A stretch of DNA of 64,000 nt. Source: Candidatus Schmidhempelia bombi str. Bimp (GTDB taxonomy: Bacteria; Pseudomonadota; Gammaproteobacteria; Enterobacterales; Orbaceae). Positions 1 through 64,000 of the stretch are shown one piece after another (the first letter of the stretch is position 1; every line of letters begins with the position of its first letter). Under the pieces are notes generated by a model. It did not search any database and was not told the origin of the DNA. It saw nothing but the letters and a program-made list of their open reading frames with translations. The stretch spans positions 1 through 64,000 of the forward strand of contig NZ_AWGA01000065.1 of the NCBI RefSeq assembly GCF_000471645.3, in the 5' to 3' direction. The translations under genes and the position numbers were made by a program.

Positions 1-411
1 GGTAAGTTGTAATTCTTGAAAGATAGTTTGACGAATATTTTCTGCAATTAATGTAGCCGAACCTCGAAATAACTGGCAATGCGTTACATCTAAATAAGCT
101 TCATCAAGTGAAACGCCCTCGATGATATTCGTATAGCGCTTAAATATTTCATGTATTTGTAAAGAGATAGATTTATAAACATTATATCGACCAGATATGA
201 TTTTCAAATGTGGACAAAGTTTAACGGCTTGCGCCATTGACATCGCACTATGTATACCATACTGGCGCGCAATATAATTGGCGGTGGCAACCACTCCCCT
301 TTTAAGAGGATCACCGCCAATAGCGATTGGAATATTTCGATAAGCAGGATTGTCACGCATTTCTACTGCGGCATAAAAACAATCCATATCAATATGAATA
401 ATTTTTTTCAC
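1..411 (-). CDS. dinB: DNA polymerase IV (partial, N-terminal part)
   Basis: This is the first 137 codons of a Y-family translesion polymerase; the rest lies left of the window. The N-terminus MKKIIHIDMDCFYAAVEMRD carries the DMD metal-binding motif and the steric-gate region, and a later SLDEAYLD segment holds the second catalytic acidic pair. The start is GTG, followed directly by a match to the N-terminus of Escherichia coli DinB. A LexA-like box lies 24 bp upstream, which fits the SOS control known for dinB. The identification is secure; the C-terminal part cannot be judged. Confidence 0.95.
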   Translation of the reverse strand, partial: MKKIIHIDMDCFYAAVEMRDNPAYRNIPIAIGGDPLKRGVVATANYIARQYGIHSAMSMAQAVKLCPHLKIISGRYNVYKSISLQIHEIFKRYTNIIEGVSLDEAYLDVTHCQLFRGSATLIAENIRQTIFQELQLT

Positions 412-434
412 TAGATAAACACACGTATTTTAAA

Positions 435-450
435 CTGTATAAATATACAA
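435..450 (-). promoter_or_regulatory. LexA-like SOS box upstream of dinB
   Basis: The sequence CTGTATAAATATACAA fits the LexA consensus CTGT-N8-ACAG except for the last base, and the eight-base spacer is the usual alternating AT type. It sits 24 bp upstream of the dinB GTG, where it would cover a promoter. SOS control of dinB is established in enterobacteria. Binding here is inferred. Confidence 0.65.
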
Positions 451-618
451 TACAAAATATCTGTTAGCTAGTGATTTATTCTAACTAGCTGATTTTATAT
501 ACCTTTATAAATTTATTCTTAACAGTAATTCTCTTGGTGAAAAAGGATAGCTCTATTCGTTATCACTAAAAAATGGCATAATAGAGCCTAAATGTTGAAA
601 AAGAAAGAATGAATAACC

Positions 619-1254
619 GTGTCAGAGTCTACAAATAAACTATGCGATCGTTTTCGCGGATTTTTTCCTGTTGTAATTGATATTGAAACATCCGGCTTCT
701 CAGCAACGGAAAATGCAATACTTGAAATTGCGGCTATAACCTTAAAAATGGACGATCAAGGTTGGTTGCATATTGATAACACATTACAATTTAATGTAAA
801 ACCTTTTGCTAATGCTATTTTAGAACCGTCAGCTTTAGCTTTCAACGGTATCGATCCCAATAATCCATTACGCAATGCCGTTGATGAACGTAAAGCCATA
901 GAAGAGATTTTCAAGGTCGTTCGCAAAGGTATTAAAGATAGTGGTTGTAATCGCGCAGTCATGGTCGCTCACAATGCCAATTTTGACCATCGTTTTTTAA
1001 TGACGGCGGCTGAACGTTGCAATATTAAACGTAATCCTTTTCATCCTTTTGCCACCTTCGATACCGCAGCATTAAGTGGATTAGTTTATGGGCAAACCGT
1101 TTTAGCCAAAGCTTGTCAGACCGCGGGGATTATGTTTGATCATAAAGAAGCCCATTCAGCTTTATATGATACGCAAAAAACAGCACAGCTATTTTGTGAT
1201 ATTGTTAATCGTTGGAAAAAACTGGGCGGTTGGCCATTACCTATTACACAGTAA
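619..1254 (+). CDS. rnt: Ribonuclease T
   Basis: DEDDh-family 3'-5' exoribonuclease that trims the CCA ends of tRNA and matures 5S and 23S rRNA 3' ends. It has 211 residues, close to the usual 215. The catalytic set is visible: D21 and E23 in DIETSGF, D123 in [10 protein letters not shown], and H179 and D184 in [11 protein letters not shown]. The start is GTG, chosen because the N-terminus aligns with the family. It is transcribed away from dinB and convergent with grxD; a perfect 13-bp hairpin separates rnt and grxD. A TGG-CATAAT (extended -10-like) sequence at 574-582 may be its promoter, but no clear -35 is seen. Confidence 0.95.
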
Positions 1255-1296
1255 CCAACTAACCTTAATGAGTTCAGCATAAAATTTATTATATAA

Positions 1297-1328
1297 CTAT
1301 ACTGCAATAAGCCAATATTGCAGTATAG
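1297..1328. terminator. Hairpin between convergent rnt and grxD
   Basis: Perfect 13-bp inverted repeat, CTATACTGCAATA at 1297-1309 and its complement at 1316-1328, with a 6-base loop AGCCAA. It lies between the two converging stop codons. Neither side has a long T run, so it may act as an imperfect bidirectional terminator or an RNA end protector. Confidence 0.55.
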
Positions 1329-1340
1329 AATAAGCTTAAA

Positions 1341-1679
1341 TTAAGCCTGACGCTGTTTTGCTGCCGTATCTTTAATAAGAGGTTGTAATTCACCACTTTG
1401 ATACATTTCAATCATAATATCACAACCACCGACTAACTCACCTTCTACCCAAAGTTGCGGAAAGGTAGGCCAATTAGCCATTTTTGGTAATTCTGCGCGA
1501 ATATCTGGATGTTGTAATATATCCACATAAGCAAAAGGCTCACCAATTTGGGATAGGATTTGTACAGCTTGTGCAGAAAAACCACAGCTTGGCAATTTAG
1601 GCGAGCCTTTCATATAAAGAATAATTGGATTTTCTGCAATTTGTTTTTTTATTTTATCGTGAGTTGTCATTTCAGTCAT
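1341..1679 (-). CDS. grxD: Monothiol glutaredoxin 4
   Basis: Monothiol glutaredoxin that binds and transfers [2Fe-2S] clusters, usually with BolA partners. The 112 residues match the family length. The CGFS active site starts at C32, preceded by the glutathione-binding K24 region (MKGSPKLPSCGFS). WPTFPQLW and GGCDI, typical of Grx4, follow. The reading frame has two nearby ATG codons (M1 and M4), so the exact start is uncertain by three residues. It stands alone on the minus strand. Confidence 0.96.
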   Translation of the reverse strand: MTEMTTHDKIKKQIAENPIILYMKGSPKLPSCGFSAQAVQILSQIGEPFAYVDILQHPDIRAELPKMANWPTFPQLWVEGELVGGCDIMIEMYQSGELQPLIKDTAAKQRQA

Positions 1680-1962
1680 TGTATAACTACCTTAATTTAT
1701 TCAATTAACGGGTCTAATCATACCTTATAATCAAGCAAATCACCATTGATACCAACAATTTCAATTATTGTTAACAACTAAACCTATTAGGTATTAAATA
1801 AAATCGAAGAAGATTGATCAACTAGCCTCCTGACATTCCCTGTTTTTATAGTTAACTAATTAGGCAATTAATTATGATAATGCTATAATTTTTTTAGTAA
1901 ATAAGGTTAATAAACATAAATCAATAACCTATTGATCATTTTATTTTAGGATTATGTATTAG

Positions 1963-4122
1963 GTGAATTCGATATCATTGTTTCTACGTCAACTCTTTTA
2001 TAATAGCAATCTTCTTTATAGTTTACGTATTTTAGTCAGCCTAACTGGTACTACGTTTATACCTTGGCTATGGGGTAACACGCTATTAGTTATTCCGCTC
2101 ACATTAGGCGTAGTCGCCGCCGCATTAACCGAAATAGACGATGGTTTTTTAGGTCGATTACGCAATCTATTATTGATCATTAGTTGTTTTTTGATTGCCT
2201 CTATTTCCGTTGAATTATTGTTTCCCTATCCATTATTATTTTTAGGTGGATTACTTACATCGACCATAAGTTTTATTTTATTAGGGGCATTAGGGCAACG
2301 TTATGCTGTTATTGCATTTGGTTCGCTACTAATTGCCGCTTATACGATGCTAGGCCATGATATGTATCATGATCCATTTTCCCAACCGATTTATTTAATT
2401 ATCGGCGTATTATGGTACAACTTAATTGCATTAATCGAATTAGTGCTATTTCCTATTCGAGCAACACAAAATGCCTTAGCCAATAGCTTTCATCAATTAT
2501 CTTATTATCTCGAATGCAAAGCAGCAATGTTCGATCCAGACGAAAAAAATGGATTTAAACAACAAAATTTAGTCTTAACTCAAGCAAATCAACAAGTTAT
2601 GACGGTACTTAATCAAACGAAAGAGATATTATTTAAAAGGCTAAAGAGTGGGCGTAATCAATCGCAAATGCGACGTATGATGAATTATTTCTTCATCGCA
2701 CAAGATATTCATGAACGTGCGAGTTCATCCCATGTCCACTATCAGGCATTAAGTCAACAATTTAAACATAGTGATATTTTGTTCCGATTTGCACGCATTT
2801 TAAGTATGCAATCCAAAGCTTGCCTTAATTTAGCAATAAATATTCGAATGAATCAGACGTATCAACATGATCAACGATTTGAAGATTATTTTATTTATTT
2901 ACGTGAAGCAATTGATCAACTTAGTTCTACAGATAAAAAGGCAGCATTATTAACTAACTCATTAGTAAATTTAAATAATAATCTTTATGCGATAAATACG
3001 TTATTAGCAAATATTCATTTAGATACGCATTTTGCTGAACCAGTAATCAATAAGAGAGAAACAACGAATATATTAAGCAATGTTTACACAATTTATGAAA
3101 ACATAAAACAGAATATAACGTTTAATTCTGCTCTTTTTCGCCATGCTATTCGTATCAGTATTGTCTTAAGTGTCGATTATTTGATTATTCAAGTAAGTGA
3201 AATTAATCACGGTTATTGGATCATATTAACCAGTCTATTTGTATGTCAACCCAACTACAGTGCCACTCGACATCGATTAAAACTACGTATTTTAGGCACT
3301 ATTATTGGCATATTACTGGGTTTACCCCTTACTTATCTATTACCCAATATTCAAGCTCAGCTGGTACTTATTATTTTAAGCGGCTGGTTATTCTTCTTAT
3401 TTAAGAATTCACAATATGCATATGCTACCGCATTTATCACTTTATTAGTCTTTTTCAGTTTTGGATTAGTAGGAGAAAGTAGCATGCATGTTGCCATTGA
3501 TCGTATTATCGCCACATTAATTGGTTGCTTTATTTCATGGTTAGCTGTGACCTACCTATGGCCCGACTGGAAATATAGAAATATTAGCCAACTTGTAAAA
3601 AAAATGATTTCCAATGATTGCCACTATTTAGCTAAAATGGAACAACAATATCAATTACCCAATCCAGACCAAGTTAACTATTATATTTCTCGACAACAAG
3701 CTTATGAAAGTGTAAATCAACTATTAAATGAGCTTAATTTAATGACGAATGAACCTCATGTTAATAATCAATTAATCGAGCAATGCTTTCAACTCTTATC
3801 TTTTAATCAAACGTTACTCAGTTTCATTTCGACACTAGGGGCACATCGTCGTTCAGGCGTCTCAATACAAGTTATGTATTTATTTAATAGTAATATTAAT
3901 TATATTATTACTCATTTAAGTAGCCAACAACCGATATCAGAAAGTACCATAACTATATTAAAGCGACAATTAACGGAAAAATTAGACAAAATAACGTTAG
4001 AAAAAGAAAATAAAATTGATCTCCTCATCCTACAGCAATTAATTCTTATCTTAGATATGTTAGTCGATTTTACCCAATTAATTGCTGAATTATCAAAAAT
4101 TAACACCTTGGAACATCATTAA
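1963..4122 (+). CDS. yccS: YccS-family inner-membrane protein
   Basis: Large inner-membrane protein of the YccS/YhfK family (FUSC-like), 719 residues as in E. coli YccS. The N-terminal half has about six membrane segments (roughly residues 20-165), then a soluble helical region containing the conserved segment QDIHERASSSHVHYQAL. A second membrane block (about 395-520) carries HGYWIILTSLFVCQPNYSATRHR, a hallmark of the family. A soluble C-terminal tail follows. The family is tentatively linked to efflux, and no substrate is established. The start is GTG, chosen because the next residues align with YccS. It ends against a strong bidirectional terminator shared with nfo. Confidence 0.88.
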   Translation: MNSISLFLRQLFYNSNLLYSLRILVSLTGTTFIPWLWGNTLLVIPLTLGVVAAALTEIDDGFLGRLRNLLLIISCFLIASISVELLFPYPLLFLGGLLTSTISFILLGALGQRYAVIAFGSLLIAAYTMLGHDMYHDPFSQPIYLIIGVLWYNLIALIELVLFPIRATQNALANSFHQLSYYLECKAAMFDPDEKNGFKQQNLVLTQANQQVMTVLNQTKEILFKRLKSGRNQSQMRRMMNYFFIAQDIHERASSSHVHYQALSQQFKHSDILFRFARILSMQSKACLNLAINIRMNQTYQHDQRFEDYFIYLREAIDQLSSTDKKAALLTNSLVNLNNNLYAINTLLANIHLDTHFAEPVINKRETTNILSNVYTIYENIKQNITFNSALFRHAIRISIVLSVDYLIIQVSEINHGYWIILTSLFVCQPNYSATRHRLKLRILGTIIGILLGLPLTYLLPNIQAQLVLIILSGWLFFLFKNSQYAYATAFITLLVFFSFGLVGESSMHVAIDRIIATLIGCFISWLAVTYLWPDWKYRNISQLVKKMISNDCHYLAKMEQQYQLPNPDQVNYYISRQQAYESVNQLLNELNLMTNEPHVNNQLIEQCFQLLSFNQTLLSFISTLGAHRRSGVSIQVMYLFNSNINYIITHLSSQQPISESTITILKRQLTEKLDKITLEKENKIDLLILQQLILILDMLVDFTQLIAELSKINTLEHH

Positions 4123-4130
4123 GCAATAAA

Positions 4131-4152
4131 ATATCCGGTAGATACCGGATAT
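4131..4152. terminator. Bidirectional terminator between yccS and nfo
   Basis: Perfect 8-bp stem ATATCCGG / CCGGATAT around the loop TAGATA, nine bases after the yccS stop. On the plus strand TAACTTTT follows; on the minus strand the run TTTTATTG follows. It sits between converging genes. Confidence 0.75.
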
Positions 4153-4170
4153 TAACTTTTAAAAAATAGA

Positions 4171-5019
4171 TTAGCTAATTACTAGTTGACTTTTCAACCA
4201 AGCGATTTCCTCAGGCCAGATATCTGGATTAACGGTTTCTAAAATTAAAGGTATATTATTAAATCTATTATCTTGCATAATATAACTAAATGCCGTTTTG
4301 CCAATATTTCCTTGCCCAAGACTATGATGACGATCTACATAACTAGCTAATTGACTCTTAGCATCATTTAAATGCATAGCGCGTAAATAGTTAAAGCCAA
4401 TCACCTTATTAAATTCATCGAAAGTTTGATCACATGCCTCTTTAGTACGTAAATCGTAACCAGCCGCGAAAATATGGCAGGTATCAATACAAACGCCAAT
4501 CCGTGATTTATCTTCCACTTGCTCAATGATTTCTGCCAAATGCTCAAACTTATAGCCAAGATTTGATCCTTGACCTGCCGTTGTTTCAATAACCGCAGTC
4601 ACACCACACGTTTTATCAAGCGTTATATTAATGGATTCAGCAATCCGAGATAAGCACTTGTCGACCGAAATTTGTCGCAGATCGCTACCAGGATGAAAAT
4701 TTAATAAAGATAAACCTAATGCTTCACAACGTTGAAATTCTACAAGAAAAGCTTGTCTAGACTTTTCAAGCGCATCTATATCTGGATGACCAAGATTAAT
4801 CAAGTAACTATCATGAGGTAAAATTTGATTAGATGTATAACCATATTTTTGACAAGCTTGTTTAAACTTATTAATTGAGGTAGGCGTAAGTGGTGGAGCT
4901 TGCCACTGTCTTTGATTCTTTGTAAATAAGGCAAACGCAGTCGCACCAATCTCATAGGCACGTATCACCGCATTCTCTACTCCACCTGCTGCACTGACAT
5001 GTGCCCCAACAAATTTCAT
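4171..5019 (-). CDS. nfo: Endonuclease IV (AP endonuclease)
   Basis: Zinc-dependent apurinic/apyrimidinic endonuclease of base excision repair, an AP2 TIM-barrel enzyme. The 282 residues are close to the usual 285. The three signature blocks are intact: the Zn-ligand Glu in [13 protein letters not shown], the His/Asp pair in [15 protein letters not shown], and the HLNDAK...[12 protein letters not shown] segment. The N-terminus [15 protein letters not shown] fits the family start exactly. It is a single gene with its own upstream region. Confidence 0.97.
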
Positions 5020-5376
5020 TTATGACTCCTAAAATCATTATTTCTAAAAAAAATGGCCATATTTTATTAAATTAGTGCATCATGTCATAAAAATATATCT
5101 ATATCAAAAAGAGATAACTATTTCTATAATAATTAAATATTCAAATTTTATGGTAATGGCAAAATTAAAAAATAAGCATAGCTAATGCTTTCTAACTATA
5201 AACTATATAGTTTTTATTATGTCTACCTTTAGATCTGATAACGAAATTTTCTACTCTAAGCAATCATCATCTTAATGTTTACTTTCATCTATTAACCAAA
5301 ATAATATTAATAAACCATTGATACATTATCTAATTTATAACTAATGAAAAATATTAGGAGAAAATAATTATGCTAA
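5020..5376. other. AT-rich intergenic region, no gene seen
   Basis: These 357 bases between the nfo start and the glycosyltransferase stop are very AT-rich, with stops in all frames. I see no RNA gene, terminator with a clear T tract, or repeat. It presumably holds the nfo promoter. Confidence 0.5.
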
Positions 5377-6354
5377 TCATTTTATTCTTTTTCTAATGAT
5401 CACATAATAAATGTAGCTCAAAATAAAAATAAATAAATTTTTACTGGTAAGTAATCTAAACTTTTTCCTATCACTTTTATTAAGTTCAAGACAATTTATC
5501 TGTTGAGACAAATTTACTATATCCATAGTATCAATATACTCATTTCTTTTCTTATAATGAAAGGATTTTGTACAAAATAACAAATACGCTAACTCTCTTT
5601 GCACGATGATTTTTTTAGCCATTGCCAATAATTTTTTATCATTAACTTGATGCTGTAAAAATGCCAATACCAATTGATGTGATTTTATATCATTTAACCA
5701 ATTTTCTGATGACCATTTACAATTAACAGCAGAACCGTCTCTTTTATAATAGTTAAATAAAATTTTATTAGTATGAAAACAGGTTAACAATGATAATACC
5801 TGAACCGTAAATAATATATCTTCACCAAGCCTCAATGTAGAATCAAATTTTATATTGGTACGTAAAAGTGCAGCTTTTTCCATAAGCATACCAGAAAAAT
5901 GGAAATATCCATTATTTCCCAAAAAGCCCAAGCAAGGAAACTCATGATTAAAATTAGTTTTCCTATAGATTATTTTACCATTTTCAATATAATTAAAATC
6001 ACATATAATCGCTTCGCCATCTGTTTCATGTTGTCTTTTTAACATTTCAGCTAGAAAATTGGACGAATAAGTATCATCGCTATCTAAAAAACAGACAAAT
6101 TCACCCTTCGCTAATTCCAAACCTTTATTTCTTGCAACCGATACTCCTTGATTAATTTGATGATAAACAATTACATTTTGATGATACTTAGCATATTCAT
6201 CTAAAAATTCTTTAGTTCCATCTGTTGAACCATCATTCACAATAACCATTTCATAATAAGGATATGTTTGTTCTTCTATAGATTTTAAAGTGCGATGTAT
6301 AACATCAAGGGTATTGTATGTAGGTATTATTATTGATATTAACGAAGAATTCAT
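5377..6354 (-). CDS. Family 2 glycosyltransferase
   Basis: GT-A fold glycosyltransferase of 325 residues. The N-terminal domain reads SIIIPTYN (residues 7-14), VIVNDGSTDGT (37-47) and the metal-binding DSDD at 91-94, which is the canonical GT2 signature for transfer from a nucleotide sugar. The C-terminal third is Lys-rich with a short hydrophobic stretch near the end (about 306-320), so it may associate with the inner membrane. It stands alone between long AT-rich spacers with no other cell-surface polysaccharide genes nearby. Acceptor and sugar cannot be predicted. Isolation and flanking low-complexity DNA hint at acquisition or loss of a former cluster. Confidence 0.85.
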   Translation of the reverse strand: MNSSLISIIIPTYNTLDVIHRTLKSIEEQTYPYYEMVIVNDGSTDGTKEFLDEYAKYHQNVIVYHQINQGVSVARNKGLELAKGEFVCFLDSDDTYSSNFLAEMLKRQHETDGEAIICDFNYIENGKIIYRKTNFNHEFPCLGFLGNNGYFHFSGMLMEKAALLRTNIKFDSTLRLGEDILFTVQVLSLLTCFHTNKILFNYYKRDGSAVNCKWSSENWLNDIKSHQLVLAFLQHQVNDKKLLAMAKKIIVQRELAYLLFCTKSFHYKKRNEYIDTMDIVNLSQQINCLELNKSDRKKFRLLTSKNLFIFILSYIYYVIIRKRIK

Positions 6355-6930
6355 TTATTTCCAATCTAAAGTTATATTTAAAATCTGATAAATCTACAAT
6401 AATTTAATTAATTTAACAAGCTTAAGTGCATTAATTGTACGTAATTTGTTTTTAAATAGAACCAACTCATTGAATATAAAAACATTGCATTAATATCCGA
6501 CTTTGGATTGTTAAAACAAAATGATCGTGTATGATAAATAAGCTATGCTGAGCTGATCATTAATATTAGAAATCTAATTTCTACTTCTAAGTATGGTTAT
6601 TAATTAGTAATTAACTATTTCCATTGAACCACGTTTAAAGGTTTAACTCTCGTTTTTGGCATATTCTTTTTAACTATCACGTGTGTATAATGTATTAATA
6701 ATCTTTGATCTTAATTAATCACTTTAGCACTAAACTAATAGGTCATAATATTTAAACAATAAAAAAGCCCAACGGTTAAGTCAAGCTTTTGAATTTAATC
6801 AATATTCATCTTTAAAAAACTTTATTATTCTTATTAACTATAATGATAATAAAATTCCTTTAAATTAAATAGCTAACATATTAGTTTATATATTAAACAC
6901 TCAAAAAACATTTAAAATCAATAATTTAAA
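6355..6930. other. Long AT-rich spacer, one terminator only
   Basis: The 576 bases between the glycosyltransferase start and tRNA-Lys show no open frame with family resemblance on either strand. The only structured element is the hairpin at 6763-6790, annotated separately. Confidence 0.5.
6763..6790 (-). terminator. Probable terminator of the tRNA-Lys transcript
   Basis: An 11-bp stem including three G-U pairs (plus-strand arms AAAAGCCCAAC and GTCAAGCTTTT) encloses the loop GGTTAA. Read on the minus strand it ends in a T6 run. It lies about 140 bases beyond the tRNA 3' end and would stop that transcript. Confidence 0.6.
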
Positions 6931-7006
6931 TGGTGGGTTGTGAGGGGATCGAACCCGCGACCAATTGATTAAGAGTCAACTGCTCTACCGACTGAGCTAA
7001 CAACCC
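6931..7006 (-). tRNA. tRNA-Lys(CTT)
   Basis: A 76-base cloverleaf: acceptor arm GGGTTGT pairs with ACAACCC, followed by A and an encoded CCA. The D arm is AGCTCAGTCGGTAGAGC, the T loop is GGTTCGATCCC. The anticodon stem GTTGA/TCAAT carries the loop CTCTTAA, so the anticodon is CTT, which reads AAG. The rest closely follows gammaproteobacterial tRNA-Lys, whose usual anticodon is TTT. Confidence 0.93.
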
Positions 7007-7027
7007 GAAACAGATAACCTGCTCTAA

Positions 7028-7055
7028 TTTATATTAGTTTATGGATAAATGCAAA
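7028..7055 (-). promoter_or_regulatory. Candidate sigma-70 promoter of tRNA-Lys
   Basis: Reading the minus strand, TTTGCA and TATAAA are separated by 16 bases, and the -10 ends 21 bases before the tRNA 5' end. Match to consensus is moderate. Confidence 0.5.
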
Positions 7056-7097
7056 CTTTATTTTACTTTTTTCAGTTAAAGCAGAATTTTTTTGATA

Positions 7098-7907
7098 CTA
7101 TAATTTAAGTAGGAGATCTTTTGCAGCTAAACCTAATCCAACTAATAAACCAATAATATGAGCTACATTAGCAATAGGACCGAAATAACCAGTAAAACCA
7201 ATAAATAACCAAATGATAGCCATTGATATAATGCCATTATCTAAGTATATGCCCTTGGCTGGCTTGAATTTTCCCATAAACCAAGTGTAGCCAATTAGTG
7301 CATACACCACCCCCGATAACCCCCCAAAATAAGGATTTGACAATAGTGCCTCGCTAGCGTTAGAAATTAGTGCAGCAATGATAGTTATTTCAAGTAGTTT
7401 TAATGTTTTTTGCTGTCTTTCTATCATGCCACCTAAATACCACCACCATGATAAATTAAAGATAAGATGTAATAGAGAGAAGTGTAAGAAAATAGGTGTA
7501 ATCCAACGCCAAATATCACCATAAACATGGCTATTTACTGGAAACCCCAAATAAGCCAATACAAATTGCGTACCAAAAATATTTTTAGCAATAAATATAA
7601 TTATACATAAAATGGTGATAATAAAAGTACTAGGTCCTACTTTGAGTAAATTGAATGCTTTCATCGGCATAATGTGGGTATTGGTAATATCACCTTTTTG
7701 CCAATTTGCTTCAACATAATGAGACCGATCAGATTGCTGAATAAATTGTTGTAATTCTTGGTCTGTGATTGAAAAATTGTTTGGATCATCAAGGTATAAA
7801 TCCGCTTTTTTATCATTAATTTCAACTCTTATTGTAATTCCTTTCGTTGCCATATAATTAGCAAAAATATAAGCATCAGAAATATTAGCTATTGAAATTA
7901 GATACAT
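7098..7907 (-). CDS. glpG: Rhomboid intramembrane serine protease GlpG
   Basis: Inner-membrane protease that cleaves within transmembrane segments. The 269 residues include a soluble N-terminal domain (about 1-90) typical of GlpG and six membrane helices. The catalytic dyad is S198 in GGLSGVVYAL and H250 in NVAHIIG. Supporting residues H147 and N151 are in LHLIFNLSWWWYLGG. Spacing agrees with E. coli GlpG (S201/H254). It is not next to glpE or glpR as in enterobacteria; here it lies between valS and tRNA-Lys, with a terminator separating it from valS. Confidence 0.95.
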   Translation of the reverse strand: MYLISIANISDAYIFANYMATKGITIRVEINDKKADLYLDDPNNFSITDQELQQFIQQSDRSHYVEANWQKGDITNTHIMPMKAFNLLKVGPSTFIITILCIIIFIAKNIFGTQFVLAYLGFPVNSHVYGDIWRWITPIFLHFSLLHLIFNLSWWWYLGGMIERQQKTLKLLEITIIAALISNASEALLSNPYFGGLSGVVYALIGYTWFMGKFKPAKGIYLDNGIISMAIIWLFIGFTGYFGPIANVAHIIGLLVGLGLAAKDLLLKL

Positions 7908-7970
7908 AAATATATCAACCTATAAATTAAATGGCTATGATTAATTATAATCATATCATATTAAACATAG

Positions 7971-8000
7971 AAAAAAAGCCTACTAAATAATCAGTAGGCT
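7971..8000 (-). terminator. Intrinsic terminator of valS
   Basis: Perfect 8-bp stem AGCCTACT / AGTAGGCT with an 8-base loop. On the minus strand the stem is followed by T7, a textbook Rho-independent terminator 27 bases after the valS stop. Confidence 0.88.
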
Positions 8001-8027
8001 GTGTTTTATAACCATTGATTCTAATGA

Positions 8028-10895
8028 CTAGAGATCTTTAATAACAAAATACTGTTCTTGTAGCTTAATTTTATCGTCTTGATACGAGCTAAGTTTTTCT
8101 TTTTCTTTAGCAACTACCGCTTCAGGTGCTTTGTCGACAAAGCTAGCGTTTGATAATTTCCCAGTTATTCGTTTAATTTCAAGATCAATTTTCTCCATCT
8201 CTTTATTTAAACGAGTTAATTCTGTCTGTTTATCAATTAAACCAGCCATAGGAATAAGCAGTTCGGCACCATCAACTAATTTAGTTACAGATACGGGACC
8301 TCTATCGTTACCTTCTAAAATAACAATTTGTGATAAGCGTGCTAATGACTGAATAGACGTGACATTGTCACCTATTCTGCGATGTATTGTTTTCGAAACA
8401 TCTCGAACAAGTAACTCCAACGGTTTGCTTGGTGCAATATTCATTTCGGCACGGATGTTTCTGACAGCGATAATAACCTGTTTAATCCAATTGATATCAC
8501 TAATCGCTTGTTCATCATTTAGATTTTCATCATATTGAGGCATTGGTTGCAACATAATCGTATCAGCATTGATACCAGCTAAGCCTTTTACATTTTGCCA
8601 AATAGCTTCAGTAATAAATGGAATAATTGGATGTGCAAGTCGTAATAACGCTTCTAAAATAGAGATTAACGTATGTCTCGCCGCACGCTGCTGAGCCTCA
8701 TTACCATTGGCTAGCTCTGATTTAGTCAATTCTAAATACCAATCGCAGAATTGATTCCAAGTAAACTCATATAAAATACTCGCAGCCATATCAAATCGGT
8801 AAGTATCAAGTGCTTCGCGATATGCTTTAACTGTCTGATTAAATTCAGCAATAATCCATTTATCAGCTAAAGACAGATCCATGTCACCGCCTGCAAAACC
8901 GCAATCGAATCCTTCTGTATTCATTAATACATAACGGCTAGCATTCCATAATTTGTTACAGAAATTGCGATAGCCTTCAAGTCGTTTCATATCCCAATTA
9001 ATATCACGCCCAGTTGAAGCTAATGCGGCTAAAGTAAAACGCAAGGCGTCAGTGCCATGAGCATCAATTCCATTCGGAAATTGTTTTTCTGTGCGTTTAC
9101 GTATTTTATCTGCTAATTGAGGCTGCATCATATTGCCGGTACGTTTTTCTAACAATTCGTCAAGCGTGATACCATCTATCATATCTAAAGGATCAATGAC
9201 ATTACCTTTAGATTTAGACATTTTTTGCCCTTCTTCATCACGAATTAGTCCAGTCACATACACGGTTTTAAATGGAACTTGTGGTTTACCCTCTTCATCC
9301 TTAATAAAATGCATGGTCAACATGATCATTCTTGCGACCCAGAAGAAAATAATATCAAATCCAGTCACTAATACATCGGTGGGATGGAAAGTTTTAAGAT
9401 CATCGGTTTGTTCCGGCCAGCCGAGTGTCGAGAATGTCCATAGACCGGACGAGAACCAGGTGTCTAATACATCTTCATCTTGGGTTAACACAGTACTAGC
9501 ATTAATATGATAGTCGCGTCTAATTTCCTGCTCATCTCGACCCACATATACATTACCTTGTTCATCATACCAAGCAGGAATTCGGTGTCCCCACCATAAT
9601 TGCCGTGAAATACACCAATCTTGAATATCATTCATCCAAGAAAAATACATATTTTCATATTGTTTAGGTACGAATTGAATGTCACCTTTTTTAACTGCTT
9701 CAATCGCAACTTCTGCTAATGGCTTAGTCTTGACATACCATTGATCCGTCAGCATTGGTTCAATAACTACCCCACCCCGATCACCATATGGAATGGTAAG
9801 CGCATGTGGCTCGATCTTTTCTAAGATACCCTGTGCTTCAATAGCAGCAACAATCGCTTTACGTGCGGCAAAACGCTCTAAATGACGGAATGCTTGCGGT
9901 ATTTCATCGCTATAGATATCACATGGATTACCGTTTGTATCCAATACTTCTGCTTTTTCACGTATCTCACCATCAAAAGTAAAAATATTGATCATTGGTA
10001 ATTGATGGCGTTTGCCTACTTCATAGTCATTAAAGTCATGCGCGGGCGTAATTTTAACGCAGCCCGTTCCTTTTTCCATATCGGCATGTTCATCACCGAC
10101 AATTGGGATGGAGCGATTAACTAAAGGAAGAATAACATTTTTACCAATTAAATCTTTATATCTTGGATCTTCTGGATTTACAGCAACCCCTGTATCGCCT
10201 AATATCGTTTCTGGGCGTGTCGTAGCAACAACTAAATAATCGTGACCCTCTGCGGTTTTTACTCCATCGGCGAGTGGATAACGGATATACCACATTGAAC
10301 CGTTAACCTCTTTATTTTCAACTTCTAAATCAGATATCGCTGTACGTAACTTAGGATCCCAGTTAACTAAACGTTTTCCGCGATAAATAAGGTCTTCTTG
10401 ATATAAACGAACAAATACCTCTTTAACGGCATTAGATAATCCTTCATCCATGGTAAAACGTTCACGATCCCAATCAACGGAATCACCTAATCGACGCATT
10501 TGGCGGGTAATACTGCCGCCAGATTCGGCTTTCCATTGCCAAATCTTTTCTATAAACGTTTCCCGCCCATAATCATGGCGAGTTTTATTTTCTTCTGCTG
10601 CTATTTTTCGTTCTACCACCATCTGCGTCGCAATACCGGCATGGTCAGTACCTGATTGCCATAAAGTATTTTTACCTTGCATTCGATTGTAACGAATAAG
10701 CGCATCCATAATGGTTTGCTGAAAGGCATGCCCCATATGTAAACTACCCGTGACATTCGGTGGTGGTATTGCAATACAATAACTTGGTGCGGATTTGTCA
10801 CCATTTGGTTTAAAATAGCCTTGTGTTTCCCAATGTTGGTAAATAGGCTGCTCAATCTCTTGTGGATTATAGGTTTTGTTGAGTGTATTTTTCAT
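8028..10895 (-). CDS. valS: Valyl-tRNA synthetase
   Basis: Class I aminoacyl-tRNA synthetase charging tRNA-Val, with an editing domain. From the ATG chosen here the protein is 955 residues, near the E. coli 951. It carries [13 protein letters not shown] (HIGH motif), the editing-domain segment [33 protein letters not shown], and [10 protein letters not shown] (KMSKS). The C-terminal coiled-coil tail ([19 protein letters not shown]) is present. The frame is open to a TTG at 10937, but residues [12 protein letters not shown] from 10895 align with the known start. It is third in the order pepA-holC-valS, separated from holC by about 300 bases, so it may also have its own promoter. Confidence 0.97.
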
Positions 10896-11193
10896 ATTTA
10901 TCTGTGATCGATCGGTTAATAATTTATAAGAGGTCAACTAAAGTTACGCTAGCACCACAATTAAACGATGTTACGCAAAATTACCCTAATTATTTAGCTT
11001 ATGATTTTTTATACTATTATCATTGAAAATAGCTATTTTTATTATAACTTATATTATAATGCGTCAAAAGTCATTCTATTTCAATGCCGTTATATAGACA
11101 TATTAGTCATATTTACTACGCTTAGGTCAGCGTCTATCTTCAAACTAAGTACGAGTTCCGTCATTAATAAATTAAGTAAAAACGTCTTTCTAT

Positions 11194-11679
11194 TTATATT
11201 AATGATTCTGATTCGTCTATTTCAACAGGTATTGTTTTTAGATGAAAACCTATATTTTTATAAGCTTTATAACGTTCTCTAGCTAATTGTTTTTCTGCTT
11301 CATCAAATGGGACAAAATCAATAATATCTTGATACATAGCAGAAAATTCAGCAACTTGCTCTTGTAAATTGATTAATAATTGCCTTGCACCTGTTGCACG
11401 CCGCTCAGGCCAACAAATCTCTACAGGCGCCCCTCCTCTAGGTCCTTCTCCAGCTAAATTATGCGGCAGAAAATGCGCTGTATCAAGTTGCCATAAAAAC
11501 TCATCTATTTTTTCCGCCTGTATTTGTGATTGACAAGCAATTAAGACCCGTTGTCGTTTTTGCCAAGCGATCAGTGCTTTTTGACAAGCTAAGTATTCAT
11601 GAGCAAGGATGGTTTCTCCTTGCTCTATTTGATAACTTTTTCCTGATTGGGAAAAAAGATAAAATAGTACTTTCTTCAT
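11194..11679 (-). CDS. holC: DNA polymerase III chi subunit
   Basis: Clamp-loader accessory subunit that links the replisome to SSB. It has 161 residues against 147 in E. coli; the extra length is an acidic C-terminal tail. The family signature FLPHNLAGEGPRGGAPVEICWP is intact, as is QLARERYKAYKNIGFHL near the end. The ATG directly abuts the pepA stop (no spacer), so the two are translationally coupled, as is conserved across gammaproteobacteria. Confidence 0.94.
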   Translation of the reverse strand: MKKVLFYLFSQSGKSYQIEQGETILAHEYLACQKALIAWQKRQRVLIACQSQIQAEKIDEFLWQLDTAHFLPHNLAGEGPRGGAPVEICWPERRATGARQLLINLQEQVAEFSAMYQDIIDFVPFDEAEKQLARERYKAYKNIGFHLKTIPVEIDESESLI

Positions 11680-13185
11680 CTAATCATTAAACTTTTTTGA
11701 GTGTTCAAGTAAAAATTGTACTAACATGGTCACAGGGCGACCCGTCGCGCCTTTATTTGCGCCCGATGTCCACGCCGTTCCCGCGATATCTAAATGAGCC
11801 CATTTATAGGCTTGCGTAAATCTTGATAAGAAACAACCAGCAGTAATGGTTCCTCCTTCTCTTCCGCCAGCATTAACCATATCAGCAATAGTTGAATCTA
11901 TCTGTTTTTGGAACGCTTCATCCATCGGCAGACGCCAAGTTTTATCCCCTGATTGTTGTGCAGCACTTAATAATAACTCAGCTAATTGATCATTATTAGC
12001 AATAAGACCATTATAATGGTGCCCTAATGCCACAATACAAGCACCAGTTAATGTTGCAATATCAATCACATACTCTGGATCAAATCTAGCGATATACGTT
12101 AGCGTATCACATAACACTAAACGCCCTTCGGCATCGGTATTAATCACCTCGATGGTTTGACCTGACATGGTCTTTATAATATCTCCTGGGCGATAAGAAG
12201 AGGCAGATGGCATATTTTCACACCCAGCCATTAAACCTACCACATTAATCGGTAACTTTAGGCGAGCAATGGTTTGCATAACACCAAACACTGTTGCTGC
12301 ACCACACATATCATATTTCATTTCATCCATCGACGCAGCTGGTTTGATAGAAATCCCACCTGAATCAAAGGTTAACCCTTTTCCTACTAGTACAATCGGT
12401 TTAGCTGAAGAATTAGATTGACCCTTGTATTCCATAATGGTTAATTTCGACTCATTATTCGAGCCTTGACCAACGGCTAAATAGGCATTCATGCCCAAAT
12501 CGGCTAATTGCTTTTCACCTAAAACAGTCGTTGTTATGCTAGAAAAACGATCAGCCAGTGCTTTACCTTGTTCCGCAAGATAGTCCGCATTACAAATATT
12601 CGGCGGTAAGTTGGCTAAATTTTTAGTGGCAACGATTCCTTCGGCTAATGCTACGCCTTCTATGAATCCCTGTTCTAGTTCTTGTTGCAAACTTTGTTTA
12701 TCCGTTACAACAGTAAATTTAGTTAGGATGGGAGGTTGGTTCTTTAATTGGGTTTTAAAATGATTAAATGCATAATAGTGGCTATCCACCACTTCAGTAA
12801 TGATGCGTGCAAATTGATAAGCACCGGTGTGTTGCTCAATAACATCTGGGTAAACTAGCGAAACTTGATTAATAGCTTTGGTTGTTAATTGTTGGCAAAT
12901 AGCTTCTAACCATTTCTTTGCGGCATTTAGATTAAAGGCTTTTTTATCACCACATCCGACAATCAATAATTTACGAATTGGGGTATTAGGAATTTGATAG
13001 AGTAGTGTTACATCCCCTAATTGCAATGTAATATCACCTTTATTAATTAAATCCTGAATATATCCCTGCGATATAGTATTAATTTGTTCAGCAACGGTAG
13101 ATAATTGATTATCATTGCAGAGTCCAAGCACGATACAATCATCAATTTGTGCCGCCAAATCTATATTTTTAACTAAAAATTCCAT
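11680..13185 (-). CDS. pepA: Leucyl aminopeptidase A (M17 family)
   Basis: Dinuclear-metal aminopeptidase of 501 residues (E. coli 503); in E. coli it also acts in Xer recombination and carAB regulation. The catalytic blocks VGKGLTFDSGGISIKPA and the M17 signature NTDAEGRLVLCDTL are intact. An AGGAG-type ribosome binding site precedes the ATG. It is the first gene of pepA-holC-valS and is divergent from lptF, with 133 bases for both promoters. Confidence 0.97.
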   Translation of the reverse strand: MEFLVKNIDLAAQIDDCIVLGLCNDNQLSTVAEQINTISQGYIQDLINKGDITLQLGDVTLLYQIPNTPIRKLLIVGCGDKKAFNLNAAKKWLEAICQQLTTKAINQVSLVYPDVIEQHTGAYQFARIITEVVDSHYYAFNHFKTQLKNQPPILTKFTVVTDKQSLQQELEQGFIEGVALAEGIVATKNLANLPPNICNADYLAEQGKALADRFSSITTTVLGEKQLADLGMNAYLAVGQGSNNESKLTIMEYKGQSNSSAKPIVLVGKGLTFDSGGISIKPAASMDEMKYDMCGAATVFGVMQTIARLKLPINVVGLMAGCENMPSASSYRPGDIIKTMSGQTIEVINTDAEGRLVLCDTLTYIARFDPEYVIDIATLTGACIVALGHHYNGLIANNDQLAELLLSAAQQSGDKTWRLPMDEAFQKQIDSTIADMVNAGGREGGTITAGCFLSRFTQAYKWAHLDIAGTAWTSGANKGATGRPVTMLVQFLLEHSKKFND

Positions 13186-13318
13186 ATCAAACTCCTAAGT
13201 AATTTTTATGTTATTCTATAGTCTCATAAAATGTTAGCAACAAAAAATTTCTATAACGTTGGCATAAATTCACGTTATAATAGCCTTATTAGTACATCCC
13301 TATTTTTCAGGATTTATA

Positions 13319-14425
13319 GTGATAATAACCAGATATGTCATTAAAGAAACATTAAAAACACAAACAGCAATTCTTTTTATACTGTTACTGATCTTTTTTT
13401 CTCAAAAATTGATTCGTATATTATCTGATGCTGTGAACGGTCTTATGCCAACCGATTTAATCTTGCCTTTTTTAATGTTAGGCATATCAGAGATGGCGCA
13501 ATTAATTTTGCCATTAAGTTTATTCTTAGGTATTCTTATCACTTTTGGGCGTCTCTATTTAACCAGTGAAATGACGGCAATGTTTGCCTGTGGCGTCAAT
13601 AAAAACGTCTTGTATAAGGTGGTTTTATTTTTATCATTAATTACCTGTGGATTAACGGTTGCTAATACAGTGTGGTTGGCCCCATGGTCTAGTTTACAAA
13701 AGGATTTTTTAATTCAAAATGCCAAAATGAACCCTAGTTTAGCTGGTTTATTAGAAGGGCAGTTTCAGACATCACCGCAAGGTGATGCGGTATTATATAT
13801 TGGTCATGTTAACAAGAATGAAATTGGCCATATTTTTATTGCTCAACTTGAACCGAAAGCAGGATTGCGTCCTTCTATTGTTATCGCGAATAAAGGGAAA
13901 ACGTTAGAAGATGGGGAAGGTAATCAAGTGATTTCTCTTGAAAAAGCGTCCCGTTATGAAGGATCCGCGTCACTTTATGATTTTCGTATTAGCGAATTTA
14001 ATAATTATCAGGCTATCATTAAACCAAAACAAGTGGTTAAAGATGAAGATGCTGTTAACGAAAATGTCGAACAACTCTCTTTTAATCAATTAAGGCAACT
14101 TAATACACCTAAGGCAAATGCAGAATATCATTGGCGTTTAACGTTACTATTTTCTGTACCATTAATGGCATTTCTGGTAGTACCATTAAGTGAAGTAAGA
14201 TCCCGCCAAGGAAAAATAGGCAATTTTTTACCCGCGTTATTACTTTATTTGGTCTATTTCCTACTACAAAGTTCAATGAAAGCGAATGGAGCGAAAGGGC
14301 GCATAGATCCAGCAACGTGGATGTGGTTAATCAATATTATCTATTTTATTATCGCTATAGTATTTAATTTATGGAACACCATATTTATGCGCAAAATACG
14401 TTTAAAATATAAAGGAGCTGCGTAA
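13319..14425 (+). CDS. lptF: LPS export ABC transporter permease LptF
   Basis: Inner-membrane permease of the LptB2FG complex, which pulls lipopolysaccharide from the inner membrane and feeds it to the LptC-LptA bridge. The 368 residues match the family: membrane helices near residues 10-30, 50-75 and 95-120, a periplasmic beta-jellyroll, then three C-terminal helices from about 270. The N-terminus MIITRYVIKETLKTQ from a GTG codon aligns with LptF. It is followed immediately by lptG with no spacer. Confidence 0.96.
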   Translation: MIITRYVIKETLKTQTAILFILLLIFFSQKLIRILSDAVNGLMPTDLILPFLMLGISEMAQLILPLSLFLGILITFGRLYLTSEMTAMFACGVNKNVLYKVVLFLSLITCGLTVANTVWLAPWSSLQKDFLIQNAKMNPSLAGLLEGQFQTSPQGDAVLYIGHVNKNEIGHIFIAQLEPKAGLRPSIVIANKGKTLEDGEGNQVISLEKASRYEGSASLYDFRISEFNNYQAIIKPKQVVKDEDAVNENVEQLSFNQLRQLNTPKANAEYHWRLTLLFSVPLMAFLVVPLSEVRSRQGKIGNFLPALLLYLVYFLLQSSMKANGAKGRIDPATWMWLINIIYFIIAIVFNLWNTIFMRKIRLKYKGAA

Positions 14426-15490
14426 ATGTTGGGTATTTTGGATCGCTACATTGGCAAAAATATTCTTAATACCATTGGTTTAAGCTTGCTATTATTAGTT
14501 GGATTATCGGGTATTATTCGTTTCATTGATCAATTACGTAAAGTTCGTGAAAGTTATGACGCTTTTTCTGCTGCCTATTATGCATTTCTAATGATACCTA
14601 AGGATATTGAGGTTTTCTTTCCTATTGCGGCTCTACTTGGGGCGTTAATTGGATTAGGTATTTTAGCTTCGAACAGTGAATTAGTCGTGATGGAAACCGC
14701 TGGTTTTAGCCGCCTTCGTATAGCCAATTCGATGATGAAAACCGCTATTCCTTTAGTATTATTGACGATGGCTGTTGGGGAATGGGTTGCGCCTTATGGT
14801 GAGCAAACTGCACGTAATATGCGTTCAGAAAAAATTTATGGTAGATCATTAATCGCCACCCATAATAGTATTTGGGCGAAAGATGGCAATAATTTTGTAC
14901 ATATAGCTCGGATCAACAGTGATCAATCAATTAAAGATATTGATATTTATGTGATTGAAGATAATAAATTAACAAAATTAATTCATGCGGCGAATGGGGA
15001 ATTTAAAGATAATGCATGGATACTAACACAAGTCGATGAGTCGATTCTATCTGATCCTAATCAAATAACAGGTAGTAGTATGATGAATACGACTTGGCAT
15101 ACCTCAATTACTCCAGATAAACTTGGTATTGTCGCTTTGGAGCCTGAATCACTTTCTGCGACGGGTCTTTATCACTATATAGCTTATCTTCGTGGCAGCG
15201 GGCAAGATTCATCAAATTATCAATTACTATTCTGGAAAAAAGTATTTAAGCCGCTTACCGTCGCAGTAATGATGTTGATGGCACTATCCTTTATTTTTGG
15301 TCCCTTACGGTCGGTATCAATGGGAACAAGAATCTTAGCTGGGATCAGTGTTGGATTCCTATTTTATATATTAGATATGCTGTTTTCCCAAATTAGTGTT
15401 GTGGCTGGATTCAGTCCTTTTATTGGTGCATTATTACCTGGACTACTATTTTTAATCATCAGCTTTTATCTATTATATCGGAAACGTTAA
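14426..15490 (+). CDS. lptG: LPS export ABC transporter permease LptG
   Basis: Partner permease of LptF in lipopolysaccharide export. The 354 residues have the same architecture: helices at the N-terminus (MLGILDRYIGKNILNTIG), a central periplasmic domain (about 130-265) and C-terminal helices containing FIFGPLRSVSMGTRI, a conserved LptG segment. The ATG directly follows the TAA of lptF, showing coupled translation. It converges with ruvB, and a hairpin lies between them. Confidence 0.96.
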   Translation: MLGILDRYIGKNILNTIGLSLLLLVGLSGIIRFIDQLRKVRESYDAFSAAYYAFLMIPKDIEVFFPIAALLGALIGLGILASNSELVVMETAGFSRLRIANSMMKTAIPLVLLTMAVGEWVAPYGEQTARNMRSEKIYGRSLIATHNSIWAKDGNNFVHIARINSDQSIKDIDIYVIEDNKLTKLIHAANGEFKDNAWILTQVDESILSDPNQITGSSMMNTTWHTSITPDKLGIVALEPESLSATGLYHYIAYLRGSGQDSSNYQLLFWKKVFKPLTVAVMMLMALSFIFGPLRSVSMGTRILAGISVGFLFYILDMLFSQISVVAGFSPFIGALLPGLLFLIISFYLLYRKR

Positions 15491-15501
15491 GAGACTCTAT
15501 C

Positions 15502-15541
15502 ATTAACCATGGTGGAATCAACTAATTTAACCATGGTTAAT
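15502..15541. repeat. Inverted repeat between convergent lptG and ruvB
   Basis: Perfect 11-bp arms ATTAACCATGG (15502-15512) and CCATGGTTAAT (15531-15541) enclose an 18-base loop. Each arm contains the palindrome CCATGG. Its site between converging genes suggests a terminator, but there is no T run. Confidence 0.5.
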
Positions 15542-15634
15542 TAACTAACAGAATATCTTGATATTTTGCACTGTTTTTTACGTTGTTACCCAGTATTCAT
15601 ACCTAAATTATAAATATCATGGATTGGGAATCAT

Positions 15635-16645
15635 TCATGATGAGTGAGGAAACGTTATACCAAAATGACGATAAGCGTGTGGAGTTGCAATTCGTCCACG
15701 TGGTGTACGCTGAATAAAACCTTGCTGAATTAAGTAAGGTTCAAGGACATCTTCAATGGTTTCGCGTTCTTCTCCAATCGCCGCAGCAAGATTATCTAAT
15801 CCAACCGGCCCACCTAAAAACTTCTCAATAATCGCCAATAATAGTTTTCGATCCATATAATCAAAACCTTGAACATCGACATCTAACATATCAAGTGCTT
15901 GATTAGCGATTTCTCCAGTTGCCGTACCATCAGAACAGACCTGCGCAAAATCTCTAACCCGCCTTAACAAGCGATTAGCGATGCGAGGGGTTCCTCTAGA
16001 ACGTTTAGCAATATACAGTGCCGCCTCATCCGTTAAATTTAAATCAAGATATTTAGCGCTACGACTAACAATATATTGTAAGTCTTCAACTTTATAAAAT
16101 TCAAGACGCTGTACAATACCAAATCGATCTCGTAATGGTGACGTTAACGAGCCAGCACGGGTTGTAGCACCAATTAAAGTAAATGGTGGTAAATCAATTT
16201 TGATTGAACGAGCGGCTGGCCCTTCACCAATCATAATATCGAGTTGATAATCTTCCATTGCTGGATAAAGGATCTCTTCAACGACAGGCGATAAACGATG
16301 AATTTCATCAATAAAAAGTACATCATGAGGCTCAAGATTGGTTAGCATAGCCGCTAAATCACCCGCTTTTTCAAGCACAGGCCCTGAAGTTGTTCTTAAA
16401 TTAACATTCATTTCGTTAGCTACAATATTGGCTAATGTCGTTTTTCCTAACCCAGGTGGACCAAAAATAAGCAAATGATCTAGTGCATCACCGCGTTGTT
16501 TTGCTGCTTGAATAAAAATTTTCATCTGCGCTTTAACATGAGACTGCCCGATATACTCATCTAATAATTTAGGCCTGATGGCTCGGTCTATTGTTTCATC
16601 TTCATGTTTTGCCACAGGAGAGATCAATCGATCTGCTTCTATCAT
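15635..16645 (-). CDS. ruvB: Holliday junction branch-migration helicase RuvB
   Basis: AAA+ ATPase motor of the RuvAB complex that drives branch migration of Holliday junctions. The 336 residues match E. coli. Walker A is [12 protein letters not shown], Walker B is LFIDEIHRL, sensor 1 is [19 protein letters not shown], and the C-terminal winged-helix domain ends with [17 protein letters not shown]. It follows ruvA with a 33-base gap and is presumably cotranscribed from the LexA-boxed promoter. Confidence 0.98.
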
Positions 16646-16678
16646 AAAACCTTCTTATCTTATTTACTATGGTTACAT

Positions 16679-17290
16679 TTATAAGGCAGCCTTTAGTGCT
16701 TCCTTAATTAGGGTCTCACTATCTATATCAGGACGCATAAATTTACTGACCATTTTACTCGCCTCTTGTGGTTTATATCCTAATGCGGTTAATGCAGAAA
16801 TAGCTTCGAATTCAATCGTTTGCTGTTGATGAGCTACCTGATTCGCTGCTGGGGATAACGAGGTTAATGATTGCATCGGATCACCTAAGCGTTTTAATCG
16901 ATCTTTCATTTCTACAATCAGTCGCTCTGCCGTTTTTTTACCAACACCAGGAAGTTTAACTAATGTTGTAATTTCGCCTTGTTCCACTGCTTGCATAAAT
17001 TGCTGCGCAGACATACCAGATAAAATAGCTAACGCTAATTTAGGTCCCACGCCATTAACTTTAATCAACTCTCTAAATAAAGCTCGTTCCTGTTTGTGAT
17101 TAAAACCATATAATAACTGCGCATCTTCTCTTACCACAAAATGCGTAAAAATAATTACTTCTTTACCATCATCGGGAAGCTCATAAAAACACGTCATGGG
17201 CATAGCAACTTCATACCCAACGCCATTAACTTCAATTAATACGTCTGGCGGTTGCTTCGCCAAAATAATACCGCGTAAATGTCCAATCAT
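16679..17290 (-). CDS. ruvA: Holliday junction DNA-binding protein RuvA
   Basis: Tetrameric Holliday junction-recognition subunit for RuvB, 203 residues as in the family. It has the N-terminal OB domain ([15 protein letters not shown]), tandem helix-hairpin-helix motifs ([13 protein letters not shown] and [16 protein letters not shown]), the acidic pin region, and the C-terminal RuvB-contact domain ([13 protein letters not shown]). A LexA box sits 70 bp upstream of the ATG. Unlike in many relatives, it is separated from ruvC by more than 800 bases. Confidence 0.98.
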
Positions 17291-17359
17291 TCTCTTTACC
17301 CTTTACTAAAATTATTGCGGTTAAGTTTACCTGATGATAACCAAAGAATAAAGACAAAA

Positions 17360-17375
17360 CTGTATAAATACACAG
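17360..17375 (-). promoter_or_regulatory. LexA (SOS) box upstream of ruvAB
   Basis: CTGTATAAATACACAG is an exact CTGT-N8-ACAG match, extended by flanking A and T to ACTG...CAGT symmetry. It lies 70 bp before the ruvA start. E. coli ruvAB is a known SOS operon, while ruvC-yebC is not; that separation matches this layout. Confidence 0.8.
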
Positions 17376-18132
17376 TTAAAGCAACTAAGTTTAGTTAATA
17401 TGAAGAGAGTTATTTTTATGTTTTATTCTAATACTGGATTAACAAACCTTAAAAAATTATTGCCGATAGGTCAAAAATCAATGAGCTGTTCGGATTAACT
17501 ATATAATAAATGAACTATAGCAAGTTTTTAATGGCTATACACTATATAAAGAATAAATCAATTGGCAATATAAAACGTAATAGCCATAACTAAACTATAT
17601 CTAATGTGGCGCTATCCTTTTTGGCTTAAAAGAATAGTACTAATCGCTTGGTGCTACGACAAAAAACAAATGAATAAAAAACATAAACAATACTAAATAA
17701 GAAAGCAATTTTCTAATCTGTGATTAACGTGCATGCCAATACGACTTACCATCATGACCGTATCTAAATAAATGTGTAAATGAAGCAAGGTAACAACTAA
17801 TAGATAACGATAATCTTAATTAACTTATTATTTTTTAATGGGTTGAGATCTAACTTACATGCGACTTTTGCTCTGAACAGTGGTTTTAAAATCTGAAAAA
17901 CTAAATAAAATTAGCAGCATTACTTATAATATAGTAAGGATATGGGGCTCTAATTACTATCCTTGTCTTAAGTAAATATAGAAATTTACTTAAGATAAAA
18001 TAATTAGATGATAAGCATAATAAATAAATCGAATTATCATAGATAAATCAGCTGAAATACAAAGGTAATATACGTTGGTTAGGCGAGGAAAATTGATAAG
18101 AAATAGAAGTTATACATGCTTGGCCAGTCTTT
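17376..18132. other. Gene-free spacer between ruvA and ruvC
   Basis: About 760 bases beyond the LexA box hold no credible coding frame on either strand. The only clear structure is a perfect 12-bp hairpin at 17966-17995. Such a gap inside the ruv cluster suggests deletion or decay of an intervening gene, but I recognise no remnant. Confidence 0.5.
17966..17995. repeat. Perfect 12-bp hairpin in the ruvC-ruvA gap
   Basis: TCTTAAGTAAAT and its exact complement enclose the six-base loop ATAGAA. No T tract follows on either strand, so it is not a standard intrinsic terminator. It may protect the 3' end of the yebC-ruvC transcript, whose stop codon is about 140 bases away. Confidence 0.55.
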
Positions 18133-18648
18133 TCATTTTTTATAGGAAAAAGCTAACTTATTGGTACTTAATTTAATTAAATGTTGACTCAAATGTGCAT
18201 GAGTGATGGCAATGGCTAAAGCATCGGCAGCATCCGCTTGGGGATGACCAGGTAATTTAAGTAAGGTTTTTACCATATGCTGAACTTGCAATTTATCAGC
18301 CGCCCCCGTCCCTACTACAGATTGTTTAACTTGACGCGCTGCATATTCAAATACAGGTAAGTCTTGATTAACTGCTGCTACAATTGCCGCGCCCCTTGCT
18401 TGACCTAATTTCAGAGCGGAATCAGCATTGCGCGCCATAAAAACTTGTTCGATAGCAAAGAATTGTGGCTGAAATTGTAAGATGATCTCTTGAACTCCAG
18501 CATATACCCGCTTTAAGCGAGTTGGCATATCTTCAGCAGCAGTGCGAATGCAACCACTGCCAAGATAATCTAGTTGCCGACCCACCTGACGAATGACACC
18601 ATAACCGGTTAATCGTGAACCAGGATCAATGCCTAAAATAATAGTCAT
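18133..18648 (-). CDS. ruvC: Holliday junction resolvase RuvC
   Basis: RNase H-fold endonuclease that cuts Holliday junctions symmetrically. The 171 residues match the family (173 in E. coli). Catalytic acidic residues are in [14 protein letters not shown] (Asp), [11 protein letters not shown] (Glu) and [17 protein letters not shown] (Asp pair). It follows yebC with only three bases between stop and start, the conserved yebC-ruvC arrangement. Confidence 0.97.
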
Positions 18649-18651
18649 TAA

Positions 18652-19395
18652 TTATAATGTTGCCGCAACTTCGTCAGAAACTTCACCGTTATGATAAACT
18701 TCCTGAACATCATCACAATCTTCAAGCATATCAATCAGACGTAATAATTTTGGCGCCGAATCAATATCTAAATCAACCTTCGTCGCTGGGATTAATGATA
18801 CTTCAGCCGATTCTGCGACCAAACCAGTGGCATCAAGCGCATCTTTCACTTCACCAAAATGGTCTGGCGAGGTAAAGACATCAATCGCACCATCATCATA
18901 AGTTACAACGTCATCTGCGCCAGCTTCTAATGCCGCTTCCATTACTTTATCTTCATCCGCACCTGCCGCATAAGAAATGACCCCTTTTTTGGAGAATAAA
19001 TAAGACACCGAACCATCAGTACCAAGATTACCACCAGTTTTAGTAAAGGCATGTCTTACATCAGAAACCGTACGATTACGATTATCACTTAAACATTCGA
19101 CCATTACCGCCGTACCGCCTGGTCCATAGCCTTCATAAATAATCGTTTCCATGTTGCTATCATCTTCGCCGCCAACCCCACGTGCAATAGCACGGTTCAT
19201 GGTATCACGAGTCATATTGTTTGATAACGCTTTATCCATTGCAGCACGTAAACGCGGATTTGAGGCAGGATCACCTCCTCCTAATTTTGCTGCAGTCACT
19301 AATTCACGGATTATTTTAGTGAATATTTTTCCACGTTTAGCATCCTGAGCGGCTTTACGATGTTTAGTATTAGCCCACTTACTATGACCTGCCAT
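18652..19395 (-). CDS. yebC: YebC/PmpR-family protein (TACO1-like)
   Basis: Conserved protein of the YebC/TACO1 family, described as a transcriptional regulator and, more recently, as a translation factor helping at polyproline stretches. From [20 protein letters not shown] it has 247 residues, the usual length. GRGVGGEDD-like and YEGYGPGG blocks are intact. The frame extends four codons upstream to an ATG at 19407, but the ATG at 19395 has a GGAG site eight bases before it and is the family start. Confidence 0.95.
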
Positions 19396-19682
19396 AAGAA
19401 TCTCCAATAACTTATTTAATCATTTATAAAAAACAACGCATTTTAACAGAAACTAATGATAATTTCATTATTTGTAAAGGGATATCTTATAATCAAAAAC
19501 TACCAATCCATTGATTAAAGTAACTATCACTTTCTAACCTATCTTATCGATAATTAACATTGGATTAGTCAGAATTCATGAAAACGTGACGGAGTGGTTA
19601 TCAACGTAGGAAAGCATGAAAAAATAATACCCATGAATAGCGACAATGGCCTGAGCTGTCGGTAATTGTTAGCTCATCTTAA
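19396..19682. other. Intergenic region upstream of yebC and the secreted-protein gene
   Basis: About 290 bases hold the divergent promoters. No open frame or RNA gene is recognised. Confidence 0.4.
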
Positions 19683-19700
19683 ATGTTCACTTTTTTTAAA

Positions 19701-19746
19701 AAATCCCTTAACATATCGGTTTTTATAACTATGATTTAAGGGATTT
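19701..19746 (+). promoter_or_regulatory. Leader hairpin that covers the ribosome binding site
   Basis: AAATCCCTTAA (19701-19711) is perfectly complementary to TTAAGGGATTT (19736-19746), which contains the AAGGG ribosome binding site of the next gene, eight bases before its ATG. Folding would hide the site, suggesting control of translation. A diverged form of the same leader precedes the decayed second copy. Confidence 0.5.
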
Positions 19747-19750
19747 AAAA

Positions 19751-20263
19751 ATGAGCAAAAAACTATTAGCAATATTTATTTTCTTCCTTTCGTTTACTTG
19801 TTATGCCACAGATTCAGATATCGAGAAAAAATTTGGCGATTGGAATCTATCAATTTCACAAAATAAGTTAACCGATGAAATGAATTATTTTTTAACAACC
19901 GAAGAGTTAAATAATGAAAACTCGCCATTTGATAAAAAGTATTACGTTTTTACTTGCGCTAAAAATAAGCTAACTGAATTCATATTTATTGAGAATTTAA
20001 TTATACCAAATGGCCAAAGGGGCAAATTAGATTTTAGAATAGATAAAGAAAAACCTTTTCAAAGGGAGGTTATAAGCATGTATGCCAGCTTGCAAAACAG
20101 ACACATAACAGCACAAGATATTGAACAATTAAAAGGTAGGGAAAAGCTTTTCATTCATGCTAATATGCCAAATAATTTTATTGATGATATGAACTTTAGC
20201 TTAAAAGGGTTTGATGAAGCGATCCGGCCATTACTGGTTGCTTGTAATATCAGCGCGTCTTAA
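19751..20263 (+). CDS. Small secreted protein of unknown function
   Basis: A 170-residue protein with a clear Sec signal peptide (MSKKLLAIFIFFLSFTCYA, cleavage probably after A19). The mature part has W28 in FGDWNLSISQNKLTDEM, then strand-rich segments and two cysteines (in YYVFTCAKN and LLVACN) that could form a disulfide. The pattern W...TDE...(late Cys) vaguely recalls the VasI/IalB-like secreted proteins, but the resemblance is too weak to name it. A hairpin covers its ribosome binding site. A decayed tandem copy, including the leader, lies directly downstream. Confidence 0.75.
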   Translation: MSKKLLAIFIFFLSFTCYATDSDIEKKFGDWNLSISQNKLTDEMNYFLTTEELNNENSPFDKKYYVFTCAKNKLTEFIFIENLIIPNGQRGKLDFRIDKEKPFQREVISMYASLQNRHITAQDIEQLKGREKLFIHANMPNNFIDDMNFSLKGFDEAIRPLLVACNISAS

Positions 20264-20330
20264 GTATCCACTTTTTTAATAATCCTTTAATCTATCTGGT
20301 TTTTATAACTATTATTTAAGAGATTGAAAA

Positions 20331-20515
20331 ATGAGTAAAAAACGATTGACAATATTCATCTTTCTTTTCGCCTTCAACTGTTATACGACTGATTCTAACG
20401 CCAAGAAAAAATTTGTTGATTGAATATGGTCAAATTTAAACCGATAAATTAACTAATGAAATCCGTTATATCACCTCAATAAAAGAGTAAAATAATCAAA
20501 ATTCACCATTAAACT
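20331..20515 (+). pseudogene. Decayed tandem copy of the preceding secreted-protein gene
   Basis: From ATGAGTAAAAAACG the frame reads MSKKRLTIFIFLFAFNCYTTDS, clearly the same signal peptide as the gene at 19751. It then continues recognisably (KKFVD) into a TGA where the intact copy has the Trp codon TGG. Further stops and small indels follow, while nucleotide similarity continues to about 20515, where the nudB stop begins. The upstream 70 bases also match the leader of the intact copy. It is a tandem duplication of leader plus gene that has lost function and its 3' two thirds. Confidence 0.8.
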
Positions 20516-20524
20516 ATTTAGCTA

Positions 20525-20962
20525 TCACCTTGGTAGTCTTAAAATGGCGTCTCGGTTATTTATTGATTTGGTCAATGCCGCTGCTTGTTGATAATCTAGC
20601 CATTGATATTGACTATGCTCAGTAAGCTTAATCGGATAAATATGTGGTAAAGGCAGATAGAACCAATGTTCTTTATTTTTCGTTACTCCCGGTGCATAAC
20701 GATGCAAAAATTGGGGAAAAATATCAAATACGATCGAATAGTGGGTATCAATTAGTGGTAAATTATCCATAACAATATTAATACTTGTTTCTTCTTTAAC
20801 TTCTCTGATTGCGGTCATCCTTGGTGTTTCATTATCTTCAAGACTGCCCGTCACTGATTGCCAAAAAGTCGGATCATCATTGCGCCTTAGCATGAGTACT
20901 TTCTTTGCGGTTGCAACATAAATAACCACCAATACTGATTCAGGTTTTTTATAATTTAACAT
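20525..20962 (-). CDS. nudB: Dihydroneopterin triphosphate diphosphatase (Nudix)
   Basis: Nudix hydrolase that removes pyrophosphate from dihydroneopterin triphosphate in folate synthesis. The 145 residues carry the Nudix box from G39 to I61 (G-x5-E45-x7-R53-E54-V-K-E57-E58-x-S-I); the usual Gly before the last hydrophobic residue is Ser, as it is non-Gly in E. coli NudB. Family segments SVTGSLEDNETP and HRYAPGVTKNKEHWF are conserved. It lies just downstream of aspS on the same strand, as in enterobacteria, but a strong terminator separates them. Confidence 0.92.
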   Translation of the reverse strand: MLNYKKPESVLVVIYVATAKKVLMLRRNDDPTFWQSVTGSLEDNETPRMTAIREVKEETSINIVMDNLPLIDTHYSIVFDIFPQFLHRYAPGVTKNKEHWFYLPLPHIYPIKLTEHSQYQWLDYQQAAALTKSINNRDAILRLPR

Positions 20963-21054
20963 AATAAATGTCCTTATTTATTCTATGTTAGCTTTAATTA
21001 TGATCTAATTTAAGTTCAATTGATAGTATTAAACAGCGTTAAATAATCAATAAT

Positions 21055-21085
21055 GAAAAAGAGGAATGCGTCATTCCTCTTTTTC
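21055..21085. terminator. Terminator downstream of aspS
   Basis: A perfect 14-bp stem GAAAAAGAGGAATG / CATTCCTCTTTTTC closes the loop CGT 20 bases after the aspS stop. The T-rich arm gives a strong Rho-independent terminator on either strand. Confidence 0.88.
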
Positions 21086-21104
21086 ATTTATATGTCTAAA
21101 TACA

Positions 21105-22865
21105 TTAATCTTTTTTAACCACATCAATGGCTAACTCAGCTAATGCAGCTGGATTGGCGGGACTCGGTGCATCTGTCAATAAACAAGTCGCTGCTGTCGT
21201 CTTTGGAAAAGCAATAACATCACGAATATTATCGGTACCCGTTAATAGCATTGTCAACCGATCCAGACCAAAGGCAAGACCCGCATGGGGTGGTGTACCG
21301 TACTTTAATGCATCAAGTAAAAACCCAAATTTTTCGCGTTGTTCTTGTTCATTAATACCAAGAATATTGAATACAGTTTGTTGCATATCATTTTTATGAA
21401 TACGTACTGAACCACCGCCCACTTCATATCCATTTATCACCATGTCATAAGCATTGGCAACCGCCTCTAATACGTTACATTGTAACTCATCGGGTGATAA
21501 ATCTTTTGGTGACGTGAATGGATGGTGCATGGCACTTAAACCCGTTTCGGTTTCTTCAAACATCGGGAAATCAATAACCCAAAGTGGTGCCCATTGATTT
21601 TCATCAGTTAGTTTAAGATCTTTGCCAATTTTCAAACGTAATGCACCAAGCGCATCACTCACCACTTTTTGACTATCTGCACCGAATAATAAAATATCGC
21701 CATTTTTGGCATTAGCACGCTGTAATAATTGCTGCATTTGTTGTGCTGTGAAAAATTTAGCTATTGGACTTTGTACACCATCAAGTCCGGCATCGATATC
21801 ATTGATTTTAATCCAAGCTAAACCTTTAGCTCCGTATACACTAATAAATTTAGCATAATCATCTAATTGCTTACGGCTTAATTCAGCCCCACCCGGTACA
21901 CATAATAAAGCAACACGACCTTTTGGATCGTTAGCCGGTTCAGCAAATACTTTAAAATCGATATCTTTAACAACATCAGCGACGTCAACGATTTCTAATG
22001 GATTGCGTAAATCGGGTTTATCTGAACCAAAACGACGCATCGCTTCAGCATAAGTCATTACAGGAAATGAACCAAGATCGATCTGTTTAATGTGCATCCA
22101 CAATTCACGGATCAATTTTTCCATTATTTCACGCACATTTTCAGCACTCATGAATGACGTTTCAACATCAATCTGGGTAAATTCTGGCTGCCGATCCGCA
22201 CGTAAATCTTCATCACGAAAACATTTAACAATTTGATAATAACGATCAAAACCAGACATCATTAAAATTTGTTTAAATAATTGCGGTGATTGTGGTAAAG
22301 CATAAAACTCACCTTTATGAACGCGGCTAGGGACTAAATAGTCGCGCGCACCTTCTGGTGTTGCTTTAGTTAACATTGGCGTTTCAACATCTAAAAAACC
22401 GTTTTCATCCATAAAACGACGAACAAAAGCGGTAATTTTGGCTCGAGTTTTAAATCTAGCTGACATCTCGGGACGACGTAAATCAATATAGCGATATTTT
22501 AAACGTTGTTCTTCAGTATTATTTTGATTGAAATCTAAGGGTAAAATCTCAGCACGATTAATAATATCCAAATCCGTTGCTAATACCTCAATTTCACCTG
22601 TTGCCATATCAGTATTACGCTGCCCTTCTGGTCTCGCTCTCACTTTTCCTTTAATTTGAATACAAAACTCATTACGCAATTCTGCGGCCAAATCAAATGC
22701 CGATTTAAAAGCAGGATCAAAAAACACCTGCACAATGCCTTCTCTATCACGCATATCAATAAATATCATCCCACCTAAATCACGGCGTTTATTGACCCAC
22801 CCACATAACGTGACTTCTTCATTAACATGAGAAACATTTAATTGACCACAATAAATCGAACGCAT
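21105..22865 (-). CDS. aspS: Aspartyl-tRNA synthetase
   Basis: Class IIb synthetase of the bacterial type, charging tRNA-Asp. The 586 residues include the N-terminal OB-fold anticodon domain ([20 protein letters not shown]), motif 2 ([18 protein letters not shown]), the large bacterial GAD insertion and motif 3 ([13 protein letters not shown]). Length and motifs match E. coli AspS (590). It ends at a strong terminator before nudB. Confidence 0.98.
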
Positions 22866-23130
22866 ACAAAATATCCTTTAGCTATAACGCAAAATGCAAA
22901 ATAGTGTCCATTATAAAACAAATTTTATGCCAATAAAGATGATTCAAATATGTTTTTAGCTCAAAAATAGTAACACATTGATTTATATACATAATTTTTA
23001 TTAATTTTTTATATATTAGGGTCTATAAAATATTATAGCAGATAGCTAAAGTAGGATAGATAAATAAAATCGGCTATTAAACTTTTGTAAACTATGCTAA
23101 TTTATTTTAATCTAAAATAAAATAACTTAA

Positions 23131-23679
23131 ATGATGAAAGCGCTTATTTACATTGATTACACTTATGATTTTATTGCTGATGATGGGGCGTTAACTACTG
23201 GTAAAAACGGTCAACTGATCGAAAATGAATTAGTTAATTTAATGCGCACATTTATTGAAGCTAATGATTATGTGGTTTTTGCCATTGATGCACATCAAAC
23301 CAAAGATGATTATCACTCAGAAAATAAACTATTTCCACCGCATAATCTTATCGGTACCGATGGACAAAAATTATTTGGTTCATTACTTTCTTTATATTTA
23401 GCTAATCAACACAAACCTACCCATCACTATTTAACTAAAAGATATTATTCCGCTTTTTGTGGTACTGATTTAAATTTACGTTTACGTGAACGTCAAATTA
23501 CGGAAGTGCATGTAGTTGGTGTTTGCACTGATATTTGTATTTTACATACAGCGGTGGATGCCTATAATTTAGGTTACCAACTTGTCATACATGAACAAGC
23601 TGTTGCTAGTTTTGATCCTATCGGTCATCAATGGGCACTAAATCATTTTAAGCATGCCTTAGGAGCAACCATCAATTAA
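23131..23679 (+). CDS. pncA: Nicotinamidase (isochorismatase-fold cysteine hydrolase)
   Basis: Deamidates nicotinamide to nicotinate for NAD recycling. In 182 residues it has the full active site: D9, K103 and C136 as catalytic triad, and D53, H55, E64 and H71 as metal ligands. These numbers are the same as I recall for Streptococcus pneumoniae PncA. Segments LFPPHNLIGTDG, LRLRERQI and ILHTAVDAYNLGYQ are typical of that Firmicutes branch rather than of the longer E. coli PncA. Two adjacent ATG codons make the start ambiguous by one residue. It may form a unit with the membrane pair downstream, although a weak terminator intervenes. Confidence 0.88.
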   Translation: MMKALIYIDYTYDFIADDGALTTGKNGQLIENELVNLMRTFIEANDYVVFAIDAHQTKDDYHSENKLFPPHNLIGTDGQKLFGSLLSLYLANQHKPTHHYLTKRYYSAFCGTDLNLRLRERQITEVHVVGVCTDICILHTAVDAYNLGYQLVIHEQAVASFDPIGHQWALNHFKHALGATIN

Positions 23680-23723
23680 ATTAAGATAAGCAATAATTAG
23701 TAAAAATAGTTACTTATATTCCT

Positions 23724-23741
23724 AGGATTTTATCCTTTTTT
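23724..23741 (+). terminator. Weak terminator after pncA
   Basis: AGGAT-TTT-ATCCT followed by T6 lies 45 bases after the pncA stop. The stem is only five pairs, so read-through into the next genes is possible. Confidence 0.4.
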
Positions 23742-23794
23742 ATTAACAAACATTAGGTACGCATACTATTTTAACTATAATGAGGTGTATTTGA

Positions 23795-24574
23795 ATGAAA
23801 GTACTAACGGATTGGAAATTACATTTATTAGCTCTATTGGTTGTTGTAATAACTGAGCTAATAGGCAAACACTCATTTGGCATTATTATTATATTACCAA
23901 TGATTTTTGCTATGATTTTGGGTGGAGTAATTAGCTTACCAAAATTTCATATTTTAACTGAAAAAAATATGAAGCATGCCAGTACCATTATGACGGTGTC
24001 GTTAATGTTATTAACGGCCAGGTTGGGGCTCGATATCGGACCAAACTTGCCTCATATTTTTGAAGCAAAAGGCGCGCTGATATTTCAAGAAGTCGGTCAT
24101 TTTATTGGAACCATACTTTTTGGATTACCAATAGCTGTCGCCCTAGGCATGGGTAGAGAGGCGATTGGCGCCACTTATTCAGTGGCACGAGAATCAAATA
24201 TTGCCATTATCGCTGATAAATATGGATTAGATTCCCCTGAAGGGCGAGGTGTCATGGCTATGTATATTTGTGGAACCTTATTTGGTGCTATCTGGATGAG
24301 TATTTTAGCCACGTTGATAGGTAATCTTAATATTTTTCATCCTTATGCTTTGGCTATGGGAGCGGGTGTAGGAAGTGGCAGCATGATGGCAGCAGCTACG
24401 GGGTCAATTACCACACTCTATCCAGATATGTCAGAAGCTATTGTAGCCTATGCCGCTTCGGCTAATCTTATGTCAAGTATTTTGGGCATTTATATCTATA
24501 TCTTTTTCTCATTACCATTTGCTGTCAAAATGTATGATGTTTTCACTCATTTATTTAACAAAAAAAATAGTTAA
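23795..24574 (+). CDS. DUF3100-like multi-pass membrane protein
   Basis: A 259-residue hydrophobic protein with seven or eight probable membrane segments. It has long conserved-looking loops such as LGMGREAIGATYSVARESNIAIIADKYGLDSPEGRG and GAGVGSGSMMAAATGS; the Gly/Ser-rich motif is typical of transporter substrate sites. I place it in the DUF3100 group from memory; no substrate is established. The ATG has a TGAGGTG site. The next gene starts 15 bases after the stop, so they form one unit, probably two halves of a transporter. Its position after pncA raises nicotinate or nicotinamide as a possible substrate, which is only a guess. Confidence 0.7.
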   Translation: MKVLTDWKLHLLALLVVVITELIGKHSFGIIIILPMIFAMILGGVISLPKFHILTEKNMKHASTIMTVSLMLLTARLGLDIGPNLPHIFEAKGALIFQEVGHFIGTILFGLPIAVALGMGREAIGATYSVARESNIAIIADKYGLDSPEGRGVMAMYICGTLFGAIWMSILATLIGNLNIFHPYALAMGAGVGSGSMMAAATGSITTLYPDMSEAIVAYAASANLMSSILGIYIYIFFSLPFAVKMYDVFTHLFNKKNS

Positions 24575-24588
24575 ACAGGTGATTATAA

Positions 24589-25038
24589 ATGAAACTATTA
24601 GAAACCCTTTTTTTACTTATACTACTTAGCCTTATTATTGTAGCTGGAAATGTTGTTGGTTATCATATTGATATTATTGCATCACTAACAGCAGTATTAA
24701 TTTTAGTTGCTATTGCCGCCACAGGTTATTTAATAGCTAAGTTGCCTATTTGTAACAAATTACCTACCATTTTCTGGATCTCATTAGTGGCGGTGGTTGT
24801 TTCTATCCCCCAATTCCCCTACTCTGCTTGGATTATTGAAACGACGAAAAACATCCAATTTGTAGTCGTATGTACGCCTATTTTAGCTTATGCAGGATTA
24901 GCAATTGGTAAAGATTTGGATATGTTCAAAAAAATATCTTGGCGCATTATTCCAGTTGCATTAGCGGTTTGCTCCGGTACGTTTTTATGTGCGACAGTGA
25001 TTGCTCAACTTACGTTGGATTCAAAAGGTATCATTTAA
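24589..25038 (+). CDS. Small membrane protein, partner of the DUF3100-like protein
   Basis: A 149-residue protein with about five membrane helices and few charged residues. The loop GLAIGKDLDMFKKISWR separates the last two helices. It has an AGGTGA ribosome binding site and follows the DUF3100-like gene by 15 bases, so the two are surely coexpressed. I do not recognise a family with confidence; the small size and pairing suggest one subunit of a two-part transporter. Confidence 0.65.
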   Translation: MKLLETLFLLILLSLIIVAGNVVGYHIDIIASLTAVLILVAIAATGYLIAKLPICNKLPTIFWISLVAVVVSIPQFPYSAWIIETTKNIQFVVVCTPILAYAGLAIGKDLDMFKKISWRIIPVALAVCSGTFLCATVIAQLTLDSKGII

Positions 25039-25741
25039 ATATTAAATTAAACTAATTGCCTCTATGCAATACATGGCATTGTTGTTAGTCCTTTATATTA
25101 CCTATGGATAAATATTTATTAACATTAATCTGATAGGTATATAAAGGAAAATACAATAATAGCCCTATTAAAAAAACGATATAAACAACTTGAATACGTT
25201 CGTTATAACTAAAGCTAGTTGCGGCGCAGTTTAAAACCAGATTATGACGCTTATTATATATTATTCTTATCACTAATATTCATAACGGGTGATATAGTGC
25301 TACTATTTATTCATATGATTATCGGCAAACATCAGTAGTAAAGCACAACGTTATTAGCTGATATGGCTAATAATTAACCATGAGCATAAAATATAGTAAC
25401 ATTCTCAATGGTTATCTGGCATTTTTGATATCATTATGAATAAAAAAGTAAGGCACACGCTTAAGCTATAAAGGGTAGAAAATTCAAGCCAGTTAGATAA
25501 ATAATTTTCTAATTAGCCTATTTAATATTAACCGATGTTAAATATTTTAAAACAAATGACAGTCGTAAAATAGGACTATATAAGTGATCAATTAATTAAT
25601 AAATGGATCAAAATAAATGAGGTAATTCAGGTATATTAATCGCCATATTTTCATCATTTAATTATAACTATTGATAAATGCCCTTAGTGATTTTAATTAA
25701 ACCCGTAGCAAAAATAGTTTTGATCCATTTTGTAATAGTAA
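25039..25741. other. 703-base gene-free region with one inverted repeat
   Basis: No coding frame resembling a protein family is seen on either strand. An imperfect inverted repeat lies at its left end: CCTTTATATTACCTAT (25090-25105) and ATAGGTATATAAAGG (25133-25147), complementary except for one extra base. The arms could be ends of a small lost element or a transcript hairpin for the preceding operon. The remainder looks like decayed DNA. Confidence 0.45.
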
Positions 25742-26263
25742 TTACAGTACTCGCCGACTCATCCAATATTTGTTTTGCCAATAGCTGTTGTGTAAACTAC
25801 TTAATACAACGCCTTTTCGACTGGAAGCATGTAGAAATTGATTATCTTTATAATAAATACCTACATGTAAACCTGTGCGTCCACGCCCTGTTTTAAAAAA
25901 GACTAAATCGCCAGGTTTTAGGGTTGTCACATTCTTACCTAATTTAGCCAAGTCCGTGGTTAATCTTGGTAGTTTTTTATTAAATTTAGACTGAAAAGTT
26001 TCTACAACTAAACCCGAGCAATCAATTCCCTTATGCGTATTTCCACCATATACATATGGTGTACGTTTCCATTGTTGATATTGAGCTAAAATTAATTTTG
26101 CCGTCTCTATCTGCAATTGCTCATGTTGATTTAAATAAGATGAAGATGTTGCACTTGTACAACCTGTAAGAAAAATAGCTACAATTAATAAATGTAATCC
26201 ACTAAATTTTGAATAAAATCCTTTTAAACTAAACTTTAGCCAAAGTAATATATTTACTAACAT
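25742..26263 (-). CDS. nlpC: NlpC/P60 family cell-wall lipoprotein
   Basis: Probable lipoprotein endopeptidase acting on peptidoglycan stems. The 173 residues begin with a long signal (residues 1-34) ending in the lipobox LTGC, with C35 as the lipidated residue. The papain-like catalytic set is C82 in GIDCSGLV, H133 in TGLHVGIY and H145 in FLHASSRKGV. Domain length and motifs match E. coli NlpC closely. The Thr after the lipid Cys predicts outer-membrane sorting. It is a single gene in gene-poor surroundings. Confidence 0.92.
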   Translation of the reverse strand: MLVNILLWLKFSLKGFYSKFSGLHLLIVAIFLTGCTSATSSSYLNQHEQLQIETAKLILAQYQQWKRTPYVYGGNTHKGIDCSGLVVETFQSKFNKKLPRLTTDLAKLGKNVTTLKPGDLVFFKTGRGRTGLHVGIYYKDNQFLHASSRKGVVLSSLHNSYWQNKYWMSRRVL

Positions 26264-26572
26264 TAATAAATCCTATACCCTAAAGTGCTTTGATTAAAAT
26301 ACAATCAATTATTGTACAAAATTTATATTGTAAACACTGAAAAGAAGTCGTTAATTTTATTAAAAAATAGTCTAATTAATTGAATATATTTATATTATTT
26401 GCATTAATGTTTATTATTATCGCACAATAAACCGTAAAGAAAAAACAACATATAAATATTCATTTTATTTTTTATTACAAAATAATGATTTTCACGTACT
26501 AAAGATAGAATCTATCATTATTTAGAGGCGATAAACTTCTTTATTTTAAAAATAGATAATACTATAATGCCA

Positions 26573-26709
26573 TTCAATGAGATTATTTATAATTAAAAAA
26601 TAGTGAGGTTAGTCTAATTAATGACGAATACGTTTTTTATATTATTTAATCGTGTTATTACAAAACATCTAATTCCGTTAGATAATATATTTTCTAACCT
26701 ATAATTTAG
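26573..26709 (+). promoter_or_regulatory. Leader or small RNA upstream of pykF, with a 27-codon frame
   Basis: A perfect TATAAT at 26573-26578 (no good -35 seen) is followed by GAGGTTAG and an ATG at 26621. That frame encodes 27 residues (MTNTFFILFNRV...) and ends at 26704, six bases before an intrinsic terminator. AGGTTAG at 26606-26612, over the putative ribosome site, is complementary to CTAACCT at 26694-26700 near the end of the frame. This could be an attenuating leader of pykF or an independent small RNA. All of this is inference from layout. Confidence 0.4.
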
Positions 26710-26737
26710 CCAATGCCTTAATTGCATTGGTTTTTTT
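26710..26737 (+). terminator. Intrinsic terminator 60 bases upstream of pykF
   Basis: Perfect 7-bp stem CCAATGC / GCATTGG, loop of seven bases, followed by T7. It points toward pykF although no annotated gene precedes it on this strand for over a kilobase, so it must end a leader or small RNA. Confidence 0.8.
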
Positions 26738-26797
26738 ATTTATTTTTGACCATCTTTAATTTTTAAACCTTTAAACTTACTGAAAGTAGATATCATT

Positions 26798-28207
26798 ATG
26801 AAAAAGACTAAAATTGTTTGTACTATTGGCCCTAAAACTGAATCAAAAGAAATGTTATCTAAAATGTTAGATGCCGGCATGAATGTTATGCGTCTCAATT
26901 TTTCTCATGGTGATTACAATGAACATGGGCAGCGTATCCAAAATCTGCGCGAAGTAATGCAAGAAACGGGAAAAAAAGCCGCTATTTTACTTGATACTAA
27001 AGGACCTGAAATAAGAACAATTAAACTAGAGGGTGGTAATGATATCTCTTTAGTTGCTGGCCAAACATTTACATTTACAACGGATACGTCTGTTGTAGGT
27101 AACAAAGATCGGGTAGCGGTTACCTATTCTGGTTTTGCAATGGATTTAAAGCCTGGTAATCGTGTACTTGTGGACGATGGCTTAATTGCTATGGAAGTCA
27201 AAGAGATAAAAGGCAATGAGGTTATTTGTACAGTTCTAAATAATGGTGAGCTAGGTGAAAACAAAGGTATTAATTTACCTGGGGTTTCTATCCAGTTACC
27301 CGCTTTAGCAGAAAAAGATAAACAAGATCTTATTTTTGGTTGCCAACAAGGCGTTGATTTTATTGCAGCATCCTTTATCCGTAAACGTTCTGATGTCGAT
27401 GAAATCCGCGCACATTTGAAGGCAAATGGCGGTGAAAATATTCAAATCATTTCTAAAATAGAAAATCAGGAAGGATTGGATAATTTTGATGAAATTTTGG
27501 ACGCTTCTGATGGAATTATGGTTGCACGTGGTGACTTAGGTGTAGAAATTCCTGTGGAAGAAGTGATTTTTGCTCAAAAAATGATGATCACAAAATGTAA
27601 TAAAGTCTCAAAACCAGTTATTACAGCCACTCAGATGCTCGACTCAATGATTAAAAATCCACGCCCTACTCGTGCTGAAGCTGGCGATGTTGCCAATGCT
27701 ATTTTAGATGGCACAGATGCGGTTATGCTATCAGGTGAGAGTGCCAAAGGAAAATACCCACTAGAGGCAGTAACCGTCATGGCAACTATTTGTAAACGTA
27801 CTGATACCGTGATCCCAGCCTCATTAGAACTACAAACGATACAAAAAATTGGTATTACCGCTGCGGTAGGTTGTGGCGCGGTTGAGATAGCGGAACGATT
27901 AAATGCCAAATTAATTATTGTTGCAACCCGAAGTGGTAAGTCAGCACGCGAAGTACGCCATTATTTTCCAAAAGCGAAAGTGATTGCATTAACCTCTAAT
28001 CCAAAAACAGTTAATCAATTATTATTAACTAAAGGTGTTGAGCCTTGTTTAATTAATGAAATTCAGTCTACTGATGATTTCTATCATTTAGGTAAGGAGT
28101 TTGCCTTAAATAAAGGCTTAGCACAAAAAGGCGATGTTGTCGTTATGGTTTCGGGCGCCCTAGTACCAAGCGGCACAACGAATACGACATCTGTACATCG
28201 TTTATAG
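26798..28207 (+). CDS. pykF: Pyruvate kinase I
   Basis: Makes pyruvate and ATP from phosphoenolpyruvate, the last step of glycolysis. The 469 residues match the PykF branch (470 in E. coli). Seen are [26 protein letters not shown], the catalytic Lys segment ISKIENQEG, the metal-binding [12 protein letters not shown], and [14 protein letters not shown]. Terminators lie both before and after it, so it is monocistronic. The terminator 60 bases upstream suggests leader control. Confidence 0.97.
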
Positions 28208-28233
28208 ATTTATCAAGGATAATATCTGTTAAA

Positions 28234-28259
28234 AACCAGCCTTATGCGCTGGTTTTTTT
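28234..28259 (+). terminator. Intrinsic terminator of pykF
   Basis: Stem AACCAGC / GCTGGTT with a short loop is followed by T7, starting 27 bases after the pykF stop. Confidence 0.88.
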
Positions 28260-28328
28260 ATTTAAAGTTTGAGTAAAAAGGGTATACTGATATACCAATA
28301 ATATTGGTAATAAGGTTTACATAACATC

Positions 28329-30422
28329 ATGATCCAAGAACATATTTACTTAAAAAACGAATTGAGTTGGCTAGCATTTAATGAACGAGTGTTGCAAGAA
28401 GCCGCTGATAAATCTAATCCTTTAATTGAAAGGGTAAGATTTTTAGGTATCTATGCCAATAATCTTGATGAATTTTATAAGGTTCAGTTTGCTAACTTAA
28501 AAAGAACCATGCTGATTGAACAAGAACAGAAAAAAACCGCGAATACCAATCATTTATTACGTCAAGTTTATCAAAAAGTCGTTCAAGCAGAATTACAATT
28601 TGACACTTTATATAATGAATTACTGCTGGAAATGGCACGTAATCAGATTTTTCTGGTTAATGAAAGGCAATTAACCAGTTATCAAGAAGAGTGGATTAAA
28701 CACTATTTTGAAAAAAATTTACGCCAATATATTACCCCGATTTTACTTGATAGTTATAGTGAATTAATTCAATTTTTAAAAGACGATCATAGTTATTTAG
28801 CAGTAGAAATCATTAATCATCATTGTATTAAATATGCACTATTAGAAATACCAACAGACAAAGTCTCGCGTTTTGTGTTATTACCCTCTAATGTGTCTAC
28901 CAAAAATAAATCAATTATTTTATTAGATAATATTCTACGATTTTGCTTACAGGATATCTTTAAAGTCTTTTTTGATAGTAATAGCTTAAATGGGTATTCA
29001 ATTAAGATCACTCGCGATGCTGAATATGATATCACCTATGAATTAGATGCCAGCATGCTCGATGTAATGTCTTTAGGTTTAAAACAACGTTTAACCGCTG
29101 AACCTGTACGTTTCATTTATCAAAAAGATATACCTAAGGCATTGATTGAATTATTAATGCAAAAATTAAAAATTGCCGAACAAGATGCCGTGCCTAGTGG
29201 TCGATATCCAAATCTTAAGGACTTAATGCATTTCCCTTGCATTGGGCGCAGTAACTTATTAAATAAAGCGATTCCAAGTTTATTCTATAAGCGCTTTTCC
29301 CAACATCGTAATGCGTTTGATACGATACGAGAAAAAGATGTATTACTCTATTATCCTTATTACTCCTTTGAACATGTACTAGAAATTATGCGTCAGGCAT
29401 CGTTTGATCCTGATGTCACCGCAATACGTATTAATATTTATCGTGTTGCGAAAGATTCTCGAATCATTAATTCAATGATTAACGCCGCTAATAATGGTAA
29501 AAAGGTAACGGTTGTCGTTGAGTTACAAGCACGTTTTGATGAAGAAGCCAATTTACATTGGGCGAAACAATTAACCGAATCAGGGGTTAAAGTTATCTTC
29601 TCACCACCACGCTTAAAAATTCATGCTAAATTATTTTTAATTGATCGACGAGAAAACGATCAAATTATTCGCTATGCCCATATTGGTTCAGGCAATTTTA
29701 ATGAAAAAACCGCACGCATTTATACGGATTTTTCACTATTAACCGCTGATAAAGAAATTACCAATGAAGTCAGACGAGTATTTAATTTTATTGAAGAGCC
29801 GTATAAACCAGTGACATTTTCACATCTACTGGTTTCACCGCAAAATACCCGAGTTCGCCTTAATCAATTTATTCAACGGGAAATTGAGCATGCTAAAGCG
29901 GGCTTACCTGCTGGTATTTATCTAAAATTGAATAATTTAACCGATAAGCAGTTAATTGATCGATTATATCAAGCCTCGTGTGCTGGCGTTAAAATTAGGC
30001 TTATTATCCGTGGAATTTGCACTTTAATTCCAAATGTACCTAACATGAGTGACAATATTTATATTACCAGTATTGTTGATAGTTTTTTGGAACATGCTCG
30101 AGTCTATATTTTTGAAAATAATGGACAAAAAGAGACTTATATCTCTTCAGCGGACTGGATGCCAAGAAATATTAATAATCGAATTGAAGTGGCCGTTAAA
30201 ATCTTTTCAGGCGAAGTAAAAAACACCATTTTAGATATTTTTGATATTCAAGCTAGGGATAATGTCAAAGCTCGAATTATTAATAAAGAATTAAATAACC
30301 AATATGTTCAACGTAGAAATGGTAAGAAAATTCGTTCACAACTAGCTATTTATGAATACCTGAAACAACTTGAAAATAAAGTCAGCGTACAGAAAAGAGT
30401 AACAAATAGTGATACCAATTGA
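28329..30422 (+). CDS. ppk: Polyphosphate kinase 1
   Basis: Makes long-chain polyphosphate from ATP, membrane-associated. The 697 residues have the four-domain PPK1 layout: N-domain ([25 protein letters not shown]), head domain, and two phospholipase-D-like catalytic domains. The phosphorylated His is in [11 protein letters not shown] and the second conserved His in [12 protein letters not shown]. The stop overlaps the ppx start by 14 bases, so the two are translationally coupled, as in E. coli. Confidence 0.97.
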
Positions 30423-31971
30423 TCCAAGACTTAATACTTATTTCAATGAATATGCGGTAATTGACCTAGGTTCAAATACCTTTCATCTGCTTGTTGCTAG
30501 AGAAGTGAATCATTCCCTACAAGTTATCTATGAGTTAAAAAAATCGGTACGTTTAGCAGATGGTCTTAGTGCTGAAAATAGATTGAGTGAACAAAGCATT
30601 ACCCGTGCATTGGCATGCTTGACCTTATTTTCAGAACGAATTAAACAGTTACCTAAGAAAAATGTAAGAATTGTAGCTACTCATGCGTTACGTATTGCCC
30701 AAAATAGCGATCATTTTTTACAAGCAGCGTCAGAAATATTACCTTATCCTATTGAAATTATTTCTGGTCAAGAAGAAGCACGTTTAATTTATTTAGGCGT
30801 TGCTGCACACTCATTATTAAAAAAAGAAACCAAATTAGTGATTGATATTGGTGGCGGCTCGACCGAAATGGCGGTAGGCGTGGGACTTAATGTGTTGTTA
30901 GTCGATAGTCAACCTATGGGTTGCGTCTCTTATACGGAACAGTTTTTTTCTAGTTTGGAAATAAATCAAACTAACTTTAAAAATGCAAAACATACTGCTA
31001 TACAGCGACTTGAGAAAATTAGCCCACATATAAAATCGCTCTCGTTTCATTATACTATAGGGACATCCAGTACAATTAAAGCCTTTCATAACTTACTTAT
31101 TGAAATGGGCATAACCGATGGCATTATTACTTATAAACGGCTTGAGCTGTTATACCACTATTTTTTAAGCTGTAAAACGGTGAGTAAAATAAAGAGTAAA
31201 GCAATTTCTGATAGTCGTAAATCAGTTATCTTTGGCGGTTTAGCTATTTTAATGGCTTTATTTGAAACCTTAGAAATTCCTCATTTGCACTATTGTCCTC
31301 ATGCATTACGTAATGGGGTATTATATGAAATGATAAAGCAGTTAAGTATGGATGATATACGTCAACATACGGCATTGACACTATCCACTCAGTACCATAT
31401 TGATCGTATTCATGCACAGAGAGTCATGGATATGAGCAAACATTTTTATCAGCAATGGCAGCGCCAAGCCAAAACTAAATTCAATCATTCACTTGAATCA
31501 TTGCTTTATTGGGCCGCATTGTTACACGAAATTGGTTTAAATATCAATCACGCCTCTATCCATAAGCATTCTGCTTATATCCTACGGAATAGTAATCTTC
31601 CAGGTTTTAATCAAGAACAACAGCAGTTATTAGTCACATTAGTAAGAAATCATCGTAAATCATTAAAACCAGAAAATATCCCTAATTTTACGCTATTCGA
31701 CCATCAACATGTCATGATATTGATTAAAATCCTTAGATTGGCGATTTTAATCAATAAACAGAGGCAACAAGACTTACCACCTAACGCTTTCCAAATCAGT
31801 TTTTCAAAGCATGATCCGCAGCGTGTTGAGTTAGCTATTGATGCTGACGTTGCGCAAAAAAATCAATTAATTTTACTTGATTTAAGGCAAGAACAGTTAT
31901 ATTGGCAACAATATCAAAATGGGCAATTGAATTTGAAAATAGCAACCGATATGCTGGCGATAAACAAATAA
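30409..31971 (+). CDS. ppx: Exopolyphosphatase
   Basis: Ppx/GppA phosphatase that removes terminal phosphates from polyphosphate. The 520 residues have the ASKHA N-terminal half ([28 protein letters not shown]), then an HD-like C-terminal part ([21 protein letters not shown]) typical of the long enterobacterial Ppx (513 in E. coli). The GTG start overlaps the end of ppk. The pair opposes each other chemically, so coupling sets polyphosphate turnover. A bidirectional terminator follows. Confidence 0.95.
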
Positions 31972-32073
31972 AATCGATGTAGAACACTTAATATAAAAAT
32001 AGGGTTGATAAAAAAGAATCAATACCTCTAAAAGGTCTTACTACATAAGATGATTTTACGTTCAATAGAGATG

Positions 32074-32101
32074 AAAAAGTGGGATATTATTCCCACTTTT
32101 T
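32074..32101. terminator. Bidirectional terminator between ppx and rluB
   Basis: Perfect 11-bp stem AAAAAGTGGGA / TCCCACTTTTT around a six-base loop. The A and T tails let it act on both converging transcripts. Confidence 0.9.
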
Positions 32102-32104
32102 GTT

Positions 32105-32959
32105 TCACATTGATGAACGACGTTTTTGTGATCGCCTTACATCAGCGCGAGTTATTGATTTAGGACGACGCTTTTTATCTACGGTAATTTTCGTTTTTTG
32201 TTCTTCTGATAATCCAACTAAAGCACGTAGATAATTTACAGAGGCTAAATCGAGCTCAACCCATCCCCCACGTGGAAGGCGTTTAGGCAGCAGTATATTG
32301 CCATAACGAATACGAATAAGGCGACTAACTTGTACACCGATGGCTTCCCAAATACGACGAACTTCTCGATTACGACCTTCCGTTAGTACTACATTAAACC
32401 ATTGATTAATTCCTTCGCCACCTTGTACTTTTAATGATTTAAATGCAGCAGGTCCATCTTCTAGCTGTACCCCTTTACGTAATTGATACAGTTGTTGATC
32501 GGTTACTTCACCAAAAACCCGCACAGAATATTCGCGTTCAATTTGATGCCTTGGGTGCATTAAACGGTTAGCCAAGTCGCCATCAGTGGTAAAAAGGAGT
32601 AAACCTGAAGTATTAATGTCTAAACGTCCAATATTAATCCACCGCGAATTTTTTAATTTTGGTAAACGTTCAAAAACGGTTGCCCTACCCTCCGGATCAT
32701 TTCGGGTACAAATTTCACCTTCTGGTTTATAATAAGCTAAAACACGACATATCTCTTTTTCTTTATTTCTTAATGGGATAACATGCCCATCTATACGAAT
32801 TTTTGGCTGCATATCCACATTGATACGATCGCCTAATTTGGCAACTTTGCCATCGACGCTTACGCGGCCGGCTTGAATAATGGCTTCTAACTCCCGTCTA
32901 GAGCCGTGTCCTAGGTTTGCTAATACCTTTTGTAATTTCTCTGTATTGTCTTGATTCAT
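32105..32959 (-). CDS. rluB: 23S rRNA pseudouridine(2605) synthase
   Basis: RsuA-family pseudouridine synthase modifying U2605 of 23S rRNA. The 284 residues have an N-terminal S4 RNA-binding domain ([22 protein letters not shown]) and the catalytic domain with Asp in [34 protein letters not shown] matches RluB specifically rather than RluE or RluF. The C-terminal tail is basic. It is downstream of yciO and rnm on the same strand, the enterobacterial order. Confidence 0.94.
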
Positions 32960-33024
32960 ATATCCTCACGCTACCTTCACAGGTATCAATAATTTTTACA
33001 TAATAACATTATATTGTTATGATT

Positions 33025-33645
33025 TTATTCGAAGGGAGAAATGTCGCCACTTCCCTTACGAATAATGACTGGATAGTCTTCGGTTAAATCGATCACAGTC
33101 GTTGGTTGCTGCCCAATATGTCCACTATCAATAATCGCCTCCAATTGATGGCCAATAATATCGTCTATTTGTTGTGGATCAGATTGGGCAAATTCATCGC
33201 CCGGTAAAATTAAGCTAGTCGTCATTAATGGACTATCGAGCAATGATAATAATTGTAAATTAAGTGGATTATTTGGAATGCGCAAACCAATGGTTTTTCT
33301 TTTTTCATTTATTAACCGTCGCGGCACTTCTTTCGACGCCTGTAAAATAAAGACATAACTACCTGGTGTATTATTTTTCACTAACCGAAAAGTACGATTA
33401 TTTACATAAGCATAATGAGAAATTTGCGACAAATCACGGCACATTAATGTAAGATGATGGTTTTTGTCCAGATTCCTAATTTGCGTTATTCTGGTCACGC
33501 CCTGTTTATTATCCAATAAGCAACCTAGCGCATAGCCTGAGTCGGTAGGTAGTGCAATAACTCCACCTTTTTTCAGAATATAAACCACTTGCTCAAGCAA
33601 CCTAGCTTGAGGATTATCGGCGTGAATATAAAACATCTGGCTCAT
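33025..33645 (-). CDS. yciO: YciO-like Sua5/YrdC-domain protein
   Basis: A 206-residue YrdC-like protein related to the threonylcarbamoyl-adenylate synthases of t6A tRNA modification. KGGVIALPTDSGYALGCLLDN, LMCRDLSQIS and LRIPNNPLNLQLL match E. coli YciO more than TsaC. It begins four bases after the rnm stop. The precise role of YciO is unsettled in the literature. Confidence 0.9.
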   Translation of the reverse strand: MSQMFYIHADNPQARLLEQVVYILKKGGVIALPTDSGYALGCLLDNKQGVTRITQIRNLDKNHHLTLMCRDLSQISHYAYVNNRTFRLVKNNTPGSYVFILQASKEVPRRLINEKRKTIGLRIPNNPLNLQLLSLLDSPLMTTSLILPGDEFAQSDPQQIDDIIGHQLEAIIDSGHIGQQPTTVIDLTEDYPVIIRKGSGDISPFE

Positions 33646-33649
33646 TAAT

Positions 33650-34528
33650 TTACGTATCCTCTATTCTAATACTGTCTCTTTCATACGACCAATTATACCA
33701 AATAGGCGTAACATTCTCAGTTAAAGGCTCAACTTTTCCTAAATCGACATATTGGCCAATAGAATGGAAATCGGATCCCTGAGAAGCTAGAAATTCATAT
33801 TGCAGTGCATATTTCGCCAGCATATATAATTCATCCCGAGATTGACGACTTTGTGATACTTCAATCGCATCACCGCCAATTTGTTTGAATTCGTCTAACA
33901 ACTTTCTTAGTTTAGTTGCAGTGAGATCATAACGTGTTGGATGAGCTAAGACGGCCACCCCACCAGCAGCATGAATCGCTTCTACTGCCTCTGTAATTGA
34001 ACACCAGCGAGGCGAGATATAAGCAGGTTTGCCTTTACCTAGATAACGTTTAAAAGCTTTATTGATATCTTTGACTATGCCTAGATCAACCAAATAACGG
34101 GCAAAATGAGCTCGAGAAACAATTTCGCCTTGTGCGTATTGCTCCGCTTTTTGGTAACTATCCACAATACCTAATCCCGCTAACTTAGCGGCTATTTCTT
34201 GGGCTCTTTCTCGTCGATATTCTGTCTGTTTTCGTAATAATTGTTGTAAATGATCATGATTAGGATCAATGTTGAGTCCCACAATGTGAATACCTTGATT
34301 TTTCCAAACCGTCGAAATTTCAACTCCATTAATTAAGATTAATGGGAGTTTATCTTGTGAAATAGTGTTTCTCGCTTCTTCAAGCCCCGCAGTACTATCA
34401 TGATCAGTAATGGCTAAAACATCAACGCAATTATCCACTGCTCTCTTTACGAGTTCGGCAGGCGATAACATACCATCTGATGCCGTAGTATGGCTATGCA
34501 GATCATAACGGCGCGTACTTAATTCCAT
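33650..34528 (-). CDS. rnm: PHP-domain 5'-3' exoribonuclease (RNase AM)
   Basis: PHP-superfamily enzyme formerly called TrpH/YciV, now linked to maturing rRNA 5' ends and degrading pAp and short RNA. The 292 residues show the PHP metal motifs: YDLHSHTTASDG, AITDHDS, GVEIS, SRAHFA, AVLAHPTRYD and GSDFH. Here it heads rnm-yciO-rluB; no trp genes are nearby. It is divergent from rraB. Confidence 0.93.
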   Translation of the reverse strand: MELSTRRYDLHSHTTASDGMLSPAELVKRAVDNCVDVLAITDHDSTAGLEEARNTISQDKLPLILINGVEISTVWKNQGIHIVGLNIDPNHDHLQQLLRKQTEYRRERAQEIAAKLAGLGIVDSYQKAEQYAQGEIVSRAHFARYLVDLGIVKDINKAFKRYLGKGKPAYISPRWCSITEAVEAIHAAGGVAVLAHPTRYDLTATKLRKLLDEFKQIGGDAIEVSQSRQSRDELYMLAKYALQYEFLASQGSDFHSIGQYVDLGKVEPLTENVTPIWYNWSYERDSIRIEDT

Positions 34529-34624
34529 ATATACTCTTAAAATTTAATTACTAATTATGCTTATGTTTTTATTTTTGAACGTGTAATATAACACATATTT
34601 TTTATTATCAATAATAGGTACCCT

Positions 34625-35023
34625 ATGAATAACAAACTTGCGCAAGCACAAACTCAAACTGCAGCGGTAATCGACGAATTATTAGCTGATGGTAGCAACC
34701 CTGATGCTCTTTATTTAATTGAACACCATATCTCATCATCTAGCTTTGATATTTTAGAAAAGGTCGCTATCGATGCATTTAAATTGGGTTATGAGGCAAC
34801 GGATCCCGAAGAGTTTCTCGATCAGGATGATCAGACCATATATTGCTTTGATATTGTATCCGAAATCCCTTTAAATGCTGAAGTTATCAACGCCCAAATT
34901 GCCCAATTAATCGCGTTAACCGAACAATATCAAGTAAATTATGATGGCTGGGGCACGTATTTTGAAGGCGATGAAGAGGAGTATGATGAGGAGGAGCAAT
35001 ATACCAATAACACCATCCACTAA
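34625..35023 (+). CDS. rraB: Ribonuclease E inhibitor RraB
   Basis: Small acidic protein that binds RNase E and modulates mRNA decay. The 132 residues align well with E. coli RraB: ELLADGSNPDALYLIEHH, AFKLGYEATDPEEF and VNYDGWGTYFEGDEEE, ending in the acidic tail. It is transcribed alone, divergent from rnm. Confidence 0.93.
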   Translation: MNNKLAQAQTQTAAVIDELLADGSNPDALYLIEHHISSSSFDILEKVAIDAFKLGYEATDPEEFLDQDDQTIYCFDIVSEIPLNAEVINAQIAQLIALTEQYQVNYDGWGTYFEGDEEEYDEEEQYTNNTIH

Positions 35024-35110
35024 CTAATCAATAAAATTTCTCCATTCATTTAGTGCTGTTACCGACTAAAATATAATTGACATTTTTTATTAGCATAGGC
35101 TTTTTTCTAA

Positions 35111-35133
35111 AATAGGTGACAACGTCACCTATT
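35111..35133. repeat. Palindrome AATAGGTGAC / GTCACCTATT
   Basis: Perfect 10-bp arms around AAC between rraB and the kdsA stop. A closely related sequence occurs at the end of sbcB (45263-45280). It could be a bidirectional terminator for these converging genes, but no T run follows. Confidence 0.55.
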
Positions 35134-35163
35134 GTTAAGCATTAAAATGATATAAGGGTAAAA

Positions 35164-36033
<870 letters not shown>

Positions 36034-36089
36034 TTAATTAATTTATCGGTGAAAAAATTTATCGATTATATTAAATCTATTTATGTTAC

Positions 36090-36926
36090 TTAAGGTGTAA
36101 ACCAGCGACCTAACGTGACACGCTGATTACCACTGTAATCAGTATATGTTTCAACGAGTTGAAAACCTTGTTGCTTAAATATCGTTTGCACTGCTTCGCC
36201 TTGTTGCCAGCCATGTTCAATTAATAACCAACCATATTGATTTAAATACAAGGTTGACTGCTGGACAATATGTTTGATATCGGATAGTCCGTTATCATCG
36301 GCGACTAAGGCTGTTAATGGTTCAAAACGCACATCTCCCATTGATAAATGAGGATCATTAGCATCAATATAAGGCGGATTACTGACAATCATGGTAAATT
36401 TACGATTTTTAACGGGTTTAAACCAATTTCCTTGGAAGAAATAGATATTCTCTACCTCAATATTTTCCGCATTGGTCTGTGCTAATTTAACCGCCTCAAG
36501 ATTAACATCAACAGCCGTGATGAGACAATCTGGCCGCTCGGTTGCCAATGCAATGGCTATCGCCCCTGTACCTGTGCCTAAATCCAAAATTTCACATGCA
36601 TGGTGAGGCAAATGCTCTAAGGCTAACTCCACTAATTTCTCGGTGTCAGGTCTTGGAATTAATGTAGACGTATTAACATTAAAAGGTAATGACCAAAATT
36701 CTTTAACACCAGTGATATAGGCAATAGGTTCACCGTTTTTACGACGTATTAAACAATCATCAAGCTGTCTCAGTTGCTGCTCATCAAGGTTTGTTTCACT
36801 AAATGCCATTAAAAAAGTACGGGTTTTATTGGTGATAAAACCCAAAATTATTTCAGCATCGCGTTTAGGGCTATCACTACCTTTTAGTTGAGCGGTTGCT
36901 TTTTTAAGCCACTCTAAGTAGGTCAT
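36090..36926 (-). CDS. prmC: Release factor glutamine methyltransferase
   Basis: N5-methylates the Gln of the GGQ motif in release factors. The 278 residues have the helical N-terminal release-factor-binding domain, the SAM-binding [17 protein letters not shown], and the catalytic NPPY in [10 protein letters not shown]. Its start overlaps the prfA stop by four bases (ATGA), so enzyme and substrate are coupled, as in E. coli. Confidence 0.96.
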
Positions 36927-38008
36927 TCGTCTTGATCCGATAACGCAGCCAGTTGATCGGCTTGATATTCTTGAATGATAGGATCAATTAACATTTCTAA
37001 TTTACCTTGCATCACTTCATCTAAACGATAAATCGTTAAATTAATACGATGATCGGTCACGCGTCCTTGAGGATAATTGTAGGTCCTTATGCGATCTGAA
37101 CGGTCCCCTGACCCTAATAAATTACGACGAGTAGAAGCCTCTTCTTGTTGCCGTTTCTGAATTTCCGCATCTTGAATACGTGCGGCTAGTACTGACATTG
37201 CTTTTGCTTTATTTTTATGTTGTGAACGTTCATCCTGACACTCTACAACAATGCCTGTCGGTATATGCGTAATACGAATGGCCGAATCAGTGGTATTAAC
37301 ATGCTGCCCACCAGCACCCGATGAACGGAAAGTATCAATACGTAAATCTGATGGATTAATATCAGGTAATTCCGCTTCTGGGATTTCAGGTAAGACAGCA
37401 ACCGTACACGCTGATGTATGAATGCGACCTTGTGACTCGGTTTCAGGTACACGTTGTACACGATGACCACCCGATTCAAATTTCATATGACCGTAAGCAC
37501 CGTCACCAGAAACCAGCAAAATGATCTCTTTATAACCGCCGTGTTCGCCCTCACTGGCACTCATGACTTCAATACGCCAACGTTTACTTTCAGCGTAACG
37601 GGTATACATACGAAATAAATCACCAGCAAAAATTGCGGCTTCATCGCCCCCTGTACCGGCACGAACTTCGACAAAACAGTTACGATCATCATTAGGATCT
37701 TTTGGTAGAAGAAGTAATTGCAATTGATTGGCCAGATCTAGCTCTCGAACTTTAGCTTGCTGCAATTCTTCTTGCGCCATTTCAGCCATTTCAGGATCGT
37801 CAAGCATCATTTCTGCGGTTTCAATATCTTCTTGTGTTTGTTTCCAGTCACTAAAGCAGTTCACAACATCCGTTAACTGAGCATATTCTTTGGATAACGT
37901 GCGAAATCGTTCCTGATCAGAAATAACACTAGGTTCAGATAACAACGCTTGAACTTCTTCATAATGTTCTTGTAATGTTTCTAATTTTGCAATAATAGAT
38001 GGTTTCAT
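36923..38008 (-). CDS. prfA: Peptide chain release factor 1
   Basis: Reads UAA and UAG stops. The 361 residues equal the family length. The codon-recognition P-x-T is PET in [15 protein letters not shown], identifying RF1 rather than RF2. The GGQ motif is in [16 protein letters not shown]. It starts 57 bases after hemA and overlaps prmC. Confidence 0.97.
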
Positions 38009-38065
38009 GTGGTATTTGCCTAATTTGTAACTTATTCATTAAATTGCTAACTTAGATTAAATTAG

Positions 38066-39328
38066 CTACAATTCTTTAAGATCTAAGCTTTGACTCAGTA
38101 TAGTTAAATAATCATGTTTAGCAGCATGAAGTAGCGATTGAGTTGGTGCATGAATTAAACGATTGGTTAGACGATGGGTCAATAAGGCAATAACGTTATT
38201 GACATCAGCGCCATTTTCAATCGCTTTAATGGCTTTTGTTTCCAATTCCGATTTAATGTTCATCGCCTGATGTCGATAAGTTTTAATCAACTGACTTGCT
38301 AATCGGGTTTGCAACCATTGTATAAAAAGAGCTGACTCTTCATCAATAATGTAATCAGCTTCTTTGGCGGCTATCACGCGCTGTTCAAGATTCTGATTAA
38401 CCATATGTTGTAGATCATCAACACAATAAACCGCAACATGATTCAGATCAGCCACTTCAGCTTCAATATCGCGAGGTACCGCCAAATCAATAAACAACAT
38501 CGGTTTATCATGACGCCGTTTTAAGCTTCTTTCAACTAACCCTTTGCCAATAATAGGTAAGGGGCTAGCTGTAGAACTGATAACAATATCAACCTCTTTT
38601 AAACGCACTGCAATTTCCGATAAAGAAATAATTTCAGCATGTTGATATTTGGCTAATTTCAATGCCTTCTCGCGAGTACGATTGGCAATAATGACTTTAT
38701 CAAAATGATGGGATTTTAAATAACGAGAAATAAGTTCGATGGTCTCACCAGCCCCAATCAATAACACGGTTAATGTGTTGGATTGCTGGAATAACTCTCT
38801 AGCCACTAGACAGGCAGCATAGGCCACTGATGCTGTATTTGCGCCTATTTGGGTTTCAGTTCTAACACGCTTGGCTACATGAAATACACGTTGAAACAAT
38901 TTATCTAAAGATAATGAGACCGTACTATGAGCACGAGCAACATTAAATGCTTGTTTCACCTGCCCTAGAATTTGCGGCTCTCCAATAATTAATGAATCAA
39001 TACCACAAGCGACTCGCATTAAATGGCTTACCGCTTGTTGATTTTGATAACAATAAAAAGCTGGTTTTAAATCCGTTAATTCAATTTGATGAAATTGACA
39101 GAGCCATTGCTCAATAGATGTCTTTATGTACTCAATATCAGAACCATGCTCAAAACTGATGTATAATTCGGTACGATTACAGGTGGATACAATGACACAT
39201 CCATCAATAAATGGATGTTGATGCAGGCTGTATAGTGCAACGCCTAATTTTTCCCCTGAAAAAGCAATTTTTTCACGTAACGCAACCTGAGCAGTTTTAT
39301 GATTTACACCTAAAATAGCTATGGACAT
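38066..39328 (-). CDS. hemA: Glutamyl-tRNA reductase
   Basis: Reduces glutamyl-tRNA to glutamate-1-semialdehyde, first step of tetrapyrrole synthesis by the C5 route. The 420 residues have the catalytic C50 in VSTCNRTELYIS, GIDSLIIGEPQILGQVK, and the NADPH-binding LLIGAGETIELISRYL. A helical dimerisation domain forms the C-terminus. The N-terminus MSIAILGVNHKTA is canonical. It is divergent from lolB with 223 bases between, as in E. coli. Confidence 0.97.
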   Translation of the reverse strand: MSIAILGVNHKTAQVALREKIAFSGEKLGVALYSLHQHPFIDGCVIVSTCNRTELYISFEHGSDIEYIKTSIEQWLCQFHQIELTDLKPAFYCYQNQQAVSHLMRVACGIDSLIIGEPQILGQVKQAFNVARAHSTVSLSLDKLFQRVFHVAKRVRTETQIGANTASVAYAACLVARELFQQSNTLTVLLIGAGETIELISRYLKSHHFDKVIIANRTREKALKLAKYQHAEIISLSEIAVRLKEVDIVISSTASPLPIIGKGLVERSLKRRHDKPMLFIDLAVPRDIEAEVADLNHVAVYCVDDLQHMVNQNLEQRVIAAKEADYIIDEESALFIQWLQTRLASQLIKTYRHQAMNIKSELETKAIKAIENGADVNNVIALLTHRLTNRLIHAPTQSLLHAAKHDYLTILSQSLDLKEL

Positions 39329-39551
39329 AAAGATTTAAATGAACCTAATATAAAGATTAATATCTCTGTTTTAATTTTGCACGCTGGTAAGCGTAACGTA
39401 AAATACGTCGTATCAATACTATTAATAATGACAAATTTAAAGACATCTCGAATTTACACTTTATAAGTATAGCATATTTTCATATCTATTTATCAATGCT
39501 AAATATTTAGGGTATAATTTATAGACAACATTTAACGTTAATGAGTCATCA

Positions 39552-40214
39552 ATGATATTACATCAACATATTAATTGGATCCGAACCCTATTATGCTCCG
39601 CCGTAGTTATAACCTTATCTGCCTGTACCCATTCTCAGCTTGATCCTAATGGTGCCACAACCCAAGTAAATCAGACCACGAGTAATAAGCCCAATCCAGA
39701 AACATTATGGGCACAACATCAAACCGAATTAAGAAAAATTTCAAGTTATAAAGTAAATGGTAGTATTGCCTATCTATCTAATAAAAAAAAGCAATATGCC
39801 CGTTTTAATTTGAATCAAGCCTCCCCTATTCAGTATCAATTAAAATTAGCTACACCTTTAGGTGCGACAGTAATGACACTTACCGTCAAACCGAATTTTG
39901 TTGAGTTAATAGATCAAAAAGGGAAAAAATATCAAGGTATGAATGTTGAGAAATTATTGTTTGATTTAACACAAATGAGAGTTCCTCTCTCTTCATTACA
40001 TAATATACTGATTGGTTTATCTGATAAATCCGATATTGATACTATTGATAATCAGGGTCGCTTAGTTTCAACCAATATTGAACAAGACAATATTCTTTGG
40101 ACAGTATCTATTCTTGATTATGTCACAAAAGATAATCTTACTTTACCATCACAAATAGTATTAAAATATAATAATGATGTCATTAAACTTAAGATAAATC
40201 AGTGGACTTTATAA
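39552..40214 (+). CDS. lolB: Outer-membrane lipoprotein receptor LolB
   Basis: Receives lipoproteins from LolA and inserts them in the outer membrane. The 220 residues start with a signal peptide ending in lipobox LSAC, lipidated at C25, followed by a single incomplete-barrel domain (SSYKVNGSIAYLSNKKKQYARFNLNQ, LKLATPLGATVMTL). Length is near E. coli LolB (207). The stop overlaps the ispE ATG by one base. Confidence 0.92.
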   Translation: MILHQHINWIRTLLCSAVVITLSACTHSQLDPNGATTQVNQTTSNKPNPETLWAQHQTELRKISSYKVNGSIAYLSNKKKQYARFNLNQASPIQYQLKLATPLGATVMTLTVKPNFVELIDQKGKKYQGMNVEKLLFDLTQMRVPLSSLHNILIGLSDKSDIDTIDNQGRLVSTNIEQDNILWTVSILDYVTKDNLTLPSQIVLKYNNDVIKLKINQWTL

Positions 40215-41053
40215 TGAAACAGTGGTTATCACCAGCAAAATTAAATTTGTTCCTTTATATCACAGGCCGCAGACCTGAAGATAATTACCATAACTTACAA
40301 ACACTTTTCCAGTTACTAGATTATGGCGATACGCTTAATTTTATTTTACGTGATGATAATCAGATTAAGCTGGTAACGCCGATGACTAACGTGCCAGAAG
40401 AAAAAAATCTAATCATTATAGCGGCCAAACTTTTACAATCAGTCGCCCAATCACAGAAAAAATATATTACGACACCACTAGGCGTCGAAATAAGTATTGA
40501 TAAAAAACTGCCTATGGGAGGTGGACTAGGCGGTGCCTCCTCCAATGCAGCAACGGTACTGATAGCATTAAATCAACTCTGGCAACTTCATTTATCCACA
40601 CCACAATTAATGCATATCGGACGAACGTTAGGTGCTGATGTGCCTGTATTTATTTTTGGGTATACTGCATTTGCTGAAGGAATTGGCGATATATTACAGA
40701 AAGTAGAAAGACCTGAAAAATGGTTTTTAGTCGCACATCCACAGATTGAAGTTTCTACAGCCAAAATATTTAATCATCCTGATCTTTATCGTAGTAGCCC
40801 AATAAAAACATTACAACAACGCTTAACAGCGCCTTTCTCAAATGATATTGAACCTTTAGTTAGAAAATTATATCCGCAAATTGATGAACTGATCCAGTTA
40901 ATATCGTCGTATTCAGCTGCCCGTCTTACGGGAACTGGTGCATGTATTTTTGCTGAGTTCGATAACCAGCAAACCGCTATAAATGTGCAAAGACAACTAC
41001 CTATCGCAATCAAAAGCTTTGTCGCTAAAGGTATAAATCAATCACCTATTTAA
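40214..41053 (+). CDS. ispE: 4-diphosphocytidyl-2-C-methyl-D-erythritol kinase
   Basis: GHMP-family kinase of the non-mevalonate isoprenoid pathway. From MKQWLSPAKLNLFLYI, the family start, it has 279 residues. The ATP-binding PMGGGLGGASSNAA and the C-terminal LTGTGACIFAEF are intact. An upstream in-frame GTG at 40202 is possible, but the TAATG overlap with lolB favours the ATG used here. lolB-ispE coupling is as in E. coli; the usual prs downstream is absent here. Confidence 0.96.
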   Translation: MKQWLSPAKLNLFLYITGRRPEDNYHNLQTLFQLLDYGDTLNFILRDDNQIKLVTPMTNVPEEKNLIIIAAKLLQSVAQSQKKYITTPLGVEISIDKKLPMGGGLGGASSNAATVLIALNQLWQLHLSTPQLMHIGRTLGADVPVFIFGYTAFAEGIGDILQKVERPEKWFLVAHPQIEVSTAKIFNHPDLYRSSPIKTLQQRLTAPFSNDIEPLVRKLYPQIDELIQLISSYSAARLTGTGACIFAEFDNQQTAINVQRQLPIAIKSFVAKGINQSPI

Positions 41054-41110
41054 CGATTAACCTTGGAAATTAAGCCTAAATTGATATTAACCAACATATG
41101 ATATGGATAA

Positions 41111-41977
41111 TTACATTAGTGTGCGATCTTTAATTTCATTAGAAAACATCATCATATCTGCATAAATGGAAAAATAGAAAGACATAAATTCATTATTATT
41201 ATTTTTTTGTACTGAGATAAATTCAACTAATTTATATTTAATTAAAATGGAAAAGAAATAAAAAAAGTGATAATTATTCCAACGATCATGTTTTAACATT
41301 AAGAAAGAAGGCTTTGATGAATAGTAATCATGATTATAAGCAAATTTTAAATAATTATTATCATATTTAACGATAAAATAAACGTCATTCAAATTCTTAT
41401 CGATGATAACACGATGCACCACTAATTCCGTACCGTGACGAATTTTTTGTTTAATCCCATATTTATCATTTAAATAGATGTAACCTACAGGTGCTTTAAC
41501 GTAAATTGATTTATTGATAAGTGGCTCTAAACTATTTTTAATATTGTTTAGACGCATTTGATTATTGATAAAATAGATACCTTGTTTTTCAATTTGTTGC
41601 CGCTGCAATGGTTCATTCCTTTTAACCGCAATATAAGCAGGCTGGCAATTATCAAGGATCGCTTTTCTAAATGTCTCATAACGTCTACGGATAATAGTGT
41701 TGGTTAAACGTCCATGATGACTAATATTATTTTGATACGATAATTTTGAGCTATTAGCACTAGGTTGCAAAAATAAATTCAGGTAAGCATGCGACTTGAC
41801 CTCCGCATGTTGATCGTCAGTAAAACCAAACTCATCACCTAATAATTTATTATAATAACAAGTTTCATTGTTTATTTTAGATAGATCATATTCTGATGCA
41901 TGAGATAGTTGATTAGGCATATCTCCTACTAACATAATTGATGAAATCATCAACCATACTACTCTTCTCATAAACAC
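41111..41977 (-). CDS. Secreted protein of unknown function
   Basis: A 288-residue protein with a plausible signal peptide (residues 1-27, ending around SHAS). Cysteines occur in NNETCYYNK and LDNCQPAY. Residues about 155-200 (YVKAPVGYIYLNDKYGIKQ...IRHGTELVVHRVI) look like a bacterial SH3 segment, a common wall-binding module; this is pattern recognition only. The rest is Asn/Tyr/Lys-rich without recognisable motifs. It converges with ispE and borders more than 1 kb of gene-free DNA. I do not recognise the gene. Confidence 0.65.
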   Translation of the reverse strand: MFMRRVVWLMISSIMLVGDMPNQLSHASEYDLSKINNETCYYNKLLGDEFGFTDDQHAEVKSHAYLNLFLQPSANSSKLSYQNNISHHGRLTNTIIRRRYETFRKAILDNCQPAYIAVKRNEPLQRQQIEKQGIYFINNQMRLNNIKNSLEPLINKSIYVKAPVGYIYLNDKYGIKQKIRHGTELVVHRVIIDKNLNDVYFIVKYDNNYLKFAYNHDYYSSKPSFLMLKHDRWNNYHFFYFFSILIKYKLVEFISVQKNNNNEFMSFYFSIYADMMMFSNEIKDRTLM

Positions 41978-43053
41978 CTCTTATGTATATTTTAGCACAA
42001 TTACTGTTAAAATAATGTAAAGGAAATTATATAACTTAATGAGTTGTCAATAATAAATTTATGAAAATTATTCACTAATAATGTTATATCTATTCATAAA
42101 ATGAATAAATAGTATATAAGATAATCATAATATTGATTAAAAAGAAATTCTTTTAATTATCTCATAGATTTCTAGTACATTTATCTAAAATAAATCCAAC
42201 CCCAAATGAATTATTTTTTAAAATAATCTAAGCATTATAACTCTTTTTTATTATCTTAGTAAAAAGGATTAATATATTGTTAAGAAATCGAAAACAAAAA
42301 ATTAGTTTGAAAAAACGATATAATGAGGTGAAAAACGCGTAATACGATACATATAATTAGCTTATCTAGCGACTGAATCGGCTAATCTTACAAAGATCCA
42401 ATTATAATAAAAACATTATTTTTAGTTTTTAAAGCTATCTAATAAGTACCAATATATCTAAATTTATCAACATGAGGAGTTCAAAGATGGAAAATTATTA
42501 CTGATTGAGAAATTAATATCACTAATTTTAGAGTTGCTTTAATAGCAAGTTTTATTTTAACCATTACGATTATCTGAAAAATTTTAAAGTAATTTAATCT
42601 TATCAAAATAAATATTAATTGATTAATCCATATCTTCACTGATGATGGGATTAGTAGGTCATATTAAATGATAAAACATCATTTGTTATATGGATACTAT
42701 TATTAAAAAAGCGCCAGTAATCCCCACCTTCACCCTTGCTATTTATCGGTGATTACCATAATACAGGTTAGATTGCTACTTTTAATAAGCAGATTTTATT
42801 CATGCCCATAACAGGGCAAATATCGATTATTATTGAGGTTGTTTTTAGCTTTGGCAAAACAAAAATCACAACATAGATCATAACACTTTTTCATACTTAT
42901 ACTGAGACGTGGTATTTCTAAAAGATGTCAACAAGAGTTAATGTTTATTATTGGTCTGATTTTATCATTGCTTAGATTGGACTCAAGTAGACTTATTGGA
43001 AATAAATATATTTATTTCCAATTTTAAAGTATTAATTTTTGGAAAAAGTCCTT
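41978..43053. other. 1.08-kb gene-poor region with a possible gene relic
   Basis: Very AT-rich DNA without an intact gene. From about 42705 to 43000 on the plus strand short frames read like pieces of a lost protein: APVIPTFTLAIYR, then (with a frame change) GDYHNTG-stop-IATFNKQILFMPITGQ, then ELMFIIGLILSLLRLD. The hydrophobic fragments suggest a former membrane protein, but its identity cannot be determined. Confidence 0.35.
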
Positions 43054-43293
43054 TTAAACTAAAAAGTTTTTACTTTTTTCGTCACAGTCCCGCTCCATTA
43101 TAACAACATAAGCTTCTCTTTTCCAAAAGAGATATAGTCGACGCATATCTCTTTCCATTGTCACCACTCGCCACCCCTCTCTTGCATATCTATTTAAAAT
43201 CTGTGAAAATTTAAACTCATTAATATTAGCTGCACCAAAAATCAATGAAGATAATGCGTCTTCTTGAACAATGACTACCTTGTATTCTTTCAT
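43054..43293 (-). CDS. DUF4177-like small protein
   Basis: A 79-residue protein. MKEYKVVIVQED, then ILNRYAREGWRVVTMERD and the final beta-strand AYVVIMERD follow the DUF4177 pattern: a short alpha/beta unit with the EGWRVV motif. No function is established for the family. It stands alone between gene-free regions, with its own upstream spacer. Confidence 0.75.
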   Translation of the reverse strand: MKEYKVVIVQEDALSSLIFGAANINEFKFSQILNRYAREGWRVVTMERDMRRLYLFWKREAYVVIMERDCDEKSKNFLV

Positions 43294-43830
43294 AATAGTA
43301 CCTTATACTTGCTCTTTAAATTAACAACACTTTAATTATAAATAACTTTAAAATAGTCTGAAATTATATACATATTAGGTTTTATTTTCTAACACATCAC
43401 AAATTTCTTCTTGAAAAATATATTGATATATTTTGTATGTCAACTTTTTCAACAACTATATAACAAACTATACAAACGCATACCCATATAAATTTTTTAT
43501 TATTGTTTAATTACTATAGTGGTTATTATATCTCAACTAATTTTTACTCCTGTAAAATAGCAGATTAAAATATATTTATTTAAAAACTTTTGTTGTAGCA
43601 ATAATGGAAAGGATAACTTTATTGAGAAAAGTTCTTAGTTTTGTATCACTTAAAGACATAATAATATTTTGTACACAAGTTAAAATGTAGTTATGTACTC
43701 ATCATGTACAAAATTGCAAGCGAACAAAGTAAAACAATTACAAAAAAACTAAGATAAACTAAAACAAAATAAGTTAAAAACCTCTTTATTGAAAATGGTT
43801 TACGCTAACAAATGGAAACAAACATAAACA
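43294..43830. other. Gene-free region upstream of sbcB with an inverted repeat
   Basis: These 537 bases show no gene. TTTTGTACA (43667-43675) and TGTACAAAA (43705-43713) form a perfect 9-bp inverted repeat with 29 bases between, and a further TGTAC lies in the middle. It could be an operator for sbcB or a hairpin; no known consensus is matched. Confidence 0.45.
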
Positions 43831-45264
43831 ATGACAAACGCAAATTTACAACCAACATTTTACTTTCATGATTATGAAACATTTGGCATCAATCCTGCTT
43901 ATGATAAGCCTTCCCAATTTGCTGGTATAAGAACCGATAGCGAATTTAATATTATAGATAAACCGCTAGTCATGTATTGCCGTCCTCCTAATGATTATCT
44001 ACCCGATCCCATTGCCACATTAATTACGGGTATTACGCCACAACGAGCAATAAAAGAAGGGATTTGTGAGGCTGAATTTGCTAAGCAAATTGCACAGCAG
44101 TTTAATTTACCAAATACCTGTATCCTAGGCTATAACAATATTCGTTTTGATGATGAGGTCACCCGTAATATTTTTTATCGAAATTTCTATGACCCTTATG
44201 CCTATAGTTGGTGTAATGGTAATTCTAGATGGGATTTACTCGATGTAGTAAGAGCCTGTTACGCATTAAGACCTGAGGGGATTAATTGGCCATTAAATGA
44301 AAATGAATGTCCTAGCTTCCGTCTTGAGCACTTAACCAAAGCCAATAATATTGAACATCAACATGCTCATGACGCTATGTCAGATGTTTATGCGACAATC
44401 GCTATTGCCAAACTAATTAAAACTCAGCAACCTAAACTTTTTGACTATCTTTTTTCGTTAAGGAATAAAAATCAAGTCGCTCAGCTATTTGATATTGTAC
44501 AAATGACACCTTTAGTCCACGTATCAGGTATGTTAGGTGCTTATCGAGGTAATACCAGTTGGATAGCACCTATTATTTGGCATCCTCTACAATCAAATGC
44601 CATCGTGGTTTGTGATTTAATGGGGGATGTTAATCTTTTATTAGATTATGATATAACTGAATTAAAACAACGGTTATATACTAAAAATGAAGATTTAGCA
44701 CCTGAAGAAACACGGATACCATTAAAATTAATCCATATAAATAAATGCCCTGTTGTGGCACCAGCAAAAACACTACTACCTGAAAACGCGAAACGCTTAC
44801 ACATAGATCGTGATCAATGTTTAAATAATCTTAATTTACTTCGCAACCATCAAAAATTAATTCAAGATAAAATTACCTTATTATTTTCTATACCAGATAC
44901 GTATCCCGAGATAAAGGATGTGGATGGCAAACTATATCAAGGTTTCCTAAATTCTTATGATAAATCTATTTGTGAAACGATTAGATCTACAATGCCTGAA
45001 CAACTGGCAGCACTTAATCCTACTTTTGACGATCCACGGATGAAAACCATATTTTTTCGATATAAAGCACGTAATTATCTAGAACAATTAAGTCAATCAG
45101 AGCAAGTACAATGGCAATTGCATCGAGAAGATAAATTAAATCAACATGTCATACAAGATTATCTACTAAAACTTGAACAACAGGCAACAATCCATCAACA
45201 ATCACCTGATAAGCTTAAGTTGATTAAGGATCTTTATGATTATTGTATATATTTATTACAGTAA
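43831..45264 (+). CDS. sbcB: Exodeoxyribonuclease I
   Basis: DEDDh 3'-5' exonuclease specific for single-stranded DNA, used in recombination and mismatch repair. The 477 residues match E. coli ExoI (475). Metal ligands Asp and Glu lie in FHDYETFGINP, an Asp in YNNIRFDDEVTRNIFYRNFYD, and the His/Asp pair in AHDAMSDVYATIAIAK. The SH3-like and C-terminal domains follow. It stands alone. Confidence 0.96.
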   Translation: MTNANLQPTFYFHDYETFGINPAYDKPSQFAGIRTDSEFNIIDKPLVMYCRPPNDYLPDPIATLITGITPQRAIKEGICEAEFAKQIAQQFNLPNTCILGYNNIRFDDEVTRNIFYRNFYDPYAYSWCNGNSRWDLLDVVRACYALRPEGINWPLNENECPSFRLEHLTKANNIEHQHAHDAMSDVYATIAIAKLIKTQQPKLFDYLFSLRNKNQVAQLFDIVQMTPLVHVSGMLGAYRGNTSWIAPIIWHPLQSNAIVVCDLMGDVNLLLDYDITELKQRLYTKNEDLAPEETRIPLKLIHINKCPVVAPAKTLLPENAKRLHIDRDQCLNNLNLLRNHQKLIQDKITLLFSIPDTYPEIKDVDGKLYQGFLNSYDKSICETIRSTMPEQLAALNPTFDDPRMKTIFFRYKARNYLEQLSQSEQVQWQLHREDKLNQHVIQDYLLKLEQQATIHQQSPDKLKLIKDLYDYCIYLLQ

Positions 45265-45280
45265 TAGGTGACAATGTCAC
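45263..45280. repeat. Second copy of the AATAGGTGACAA(C/T)GTCAC motif
   Basis: Begins within the sbcB stop codon. It matches the palindrome at 35111-35133 over AATAGGTGACAAYGTCAC, then diverges on the right arm (ATAATT). Confidence 0.45.
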
Positions 45281-45515
45281 ATAATTAAAATCATTATTAA
45301 TAATTTAACCTCGCACTGCTATTTTATCGACAACAAATATGGCTAACTAGTATTAATGAACAATAGAAAAATTAAGACTTCCTTGTCCTGTTTACCTGAG
45401 GACATAATAATACTATTTTTAAAATAGCTAAACGTATTAGATAAAATAAGCAACTTTATAACTATATGATTTATTTGATAATTATAAATGTTAGCGTATT
45501 ATTTTATAATGGCGT

Positions 45516-45962
45516 ATGATAGGTATTTTAAAAAGGAAATTTGACATTTCTATTATGAAAAAATTTTTATCAGCTCAACAACATCGACAAAATCGTATAT
45601 ATACATTATGTTCTAGCTTGTTTGGTTATTTACGCGCCTTTCTGATTATATTGTCCTGTTTACAAATAGGTAATTTGCTATCGTCATTATTACCTATAAT
45701 GATTCCTGGCAGTATTATCGGTCTACTATTACTTTTCTTTTTACTTGTTTTCCAGCTCATACCTAGCCAATGGGTGGAAGGTGGTTGTAAATTATTTATG
45801 CGCTATATGACGTTGCTGTTTATTCCTGCTGGAATGGGGATCATGGATAATTACAGTTTATTATTAAACAACTTCTTACCAATTATTATCGGATGTTTAA
45901 TCAGTACTGTTCTTATTCTATTATTAGTAGGATACTTAACTCAGTATCTGCATACACGTTAA
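45516..45962 (+). CDS. yohJ: LrgA/CidA-family membrane protein YohJ
   Basis: Holin-like membrane protein that pairs with YohK/LrgB. The body from about residue 36 (YLRAFLIILSCLQIGNLLSSLLPIMIPGSIIGLLLLF) aligns with E. coli YohJ. Four membrane segments follow. The first 35 residues are a hydrophilic extension not seen in YohJ. An internal ATG at 45555 is an alternative start, and neither start has a well-placed ribosome site. yohK follows by 18 bases. In Staphylococcus the LrgAB pair affects autolysis and pyruvate uptake; the role here is inferred only. Confidence 0.85.
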   Translation: MIGILKRKFDISIMKKFLSAQQHRQNRIYTLCSSLFGYLRAFLIILSCLQIGNLLSSLLPIMIPGSIIGLLLLFFLLVFQLIPSQWVEGGCKLFMRYMTLLFIPAGMGIMDNYSLLLNNFLPIIIGCLISTVLILLLVGYLTQYLHTR

Positions 45963-45980
45963 TATAAGGAAAATGTAATT

Positions 45981-46670
45981 ATGTTATGGATGCTAGCATT
46001 AACGTTATTGGTTTTTTTCTTAGCAAAAAAATTAGCACAGTTAGTTAAAACACCTCTGTGTAATCCATTATTAGTTTCTGTCTTAATTTTAATACCTATT
46101 ATGTTATTAACCAAAGTAACCTATAGTCAATATGCAGCAAATGTGAAAATCCTTAATGATCTTTTGTCTTATTCAGTCGTTGCGCTAGCCTATCCACTTT
46201 ATGAGTTACTACCACAAATTAAAGAACGCTGGCGTTCAATTATGTTTATAACCGCTATTGCGTCTATTTCCGCTATGATTACTGGTGTCTGTATTGCATT
46301 TTGGCTTGGTGCTAGTCCTGAAATTGCAGCCAGTATCTTACCGAAATCGGTCACAACGCCAATTGCGGTGACCATATCCGCAGCCGAATCAGGTATACCC
46401 TCTATTGCTGCATTTTGTGTGATTTTTGTCGGCATATCAGGTGCACTATTTGGACACTTAATTCTTAATCTATTTAAGGTCAAATTGCCCGCAGCTCGAG
46501 GGTTAGCTATTGGTGCCGTATCCCATGCTGTTGGTACAGCGCGTTGTATTGAGGTAGATTACCAAGAAGGTGCTTATAGTACCTTAGCATTAGTTCTTTG
46601 CGGTATTTTCACTTCCATAACGGCACCTTTTTTATTTCCAATAATGTTATTTATTTACCAATATTTCTAA
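45981..46670 (+). CDS. yohK: LrgB/CidB-family membrane protein YohK
   Basis: Partner of YohJ, 229 residues with about seven membrane segments. The family signature ILPKSVTTPIAVTISAAESGIPSI and the later GAVSHAVGTARCIEVDYQEGAYSTLAL are intact. It is coexpressed with yohJ and followed after 19 bases by sanA; in E. coli yohJK-cdd-sanA are neighbours, so cdd has been lost from between them here. Confidence 0.92.
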   Translation: MLWMLALTLLVFFLAKKLAQLVKTPLCNPLLVSVLILIPIMLLTKVTYSQYAANVKILNDLLSYSVVALAYPLYELLPQIKERWRSIMFITAIASISAMITGVCIAFWLGASPEIAASILPKSVTTPIAVTISAAESGIPSIAAFCVIFVGISGALFGHLILNLFKVKLPAARGLAIGAVSHAVGTARCIEVDYQEGAYSTLALVLCGIFTSITAPFLFPIMLFIYQYF

Positions 46671-46689
46671 TTATCTATACGAGTACATC

Positions 46690-47379
46690 ATGAATATAAA
46701 AAAGATAATTAAACACTTATATTATTTAATCATTGCTAGCTGTCTATTAATTATCACTCTTGATTGTTGGATAATCTATAAGACAGTCCCTTACATATAT
46801 AACAACATTGATGATCTACCCGTTAGACCTATCGGCGTTGTACTAGGAACATCTAAATATGTTCGTGGAGGCGGTTACAACGAATTTTATAGGCAACGTA
46901 TTTTGGGAGCAACAGAGCTTTATTTTGCCAATAAAGTCAATTATCTCCTATTAAGTGGTGATAATTCGACAATGAACTACAATGAACCCAAAACAATGCG
47001 TAAAGATCTCTTAAAGGCCGATATACCTGCTTCTGCTATATTTTTAGATTATGCAGGCTTTCGGACCTTGGATTCAATTGTACGTGCTAATCGTGTGTTT
47101 AATGCGCAAAACTTTACCATTATTACCCAGCAATTTCACTGTGAAAGAGCAATTTTTATTGCTCAATATCAAGGGATTTTAGCGCAATGTTATGCCGTCC
47201 CCTCCCCTAAAAAAATGAAATTAATAAAAATACGCGAATTATTTGCTCGATTAAGTGCTTTTATTGATTTATACATTTTACATAAGGGACCAAAGTTTTT
47301 AGGACCAACATTACCCATCATTCAAGACGATGATAAAGCTAACGATAATCCGTCATCAACAATTGAAGGCTTATCCTAA
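46690..47379 (+). CDS. sanA: SanA, envelope-barrier protein (DUF218)
   Basis: Single-pass inner-membrane protein with a periplasmic DUF218 domain, needed for resistance to vancomycin at high temperature in E. coli. A membrane anchor covers about residues 8-33. GVVLGTSKYVRGGGYNEFYRQRI, LLLSGDNSTMNYNEP and DYAGFRTLDSIVRA are the conserved blocks. The 229 residues match the family. It follows yohK by 19 bases. Confidence 0.92.
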   Translation: MNIKKIIKHLYYLIIASCLLIITLDCWIIYKTVPYIYNNIDDLPVRPIGVVLGTSKYVRGGGYNEFYRQRILGATELYFANKVNYLLLSGDNSTMNYNEPKTMRKDLLKADIPASAIFLDYAGFRTLDSIVRANRVFNAQNFTIITQQFHCERAIFIAQYQGILAQCYAVPSPKKMKLIKIRELFARLSAFIDLYILHKGPKFLGPTLPIIQDDDKANDNPSSTIEGLS

Positions 47380-47405
47380 TATTGGTAAAGATTTAAACTA
47401 AACTA

Positions 47406-47427
47406 TTATTGCATTTTTATGCAATAA
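47406..47427. promoter_or_regulatory. Possible ARG box (ArgR site) upstream of artP
   Basis: TTATTGCAT and its exact complement ATGCAATAA enclose TTTT, giving a symmetric 22-base site 44 bp before artP. The core TGCAT-TTTT-ATGCA differs from the ArgR consensus TGAAT-W4-ATTCA by one symmetric change per arm. E. coli art genes are repressed by ArgR. Binding here is inferred; a hairpin role is the alternative. Confidence 0.45.
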
Positions 47428-47470
47428 AATGTAATATTTAATCAAAATCTTGTTTAAAAATTGAGACAGA

Positions 47471-48199
47471 ATGAATATAGCATTAAATAATATTGACTGC
47501 TTTTACGGGAAACACCAAGCATTATGTGATGTAAGTTTGTGCTATCCTTTAGGCGAAACTATTGTGCTTCTAGGACCTAGTGGTGCCGGTAAAAGCTCAT
47601 TATTAAAAGTATTTAATTTACTTGAAAAACCAGTTTCAGGTTCAATGAAAATAGCAGATATTTTTTGCGATTTTTCTAAACCGATTAAAGATGACATCGT
47701 GCATTTATTAAGAAAAGATGTTGGCATGGTTTTTCAAAATTATAATCTTTGGCCCCATTTAACTGTCATGGAAAATCTGATTGAAGCGCCATGCCAAGTG
47801 TTAGGGATGAATAAAAAAGACGCTATTGAGAAAGCGATGAGTTTGCTAACACGTTTACAACTATCCACATTTAGTCAACGTTATCCTTTACATTTATCAG
47901 GTGGACAACAACAGCGTGTTGCCATCGCGCGCGCATTAATGATGGAGCCTAAAATATTACTATTTGATGAACCAACTGCAGCACTCGATCCAGAAAGCAC
48001 GTCTCAAGTAGCAGAGATTATCAATGAGTTGGCTGACGGTGGTATTACTCAAATTATCGTAACTCATGAGGTCGATTTTGCTAAAAAAGTGGCTAGTCAA
48101 ATCATCTATATGGAAAATGGACAGATCATTGAGCAAGGTGATGCTACGTGTCTAATATCTCCCAAAACAGAAAATTTAAAGGCTTACTTATCACATTAA
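47471..48199 (+). CDS. artP: Arginine ABC transporter ATP-binding protein
   Basis: ATPase of the ArtPQM arginine importer, 242 residues as in E. coli. Walker A is [13 protein letters not shown], the signature is [16 protein letters not shown], Walker B is [12 protein letters not shown], and the H-loop is VTHEVDFA. It heads artP-artI-artQ-artM, all on the plus strand with short gaps. Confidence 0.96.
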
Positions 48200-48208
48200 G
48201 GTGACAAA

Positions 48209-48940
48209 ATGAGAACGTGTTTATTAATTTTAGCCCTTAGTAGCTTATGTTTCTCGGCCTTCGCTCAACATATTACTTTTGGTACAGAGGCAACTTATGC
48301 ACCTTTTGAATATTATGATAAAGATAATCAATTAGTTGGTTTTGATATTGATATTGCCAAGAAAATCTGTGAAATAAAACAACTCAATTGTAAATTTACT
48401 AATCAATCTTTTGATAGCTTAATTCCAAGTTTAAAAACGCGCCGTATTGATGCAGCGATATCTGGTATTGATATCACGCCAGAACGCAAAGAACAAGTTA
48501 TGTTTAGCCAACCTTATTACCTTAATTCGGCGGCATTTCTAACGCAGAAACAGGCATTATCAACCATACAAGCGCTTAAAGGGAAACGAGTTGGTATTCA
48601 AAATGGCACCACATATCAAAAATATCTCTTAGAACAATTTCCACAAATAAAATTAGTCAACTATGTAACTTATCAATATGCCATTCTAGATCTGAAAAGT
48701 AAACGTATTGATGCGATATTCAGTGATAGAGCTTTAGCTGATGAATGGATTAAAAGTGATAGCAACTTAGCTATATTAGGCAATAATATTGTTGATCCTG
48801 ACTATTTTGGCTCTGGTTTAGGAATTGCAGTACATAAAGGAAATGATCAGCTAGTTGAAATTTTTAATCAGGCTTTAGAACAGATGAAAATAGATGGTAG
48901 CTATCAACAAATTTATGATAAATGGTTTACTAATCCATAA
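48209..48940 (+). CDS. artI: Arginine-binding periplasmic protein
   Basis: Substrate-binding protein delivering arginine to ArtQMP. The 243 residues begin with a signal peptide (MRTCLLILALSSLCFSAFA, cut before Q20). ITFGTEATYAPFEYYDKDNQLVGFDIDIAKKICE is the classic start of the SBP-3 family. One such gene is present where E. coli has two (artI and artJ), so the I/J assignment is by position. Confidence 0.93.
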   Translation: MRTCLLILALSSLCFSAFAQHITFGTEATYAPFEYYDKDNQLVGFDIDIAKKICEIKQLNCKFTNQSFDSLIPSLKTRRIDAAISGIDITPERKEQVMFSQPYYLNSAAFLTQKQALSTIQALKGKRVGIQNGTTYQKYLLEQFPQIKLVNYVTYQYAILDLKSKRIDAIFSDRALADEWIKSDSNLAILGNNIVDPDYFGSGLGIAVHKGNDQLVEIFNQALEQMKIDGSYQQIYDKWFTNP

Positions 48941-49026
48941 TGAATAGTTAATCAAAACAGATACGTAATGATAAACACTTTTGGATGTGTTTGTCTTTTT
49001 CTAACTACTTAAGAGAAGATTAATTT

Positions 49027-49770
49027 ATGTCACAATGGTTTTTAGATAGCAGCTTTACTTTGCTACTTAAAGCTTCGGGAGTCACTTTATATTTAGCGCT
49101 AAGTTCTTTACTATTAGGACTACTATTGGCGCTGGTATTTGCTGTATTAGAAGCAAATAGTTTTAGATGGGTTGCAAAAACGACCACATTATTGGTTATG
49201 ATTATTCGAGGATTACCTGAAATTCTCGTTGTGATTGCTATTTATAATGGCATTCCTATGATTTTAAATGCTATTGCTGATGGATTTACAATGCATTTAT
49301 TCATTACTGATATTACGATCCAACATAATATTGAAAATTTTGATATCAGCCCAATTATTTGCGGCATTATTGCTTTATCTTTATTGTATGCTTCTTACGC
49401 CTCGCAAACACTACGTGGCGCATTTAAAGCCATTTCTCCTGGACAGCGCCAAGCCGCTCAAGTATTAGGATTAAGTAAAGCAAGGATATTATGGCGTATT
49501 GAACTTCCGCAATTATGGCGACATGCCTTACCTGGTTTAGGCAATCAATGGTTAGTATTACTTAAAGATACCGCCTTGGTGTCGCTTATTACCGTCAATG
49601 ACATTATGATGCAAACACTTAGCATTATTTCTTATACTAAACAACCTTTCAGTGGATACTTAATGGCCGCAAGCTTATATTTACTTATCTCAGTAATTAG
49701 CCAATGGTTCTTAAAAAAATTAGAAAAAAAATCACTCTATTTTGAACAAGGAGCCTCCTATGCTAGATAA
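49027..49770 (+). CDS. artQ: Arginine ABC transporter permease ArtQ
   Basis: One of two HisMQ-type permeases of the arginine importer, 247 residues (238 in E. coli). It has the typical N-terminal helix, VMIIRGLPEILVVIAIYNGI, and the EAA loop GAFKAISPGQRQAAQVLGLSKARILWRIELPQL that docks ArtP. Its last 11 bases overlap artM. Confidence 0.94.
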   Translation: MSQWFLDSSFTLLLKASGVTLYLALSSLLLGLLLALVFAVLEANSFRWVAKTTTLLVMIIRGLPEILVVIAIYNGIPMILNAIADGFTMHLFITDITIQHNIENFDISPIICGIIALSLLYASYASQTLRGAFKAISPGQRQAAQVLGLSKARILWRIELPQLWRHALPGLGNQWLVLLKDTALVSLITVNDIMMQTLSIISYTKQPFSGYLMAASLYLLISVISQWFLKKLEKKSLYFEQGASYAR

Positions 49771-50440
49771 GCTTTTGAACTACACCTCAATATTAATAAA
49801 AGGTTTACCTACAACGATATCCTTAAGCGTGGCCGCGATTATTGCTGCTTGTCTATTATCTATAGTGTTAACTATTTTATTAAATAGCCAACATAAATTA
49901 TTAATAGCTAGTATAAAATTCTATATTCTAATTTTTACTGGTACACCATTGCTAGTGCAAATTATTATTATTTATTATGGACCAACACAATTTCCCGCCA
50001 TTCGCGAAAATTGGCCGCTGGTATGGTCACTGATTTCACACCCTTGGATGTGTGCATTTATCGCTTTAACATTAAATAGTGCTGCTTACACAACGCAAAT
50101 ATTTTATGGCGCATTAAAAGCAATACCACAAGGTCAATGGCAAGCTTGCGCTGTCCTAGGAATGAATAAAAGTCAAACATTAAAGATTATTATGCCTTAC
50201 GCTTTCAAAAGGGCAATCTCCTCCTATTCGAACGAAATTATTTTTGTTGTTAAAGGAACCGCTTTAGTATCAACCATTACATTAATGGACTTGATGGGGT
50301 ATAATCAATTCTTAAATGGACGTTATTATGAGTTCTCAATATTTATGATAACAGGGGGAATATACCTCTTGATAAATGGCTTACTTAGTGCCATGATGAG
50401 AAGCGTAGAGAAAAAAGCCTTGGCTTTTGAGACCCCCTAA
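49760..50440 (+). CDS. artM: Arginine ABC transporter permease ArtM
   Basis: Second permease of the importer, forming a heterodimer with ArtQ. From [17 protein letters not shown] it has 226 residues (222 in E. coli). The start at 49760 has an AAGGAG site seven bases before it; an upstream in-frame ATG at 49742 would lack one. [16 protein letters not shown] and the EAA loop [33 protein letters not shown] are intact. Confidence 0.95.
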
Positions 50441-50466
50441 ATACAAGGAGTTTTTTAAGGGTTAAT

Positions 50467-52311
50467 ATGCAAACGGTTCCTTTTGATGCAAAAACCTTTC
50501 TGGCGCATGTACCCCACAATGCTGGGGTTTATCAGATGTTTAGTACTGATGGTACAATTATTTACGTAGGAAAAGCCAAAGATCTCAATAAACGTCTAAA
50601 GAGTTATTTTAATAGTAGTAAGAAATCATTAAAAACTGATACCTTAGTCAGTCATATTCACCATATTGAATATACAATTACGCATACTGAAATTGAAGCA
50701 TTATTACTAGAACAAACTTACATTAAAAAACATCAACCACGGTATAATGTTTTACTTAAAGACGATAAAAGTTATCCATTCATCAAATTAAGTAAAGAAC
50801 TTCACCCTCGTATTGCTATATTTAGGGGAACCATCAACAAAAAAAATGATGAATTCTTTGGTCCTTATCCCAATTCGTTTGCGGTTAAAAATATTTTACT
50901 CTTGTTACAGAAAACCTTCCCAATACGTCAATGCGAAGATGTTATTTATCGAAATAGAACGCGCCCCTGTTTACAGTATCAAATTAAACGTTGTTTAGGT
51001 CCTTGTGTAAAAGGATTAATTAGTGATGATGATTATGCTGAACAAGTTAACTATGTAAGACTCTTTTTACAAGGTCACAGTGAAAAAATTATTGCTAAAC
51101 TATCTATCGATATGCAACAAGCAAGTGATACGCTTAATTTTGAAAAAGCAGCGCAATTACGTGATCAACTCCAGGCCATTAAACAGATTTCCGAAAAACA
51201 AATTATTGCCAATAACAATAGCGATAATATGGATGTAATTGGATTTCACTATGAAGCAGGCATTGCTGGTATTTATGTTCTATTCATCCGTAATGGTACG
51301 ACGTTTGGTCACCGTTCATACTTCCCTAAAATACCATCACATACAGAACTTGACGAAGTGATCGAGACTTTTTTAGGTCAGTTTTATTTGCAAGGTCATG
51401 CGGATAGACAAATTCCCAAAAAAATATTACTCGATTATGAATTAAACGATCGAGCAGCTCTTGAAGATTCATTAGGACTTATTGCTAATCGCCAAATTAA
51501 AATTGTTACCACACCCAAAGCGGATAATGCCAGACTATTACAGCTGGCGACGATGAATGCCAAAAAAGAAGTGAGTAATAAGTTACTACAAAGCGCCACA
51601 CTTAAGCAACGTTATGATGAATTAAAATCGTTTCTTAAACTGCCAGAAATAAAACGTATGGAATGTTTTGATATTAGCCATTTTTCTGGCAAAAATACCG
51701 TTGCATCCTGCGTGGTTTTTAATGAACACCAGCCAGTAAAATCAGAATATCGCCGTTACAATATCACTAATATTACTCCAGGTGATGATTATGCTGCAAT
51801 GGAGCAAGTATTACGCCGTCGTTATGATAAAAAAACATTACCCGAAGACAAAATTCCTGATGTAATATTTATTGATGGCGGAAAAGGACAGCTCGATCGA
51901 GCTTTAGCCGTATTTGCACAATTAAACGTTAATTGGGATAAACAAAAACCTATATTGATTGGTGTCGCAAAAGGTTCTGAACGTAAAGAGGGGCTAGAAA
52001 CGCTATTTTTTCAATCACATGGGCATGGGGTCTATCTTGAAGCTGATTCCCCTGCGTTATTGCTTATTCAACAAATTCGTAATGAATCTCATCATCATGC
52101 TATTACTGGACAGCGTAAGAAACAAGTAAAAGTAGTACAGGAAAGCGCTTTAGAGTTAATCGAAGGCGTCGGTTCTAAAAGACGTCAGGCATTATTAAAA
52201 CATTTTGGTGGATTACAGGGGATAAAAAATGCCAGTGTTGAACAGATTGCTAAGGTCCCAGGTATTTCTAAAGCGTTAGCTGAAAAAATTTATGCTCATT
52301 TACAATATTAA
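50467..52311 (+). CDS. uvrC: Excinuclease ABC subunit C
   Basis: Makes both incisions in nucleotide excision repair. The 614 residues (610 in E. coli) hold the GIY-YIG 3'-nuclease ([21 protein letters not shown]), the Cys-rich segment ([13 protein letters not shown]), the UVR motif ([18 protein letters not shown]), the RNase H-like 5'-nuclease ([18 protein letters not shown]) and C-terminal helix-hairpin-helix repeats. It starts 26 bases after artM. uvrC-pgsA order is as in enterobacteria. Confidence 0.97.
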
Positions 52312-52445
52312 TCAATAATCGTATCAACCATTGAAAAAATAAGCTTTTTCAGGCAACATAACATTAAAAAATTTAACCATTTTGTCATAAAATATAACTT
52401 ATTGTTTTTATTATTAATACTCTATTAATTAAAAGAGCCGATGTC

Positions 52446-53003
52446 ATGAAATTCAACATCCCTATTATTTTAACTTTATTTCGCGTTGCACTTATTCCTT
52501 TTTTTATAGTTGCATTTTATTTATCCACTTCATGGTCGGCTTTTATTACAGCGTTGATCTTTCTCGTTGCGGCAGTAACGGATTGGTTTGATGGTTACTT
52601 AGCGCGTAAACTTAAACAGATGACACGTTTTGGTGCCTTTTTAGATCCGGTAGCTGATAAATTAATGGTGACAATCGCACTCGTATTAATTACCGAACAC
52701 TATCATTCATGGTTAATCTCGATCCCTGCAGTAATTATGATTTCCAGAGAAATTTTAATTTCAGCACTTAGAGAATGGATGGCTGAGCTAGGCAAACGAA
52801 AAAGCGTTGCAGTATCGATCATAGGTAAAATTAAAACCGTCGCACAAATGACTGCATTAACGTGGTTATTATGGCGACCGAATAGTTTGGTCATTAATGC
52901 GGGCATTATTGCTTTATACTTAGCAGCTTTACTCACACTTTGGTCTATGTGCCAATATTTGTGGATTTCTCATCCTGATTTGCTCAATGAAGATACAGAA
53001 TGA
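52446..53003 (+). CDS. pgsA: Phosphatidylglycerophosphate synthase
   Basis: Makes phosphatidylglycerophosphate from CDP-diacylglycerol and glycerol 3-phosphate in the inner membrane. The 185 residues have the CDP-alcohol phosphotransferase motif [20 protein letters not shown] with its final Asp in VADK, and four or five membrane helices. It precedes tRNA genes, as pgsA does in E. coli (glyW-cysT-leuZ). Confidence 0.96.
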
Positions 53004-53044
53004 TGCAAAAACAAGCAATCGATTCAATAAAGTAAAAACAGCTA

Positions 53045-53072
53045 TTGCGTGAAAATTTATTATAGGTATAAT
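53045..53072 (+). promoter_or_regulatory. Promoter of the tRNA-Leu/tRNA-Gly unit
   Basis: TTGCGT and a perfect TATAAT are 16 bases apart, 58 bases before tRNA-Leu. The GC-rich stretch ACGCACC just after the -10 resembles a stringently controlled discriminator, as is usual for stable RNA promoters. Confidence 0.75.
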
Positions 53073-53129
53073 ACGCACCATATTAAGTCAACGACGAAAT
53101 GCACTAACGAAATTTCATCTTGACGAGAT

Positions 53130-53217
53130 GCCCGGGTGGTGAAATCGGTAGACACAAGGGATTTAAAATCCCTCGACCTTTTTGGTCGTGCGAGTTCAAG
53201 TCTCGCCCCGGGCACCA
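53130..53217 (+). tRNA. tRNA-Leu(TAA)
   Basis: 88 bases with encoded CCA. The acceptor arm GCCCGGG pairs with CCCGGGC. The anticodon stem AGGGA/TCCCT carries TTTAAAA, so the anticodon is TAA, and the long variable arm (CGACCTTTTTGGTCG) is a class II feature. Confidence 0.95.
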
Positions 53218-53239
53218 TTAAATAGACTCTTCTTATTAT

Positions 53240-53317
<78 letters not shown>

Positions 53318-53334
53318 ATAACATCCAGTATAGT

Positions 53335-53475
53335 CCGTTAAAGTCCGCAAAACCTAGAGTTTGCAAGTAGTTTAACGGTTTTACTTTCCAGTATAGAACA
53401 GAATAATCCAGAGTCATCCAAGAGAATTTAGTCCAAAAAACAGTCCAAAAACGGAATGAGTTTTTTTGACTAGTC
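53335..53475. repeat. Left-end repeats of the island (likely integrase arm sites)
   Basis: A nested inverted repeat occupies 53335-53378: CCGTTAAA/TTTAACGG outside and GCAAA/TTTGC inside. Copies of AGTCCAAAA follow around 53431-53476. Similar AGTCC(A/G) pairs and AGTCCAAAA pairs occur near the right end. Short repeats at both ends of a tRNA-inserted element fit integrase arm-binding sites; that role is inferred. Confidence 0.55.
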
Positions 53476-53534
53476 CAAAAATTATGTTATTGTGATAATG
53501 TATTTTTTGAACAGTTCGTCTAAATATTGACTAG

Positions 53535-53984
53535 CTATCTTTAGAACAAGTTTATCATCTGGCCAATGCTGTTGGTGAACTCAATGAAGAGGGAGAAGTC
53601 GAACTTTACCAACTCTTTCAAATTGCTTTGGCTTTTGATGATGGTCATCAACTACAAATACTAAATTTTAAAAGTTTGTGGTACTACAAAAATGCTATAC
53701 CTGCGTATGAATCTGCTGATAATGTTTATGCCACTAAAGATGGGATATTTACTGTAGATATCAATGAGGCAAAAAAATATTCCAAGGCATTGTGTAAAGC
53801 ATTAGCCAGTAATGACATTGAAACAGCTTCGAAGCATTTATGTGAATACATTTCAAAGAAACTCTATAAAATTTTTGAAGTAGATCTTAGAGAAAAGCTC
53901 ATCAAGCAAGTGGCAAAAGACTTACCTCAACAATCATCAATGATTTTTGAGGCGTTAGATAATAACGAGATAGAACTATATTAG
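53535..53984 (+). pseudogene. 5'-truncated gene at the left end of the island
   Basis: An open frame runs from just after a TAG at 53532 to TAG... TAG-type stop at 53984, reading LSLEQVYHLANAVGELNEEGEVELYQLFQIALAFDDGH in overlapping pieces and ending NNEIELY. There is no ATG or ribosome site; the only candidate start is a TTG at 53628 inside the conserved-looking region. TAG at 53532 is one base from CAG, so this looks like the 3' part of a longer gene lost by a stop or truncation. A good terminator follows. The family is not recognised. Confidence 0.55.
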
Positions 53985-54014
53985 ACTTAGTAATTAAAAA
54001 TAAAATCAATACAA

Positions 54015-54048
54015 AATGGTAGATAGGAGTTGCAATCTATCATTTTTT
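54015..54048 (+). terminator. Intrinsic terminator after the truncated gene
   Basis: A 10-bp stem AATGGTAGAT / ATCTATCATT with one G-T pair is followed by T6. It lies 31 bases after the stop at 53984. Confidence 0.75.
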
Positions 54049-54270
54049 ATATTTGCTTTTAATGAAGCGAATGCTTGTGGATCACACTTCAGTAGTTATT
54101 CTTGCTACATTGTCACTATTTATGAAAAAATGATGAAGTCTTTATCCTCAAATTTATCCTTGGTTACCATAAATTCCTCGTACAAAATGTACGAAATAAA
54201 ACAAATTGGATCAATTTGAACAACACCATGAATAATTAGCGTCTGTTAGATTAAATTCGAGCTACTACAC

Positions 54271-55026
54271 TTAAAATATTCTTTTTAACGTACTTAATGT
54301 TTTTTGAACATTTGGGTAACTCAGCATTGAGAAATGATCTCCACCTCCAGAAAATATTTTAACATTACCATTTACCTGATTACACCATCTTTCTATATTT
54401 TTATCGGTAAGATCTGATGCTTTTTCTGATTTGATTAAATATACATCAGTAGCTAAATAACCATAATTGATTAGTTCATTATAAAAATATTTATAAGTTG
54501 AATGTCTTTTCATAATTTTATTATTTAGTACATCTGGATCTAACTTAGAATATTTTTTCAATTTTCTTATAAACCCAACATCAACCAGATAATTATAAAA
54601 ACCATCATTAAACTCCTTTAATTCAATATGATCCATTATTATTTTTTTATCTCGAAGTGGAGCATCTAGAACTATCAGTTTATCAATTTTTATACTGACA
54701 CTTTCTAATTTCTTAATAACTTCAAAAGCAATATTAGCTCCTGCTGAATATCCCATAATTGAAATTGATTTATTTTTTGAAAGTTTAAATATGGTATGAC
54801 AATAAATATCAATTAGTTTTTCAGGAAAAATATCTTCATAAAAATCAAAACAATAAAAAGAATAATTTTCAACTCTTCCTATAATGTTTTCATAAACAAT
54901 CCCCCAGCCAGATAATGGGGGGAATAGAAAAATTATATTTTTATTATCATCAAAATCTTTAGACTTTATTTCTAAATTTGAACTACTTAAGATAAAATCG
55001 AATTTATTAATTATGCACATATTCAA
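54271..55026 (-). CDS. Stand-alone type II thioesterase (alpha/beta hydrolase)
   Basis: A 251-residue hydrolase of the thioesterase family found with nonribosomal peptide and polyketide pathways. FLFPPLSGWGIVY gives the oxyanion region, S94 is the nucleophile in MGYSAG, the acid is probably D121 in VLDAPL, and H231 in GGGDHFSML completes the triad. The TTG at 55026 has an AAAGG site seven bases upstream, better placed than the ATG at 55020. It is the last gene of the island operon, 28 bases after the DUF5680-like gene. Such enzymes release or proofread thioester-bound intermediates. No carrier protein or synthetase is present here, so its substrate is unclear. Confidence 0.8.
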   Translation of the reverse strand: MNMCIINKFDFILSSSNLEIKSKDFDDNKNIIFLFPPLSGWGIVYENIIGRVENYSFYCFDFYEDIFPEKLIDIYCHTIFKLSKNKSISIMGYSAGANIAFEVIKKLESVSIKIDKLIVLDAPLRDKKIIMDHIELKEFNDGFYNYLVDVGFIRKLKKYSKLDPDVLNNKIMKRHSTYKYFYNELINYGYLATDVYLIKSEKASDLTDKNIERWCNQVNGNVKIFSGGGDHFSMLSYPNVQKTLSTLKRIF

Positions 55027-55054
55027 TATGTTACCTTTATGATGAATTTTTTGT

Positions 55055-55558
55055 TTAAATTACTTTCATTTCTTTATTATATCTACCTCTTATCATTCCC
55101 CCTAAATAGTATCTAAAACATATCTGTTCATTACCTTCCCAAATTTCCTCATGCCCAGTAAATGACATTAAATCACCTAAAGTACAATTTTTGTAGGTAT
55201 ATGTGCCGTTTTGATAAAGAGTTGGACCTCTAATAGGTAGCTGATTATCTACCTCGTTCAATGCTAATCTTAAAAAGTTGAAAACCTTTTGTTTATTGTC
55301 ATCATATAAGGAAAATATCCCGCCTCTATAGCTCATTCCCCACACAGGGATGCCTTTATACCTAACAATTTCCTGTCCCATATCAACAAACTCGCCGAAG
55401 TAACGATCTTCATAACTAAATTCATCTTCTTCATATAAATATTTTTTGGAAAAATCACTGGAGCGAATTTTTAATCTATCCCCTCCAGCATAACCATGCA
55501 ACTTTGCTTTAAGGAGAAAAGATTTAAATTGATGTAAATATAGCTCGTTAATATCCAT
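55055..55558 (-). CDS. DUF5680-like protein
   Basis: A 167-residue soluble protein. FLLKAKLHGYAGG (14-26), DFSKKYLYEEDEFSYEDRYFG (35-55), RYKGIPVWGMSYRGG (66-80), IRGPTLYQNG (109-118) and the final CFRYYLGGMIRG follow a pattern I recall for DUF5680, a small domain of unknown function. Placement in that family is from memory. An AGGTGA site precedes the ATG. It lies 17 bases after the second radical SAM gene, so it is probably a pathway component, for instance a substrate binder or a tailoring factor. Confidence 0.65.
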   Translation of the reverse strand: MDINELYLHQFKSFLLKAKLHGYAGGDRLKIRSSDFSKKYLYEEDEFSYEDRYFGEFVDMGQEIVRYKGIPVWGMSYRGGIFSLYDDNKQKVFNFLRLALNEVDNQLPIRGPTLYQNGTYTYKNCTLGDLMSFTGHEEIWEGNEQICFRYYLGGMIRGRYNKEMKVI

Positions 55559-55575
55559 TGTTATTCACCTTCATT

Positions 55576-56406
55576 TTATTTACGATGTTCAATCACATTT
55601 CCTAATCGCAAGTGAAGTCCATATTTATCTAACAAACCTCGAATAAAATCGTCATTTATTTGGATCTTGTTTTTTTTCAAAGATAGATAGGTGCTTGCCA
55701 ACGTTTTATCATATGAAACTATTTTTTGTTTTATATAAGGGCTTAAATTTATATGTTCTACATAAACAGATTTAGTACCTGTTTGTGCAACAAGTGAAAT
55801 AAGAGATTCTAATTCAGAAGGATTTTGAAGAAGATGGGGTAATATTGGTCCAAGAAATGCATAAGTTCTAATATTATGACTATTCAGTTTATGTAATGCA
55901 TCTAATCTGCTCGTTATAGATGGCGCTTTTATCTCTAGTGCTCGGCTTATACGATCCTGAGATGAAGTAATAGTAAAACCTACTTCAACATTTTTTAAAC
56001 CTTGCAAAACATCTATATCCCTAAGCACTAAAGCTGACTTTGTGAGTATGCTTATCAAACCAGGGTAATTGGTATTTTTTAATATTTCAAGCATATTCCT
56101 CGTTAGTTGATATTTTTTTTCAAGAGGTAAATATGGATCTGTTACTGAGCTAAAAAATATTGTTGAGCTCGAATTTTTATCTAAAAATTTTTTTAATTGT
56201 TTATCAAATATCTCTACTGAGTTTTTTTTTATATAAACATAATTCCCCCAGTTTTCGACAGGCTCGCCAATGAATCTCCCCATAAAGCTTGCATAGCAAT
56301 ATAAACAGGAAAAACTACAACCAATATAGGGATTTACAACATAATCAGTGTCTGGTAATTTAGATTTTATAATAATATTTTTGCAGTCTATTTCATAATA
56401 TTTCAT
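55576..56406 (-). CDS. Radical SAM protein, SplB/COG1533-like
   Basis: A 276-residue radical SAM enzyme. The cluster motif is C30-x3-C34-x2-C37 in NPYIGCSFSCLYCYASFM. FFSSVTDPYLPLEKKYQLTRNMLEIL and VEVGFTITSSQDRISRALEIKAPSITSRL follow the pattern of the spore-photoproduct-lyase-like COG1533 group. No extra cluster-binding cysteines are seen at the C-terminus. Enzymes of this shape act on varied substrates, so the reaction is unknown. The ATG has an AAGGAT site inside the end of the MATE gene, four bases after which it starts. Confidence 0.82.
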   Translation of the reverse strand: MKYYEIDCKNIIIKSKLPDTDYVVNPYIGCSFSCLYCYASFMGRFIGEPVENWGNYVYIKKNSVEIFDKQLKKFLDKNSSSTIFFSSVTDPYLPLEKKYQLTRNMLEILKNTNYPGLISILTKSALVLRDIDVLQGLKNVEVGFTITSSQDRISRALEIKAPSITSRLDALHKLNSHNIRTYAFLGPILPHLLQNPSELESLISLVAQTGTKSVYVEHINLSPYIKQKIVSYDKTLASTYLSLKKNKIQINDDFIRGLLDKYGLHLRLGNVIEHRK

Positions 56407-56410
56407 AAAG

Positions 56411-57757
56411 CTATCCTTCTTTATACTTATTTGGTAGGGTTATATTATGAAAATATAACAATGTAATTTTTGATGCTATAATCGCCGCAATAATCAGCGC
56501 AAACCAAAATCCTTTCACCCCAAACTCACCATCGAAAGTCAAGAAATAACCACCACATAATCCTATTCCCCATAGGCAACTACCTAGAATAAGAGTTGGT
56601 ATAAATGTTTTATTAAAACTTCGCAATACGCCACTAACTATTGTATAAATCGCATCAAAAAAATGATAACAAGCAACAAAGCCAATTAATAAGGATGCGA
56701 CATCACATACAATTTGATCAGTTGTATAAAATGAAGCAATCTGTTTTCTTAGCAAAAAAAGCAATAAACTATATATAAAAGCAATTAAAACCCCTGATTT
56801 GATACATGAAAACCCTACTTTTTTTGCTAATTGATTTTCTTTTACCAAATAACTCCCCACAATTACTGAAGAGGCACTACCTATTGACAAAGGGATTAGA
56901 TAAGAAATGTAAGACACATTCGCAGCGATTTGATGGCTAGCCATTGTAGTCAATCCCAAATTAGCAACCAATAGACCTATAATAGTAAAGGAGCTATAAT
57001 CTACTAAGAAAGTGAGGCCAATTGGGCCTCCAGTTTTTAATAAAAAAAGTTGTGTCTTAGTTGAAATTTTGAACGAAATTGACAATGGGATTTTCTTTTT
57101 AAAAAAGATACAAATAGCTATTATAAGAACTAACCACGACGCACAAACGGTTCCTAATGCGCATCCATTAACTCCCATAGCTGGTATGGAATAGAATCCT
57201 AAAACAAAAAGATAAGTAAGTACACCTTTGATCGCAAGTCCGATAAAATTTGTAAACATAATTATTTTAGGCTTATAAATTCCTGAGGCATAGGCAAAAA
57301 TAATTTTATAAATTAATAACGCAGGAACACCTATAATTAAAATTGTTAAATATTCATTGACTTTAAAAAATGACTGTTCATCTAGATGACTAATGTTAAT
57401 CAGTGGCTCTGCGTTTAATAATATAAAACAAACAATAATCGAAAGTATTATTGCTAACCAGAATCCTTGCGCAGTTAAATTTTTTACATTTTCAAACCCT
57501 CCGTCACTATATTTTTGAGCGTACAGGGGGGGTAATATTAACAAAATTGCAGAAAATCCAATAAAAATAGTAAAAAAAACATTATCCCCAACGCCCACAA
57601 TAGCAATGTCAAGAGAAGAGAAATGCCCAACAATTATCAAGTCAATAATGGAATAGCTTGTAACAGCCAATTGGCCTATAAATATAGGCCAAGCCTGATT
57701 TAATAGTAGCTTTGGTATATTCATCTTATTTTTGTTCATGGAATTAGTGTATGTCAT
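56411..57757 (-). CDS. MATE-family exporter
   Basis: A 448-residue protein with twelve predicted membrane helices in two six-helix halves. The N-terminal QAWPIFIGQLAVTSYSIIDLIIVGHFS and the second-half TGGPIGLTFLVDYSSF and NLGLTTMASHQIAANVSYISYLIPLSIGSASSVIVG are typical of NorM-like MATE transporters, which export drugs or secondary metabolites using Na+ or H+. It overlaps the end of the flavoprotein gene by 14 bases; a later in-frame ATG at 57739 is possible. Being inside the operon, it probably exports or gives immunity to the product. Confidence 0.85.
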   Translation of the reverse strand: MTYTNSMNKNKMNIPKLLLNQAWPIFIGQLAVTSYSIIDLIIVGHFSSLDIAIVGVGDNVFFTIFIGFSAILLILPPLYAQKYSDGGFENVKNLTAQGFWLAIILSIIVCFILLNAEPLINISHLDEQSFFKVNEYLTILIIGVPALLIYKIIFAYASGIYKPKIIMFTNFIGLAIKGVLTYLFVLGFYSIPAMGVNGCALGTVCASWLVLIIAICIFFKKKIPLSISFKISTKTQLFLLKTGGPIGLTFLVDYSSFTIIGLLVANLGLTTMASHQIAANVSYISYLIPLSIGSASSVIVGSYLVKENQLAKKVGFSCIKSGVLIAFIYSLLLFLLRKQIASFYTTDQIVCDVASLLIGFVACYHFFDAIYTIVSGVLRSFNKTFIPTLILGSCLWGIGLCGGYFLTFDGEFGVKGFWFALIIAAIIASKITLLYFHNITLPNKYKEG

Positions 57758-58937
57758 ATACTAGAGCCTTTGCTGGACATAAATCATGGCACATTGAGCA
57801 ACCATCACAATTTTTATCAAAATTATACGGAATACTTTTAAACGAGTTACAAGTAACCATATTTTCACATATATTACATTTAACGCATTTATCCTCTAAT
57901 AGTGTTGTTTTAACTTGTAAAGTTTCTCTACTTTTTATTTTACCAAAGTGTTCTGGATAATGTTCTAAACTGACTCCGATTAAATCAAGTAATGTATTAT
58001 ATTCATTTTTATCCAAAAATTTATTTAAACTTTCCTTTAACCCATTAATATGTTGAAATCCTTTTTTCATAATTACAGACGTCAAATGAATTGAATTAGC
58101 ACCAAGCATCAGACATCTAATTATATCTTGCCATTTATCTAATCCACCACCAGCAGATAAAGATAAATTAGTCTTGGAACGTAAGATTTGTGTATAATTA
58201 AAGGTAAAAGGCAGTAAGGGCTCTCCTGCAACTACACTATTTGATGCTCCAGTTAACGAATCGTATAGATCTCCATCAAAAATGGGTCTTCCTTTGTTAG
58301 AAATATCAATGTATGGTTGGACATTTATAGAGTCAAGATAAATAAGTCCCCCTACATTACAATTAGTTATAATACCATCAATCAAATCATCATCCATTCT
58401 AATGTTTAATTTGGGAAATACAGGTATCTTAACTGATCGAGCTAATCGATTTATTATTTCTATCACTCTATAAATGTCCGCATTACACATTTTTTTTAAG
58501 TCTAAGTAAAAAAAATCTATTTGTATCCCATCCGCACCAGCTTTTTCAGCCTCTTTAAAAAGCGATAACCAGATATCAATACTATTTTCTTCAAAAAAAT
58601 ACGGATAAAAAAGAGATGCAATAATAGGTATATCACACTGACTTTTGGCGTTTTCTATCAACCTCATTCCATAATCCATTGGTAAAATTTCTTTTAAATA
58701 AGTAGATTTTAAATAATTTCCATATCCTCTAATCCATTTATACCTACGTATATCTGTTGGCTTTATTGATTCATTAGAGTTATGCGCACCAATTGATTTT
58801 GAAATGACCCCTCCAGCATTCTCCTCTTCAGCTCGTTTTATATCGTCGAGATACATAGATGCAGGGCCTGCACCTATTAAAAAAGGATTTTTTAGCTTAA
58901 TGGGTCCTAATGAGGTTGATAATCTTTTATCCCACAT
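57744..58937 (-). CDS. PreA/dihydroorotate dehydrogenase-like iron-sulfur flavoprotein
   Basis: A 397-residue TIM-barrel FMN oxidoreductase fused to a C-terminal two-cluster ferredoxin. The barrel starts SLGPIKLKNPFLIGAGPAS and ends with the FMN phosphate site SAGGGLDKWQDIIRCLMLGANSIHL. Clusters are suggested by C351-x2-C354-x2-C357-x5-C363 and C377-x2-C380-x2-C383-x3-C387-P. This is the layout of the PreA subunit of dihydropyrimidine dehydrogenase. Where that family has N-x-S-C-P with the catalytic Cys, this protein reads DFFYLD (141-146), so the acid/base residue is missing and the reaction is probably different. A GGAGG site precedes the ATG, 20 bases after the first radical SAM gene. It may supply electrons or reduce a ring or double bond. 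Confidence 0.8.
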   Translation of the reverse strand: MWDKRLSTSLGPIKLKNPFLIGAGPASMYLDDIKRAEEENAGGVISKSIGAHNSNESIKPTDIRRYKWIRGYGNYLKSTYLKEILPMDYGMRLIENAKSQCDIPIIASLFYPYFFEENSIDIWLSLFKEAEKAGADGIQIDFFYLDLKKMCNADIYRVIEIINRLARSVKIPVFPKLNIRMDDDLIDGIITNCNVGGLIYLDSINVQPYIDISNKGRPIFDGDLYDSLTGASNSVVAGEPLLPFTFNYTQILRSKTNLSLSAGGGLDKWQDIIRCLMLGANSIHLTSVIMKKGFQHINGLKESLNKFLDKNEYNTLLDLIGVSLEHYPEHFGKIKSRETLQVKTTLLEDKCVKCNICENMVTCNSFKSIPYNFDKNCDGCSMCHDLCPAKALVYDIH

Positions 58938-58957
58938 ATTATTCCTCCAATTTCATT

Positions 58958-60088
58958 TTATAAGTTATTATAAAGCGGATCAGCTGAATCAAATATTCGT
59001 TCAATAGGTAAACTTTTTTGCGAATTAAAGAAAGAAAATATTCTACAATGGCCTACATTTTCGTTAACTTTAGATAGCATGATTTTATATTTTTGAGAGT
59101 CAAAGATTTCGGATAATGTCTGATTACTTAAATTTCCCAGCACCCACTCTTCACCTAATGGTTTACCTGATGCGTTATAAGCCCAAGGCGATGCTAGTAA
59201 TGTACCATTGGGGGTAATCCCGAATGAATTAGAAACTAAATCACAAGGATTTTCACCTGGATGTTTATTAAATTGAGGAAAAAGATGTTTCAATGCACAT
59301 TGTAGTTTTATCTGTGGTGATCCATATTTAGATTCTTGTTCAAGTAAAACTTCAATTGCTAATTTGCACTGTTCAATAGATGGTATTTTTTCTTTTAACA
59401 ACATTCCCCGACCGACGGGAAATAAACGCATAATTAAAAGTTTATCAATTCCTCTCTCATGTAATTTTTTATATAATCTTACTAGATGAGCTCGATTAAT
59501 AATATCTGTTGTTAATGGTAACTCGGCCCTAGTGCTACAATTGAGTTTGTGAAACTGCTCTCCTATTTTTAAGTTTCCAATTGCATAAGCATTAGGTCTA
59601 TTTGCAACATCATCTATATCTTCAGCATCAAAAGTAAAATTATATTCACCCACGAGTGATGCTAACATTTTTATATCATATTTCGCAATTCCAAGTCCCG
59701 TTGCAGTTAAAGTTACGTTCTCTTTCCCTAATTTATTTGATGCATATTTAAGAAGTTCAATATTTTGTGGGTTAATTAGTGCATCACCACCTGATATATC
59801 AATTTTTACATTAAAGCCTTCAAGATTATCAATAACTTGTTTTTTTTGTTCTAAACTCAGTTCCTCTTTATTATTTATTAAAATATTAGTTGCTTTTTCA
59901 TAAATATTTTCTTCCTCACTAAGTCGCGGGTAAATTTCTTCTTTAGAAAGAGATTCACTACGAATAATGAGACTATTATTCTTTTTCTTAACATGTAAAG
60001 CATCAACGCAACATATAGCACAATCCCATGGACAAACTCTAGTAATGTTATAAATAATGTCAATTTTTCTGTTTGATTGATTTTTCAT
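58958..60088 (-). CDS. Radical SAM enzyme with degenerate SPASM-like tail
   Basis: First gene of the island operon, 376 residues. The SAM cluster motif is C19-x3-C23-x2-C26 in ITRVCPWDCAICC; the GGE-like motif is ISGGDALINP (98-107). An insertion of about 65 residues lies between them. The tail keeps C264, C282 and C348, and GITPNGTLLASPWAY copies the SPASM pattern G-x-x-x-x-C, but with Ser (S300) in place of the Cys. It may carry one auxiliary cluster or none. SPASM-type enzymes commonly modify ribosomal peptides. A GGAGG site and a strong promoter lie upstream. Confidence 0.82.
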   Translation of the reverse strand: MKNQSNRKIDIIYNITRVCPWDCAICCVDALHVKKKNNSLIIRSESLSKEEIYPRLSEEENIYEKATNILINNKEELSLEQKKQVIDNLEGFNVKIDISGGDALINPQNIELLKYASNKLGKENVTLTATGLGIAKYDIKMLASLVGEYNFTFDAEDIDDVANRPNAYAIGNLKIGEQFHKLNCSTRAELPLTTDIINRAHLVRLYKKLHERGIDKLLIMRLFPVGRGMLLKEKIPSIEQCKLAIEVLLEQESKYGSPQIKLQCALKHLFPQFNKHPGENPCDLVSNSFGITPNGTLLASPWAYNASGKPLGEEWVLGNLSNQTLSEIFDSQKYKIMLSKVNENVGHCRIFSFFNSQKSLPIERIFDSADPLYNNL

Positions 60089-60103
60089 ATAAACTAACCT
60101 CCA

Positions 60104-60154
60104 TTACATTACTGTTAAGATAAATATTAATAAGTCGACACTAAAAATACCCAT
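60104..60154 (-). CDS. Possible 16-residue leader or precursor peptide
   Basis: MGIFSVDLLIFILTVM is encoded between the promoter and the first radical SAM gene, ending 15 bases before that ATG. It has no obvious ribosome binding site and is hydrophobic rather than precursor-like. It may be chance, a leader peptide or a tiny substrate. Confidence 0.2.
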   Translation of the reverse strand: MGIFSVDLLIFILTVM

Positions 60155-60175
60155 TGTTTTTGTAAGGATATTTTT

Positions 60176-60204
60176 ATTGTATAAAGAAAATATGCAAATT
60201 TCAA
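60176..60204 (-). promoter_or_regulatory. Promoter of the island operon
   Basis: On the minus strand TTGAAA and TACAAT are separated by exactly 17 bases, 87 bases upstream of the first radical SAM gene. Each hexamer differs from consensus by one or two bases. No operator palindrome is seen around it. Confidence 0.65.
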
Positions 60205-60380
60205 TACATGGTACTGTTAAATTATTTTTATATTAAATTTGGCCTATAAATCATTAATTTTGAATTTTAGGTGCAAACGGATTGCTGAGTTTATAAAGGA
60301 GATTATTTAAATCTTGAGGCCATATTATTCATAAATATAGACAAAATAGTTAACATCATTCCAGCTATTTAGATACTGTT

Positions 60381-60700
60381 AGATGTTAAAAGACTAAAAG
60401 AGCTTGAAGATGAAAATTTTAAACTTAAAAAGTTGTTTGCGGAGTCAGCCTCGAAAACCATGCCATGAAGGAGAATTTCGTAAAAAAGGGTTAGTGATGG
60501 CCGAAAAAAAATTGTGTGCATATTCGCTTATTCAAGCGGGTTTATCGGTCATAAAAGCGTGCAAATTAGCCTCGCTATCGTGGGCAACCTGACGGTTATC
60601 TATCGTGACTGTAGAAGAGCCTTCAATCACCGAGCTTGTGTGATATCCATCGTGTTCACTGCCTACAAATCACGAACTAAAATGACCCTTGGCATATAAT
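60381..60700 (+). pseudogene. IS3-family transposase relic
   Basis: One frame reads KRLKELEDENFKLKKLFAESASKTMP, the leucine-zipper C-terminus of an IS3-type OrfA. It then shifts to MAEKKLCAYSLIQAGLSVIKACKLASLS, like the start of OrfB, and shifts again to TVIYRDCRRAFNHRACV. Stops and frame changes show it is dead. No terminal inverted repeats were identified. Confidence 0.65.
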
Positions 60701-60759
60701 TATCCTTAAATCTGTTTTAAAGAAAAGTCGACATCATCATCGGCTTTAAGCTATCTGGC

Positions 60760-60972
60760 TTACCGGCTAATAACAAACTCTTTGCCGTCAAAACGGAATT
60801 TGGGGGCCAGTGTATTGCACTTATCAATATCGAAATTTCTCCCCTTGTGCTCTGGCGGACAAAAGAGCAAAGGTGAGGACTCTATTTGCACCAATTTATC
60901 ATCTAAAGATAGCTTGATTTGTCTATTGGTAAAATTTGAAAGTTTTTCTTGAAATGATATTACTTTCCGAAA
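60760..60972 (-). pseudogene. Gene remnant of unknown identity
   Basis: An open frame without a start codon reads SSPLLFCPPEHKGRNFDIDK and continues CNTLAPKFRFDGKEFVISR to a stop. The composition is protein-like, unlike the surrounding AT-rich DNA, so it is probably the 3' end of a lost island gene. Confidence 0.4.
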
Positions 60973-61204
60973 TCAAGATAAAATTATTTGTAATGAGAAA
61001 AATAGTGATATCATCAAAATGATGATTTTGTTGACATAATTAAGTTTAAAATTTATTAAATCGATTTTTATCTTAATTTGAGTTTATCTGCGGATAGTGG
61101 ATTTCGACCTGATTATATTTTATTCAAGATGTTAATAAATAGCTTGTATTATAATAAATTAATATTCTAAAATGTATAAGTAAGGATTAGTAAAAAAGTG
61201 GTTT
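60973..61204. other. AT-rich spacer inside the island
   Basis: No coding frame, RNA gene or strong repeat is seen between the gene remnant and the right-end repeats. Confidence 0.4.
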
Positions 61205-61214
61205 TTGTACTTTG

Positions 61215-61281
61215 AGTCCGTAGAAGTCCATAAACATCCATTAAGAACCGCTAAGAACTAGTCCAAAAAATAGTCCAAAAG
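61215..61281. repeat. Right-end AGTCC repeats of the island
   Basis: AGTCCGTAGAAGTCC at the left of this stretch mirrors AGTCCGTTAAAGTCC near attL, and TAGTCCAAAAAATAGTCC mirrors the AGTCCAAAA pair there. The shared pattern at both ends supports a single integrated element. Confidence 0.55.
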
Positions 61282-61344
61282 GTTAGCAAAAGCAATATTG
61301 GTGTCTGGATAATTCTTTTATATACAACAGGTTATAAAGCTGGA

Positions 61345-61369
61345 TTCGAACCTCGTTTCCCGCTCCAAT
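61345..61369 (+). repeat. attR: right 25-bp copy of the tRNA-Gly 3' end
   Basis: Exact copy of 53293-53317. The upstream tRNA half is absent here, so this is the duplicated core left by integration rather than a second tRNA gene. Confidence 0.88.
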
Positions 61370-61721
61370 TCAAAATGTGTATGCCAAGTATTTTACTAAA
61401 ATATAAAAGTTAATAGTTTTTAGTTAATAGTTAATTTTCTTTCATATACTGATACATTTACTTAAATGCACCAACAGTTACTTAAATTTAGTGCAATTCT
61501 AATTCGATCTAATTGACTCTTATCGTTTTAAACGAATCTCTTATTTTGCATACCAATCCTAGCTTTTAAGCTGATTTCTAAAGGAGAGTCTTATTATAGC
61601 CTTAACTGAAATTGTTGTTCGGAATACTAAACAAAAAGATATACTTTCCTGGAGTTGGTACAATTAGCGTGTAAAAAGCTAAAAAGGACAATTATCTAAT
61701 TTATCCAGAATAGCATTAGTA
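61370..61721. other. Gene-free region between the island and the autotransporter
   Basis: No gene or RNA is recognised in about 350 bases. The original chromosomal DNA downstream of the tRNA operon resumes here. Confidence 0.4.
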
Positions 61722-61747
61722 AAAAGCACCTTACTAAAGGTGCTTTT
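61722..61747. terminator. Terminator of the autotransporter gene
   Basis: Perfect 11-bp stem AAAAGCACCTT / AAGGTGCTTTT around ACTA. Its T-rich arms let it stop transcripts from either side; it is 27 bases after the autotransporter stop. Confidence 0.85.
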
Positions 61748-61774
61748 ATTTTTTGTGTTGCCTAATCGTTCCAT

Positions 61775-64000
61775 TTAAAACATATATTTTATTCCAGCCA
61801 TACACAGGGTTTCACGTTGGCTATAGCTACCGATTAGTTGTGACACGTTGCTCCATAAATGTAAATTAGCTTTGATATACCCTTCGAAACCGAGTTTAAT
61901 TTCAGCCATATTATTAGTACCTTGTATATTGTTGGTGGCATCAGTCATATTAACGCCATATTGCTTGGTGTTATGTAACCAGTTAACTTCTGCAAACGGC
62001 TCTATCCGGTTCGTAGAGTCGCTTCTTATATTGTATCGCTCTACAGAAAAACGCATACCAAGATTTGTTTGGATATTACCATTGCCTTTGCCATAAACAT
62101 GAGTGCCATTATGTTCGATATGATCATTAGCTTTAACATCTAACCATTTAATCTGGAACTGTGGACGAATATACACATCGCTTTGTATACCTTCTGCGGC
62201 TAAGTATGAGGCTGCATTATATTCATAACCTGTTTCTAAAGATGCAGTAATACCCTGACTGTGATATTTTTCCTGAGCTAGCTGTTCTCCTTGAACAGTA
62301 TTGTGAAACCAGTTATACATTATCCAACTATCCACATAAGCGCCAATACGTTGTTGGGTATCTTGATACCATGTGCTATAAATACCTACGCTATAACCTT
62401 CCACCTTACCATAGGAACTATACCCAGAAAGATTGTTGCGGGTGTTGCTGTTTTGTTTAGTATAACCACTGGTTAAACCAAAATACCACTGATCTAGATC
62501 AGTAAATGAGTCTGTCAATATATCTCCACCGATCTGAAATACGGTGTAATCAGCCGTAGTTTTTAATTGTTTATCAGACATAGTATGTTGGTTATGGCCT
62601 CTAACAATTCTTGTCCATACATCGTTATATTTACTTTCTCCAGTGATAGGATCAACGAACCAGTCACTACCTTGTCGATCTTGTAAACGCATATTAAATA
62701 CGGTGTTAGCTGTAGCTAAATTAATGGCATAACTTCCTGCTTCTGGGCGAGAAATGTGAATATTGTTATCTGGTTTTACCTTACTGGTCAAATACCAGTT
62801 TTTCATATTATTACCCTGAGCCGTTCCTTGTTGTAGATAATATTCATAGTTACCAGCAACAATACGCCCATCTTGCACAAAAGCGCCTTGGTCTGAACCA
62901 CCTGTTGTAGTAATTAGTTCAATACCCTGCTCTGTTTTTGCACCAAGCCCTCCACCATTTATCACTCTAACCTTGGTAATCCCCTTTGCAGTTCCAGTAA
63001 TTTCCAGTTTATCCGTTGTACTGTTATCATCACCAAGGATCGCGCCAAACTGCACAGTACCGCCATAACCCATCCAATCACCATTTTGGACATAAGTTTG
63101 CCCTTCACAATTTTGGCAATTATTGAGGATCAACATACCGCGATTATCCATATTACCTGTTACCGTGACTTTTTCTACTTTGCTAGTTGCATTTAAATCA
63201 TTAATAAGAATTATTCCTTCATTATTGATCTTTTTGATTTTCTGGTCCTTACCACTTAGATTTAAAATAGCGCTTTGGTTTGGACCTTCTCCTTTGGCAA
63301 TATTTAGCTTAGAAGTATTGACTATCGCATCATCGATACCTAATTTAAGCATACCGTTGTTGATATTCGTTTCACCAGTATAGTCATTCTTAGTAGAAAG
63401 TTGTAGCGTTCCAAGACCATCTTTGGTTAAACTTTTCCCATCCCAATTATTATTGTTATCACAATCATTATTAGTTAATTTTACACGAAGATTAAGAATG
63501 CTTCCCTGTTTTAAATCAAATGTTCCATGACTATCGCCGCCAATATCATTCCATTTTAGTCCGTATGCTAAGGTTTTCTTTTTATCTGTTAATATTGCTC
63601 CAGCGTAGTCTTTCGCACCTGTCGTTAACAAATTATTAGAGATATGTTTATAATTACCGATAATCCCATTATCCGCCTTTGCTAATATAATATCTTGTTG
63701 ATCCCAATCGGTAACATTAGTATTAATTTTTGTCTTATCAAAAATGATTTTGTTTGCATGTAAGCGTGCACCATTATCAAAAGTTAGGGATGTTTCGTTA
63801 GTGAATTCGGCATTTTCTTTAAATGAAACTTGTTTGCCAGAAAGTATCACTCTCCCGTTATTGTTCACTATTAAATTACCTTCAATGGTGGTTTCTGCTT
63901 CACTGGTAATGTGTAACATATTGTCAGAACTAGCTGCAAGCACTATATCACCTTGGATTTTTGATCCTGCTTGTATCGTTAAGCTATTTTTACCTGAAGA
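61775..64000 (-). CDS. Autotransporter (partial, C-terminal part)
   Basis: The last 741 residues of a type Va secreted protein; the N-terminus lies beyond the window. The passenger is a beta-helix rich in Asn/Gly strands with an autotransporter-associated repeat (KDGLGTLQLSTKNDYTG). The C-terminal barrel occupies roughly the last 270 residues (from VWTRIVRGHNQ) and ends GIKYMF with the terminal Phe used for outer-membrane insertion. A Pertactin-like segment precedes the barrel. The passenger has Cys pairs (NNCQNCEG and NDCDNN), unusual for autotransporters. The open frame continues to the window edge, so no start is given. The function is probably adhesion to host tissue or to other bacteria. 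Confidence 0.9.
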   Translation of the reverse strand, partial: SSGKNSLTIQAGSKIQGDIVLAASSDNMLHITSEAETTIEGNLIVNNNGRVILSGKQVSFKENAEFTNETSLTFDNGARLHANKIIFDKTKINTNVTDWDQQDIILAKADNGIIGNYKHISNNLLTTGAKDYAGAILTDKKKTLAYGLKWNDIGGDSHGTFDLKQGSILNLRVKLTNNDCDNNNNWDGKSLTKDGLGTLQLSTKNDYTGETNINNGMLKLGIDDAIVNTSKLNIAKGEGPNQSAILNLSGKDQKIKKINNEGIILINDLNATSKVEKVTVTGNMDNRGMLILNNCQNCEGQTYVQNGDWMGYGGTVQFGAILGDDNSTTDKLEITGTAKGITKVRVINGGGLGAKTEQGIELITTTGGSDQGAFVQDGRIVAGNYEYYLQQGTAQGNNMKNWYLTSKVKPDNNIHISRPEAGSYAINLATANTVFNMRLQDRQGSDWFVDPITGESKYNDVWTRIVRGHNQHTMSDKQLKTTADYTVFQIGGDILTDSFTDLDQWYFGLTSGYTKQNSNTRNNLSGYSSYGKVEGYSVGIYSTWYQDTQQRIGAYVDSWIMYNWFHNTVQGEQLAQEKYHSQGITASLETGYEYNAASYLAAEGIQSDVYIRPQFQIKWLDVKANDHIEHNGTHVYGKGNGNIQTNLGMRFSVERYNIRSDSTNRIEPFAEVNWLHNTKQYGVNMTDATNNIQGTNNMAEIKLGFEGYIKANLHLWSNVSQLIGSYSQRETLCMAGIKYMF

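Follow-up and report, generated by a model that had tools for sequence, protein, structure and literature searches.

A mobile six-gene radical SAM operon of Candidatus Schmidhempelia bombi and its three-gene core in distant bacteria

A six-gene operon with two radical SAM genes is the main cargo of an island integrated at a tRNA gene of Candidatus Schmidhempelia bombi str. Bimp, and three of its genes recur together in distant bacteria. These three core genes encode a SPASM-like radical SAM protein (gene 1), a spore-photoproduct-lyase (SPL)-like radical SAM protein (gene 4) and a DUF5680 protein (gene 5). The window analysed here is the 64,000-nucleotide stretch from positions 1 to 64,000 of contig NZ_AWGA01000065.1. 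The whole set is read as a horizontally acquired biosynthesis-and-export cassette for a small, non-ribosomal, non-assembly-line metabolite, a reading given about an even chance of being right. A first-pass annotation was aware of no described pathway with this gene set, and none was found.

The operon and its island

Six co-directional ORFs occupy 54271-60088 on the minus strand of the window, separated in order by 20, -14, 4, 17 and 28 bases (Table 1), which confirms the direction and spacing given in the first-pass annotation. That annotation placed the operon correctly but extended it to 60204, whereas the genes stop at 60088 and the remainder is leader. Ribosome-binding sites had been noted before most genes, and indeed Shine-Dalgarno-like GGAGG precedes genes 1 and 2, AAGG-type signals precede genes 4, 5 and 6, and the signal before the MATE gene is weak. 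The 'one good promoter' claimed for the leader (60204-60176) matches 10 of 12 positions but carries no evidential value, because promoter-like sites are no more frequent in the region (37 found) than in shuffled sequence (47.3 expected).

Table 1. Features of the island and its operon, in window coordinates
Feature	Coordinates	Strand	Basis and remarks
attL-type repeat, 3' end of tRNA-Gly(GCC)	53293..53317	+	exact 25-bp direct repeat TTCGAACCTCGTTTCCCGCTCCAAT; tRNA at 53240-53315
Gene 6, stand-alone alpha/beta-hydrolase thioesterase, NRPS-TE type, 251 aa	54271..55026	-	PF00975 4.3e-11; SrfA-C TE; TTG start
Gene 5, DUF5680 protein, 167 aa (core)	55055..55558	-	PF18931 1.8e-24; alignment with Patescibacteria members
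Gene 4, SPL-like radical SAM protein, 276 aa (core)	55576..56406	-	profiles and tree; relative of PA0069 and mobile-pair B
Gene 3, MATE family efflux transporter, 448 aa	56411..57757	-	TIGR00797, PF01554
Gene 2, PreA-like: DHOD-like FMN barrel and C-terminal two-[4Fe-4S] ferredoxin domain, 397 aa	57744..58937	-	profile searches, comparison
Gene 1, radical SAM protein with SPASM/twitch-like C-terminus, 376 aa (core)	58958..60088	-	Pfam, NCBIfam-type profiles, homologues, model; CPWDCAICC motif
Leader with Shine-Dalgarno and candidate promoter TTGAAA-17-TACAAT	60089..60204	-	promoter not above chance for region
attR-type repeat, island right end	61345..61369	+	exact 25-bp repeat; homology to G276 ends here
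Integrated island	53293..61369	.	repeats, G276 comparison; integrase section (about 3.9 kb in G276) missing here

The island lies between direct repeats, one copy of which is at the 3' end of a tRNA gene, as in a tRNA-site integrative element. No integrase ORF stands between the repeats in the ORF list of the window. In G276, a genome of another genus in the same family, 7.83 kb of the island block recurs at 99.94% identity with an integrase still present, although gene 1 is frameshifted there. The near-identity of this block across genera, together with the att-like repeats, indicates that the cassette is transferred as a whole. All six genes together were found only in the host and G276. No match to gene 1 or to the DNA was obtained in E. 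coli genomes and plasmids; the E. coli DNA matches listed comprised tRNA DNA only.

The protein families first assigned to the operon hold in profile searches, with two corrections: the thioesterase is not specifically of type II, and the flavoprotein is without the SCPxxM loop of true PreA. Gene 3 passes TIGR00797 (231.1 bits, cut-off 147.4), and the best relatives of gene 2 are only 22-31% identical to it. Gene 6 finds its nearest relatives among NRPS termination domains (SrfA-C TE, E 1.8e-21), and its catalytic triad motifs (GYSAG, VLDAP and GDHFS) are intact. The absence of an NRPS, PKS, dedicated carrier protein or clear precursor had also been noted, and this is upheld. The host genome (assembly 99.6% complete) encodes a single PP-binding protein, of 86 aa, and thus has no NRPS or PKS assembly line. 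A 4,963-aa carrier-rich ORF is present in G276, about 500 kb away from the island. Dependence of the six genes on an NRPS was therefore rejected. The small ORFs of the island yielded no supported precursor candidate, in a search that a precursor encoded far from the island would escape.

The core genes and their distribution

Three Patescibacteria-type loci (L025, L026 and L028) keep the relative gene order of the core, and their SPASM-like, SPL-like and DUF5680 proteins are 28-30%, 38-39% and 32-39% identical to those of the window. In a further locus, L027, both radical SAM genes are fused into one ORF. Conserved co-occurrence in unrelated hosts, proposed in the first-pass annotation as a sign of a real system, is thus seen for three genes; the full set has one near-identical copy within the same family. 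PreA-like, MATE and thioesterase genes were not found with the core outside the island, and these genes are not part of the demonstrated conserved core. Wholly chance assembly of the six genes was rejected in view of the conserved core. Neither trees nor identity values put the SPL-like and DUF5680 proteins of the window clearly nearer to their core counterparts than to solo homologues; two separate assemblies of the core are therefore possible.

Gene 1 matches Pfam SPASM (1.6e-5, 25.5 bits) and Radical_SAM (1.9e-4), and it resembles NirJ, AhbC and TIGR04053, with every match far below its cut-off. A search of PDB sequences with its profile returned only NifB (0.008). The CxxxCxxC motif for the SAM-binding cluster is present, with C19, C23 and C26 invariant in all six aligned rows. 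In the C-terminal part, C282 and C348 are invariant with one exception, and the loss of C300 coincides exactly with C264 replacing a histidine. The seven-cysteine SPASM domain is absent, as C264, C282 and C348 are the only C-terminal cysteines held in common with the nearest relative; judged from the alignment, these three would fit a retained three-cysteine auxiliary cluster. Homologues of gene 1 (L024-L029) came from a genome scan of sampled phyla with six short patterns, and an IMG/VR scan gave no relatives. The closest, L024, is 43% identical, and neither core partner was seen in its genome, so gene 1 may also function without them. PADLOC gave only weak matches, which lend no support to a known defence system.

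Gene 4 carries CxxxCxxC at residues 30-37. Its long branch prevented placement in the SPL-like tree, and its profile found no match among PDB sequences. Scanning IMG/VR with gene 4 recovered 12 loci, and those included in the tree cluster with mobile-pair B.

The predicted model of the DUF5680 protein has a pLDDT of 68, and its best structural matches (Foldseek E 0.019; VIA Z 5.5 over 58 residues) were too weak for a fold assignment, so none was made. Chorismate lyase and GntR effector (UTRA) domains account for several further matches (Z 3.4-3.7 over 85-100 residues), which serve as a lead only. Searching PDB sequences with the DUF5680 profile found nothing, and phage records and an IMG/VR scan yielded no relatives. 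Around 20 solo DUF5680 genes there was neither a radical SAM partner of the core type nor a single enriched neighbour; DUF5680 by itself therefore does not predict the core.

Proposed function and competing explanations

The first-pass annotation proposed that the operon makes and exports a small molecule or a modified peptide. A coherent operon on an island is borne out. We infer that its genes share a pathway, and likewise each chemical step, the substrate and the export role. A small non-peptide compound drawn from primary metabolism would serve as substrate for the core, which would process it in two consecutive radical steps. The PreA-like flavin/Fe-S reductase could act on a ring or enone double bond or supply low-potential electrons, the stand-alone NRPS-type thioesterase would release or hydrolyse an acyl group carried by CoA or AcpP, and the MATE pump would export the product. 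These last three proteins would be an extension of the core in this host. A bolder and more tentative proposal, possible rather than probable, is that the core constitutes an undescribed mobile enzyme system of one gammaproteobacterial family and the ultra-small Patescibacteria. It would make a novel class of small molecule, possibly nucleotide-derived, through two radical steps and without ribosomal or assembly-line precursors.

Nucleotide or nucleoside chemistry as such is an unlikely alternative. Gene 1 would act on a nucleotide or base as viperin, MoaA or BlsE do, and the PreA-like enzyme would reduce a pyrimidine-like ring, giving a MATE-exported nucleoside antimetabolite or an intracellular antiviral chain terminator. 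The predicted fold of gene 1 resembles viperin, MoaA and BlsE, but also SkfB, SuiB and PqqE, in a low-confidence model (mean pLDDT only 61); SkfB, PqqE and anSME score as high as viperin, and SPASM-type families fit gene 1 better. The viperin model NF038283 matches three of the six gene 1 family members (best 4.5e-8), though not the window protein at 0.001, which is matched by PADLOC pVip at 0.0018. A MazG-like gene precedes the gene 1 homologue in L024, although its match is under the cut-off. Inspection by eye suggests that solo DUF5680 genes in Patescibacteria often adjoin NUDIX, ITPase-like and HIT genes. PreA belongs to a pyrimidine-reducing family, but the protein here is without the SCPxxM active-site loop, and the operon has no nucleotide kinase.

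A RiPP pathway, with gene 1 acting as a SPASM maturase while the thioesterase-like protein trims or cyclises, is improbable. The SPASM match and the modelled similarity to SkfB, SuiB and PqqE are consistent with it, but gene 1 is without the SPASM seven-cysteine set, the island has no convincing precursor ORF, and the Pfam scan of the operon detected no PqqD/RRE or peptidase domain. Also, in the Patescibacteria loci no additional precursor-like gene separates the core genes or immediately follows them. A modified peptide is accordingly the less likely of the two products first suggested. It is likewise improbable that the operon is a detoxification or resistance cassette whose redox enzymes alter an incoming toxin while the pump expels the remainder. 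MATE pumps are mostly multidrug exporters, the cassette is mobile, and genes of the radical SAM mobile pair are also plasmid-borne, once adjoining a chloramphenicol acetyltransferase gene. Two radical SAM enzymes and an NRPS-type thioesterase would, however, be an unusual resistance toolkit, and no resistance family was matched by genes 1, 2, 4, 5 or 6 in profile searches.

If the core does make a small molecule, two radical SAM enzymes and a DUF5680 protein would form a compact route, one that searches built around assembly lines or precursor peptides would overlook. Ultra-small bacteria have very limited biosynthesis. The presence of the core in such bacteria and on an island recently transferred between genera, in an operon that is intact, bounded and only 5.8 kb long, makes the chemistry testable. 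In addition, DUF5680 gains a conserved genetic partner.

Relation to known systems

The SPASM-type radical SAM maturases (NirJ/AhbC, TIGR04053, PqqE, mycofactocin MftC and SkfB) have a core fold in common with gene 1, but the SPASM similarity is weak, with matches of at most 34 bits against cut-offs of 265-650. In place of the SPASM seven, gene 1 has three retained cysteines of a twitch-like site, and the heme, PQQ or peptide context of these enzymes is absent. Gene 2 shares the architecture of PreA of NAD-dependent dihydropyrimidine dehydrogenase, in which a two-[4Fe-4S] ferredoxin domain comes after a DHOD-type FMN barrel. However, it scores 117 bits against NF006183 (cut-off 335), is 23-24% identical to annotated PreA and has a shortened active-site loop; unlike PreA systems, the operon has no PreT partner gene in the ORF list. 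Gene 6 aligns across the whole thioesterase domain of surfactin synthetase SrfA-C and keeps the catalytic Ser, Asp and His positions, but it is a stand-alone protein in a genome with no NRPS.

The radical SAM mobile pair (TIGR04470 pair B, its partner pair A and a MarR regulator) is likewise mobile and patchy, and it places an SPL-like radical SAM gene next to a second radical SAM gene. Gene 4 is a homologue of pair B (35-36% identity) but scores 154.2 bits against TIGR04470, far under the cut-off of 410, and lies outside the pair B clade in the tree. Pair A, at 220-230 aa, is short and belongs to a different radical SAM type, and gene 1 did not match its family in the NCBIfam scan. Directly upstream of gene 4 is the MATE transporter, where the mobile pair has partner A, with MarR in Firmicutes. 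The operon thus differs from the mobile pair in having no MarR gene and in adding PreA-like, DUF5680, MATE and thioesterase genes.

Layout of the operon and its predicted enzymes

The six ORFs filling the operon are separated, from gene 1 to gene 6, by gaps of 20, -14, 4, 17 and 28 bases. Most of the starts are preceded by a Shine-Dalgarno-like sequence. The first-pass annotation had described six co-directional genes with gaps of -14 to 28 bases, and the same gaps were measured here, with every ORF on the minus strand. Shuffled sequence contained promoter-like sites at least as often as the operon region did, so the candidate operon promoter is at most plausible.

Features of the operon, its island and related loci
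Feature	Location	Strand	Assignment	Source
Operon	window 54271-60088	minus	six ORFs	
Gene 1		minus	radical SAM protein, weak SPASM match	profile search
Gene 2		minus	DHOD-like barrel and two-cluster ferredoxin tail	profile search
Gene 3		minus	MATE transporter	profile search
Gene 4		minus	SPL-like radical SAM protein	profile search
Gene 5		minus	DUF5680	profile search
Gene 6		minus	thioesterase	profile search
Left repeat	window 53293-53317		3' end of tRNA-Gly	
Right repeat	window 61345-61369		exact copy, 25 bp	
Gene 1 and leader	window 59013-60107; L030 (G276) 15756-16887		differences between island copies	
Insertion-sequence-like remnant	window 60382-60460		resembles IS3-family OrfA (KRLKELEDENFKLKKLFAESAS)	
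ORF right of island	window 61775-63943		autotransporter-like, 722 aa	
Array adjoining G276 island	G276 1232001-1272000 (L121, L122)		Rhs-type tip, small immunity-like genes	
Fused ORF	L027 9107-10855		gene 1 and gene 4 homologues, 582 codons	
Broken homologue	L029 10031-11515 (same DNA as L119)		gene 1, frameshifted and shortened	

The structural model of gene 1 (pLDDT 61) matches SkfB, viperin, PqqE, anSME, MoaA and BlsE; the model supports a generic radical SAM fold and nothing more specific. Past the CxxxCxxC motif, C282 is invariant in an alignment of six rows and C348 is present in five. Position 264 is Cys with Ser at 300 in the window and its closest relative (L024), and His with Cys at 300 in the remaining four rows. 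SPASM enzymes have two auxiliary clusters, whereas these cysteines and the 264/300 exchange are consistent with a single auxiliary Fe-S cluster bound by three cysteines. In gene 2, eight cysteines (351-387) would serve two predicted [4Fe-4S] clusters, but the SCPxxM loop is absent. Gene 4 groups with PA0069, Rv2578c and the mobile-pair-B proteins (TIGR04470), outside the pair B clade; no function was found for any of these. For gene 6 the match is to the thioesterase domain of surfactin synthetase. Because the host genome encodes only one carrier protein (86 aa), the substrate of gene 6 would be a CoA, AcpP or other ester.

A recently moved island

The operon lies just past the tRNA-Leu and tRNA-Gly genes, and the 3' end of the latter is repeated exactly to its right. 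G276, a genome from the same family but a different genus, shares 7,833 bases of the region at 99.94% identity, and the homology ends at 61370, the first base past the right repeat. The left island end in G276 retains a tyrosine integrase, a ParA-like ATPase and a LysR regulator, all three absent from the window. Together, the repeats and the near-identical block with its integrase mark the operon as cargo of an integrative element that recently moved between genera. G+C content is 30.2% in the operon versus 34.2% to its left. Only two of 44 genomes of the host family have gene 1, and a sample of 398 genomes from the phylum yielded it in the window's own genome alone. The insertion-sequence-like remnant lies close to the operon on its upstream side and may have contributed to the island's assembly. 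An autotransporter-like ORF lies to the right of the island, and a long array adjoins the G276 copy.

Five positions distinguish the two island copies, all of them in gene 1 or its leader; if placement were random, the probability of all five falling within that 1.15 kb is about 7e-5. One difference changes the length of a T-run and frameshifts gene 1, and another alters the Shine-Dalgarno sequence. An assembly error could account for the frameshift but not for the clustering of the other four. This clustering suggests that gene 1 was specifically lost in G276, or is switched by slippage, with the remaining genes unchanged.

A conserved core in distant bacteria

A scan of one genome per species (84,980 species), queried with six short gene 1 peptides, recovered six relatives. 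At three loci, two labelled Parcubacteria and one a MAG (L025, L026, L028), homologues of gene 1, gene 4 and DUF5680 are directly consecutive, with 28–30%, 38–39% and 32–39% identity to the window, respectively. Co-occurrence in the same order, raised by the first-pass annotation, thus held for genes 1, 4 and 5; genes 2 and 3 do not lie between them at those loci, and in the window are inserted within the core. In a Patescibacteria MAG (L027) the homologues of genes 1 and 4 are fused; the joint ORF keeps an internal ribosome site, that of its second gene, and no DUF5680 accompanies it. The broken homologue, from a MAG labelled Candidatus Geothermocultor, is 92–94% identical to that of L026 and adjoins transposase-like sequence. 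The closest relative of gene 1 (43%), in a proteobacterial MAG, has a MazG-like gene alongside; that genome has no match to gene 4 or DUF5680, and gene 1 can therefore occur without the others.

Of 287 sampled Patescibacteria-type genomes, 36 have DUF5680, mostly solo, and none of 20 such loci examined had an adjacent radical SAM partner of the core type. In the same sample, DUF5680 genes often neighbour genes resembling nucleotide-cleaning enzymes. The core may be ancestral or may have been assembled twice: the window protein cannot be placed in the gene 4 tree, and the window's DUF5680 is equally close to solo and core versions.

Proposed function and comparison with known systems

There is about an even chance that the whole operon is a small-molecule biosynthesis-and-export pathway. 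Genes 1 and 4 would perform a first and a second radical step, with DUF5680 assisting by binding or catalysis; gene 2 would carry out a reduction, gene 6 hydrolyse a thioester or ester, and gene 3 export the product. That the product is nucleotide-based, a rival reading drawn from weak, independent hints, is improbable. The cassette is real, mobile and undescribed, with a conserved core and a putative function.

No description of this gene set was found in a literature search, in line with the first-pass annotation, to which no pathway with these genes was known. The nearest described arrangement is the radical SAM mobile pair, itself uncharacterized, which is likewise a mobile radical SAM gene pair including an SPL-like member; the operon falls outside that system by score, clade and partner. 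Mobile-pair-B-type radical SAM proteins are also encoded on IMG/VR contigs (L132-L143), on one of which (L137) the MarR, pair A and pair B genes adjoin phage-like genes. A Gilliamella RiPP cluster, comprising a YcaO cyclodehydratase, a radical SAM methyltransferase, ABC transporters and peptidases (PMC10673953), is different from the window operon.
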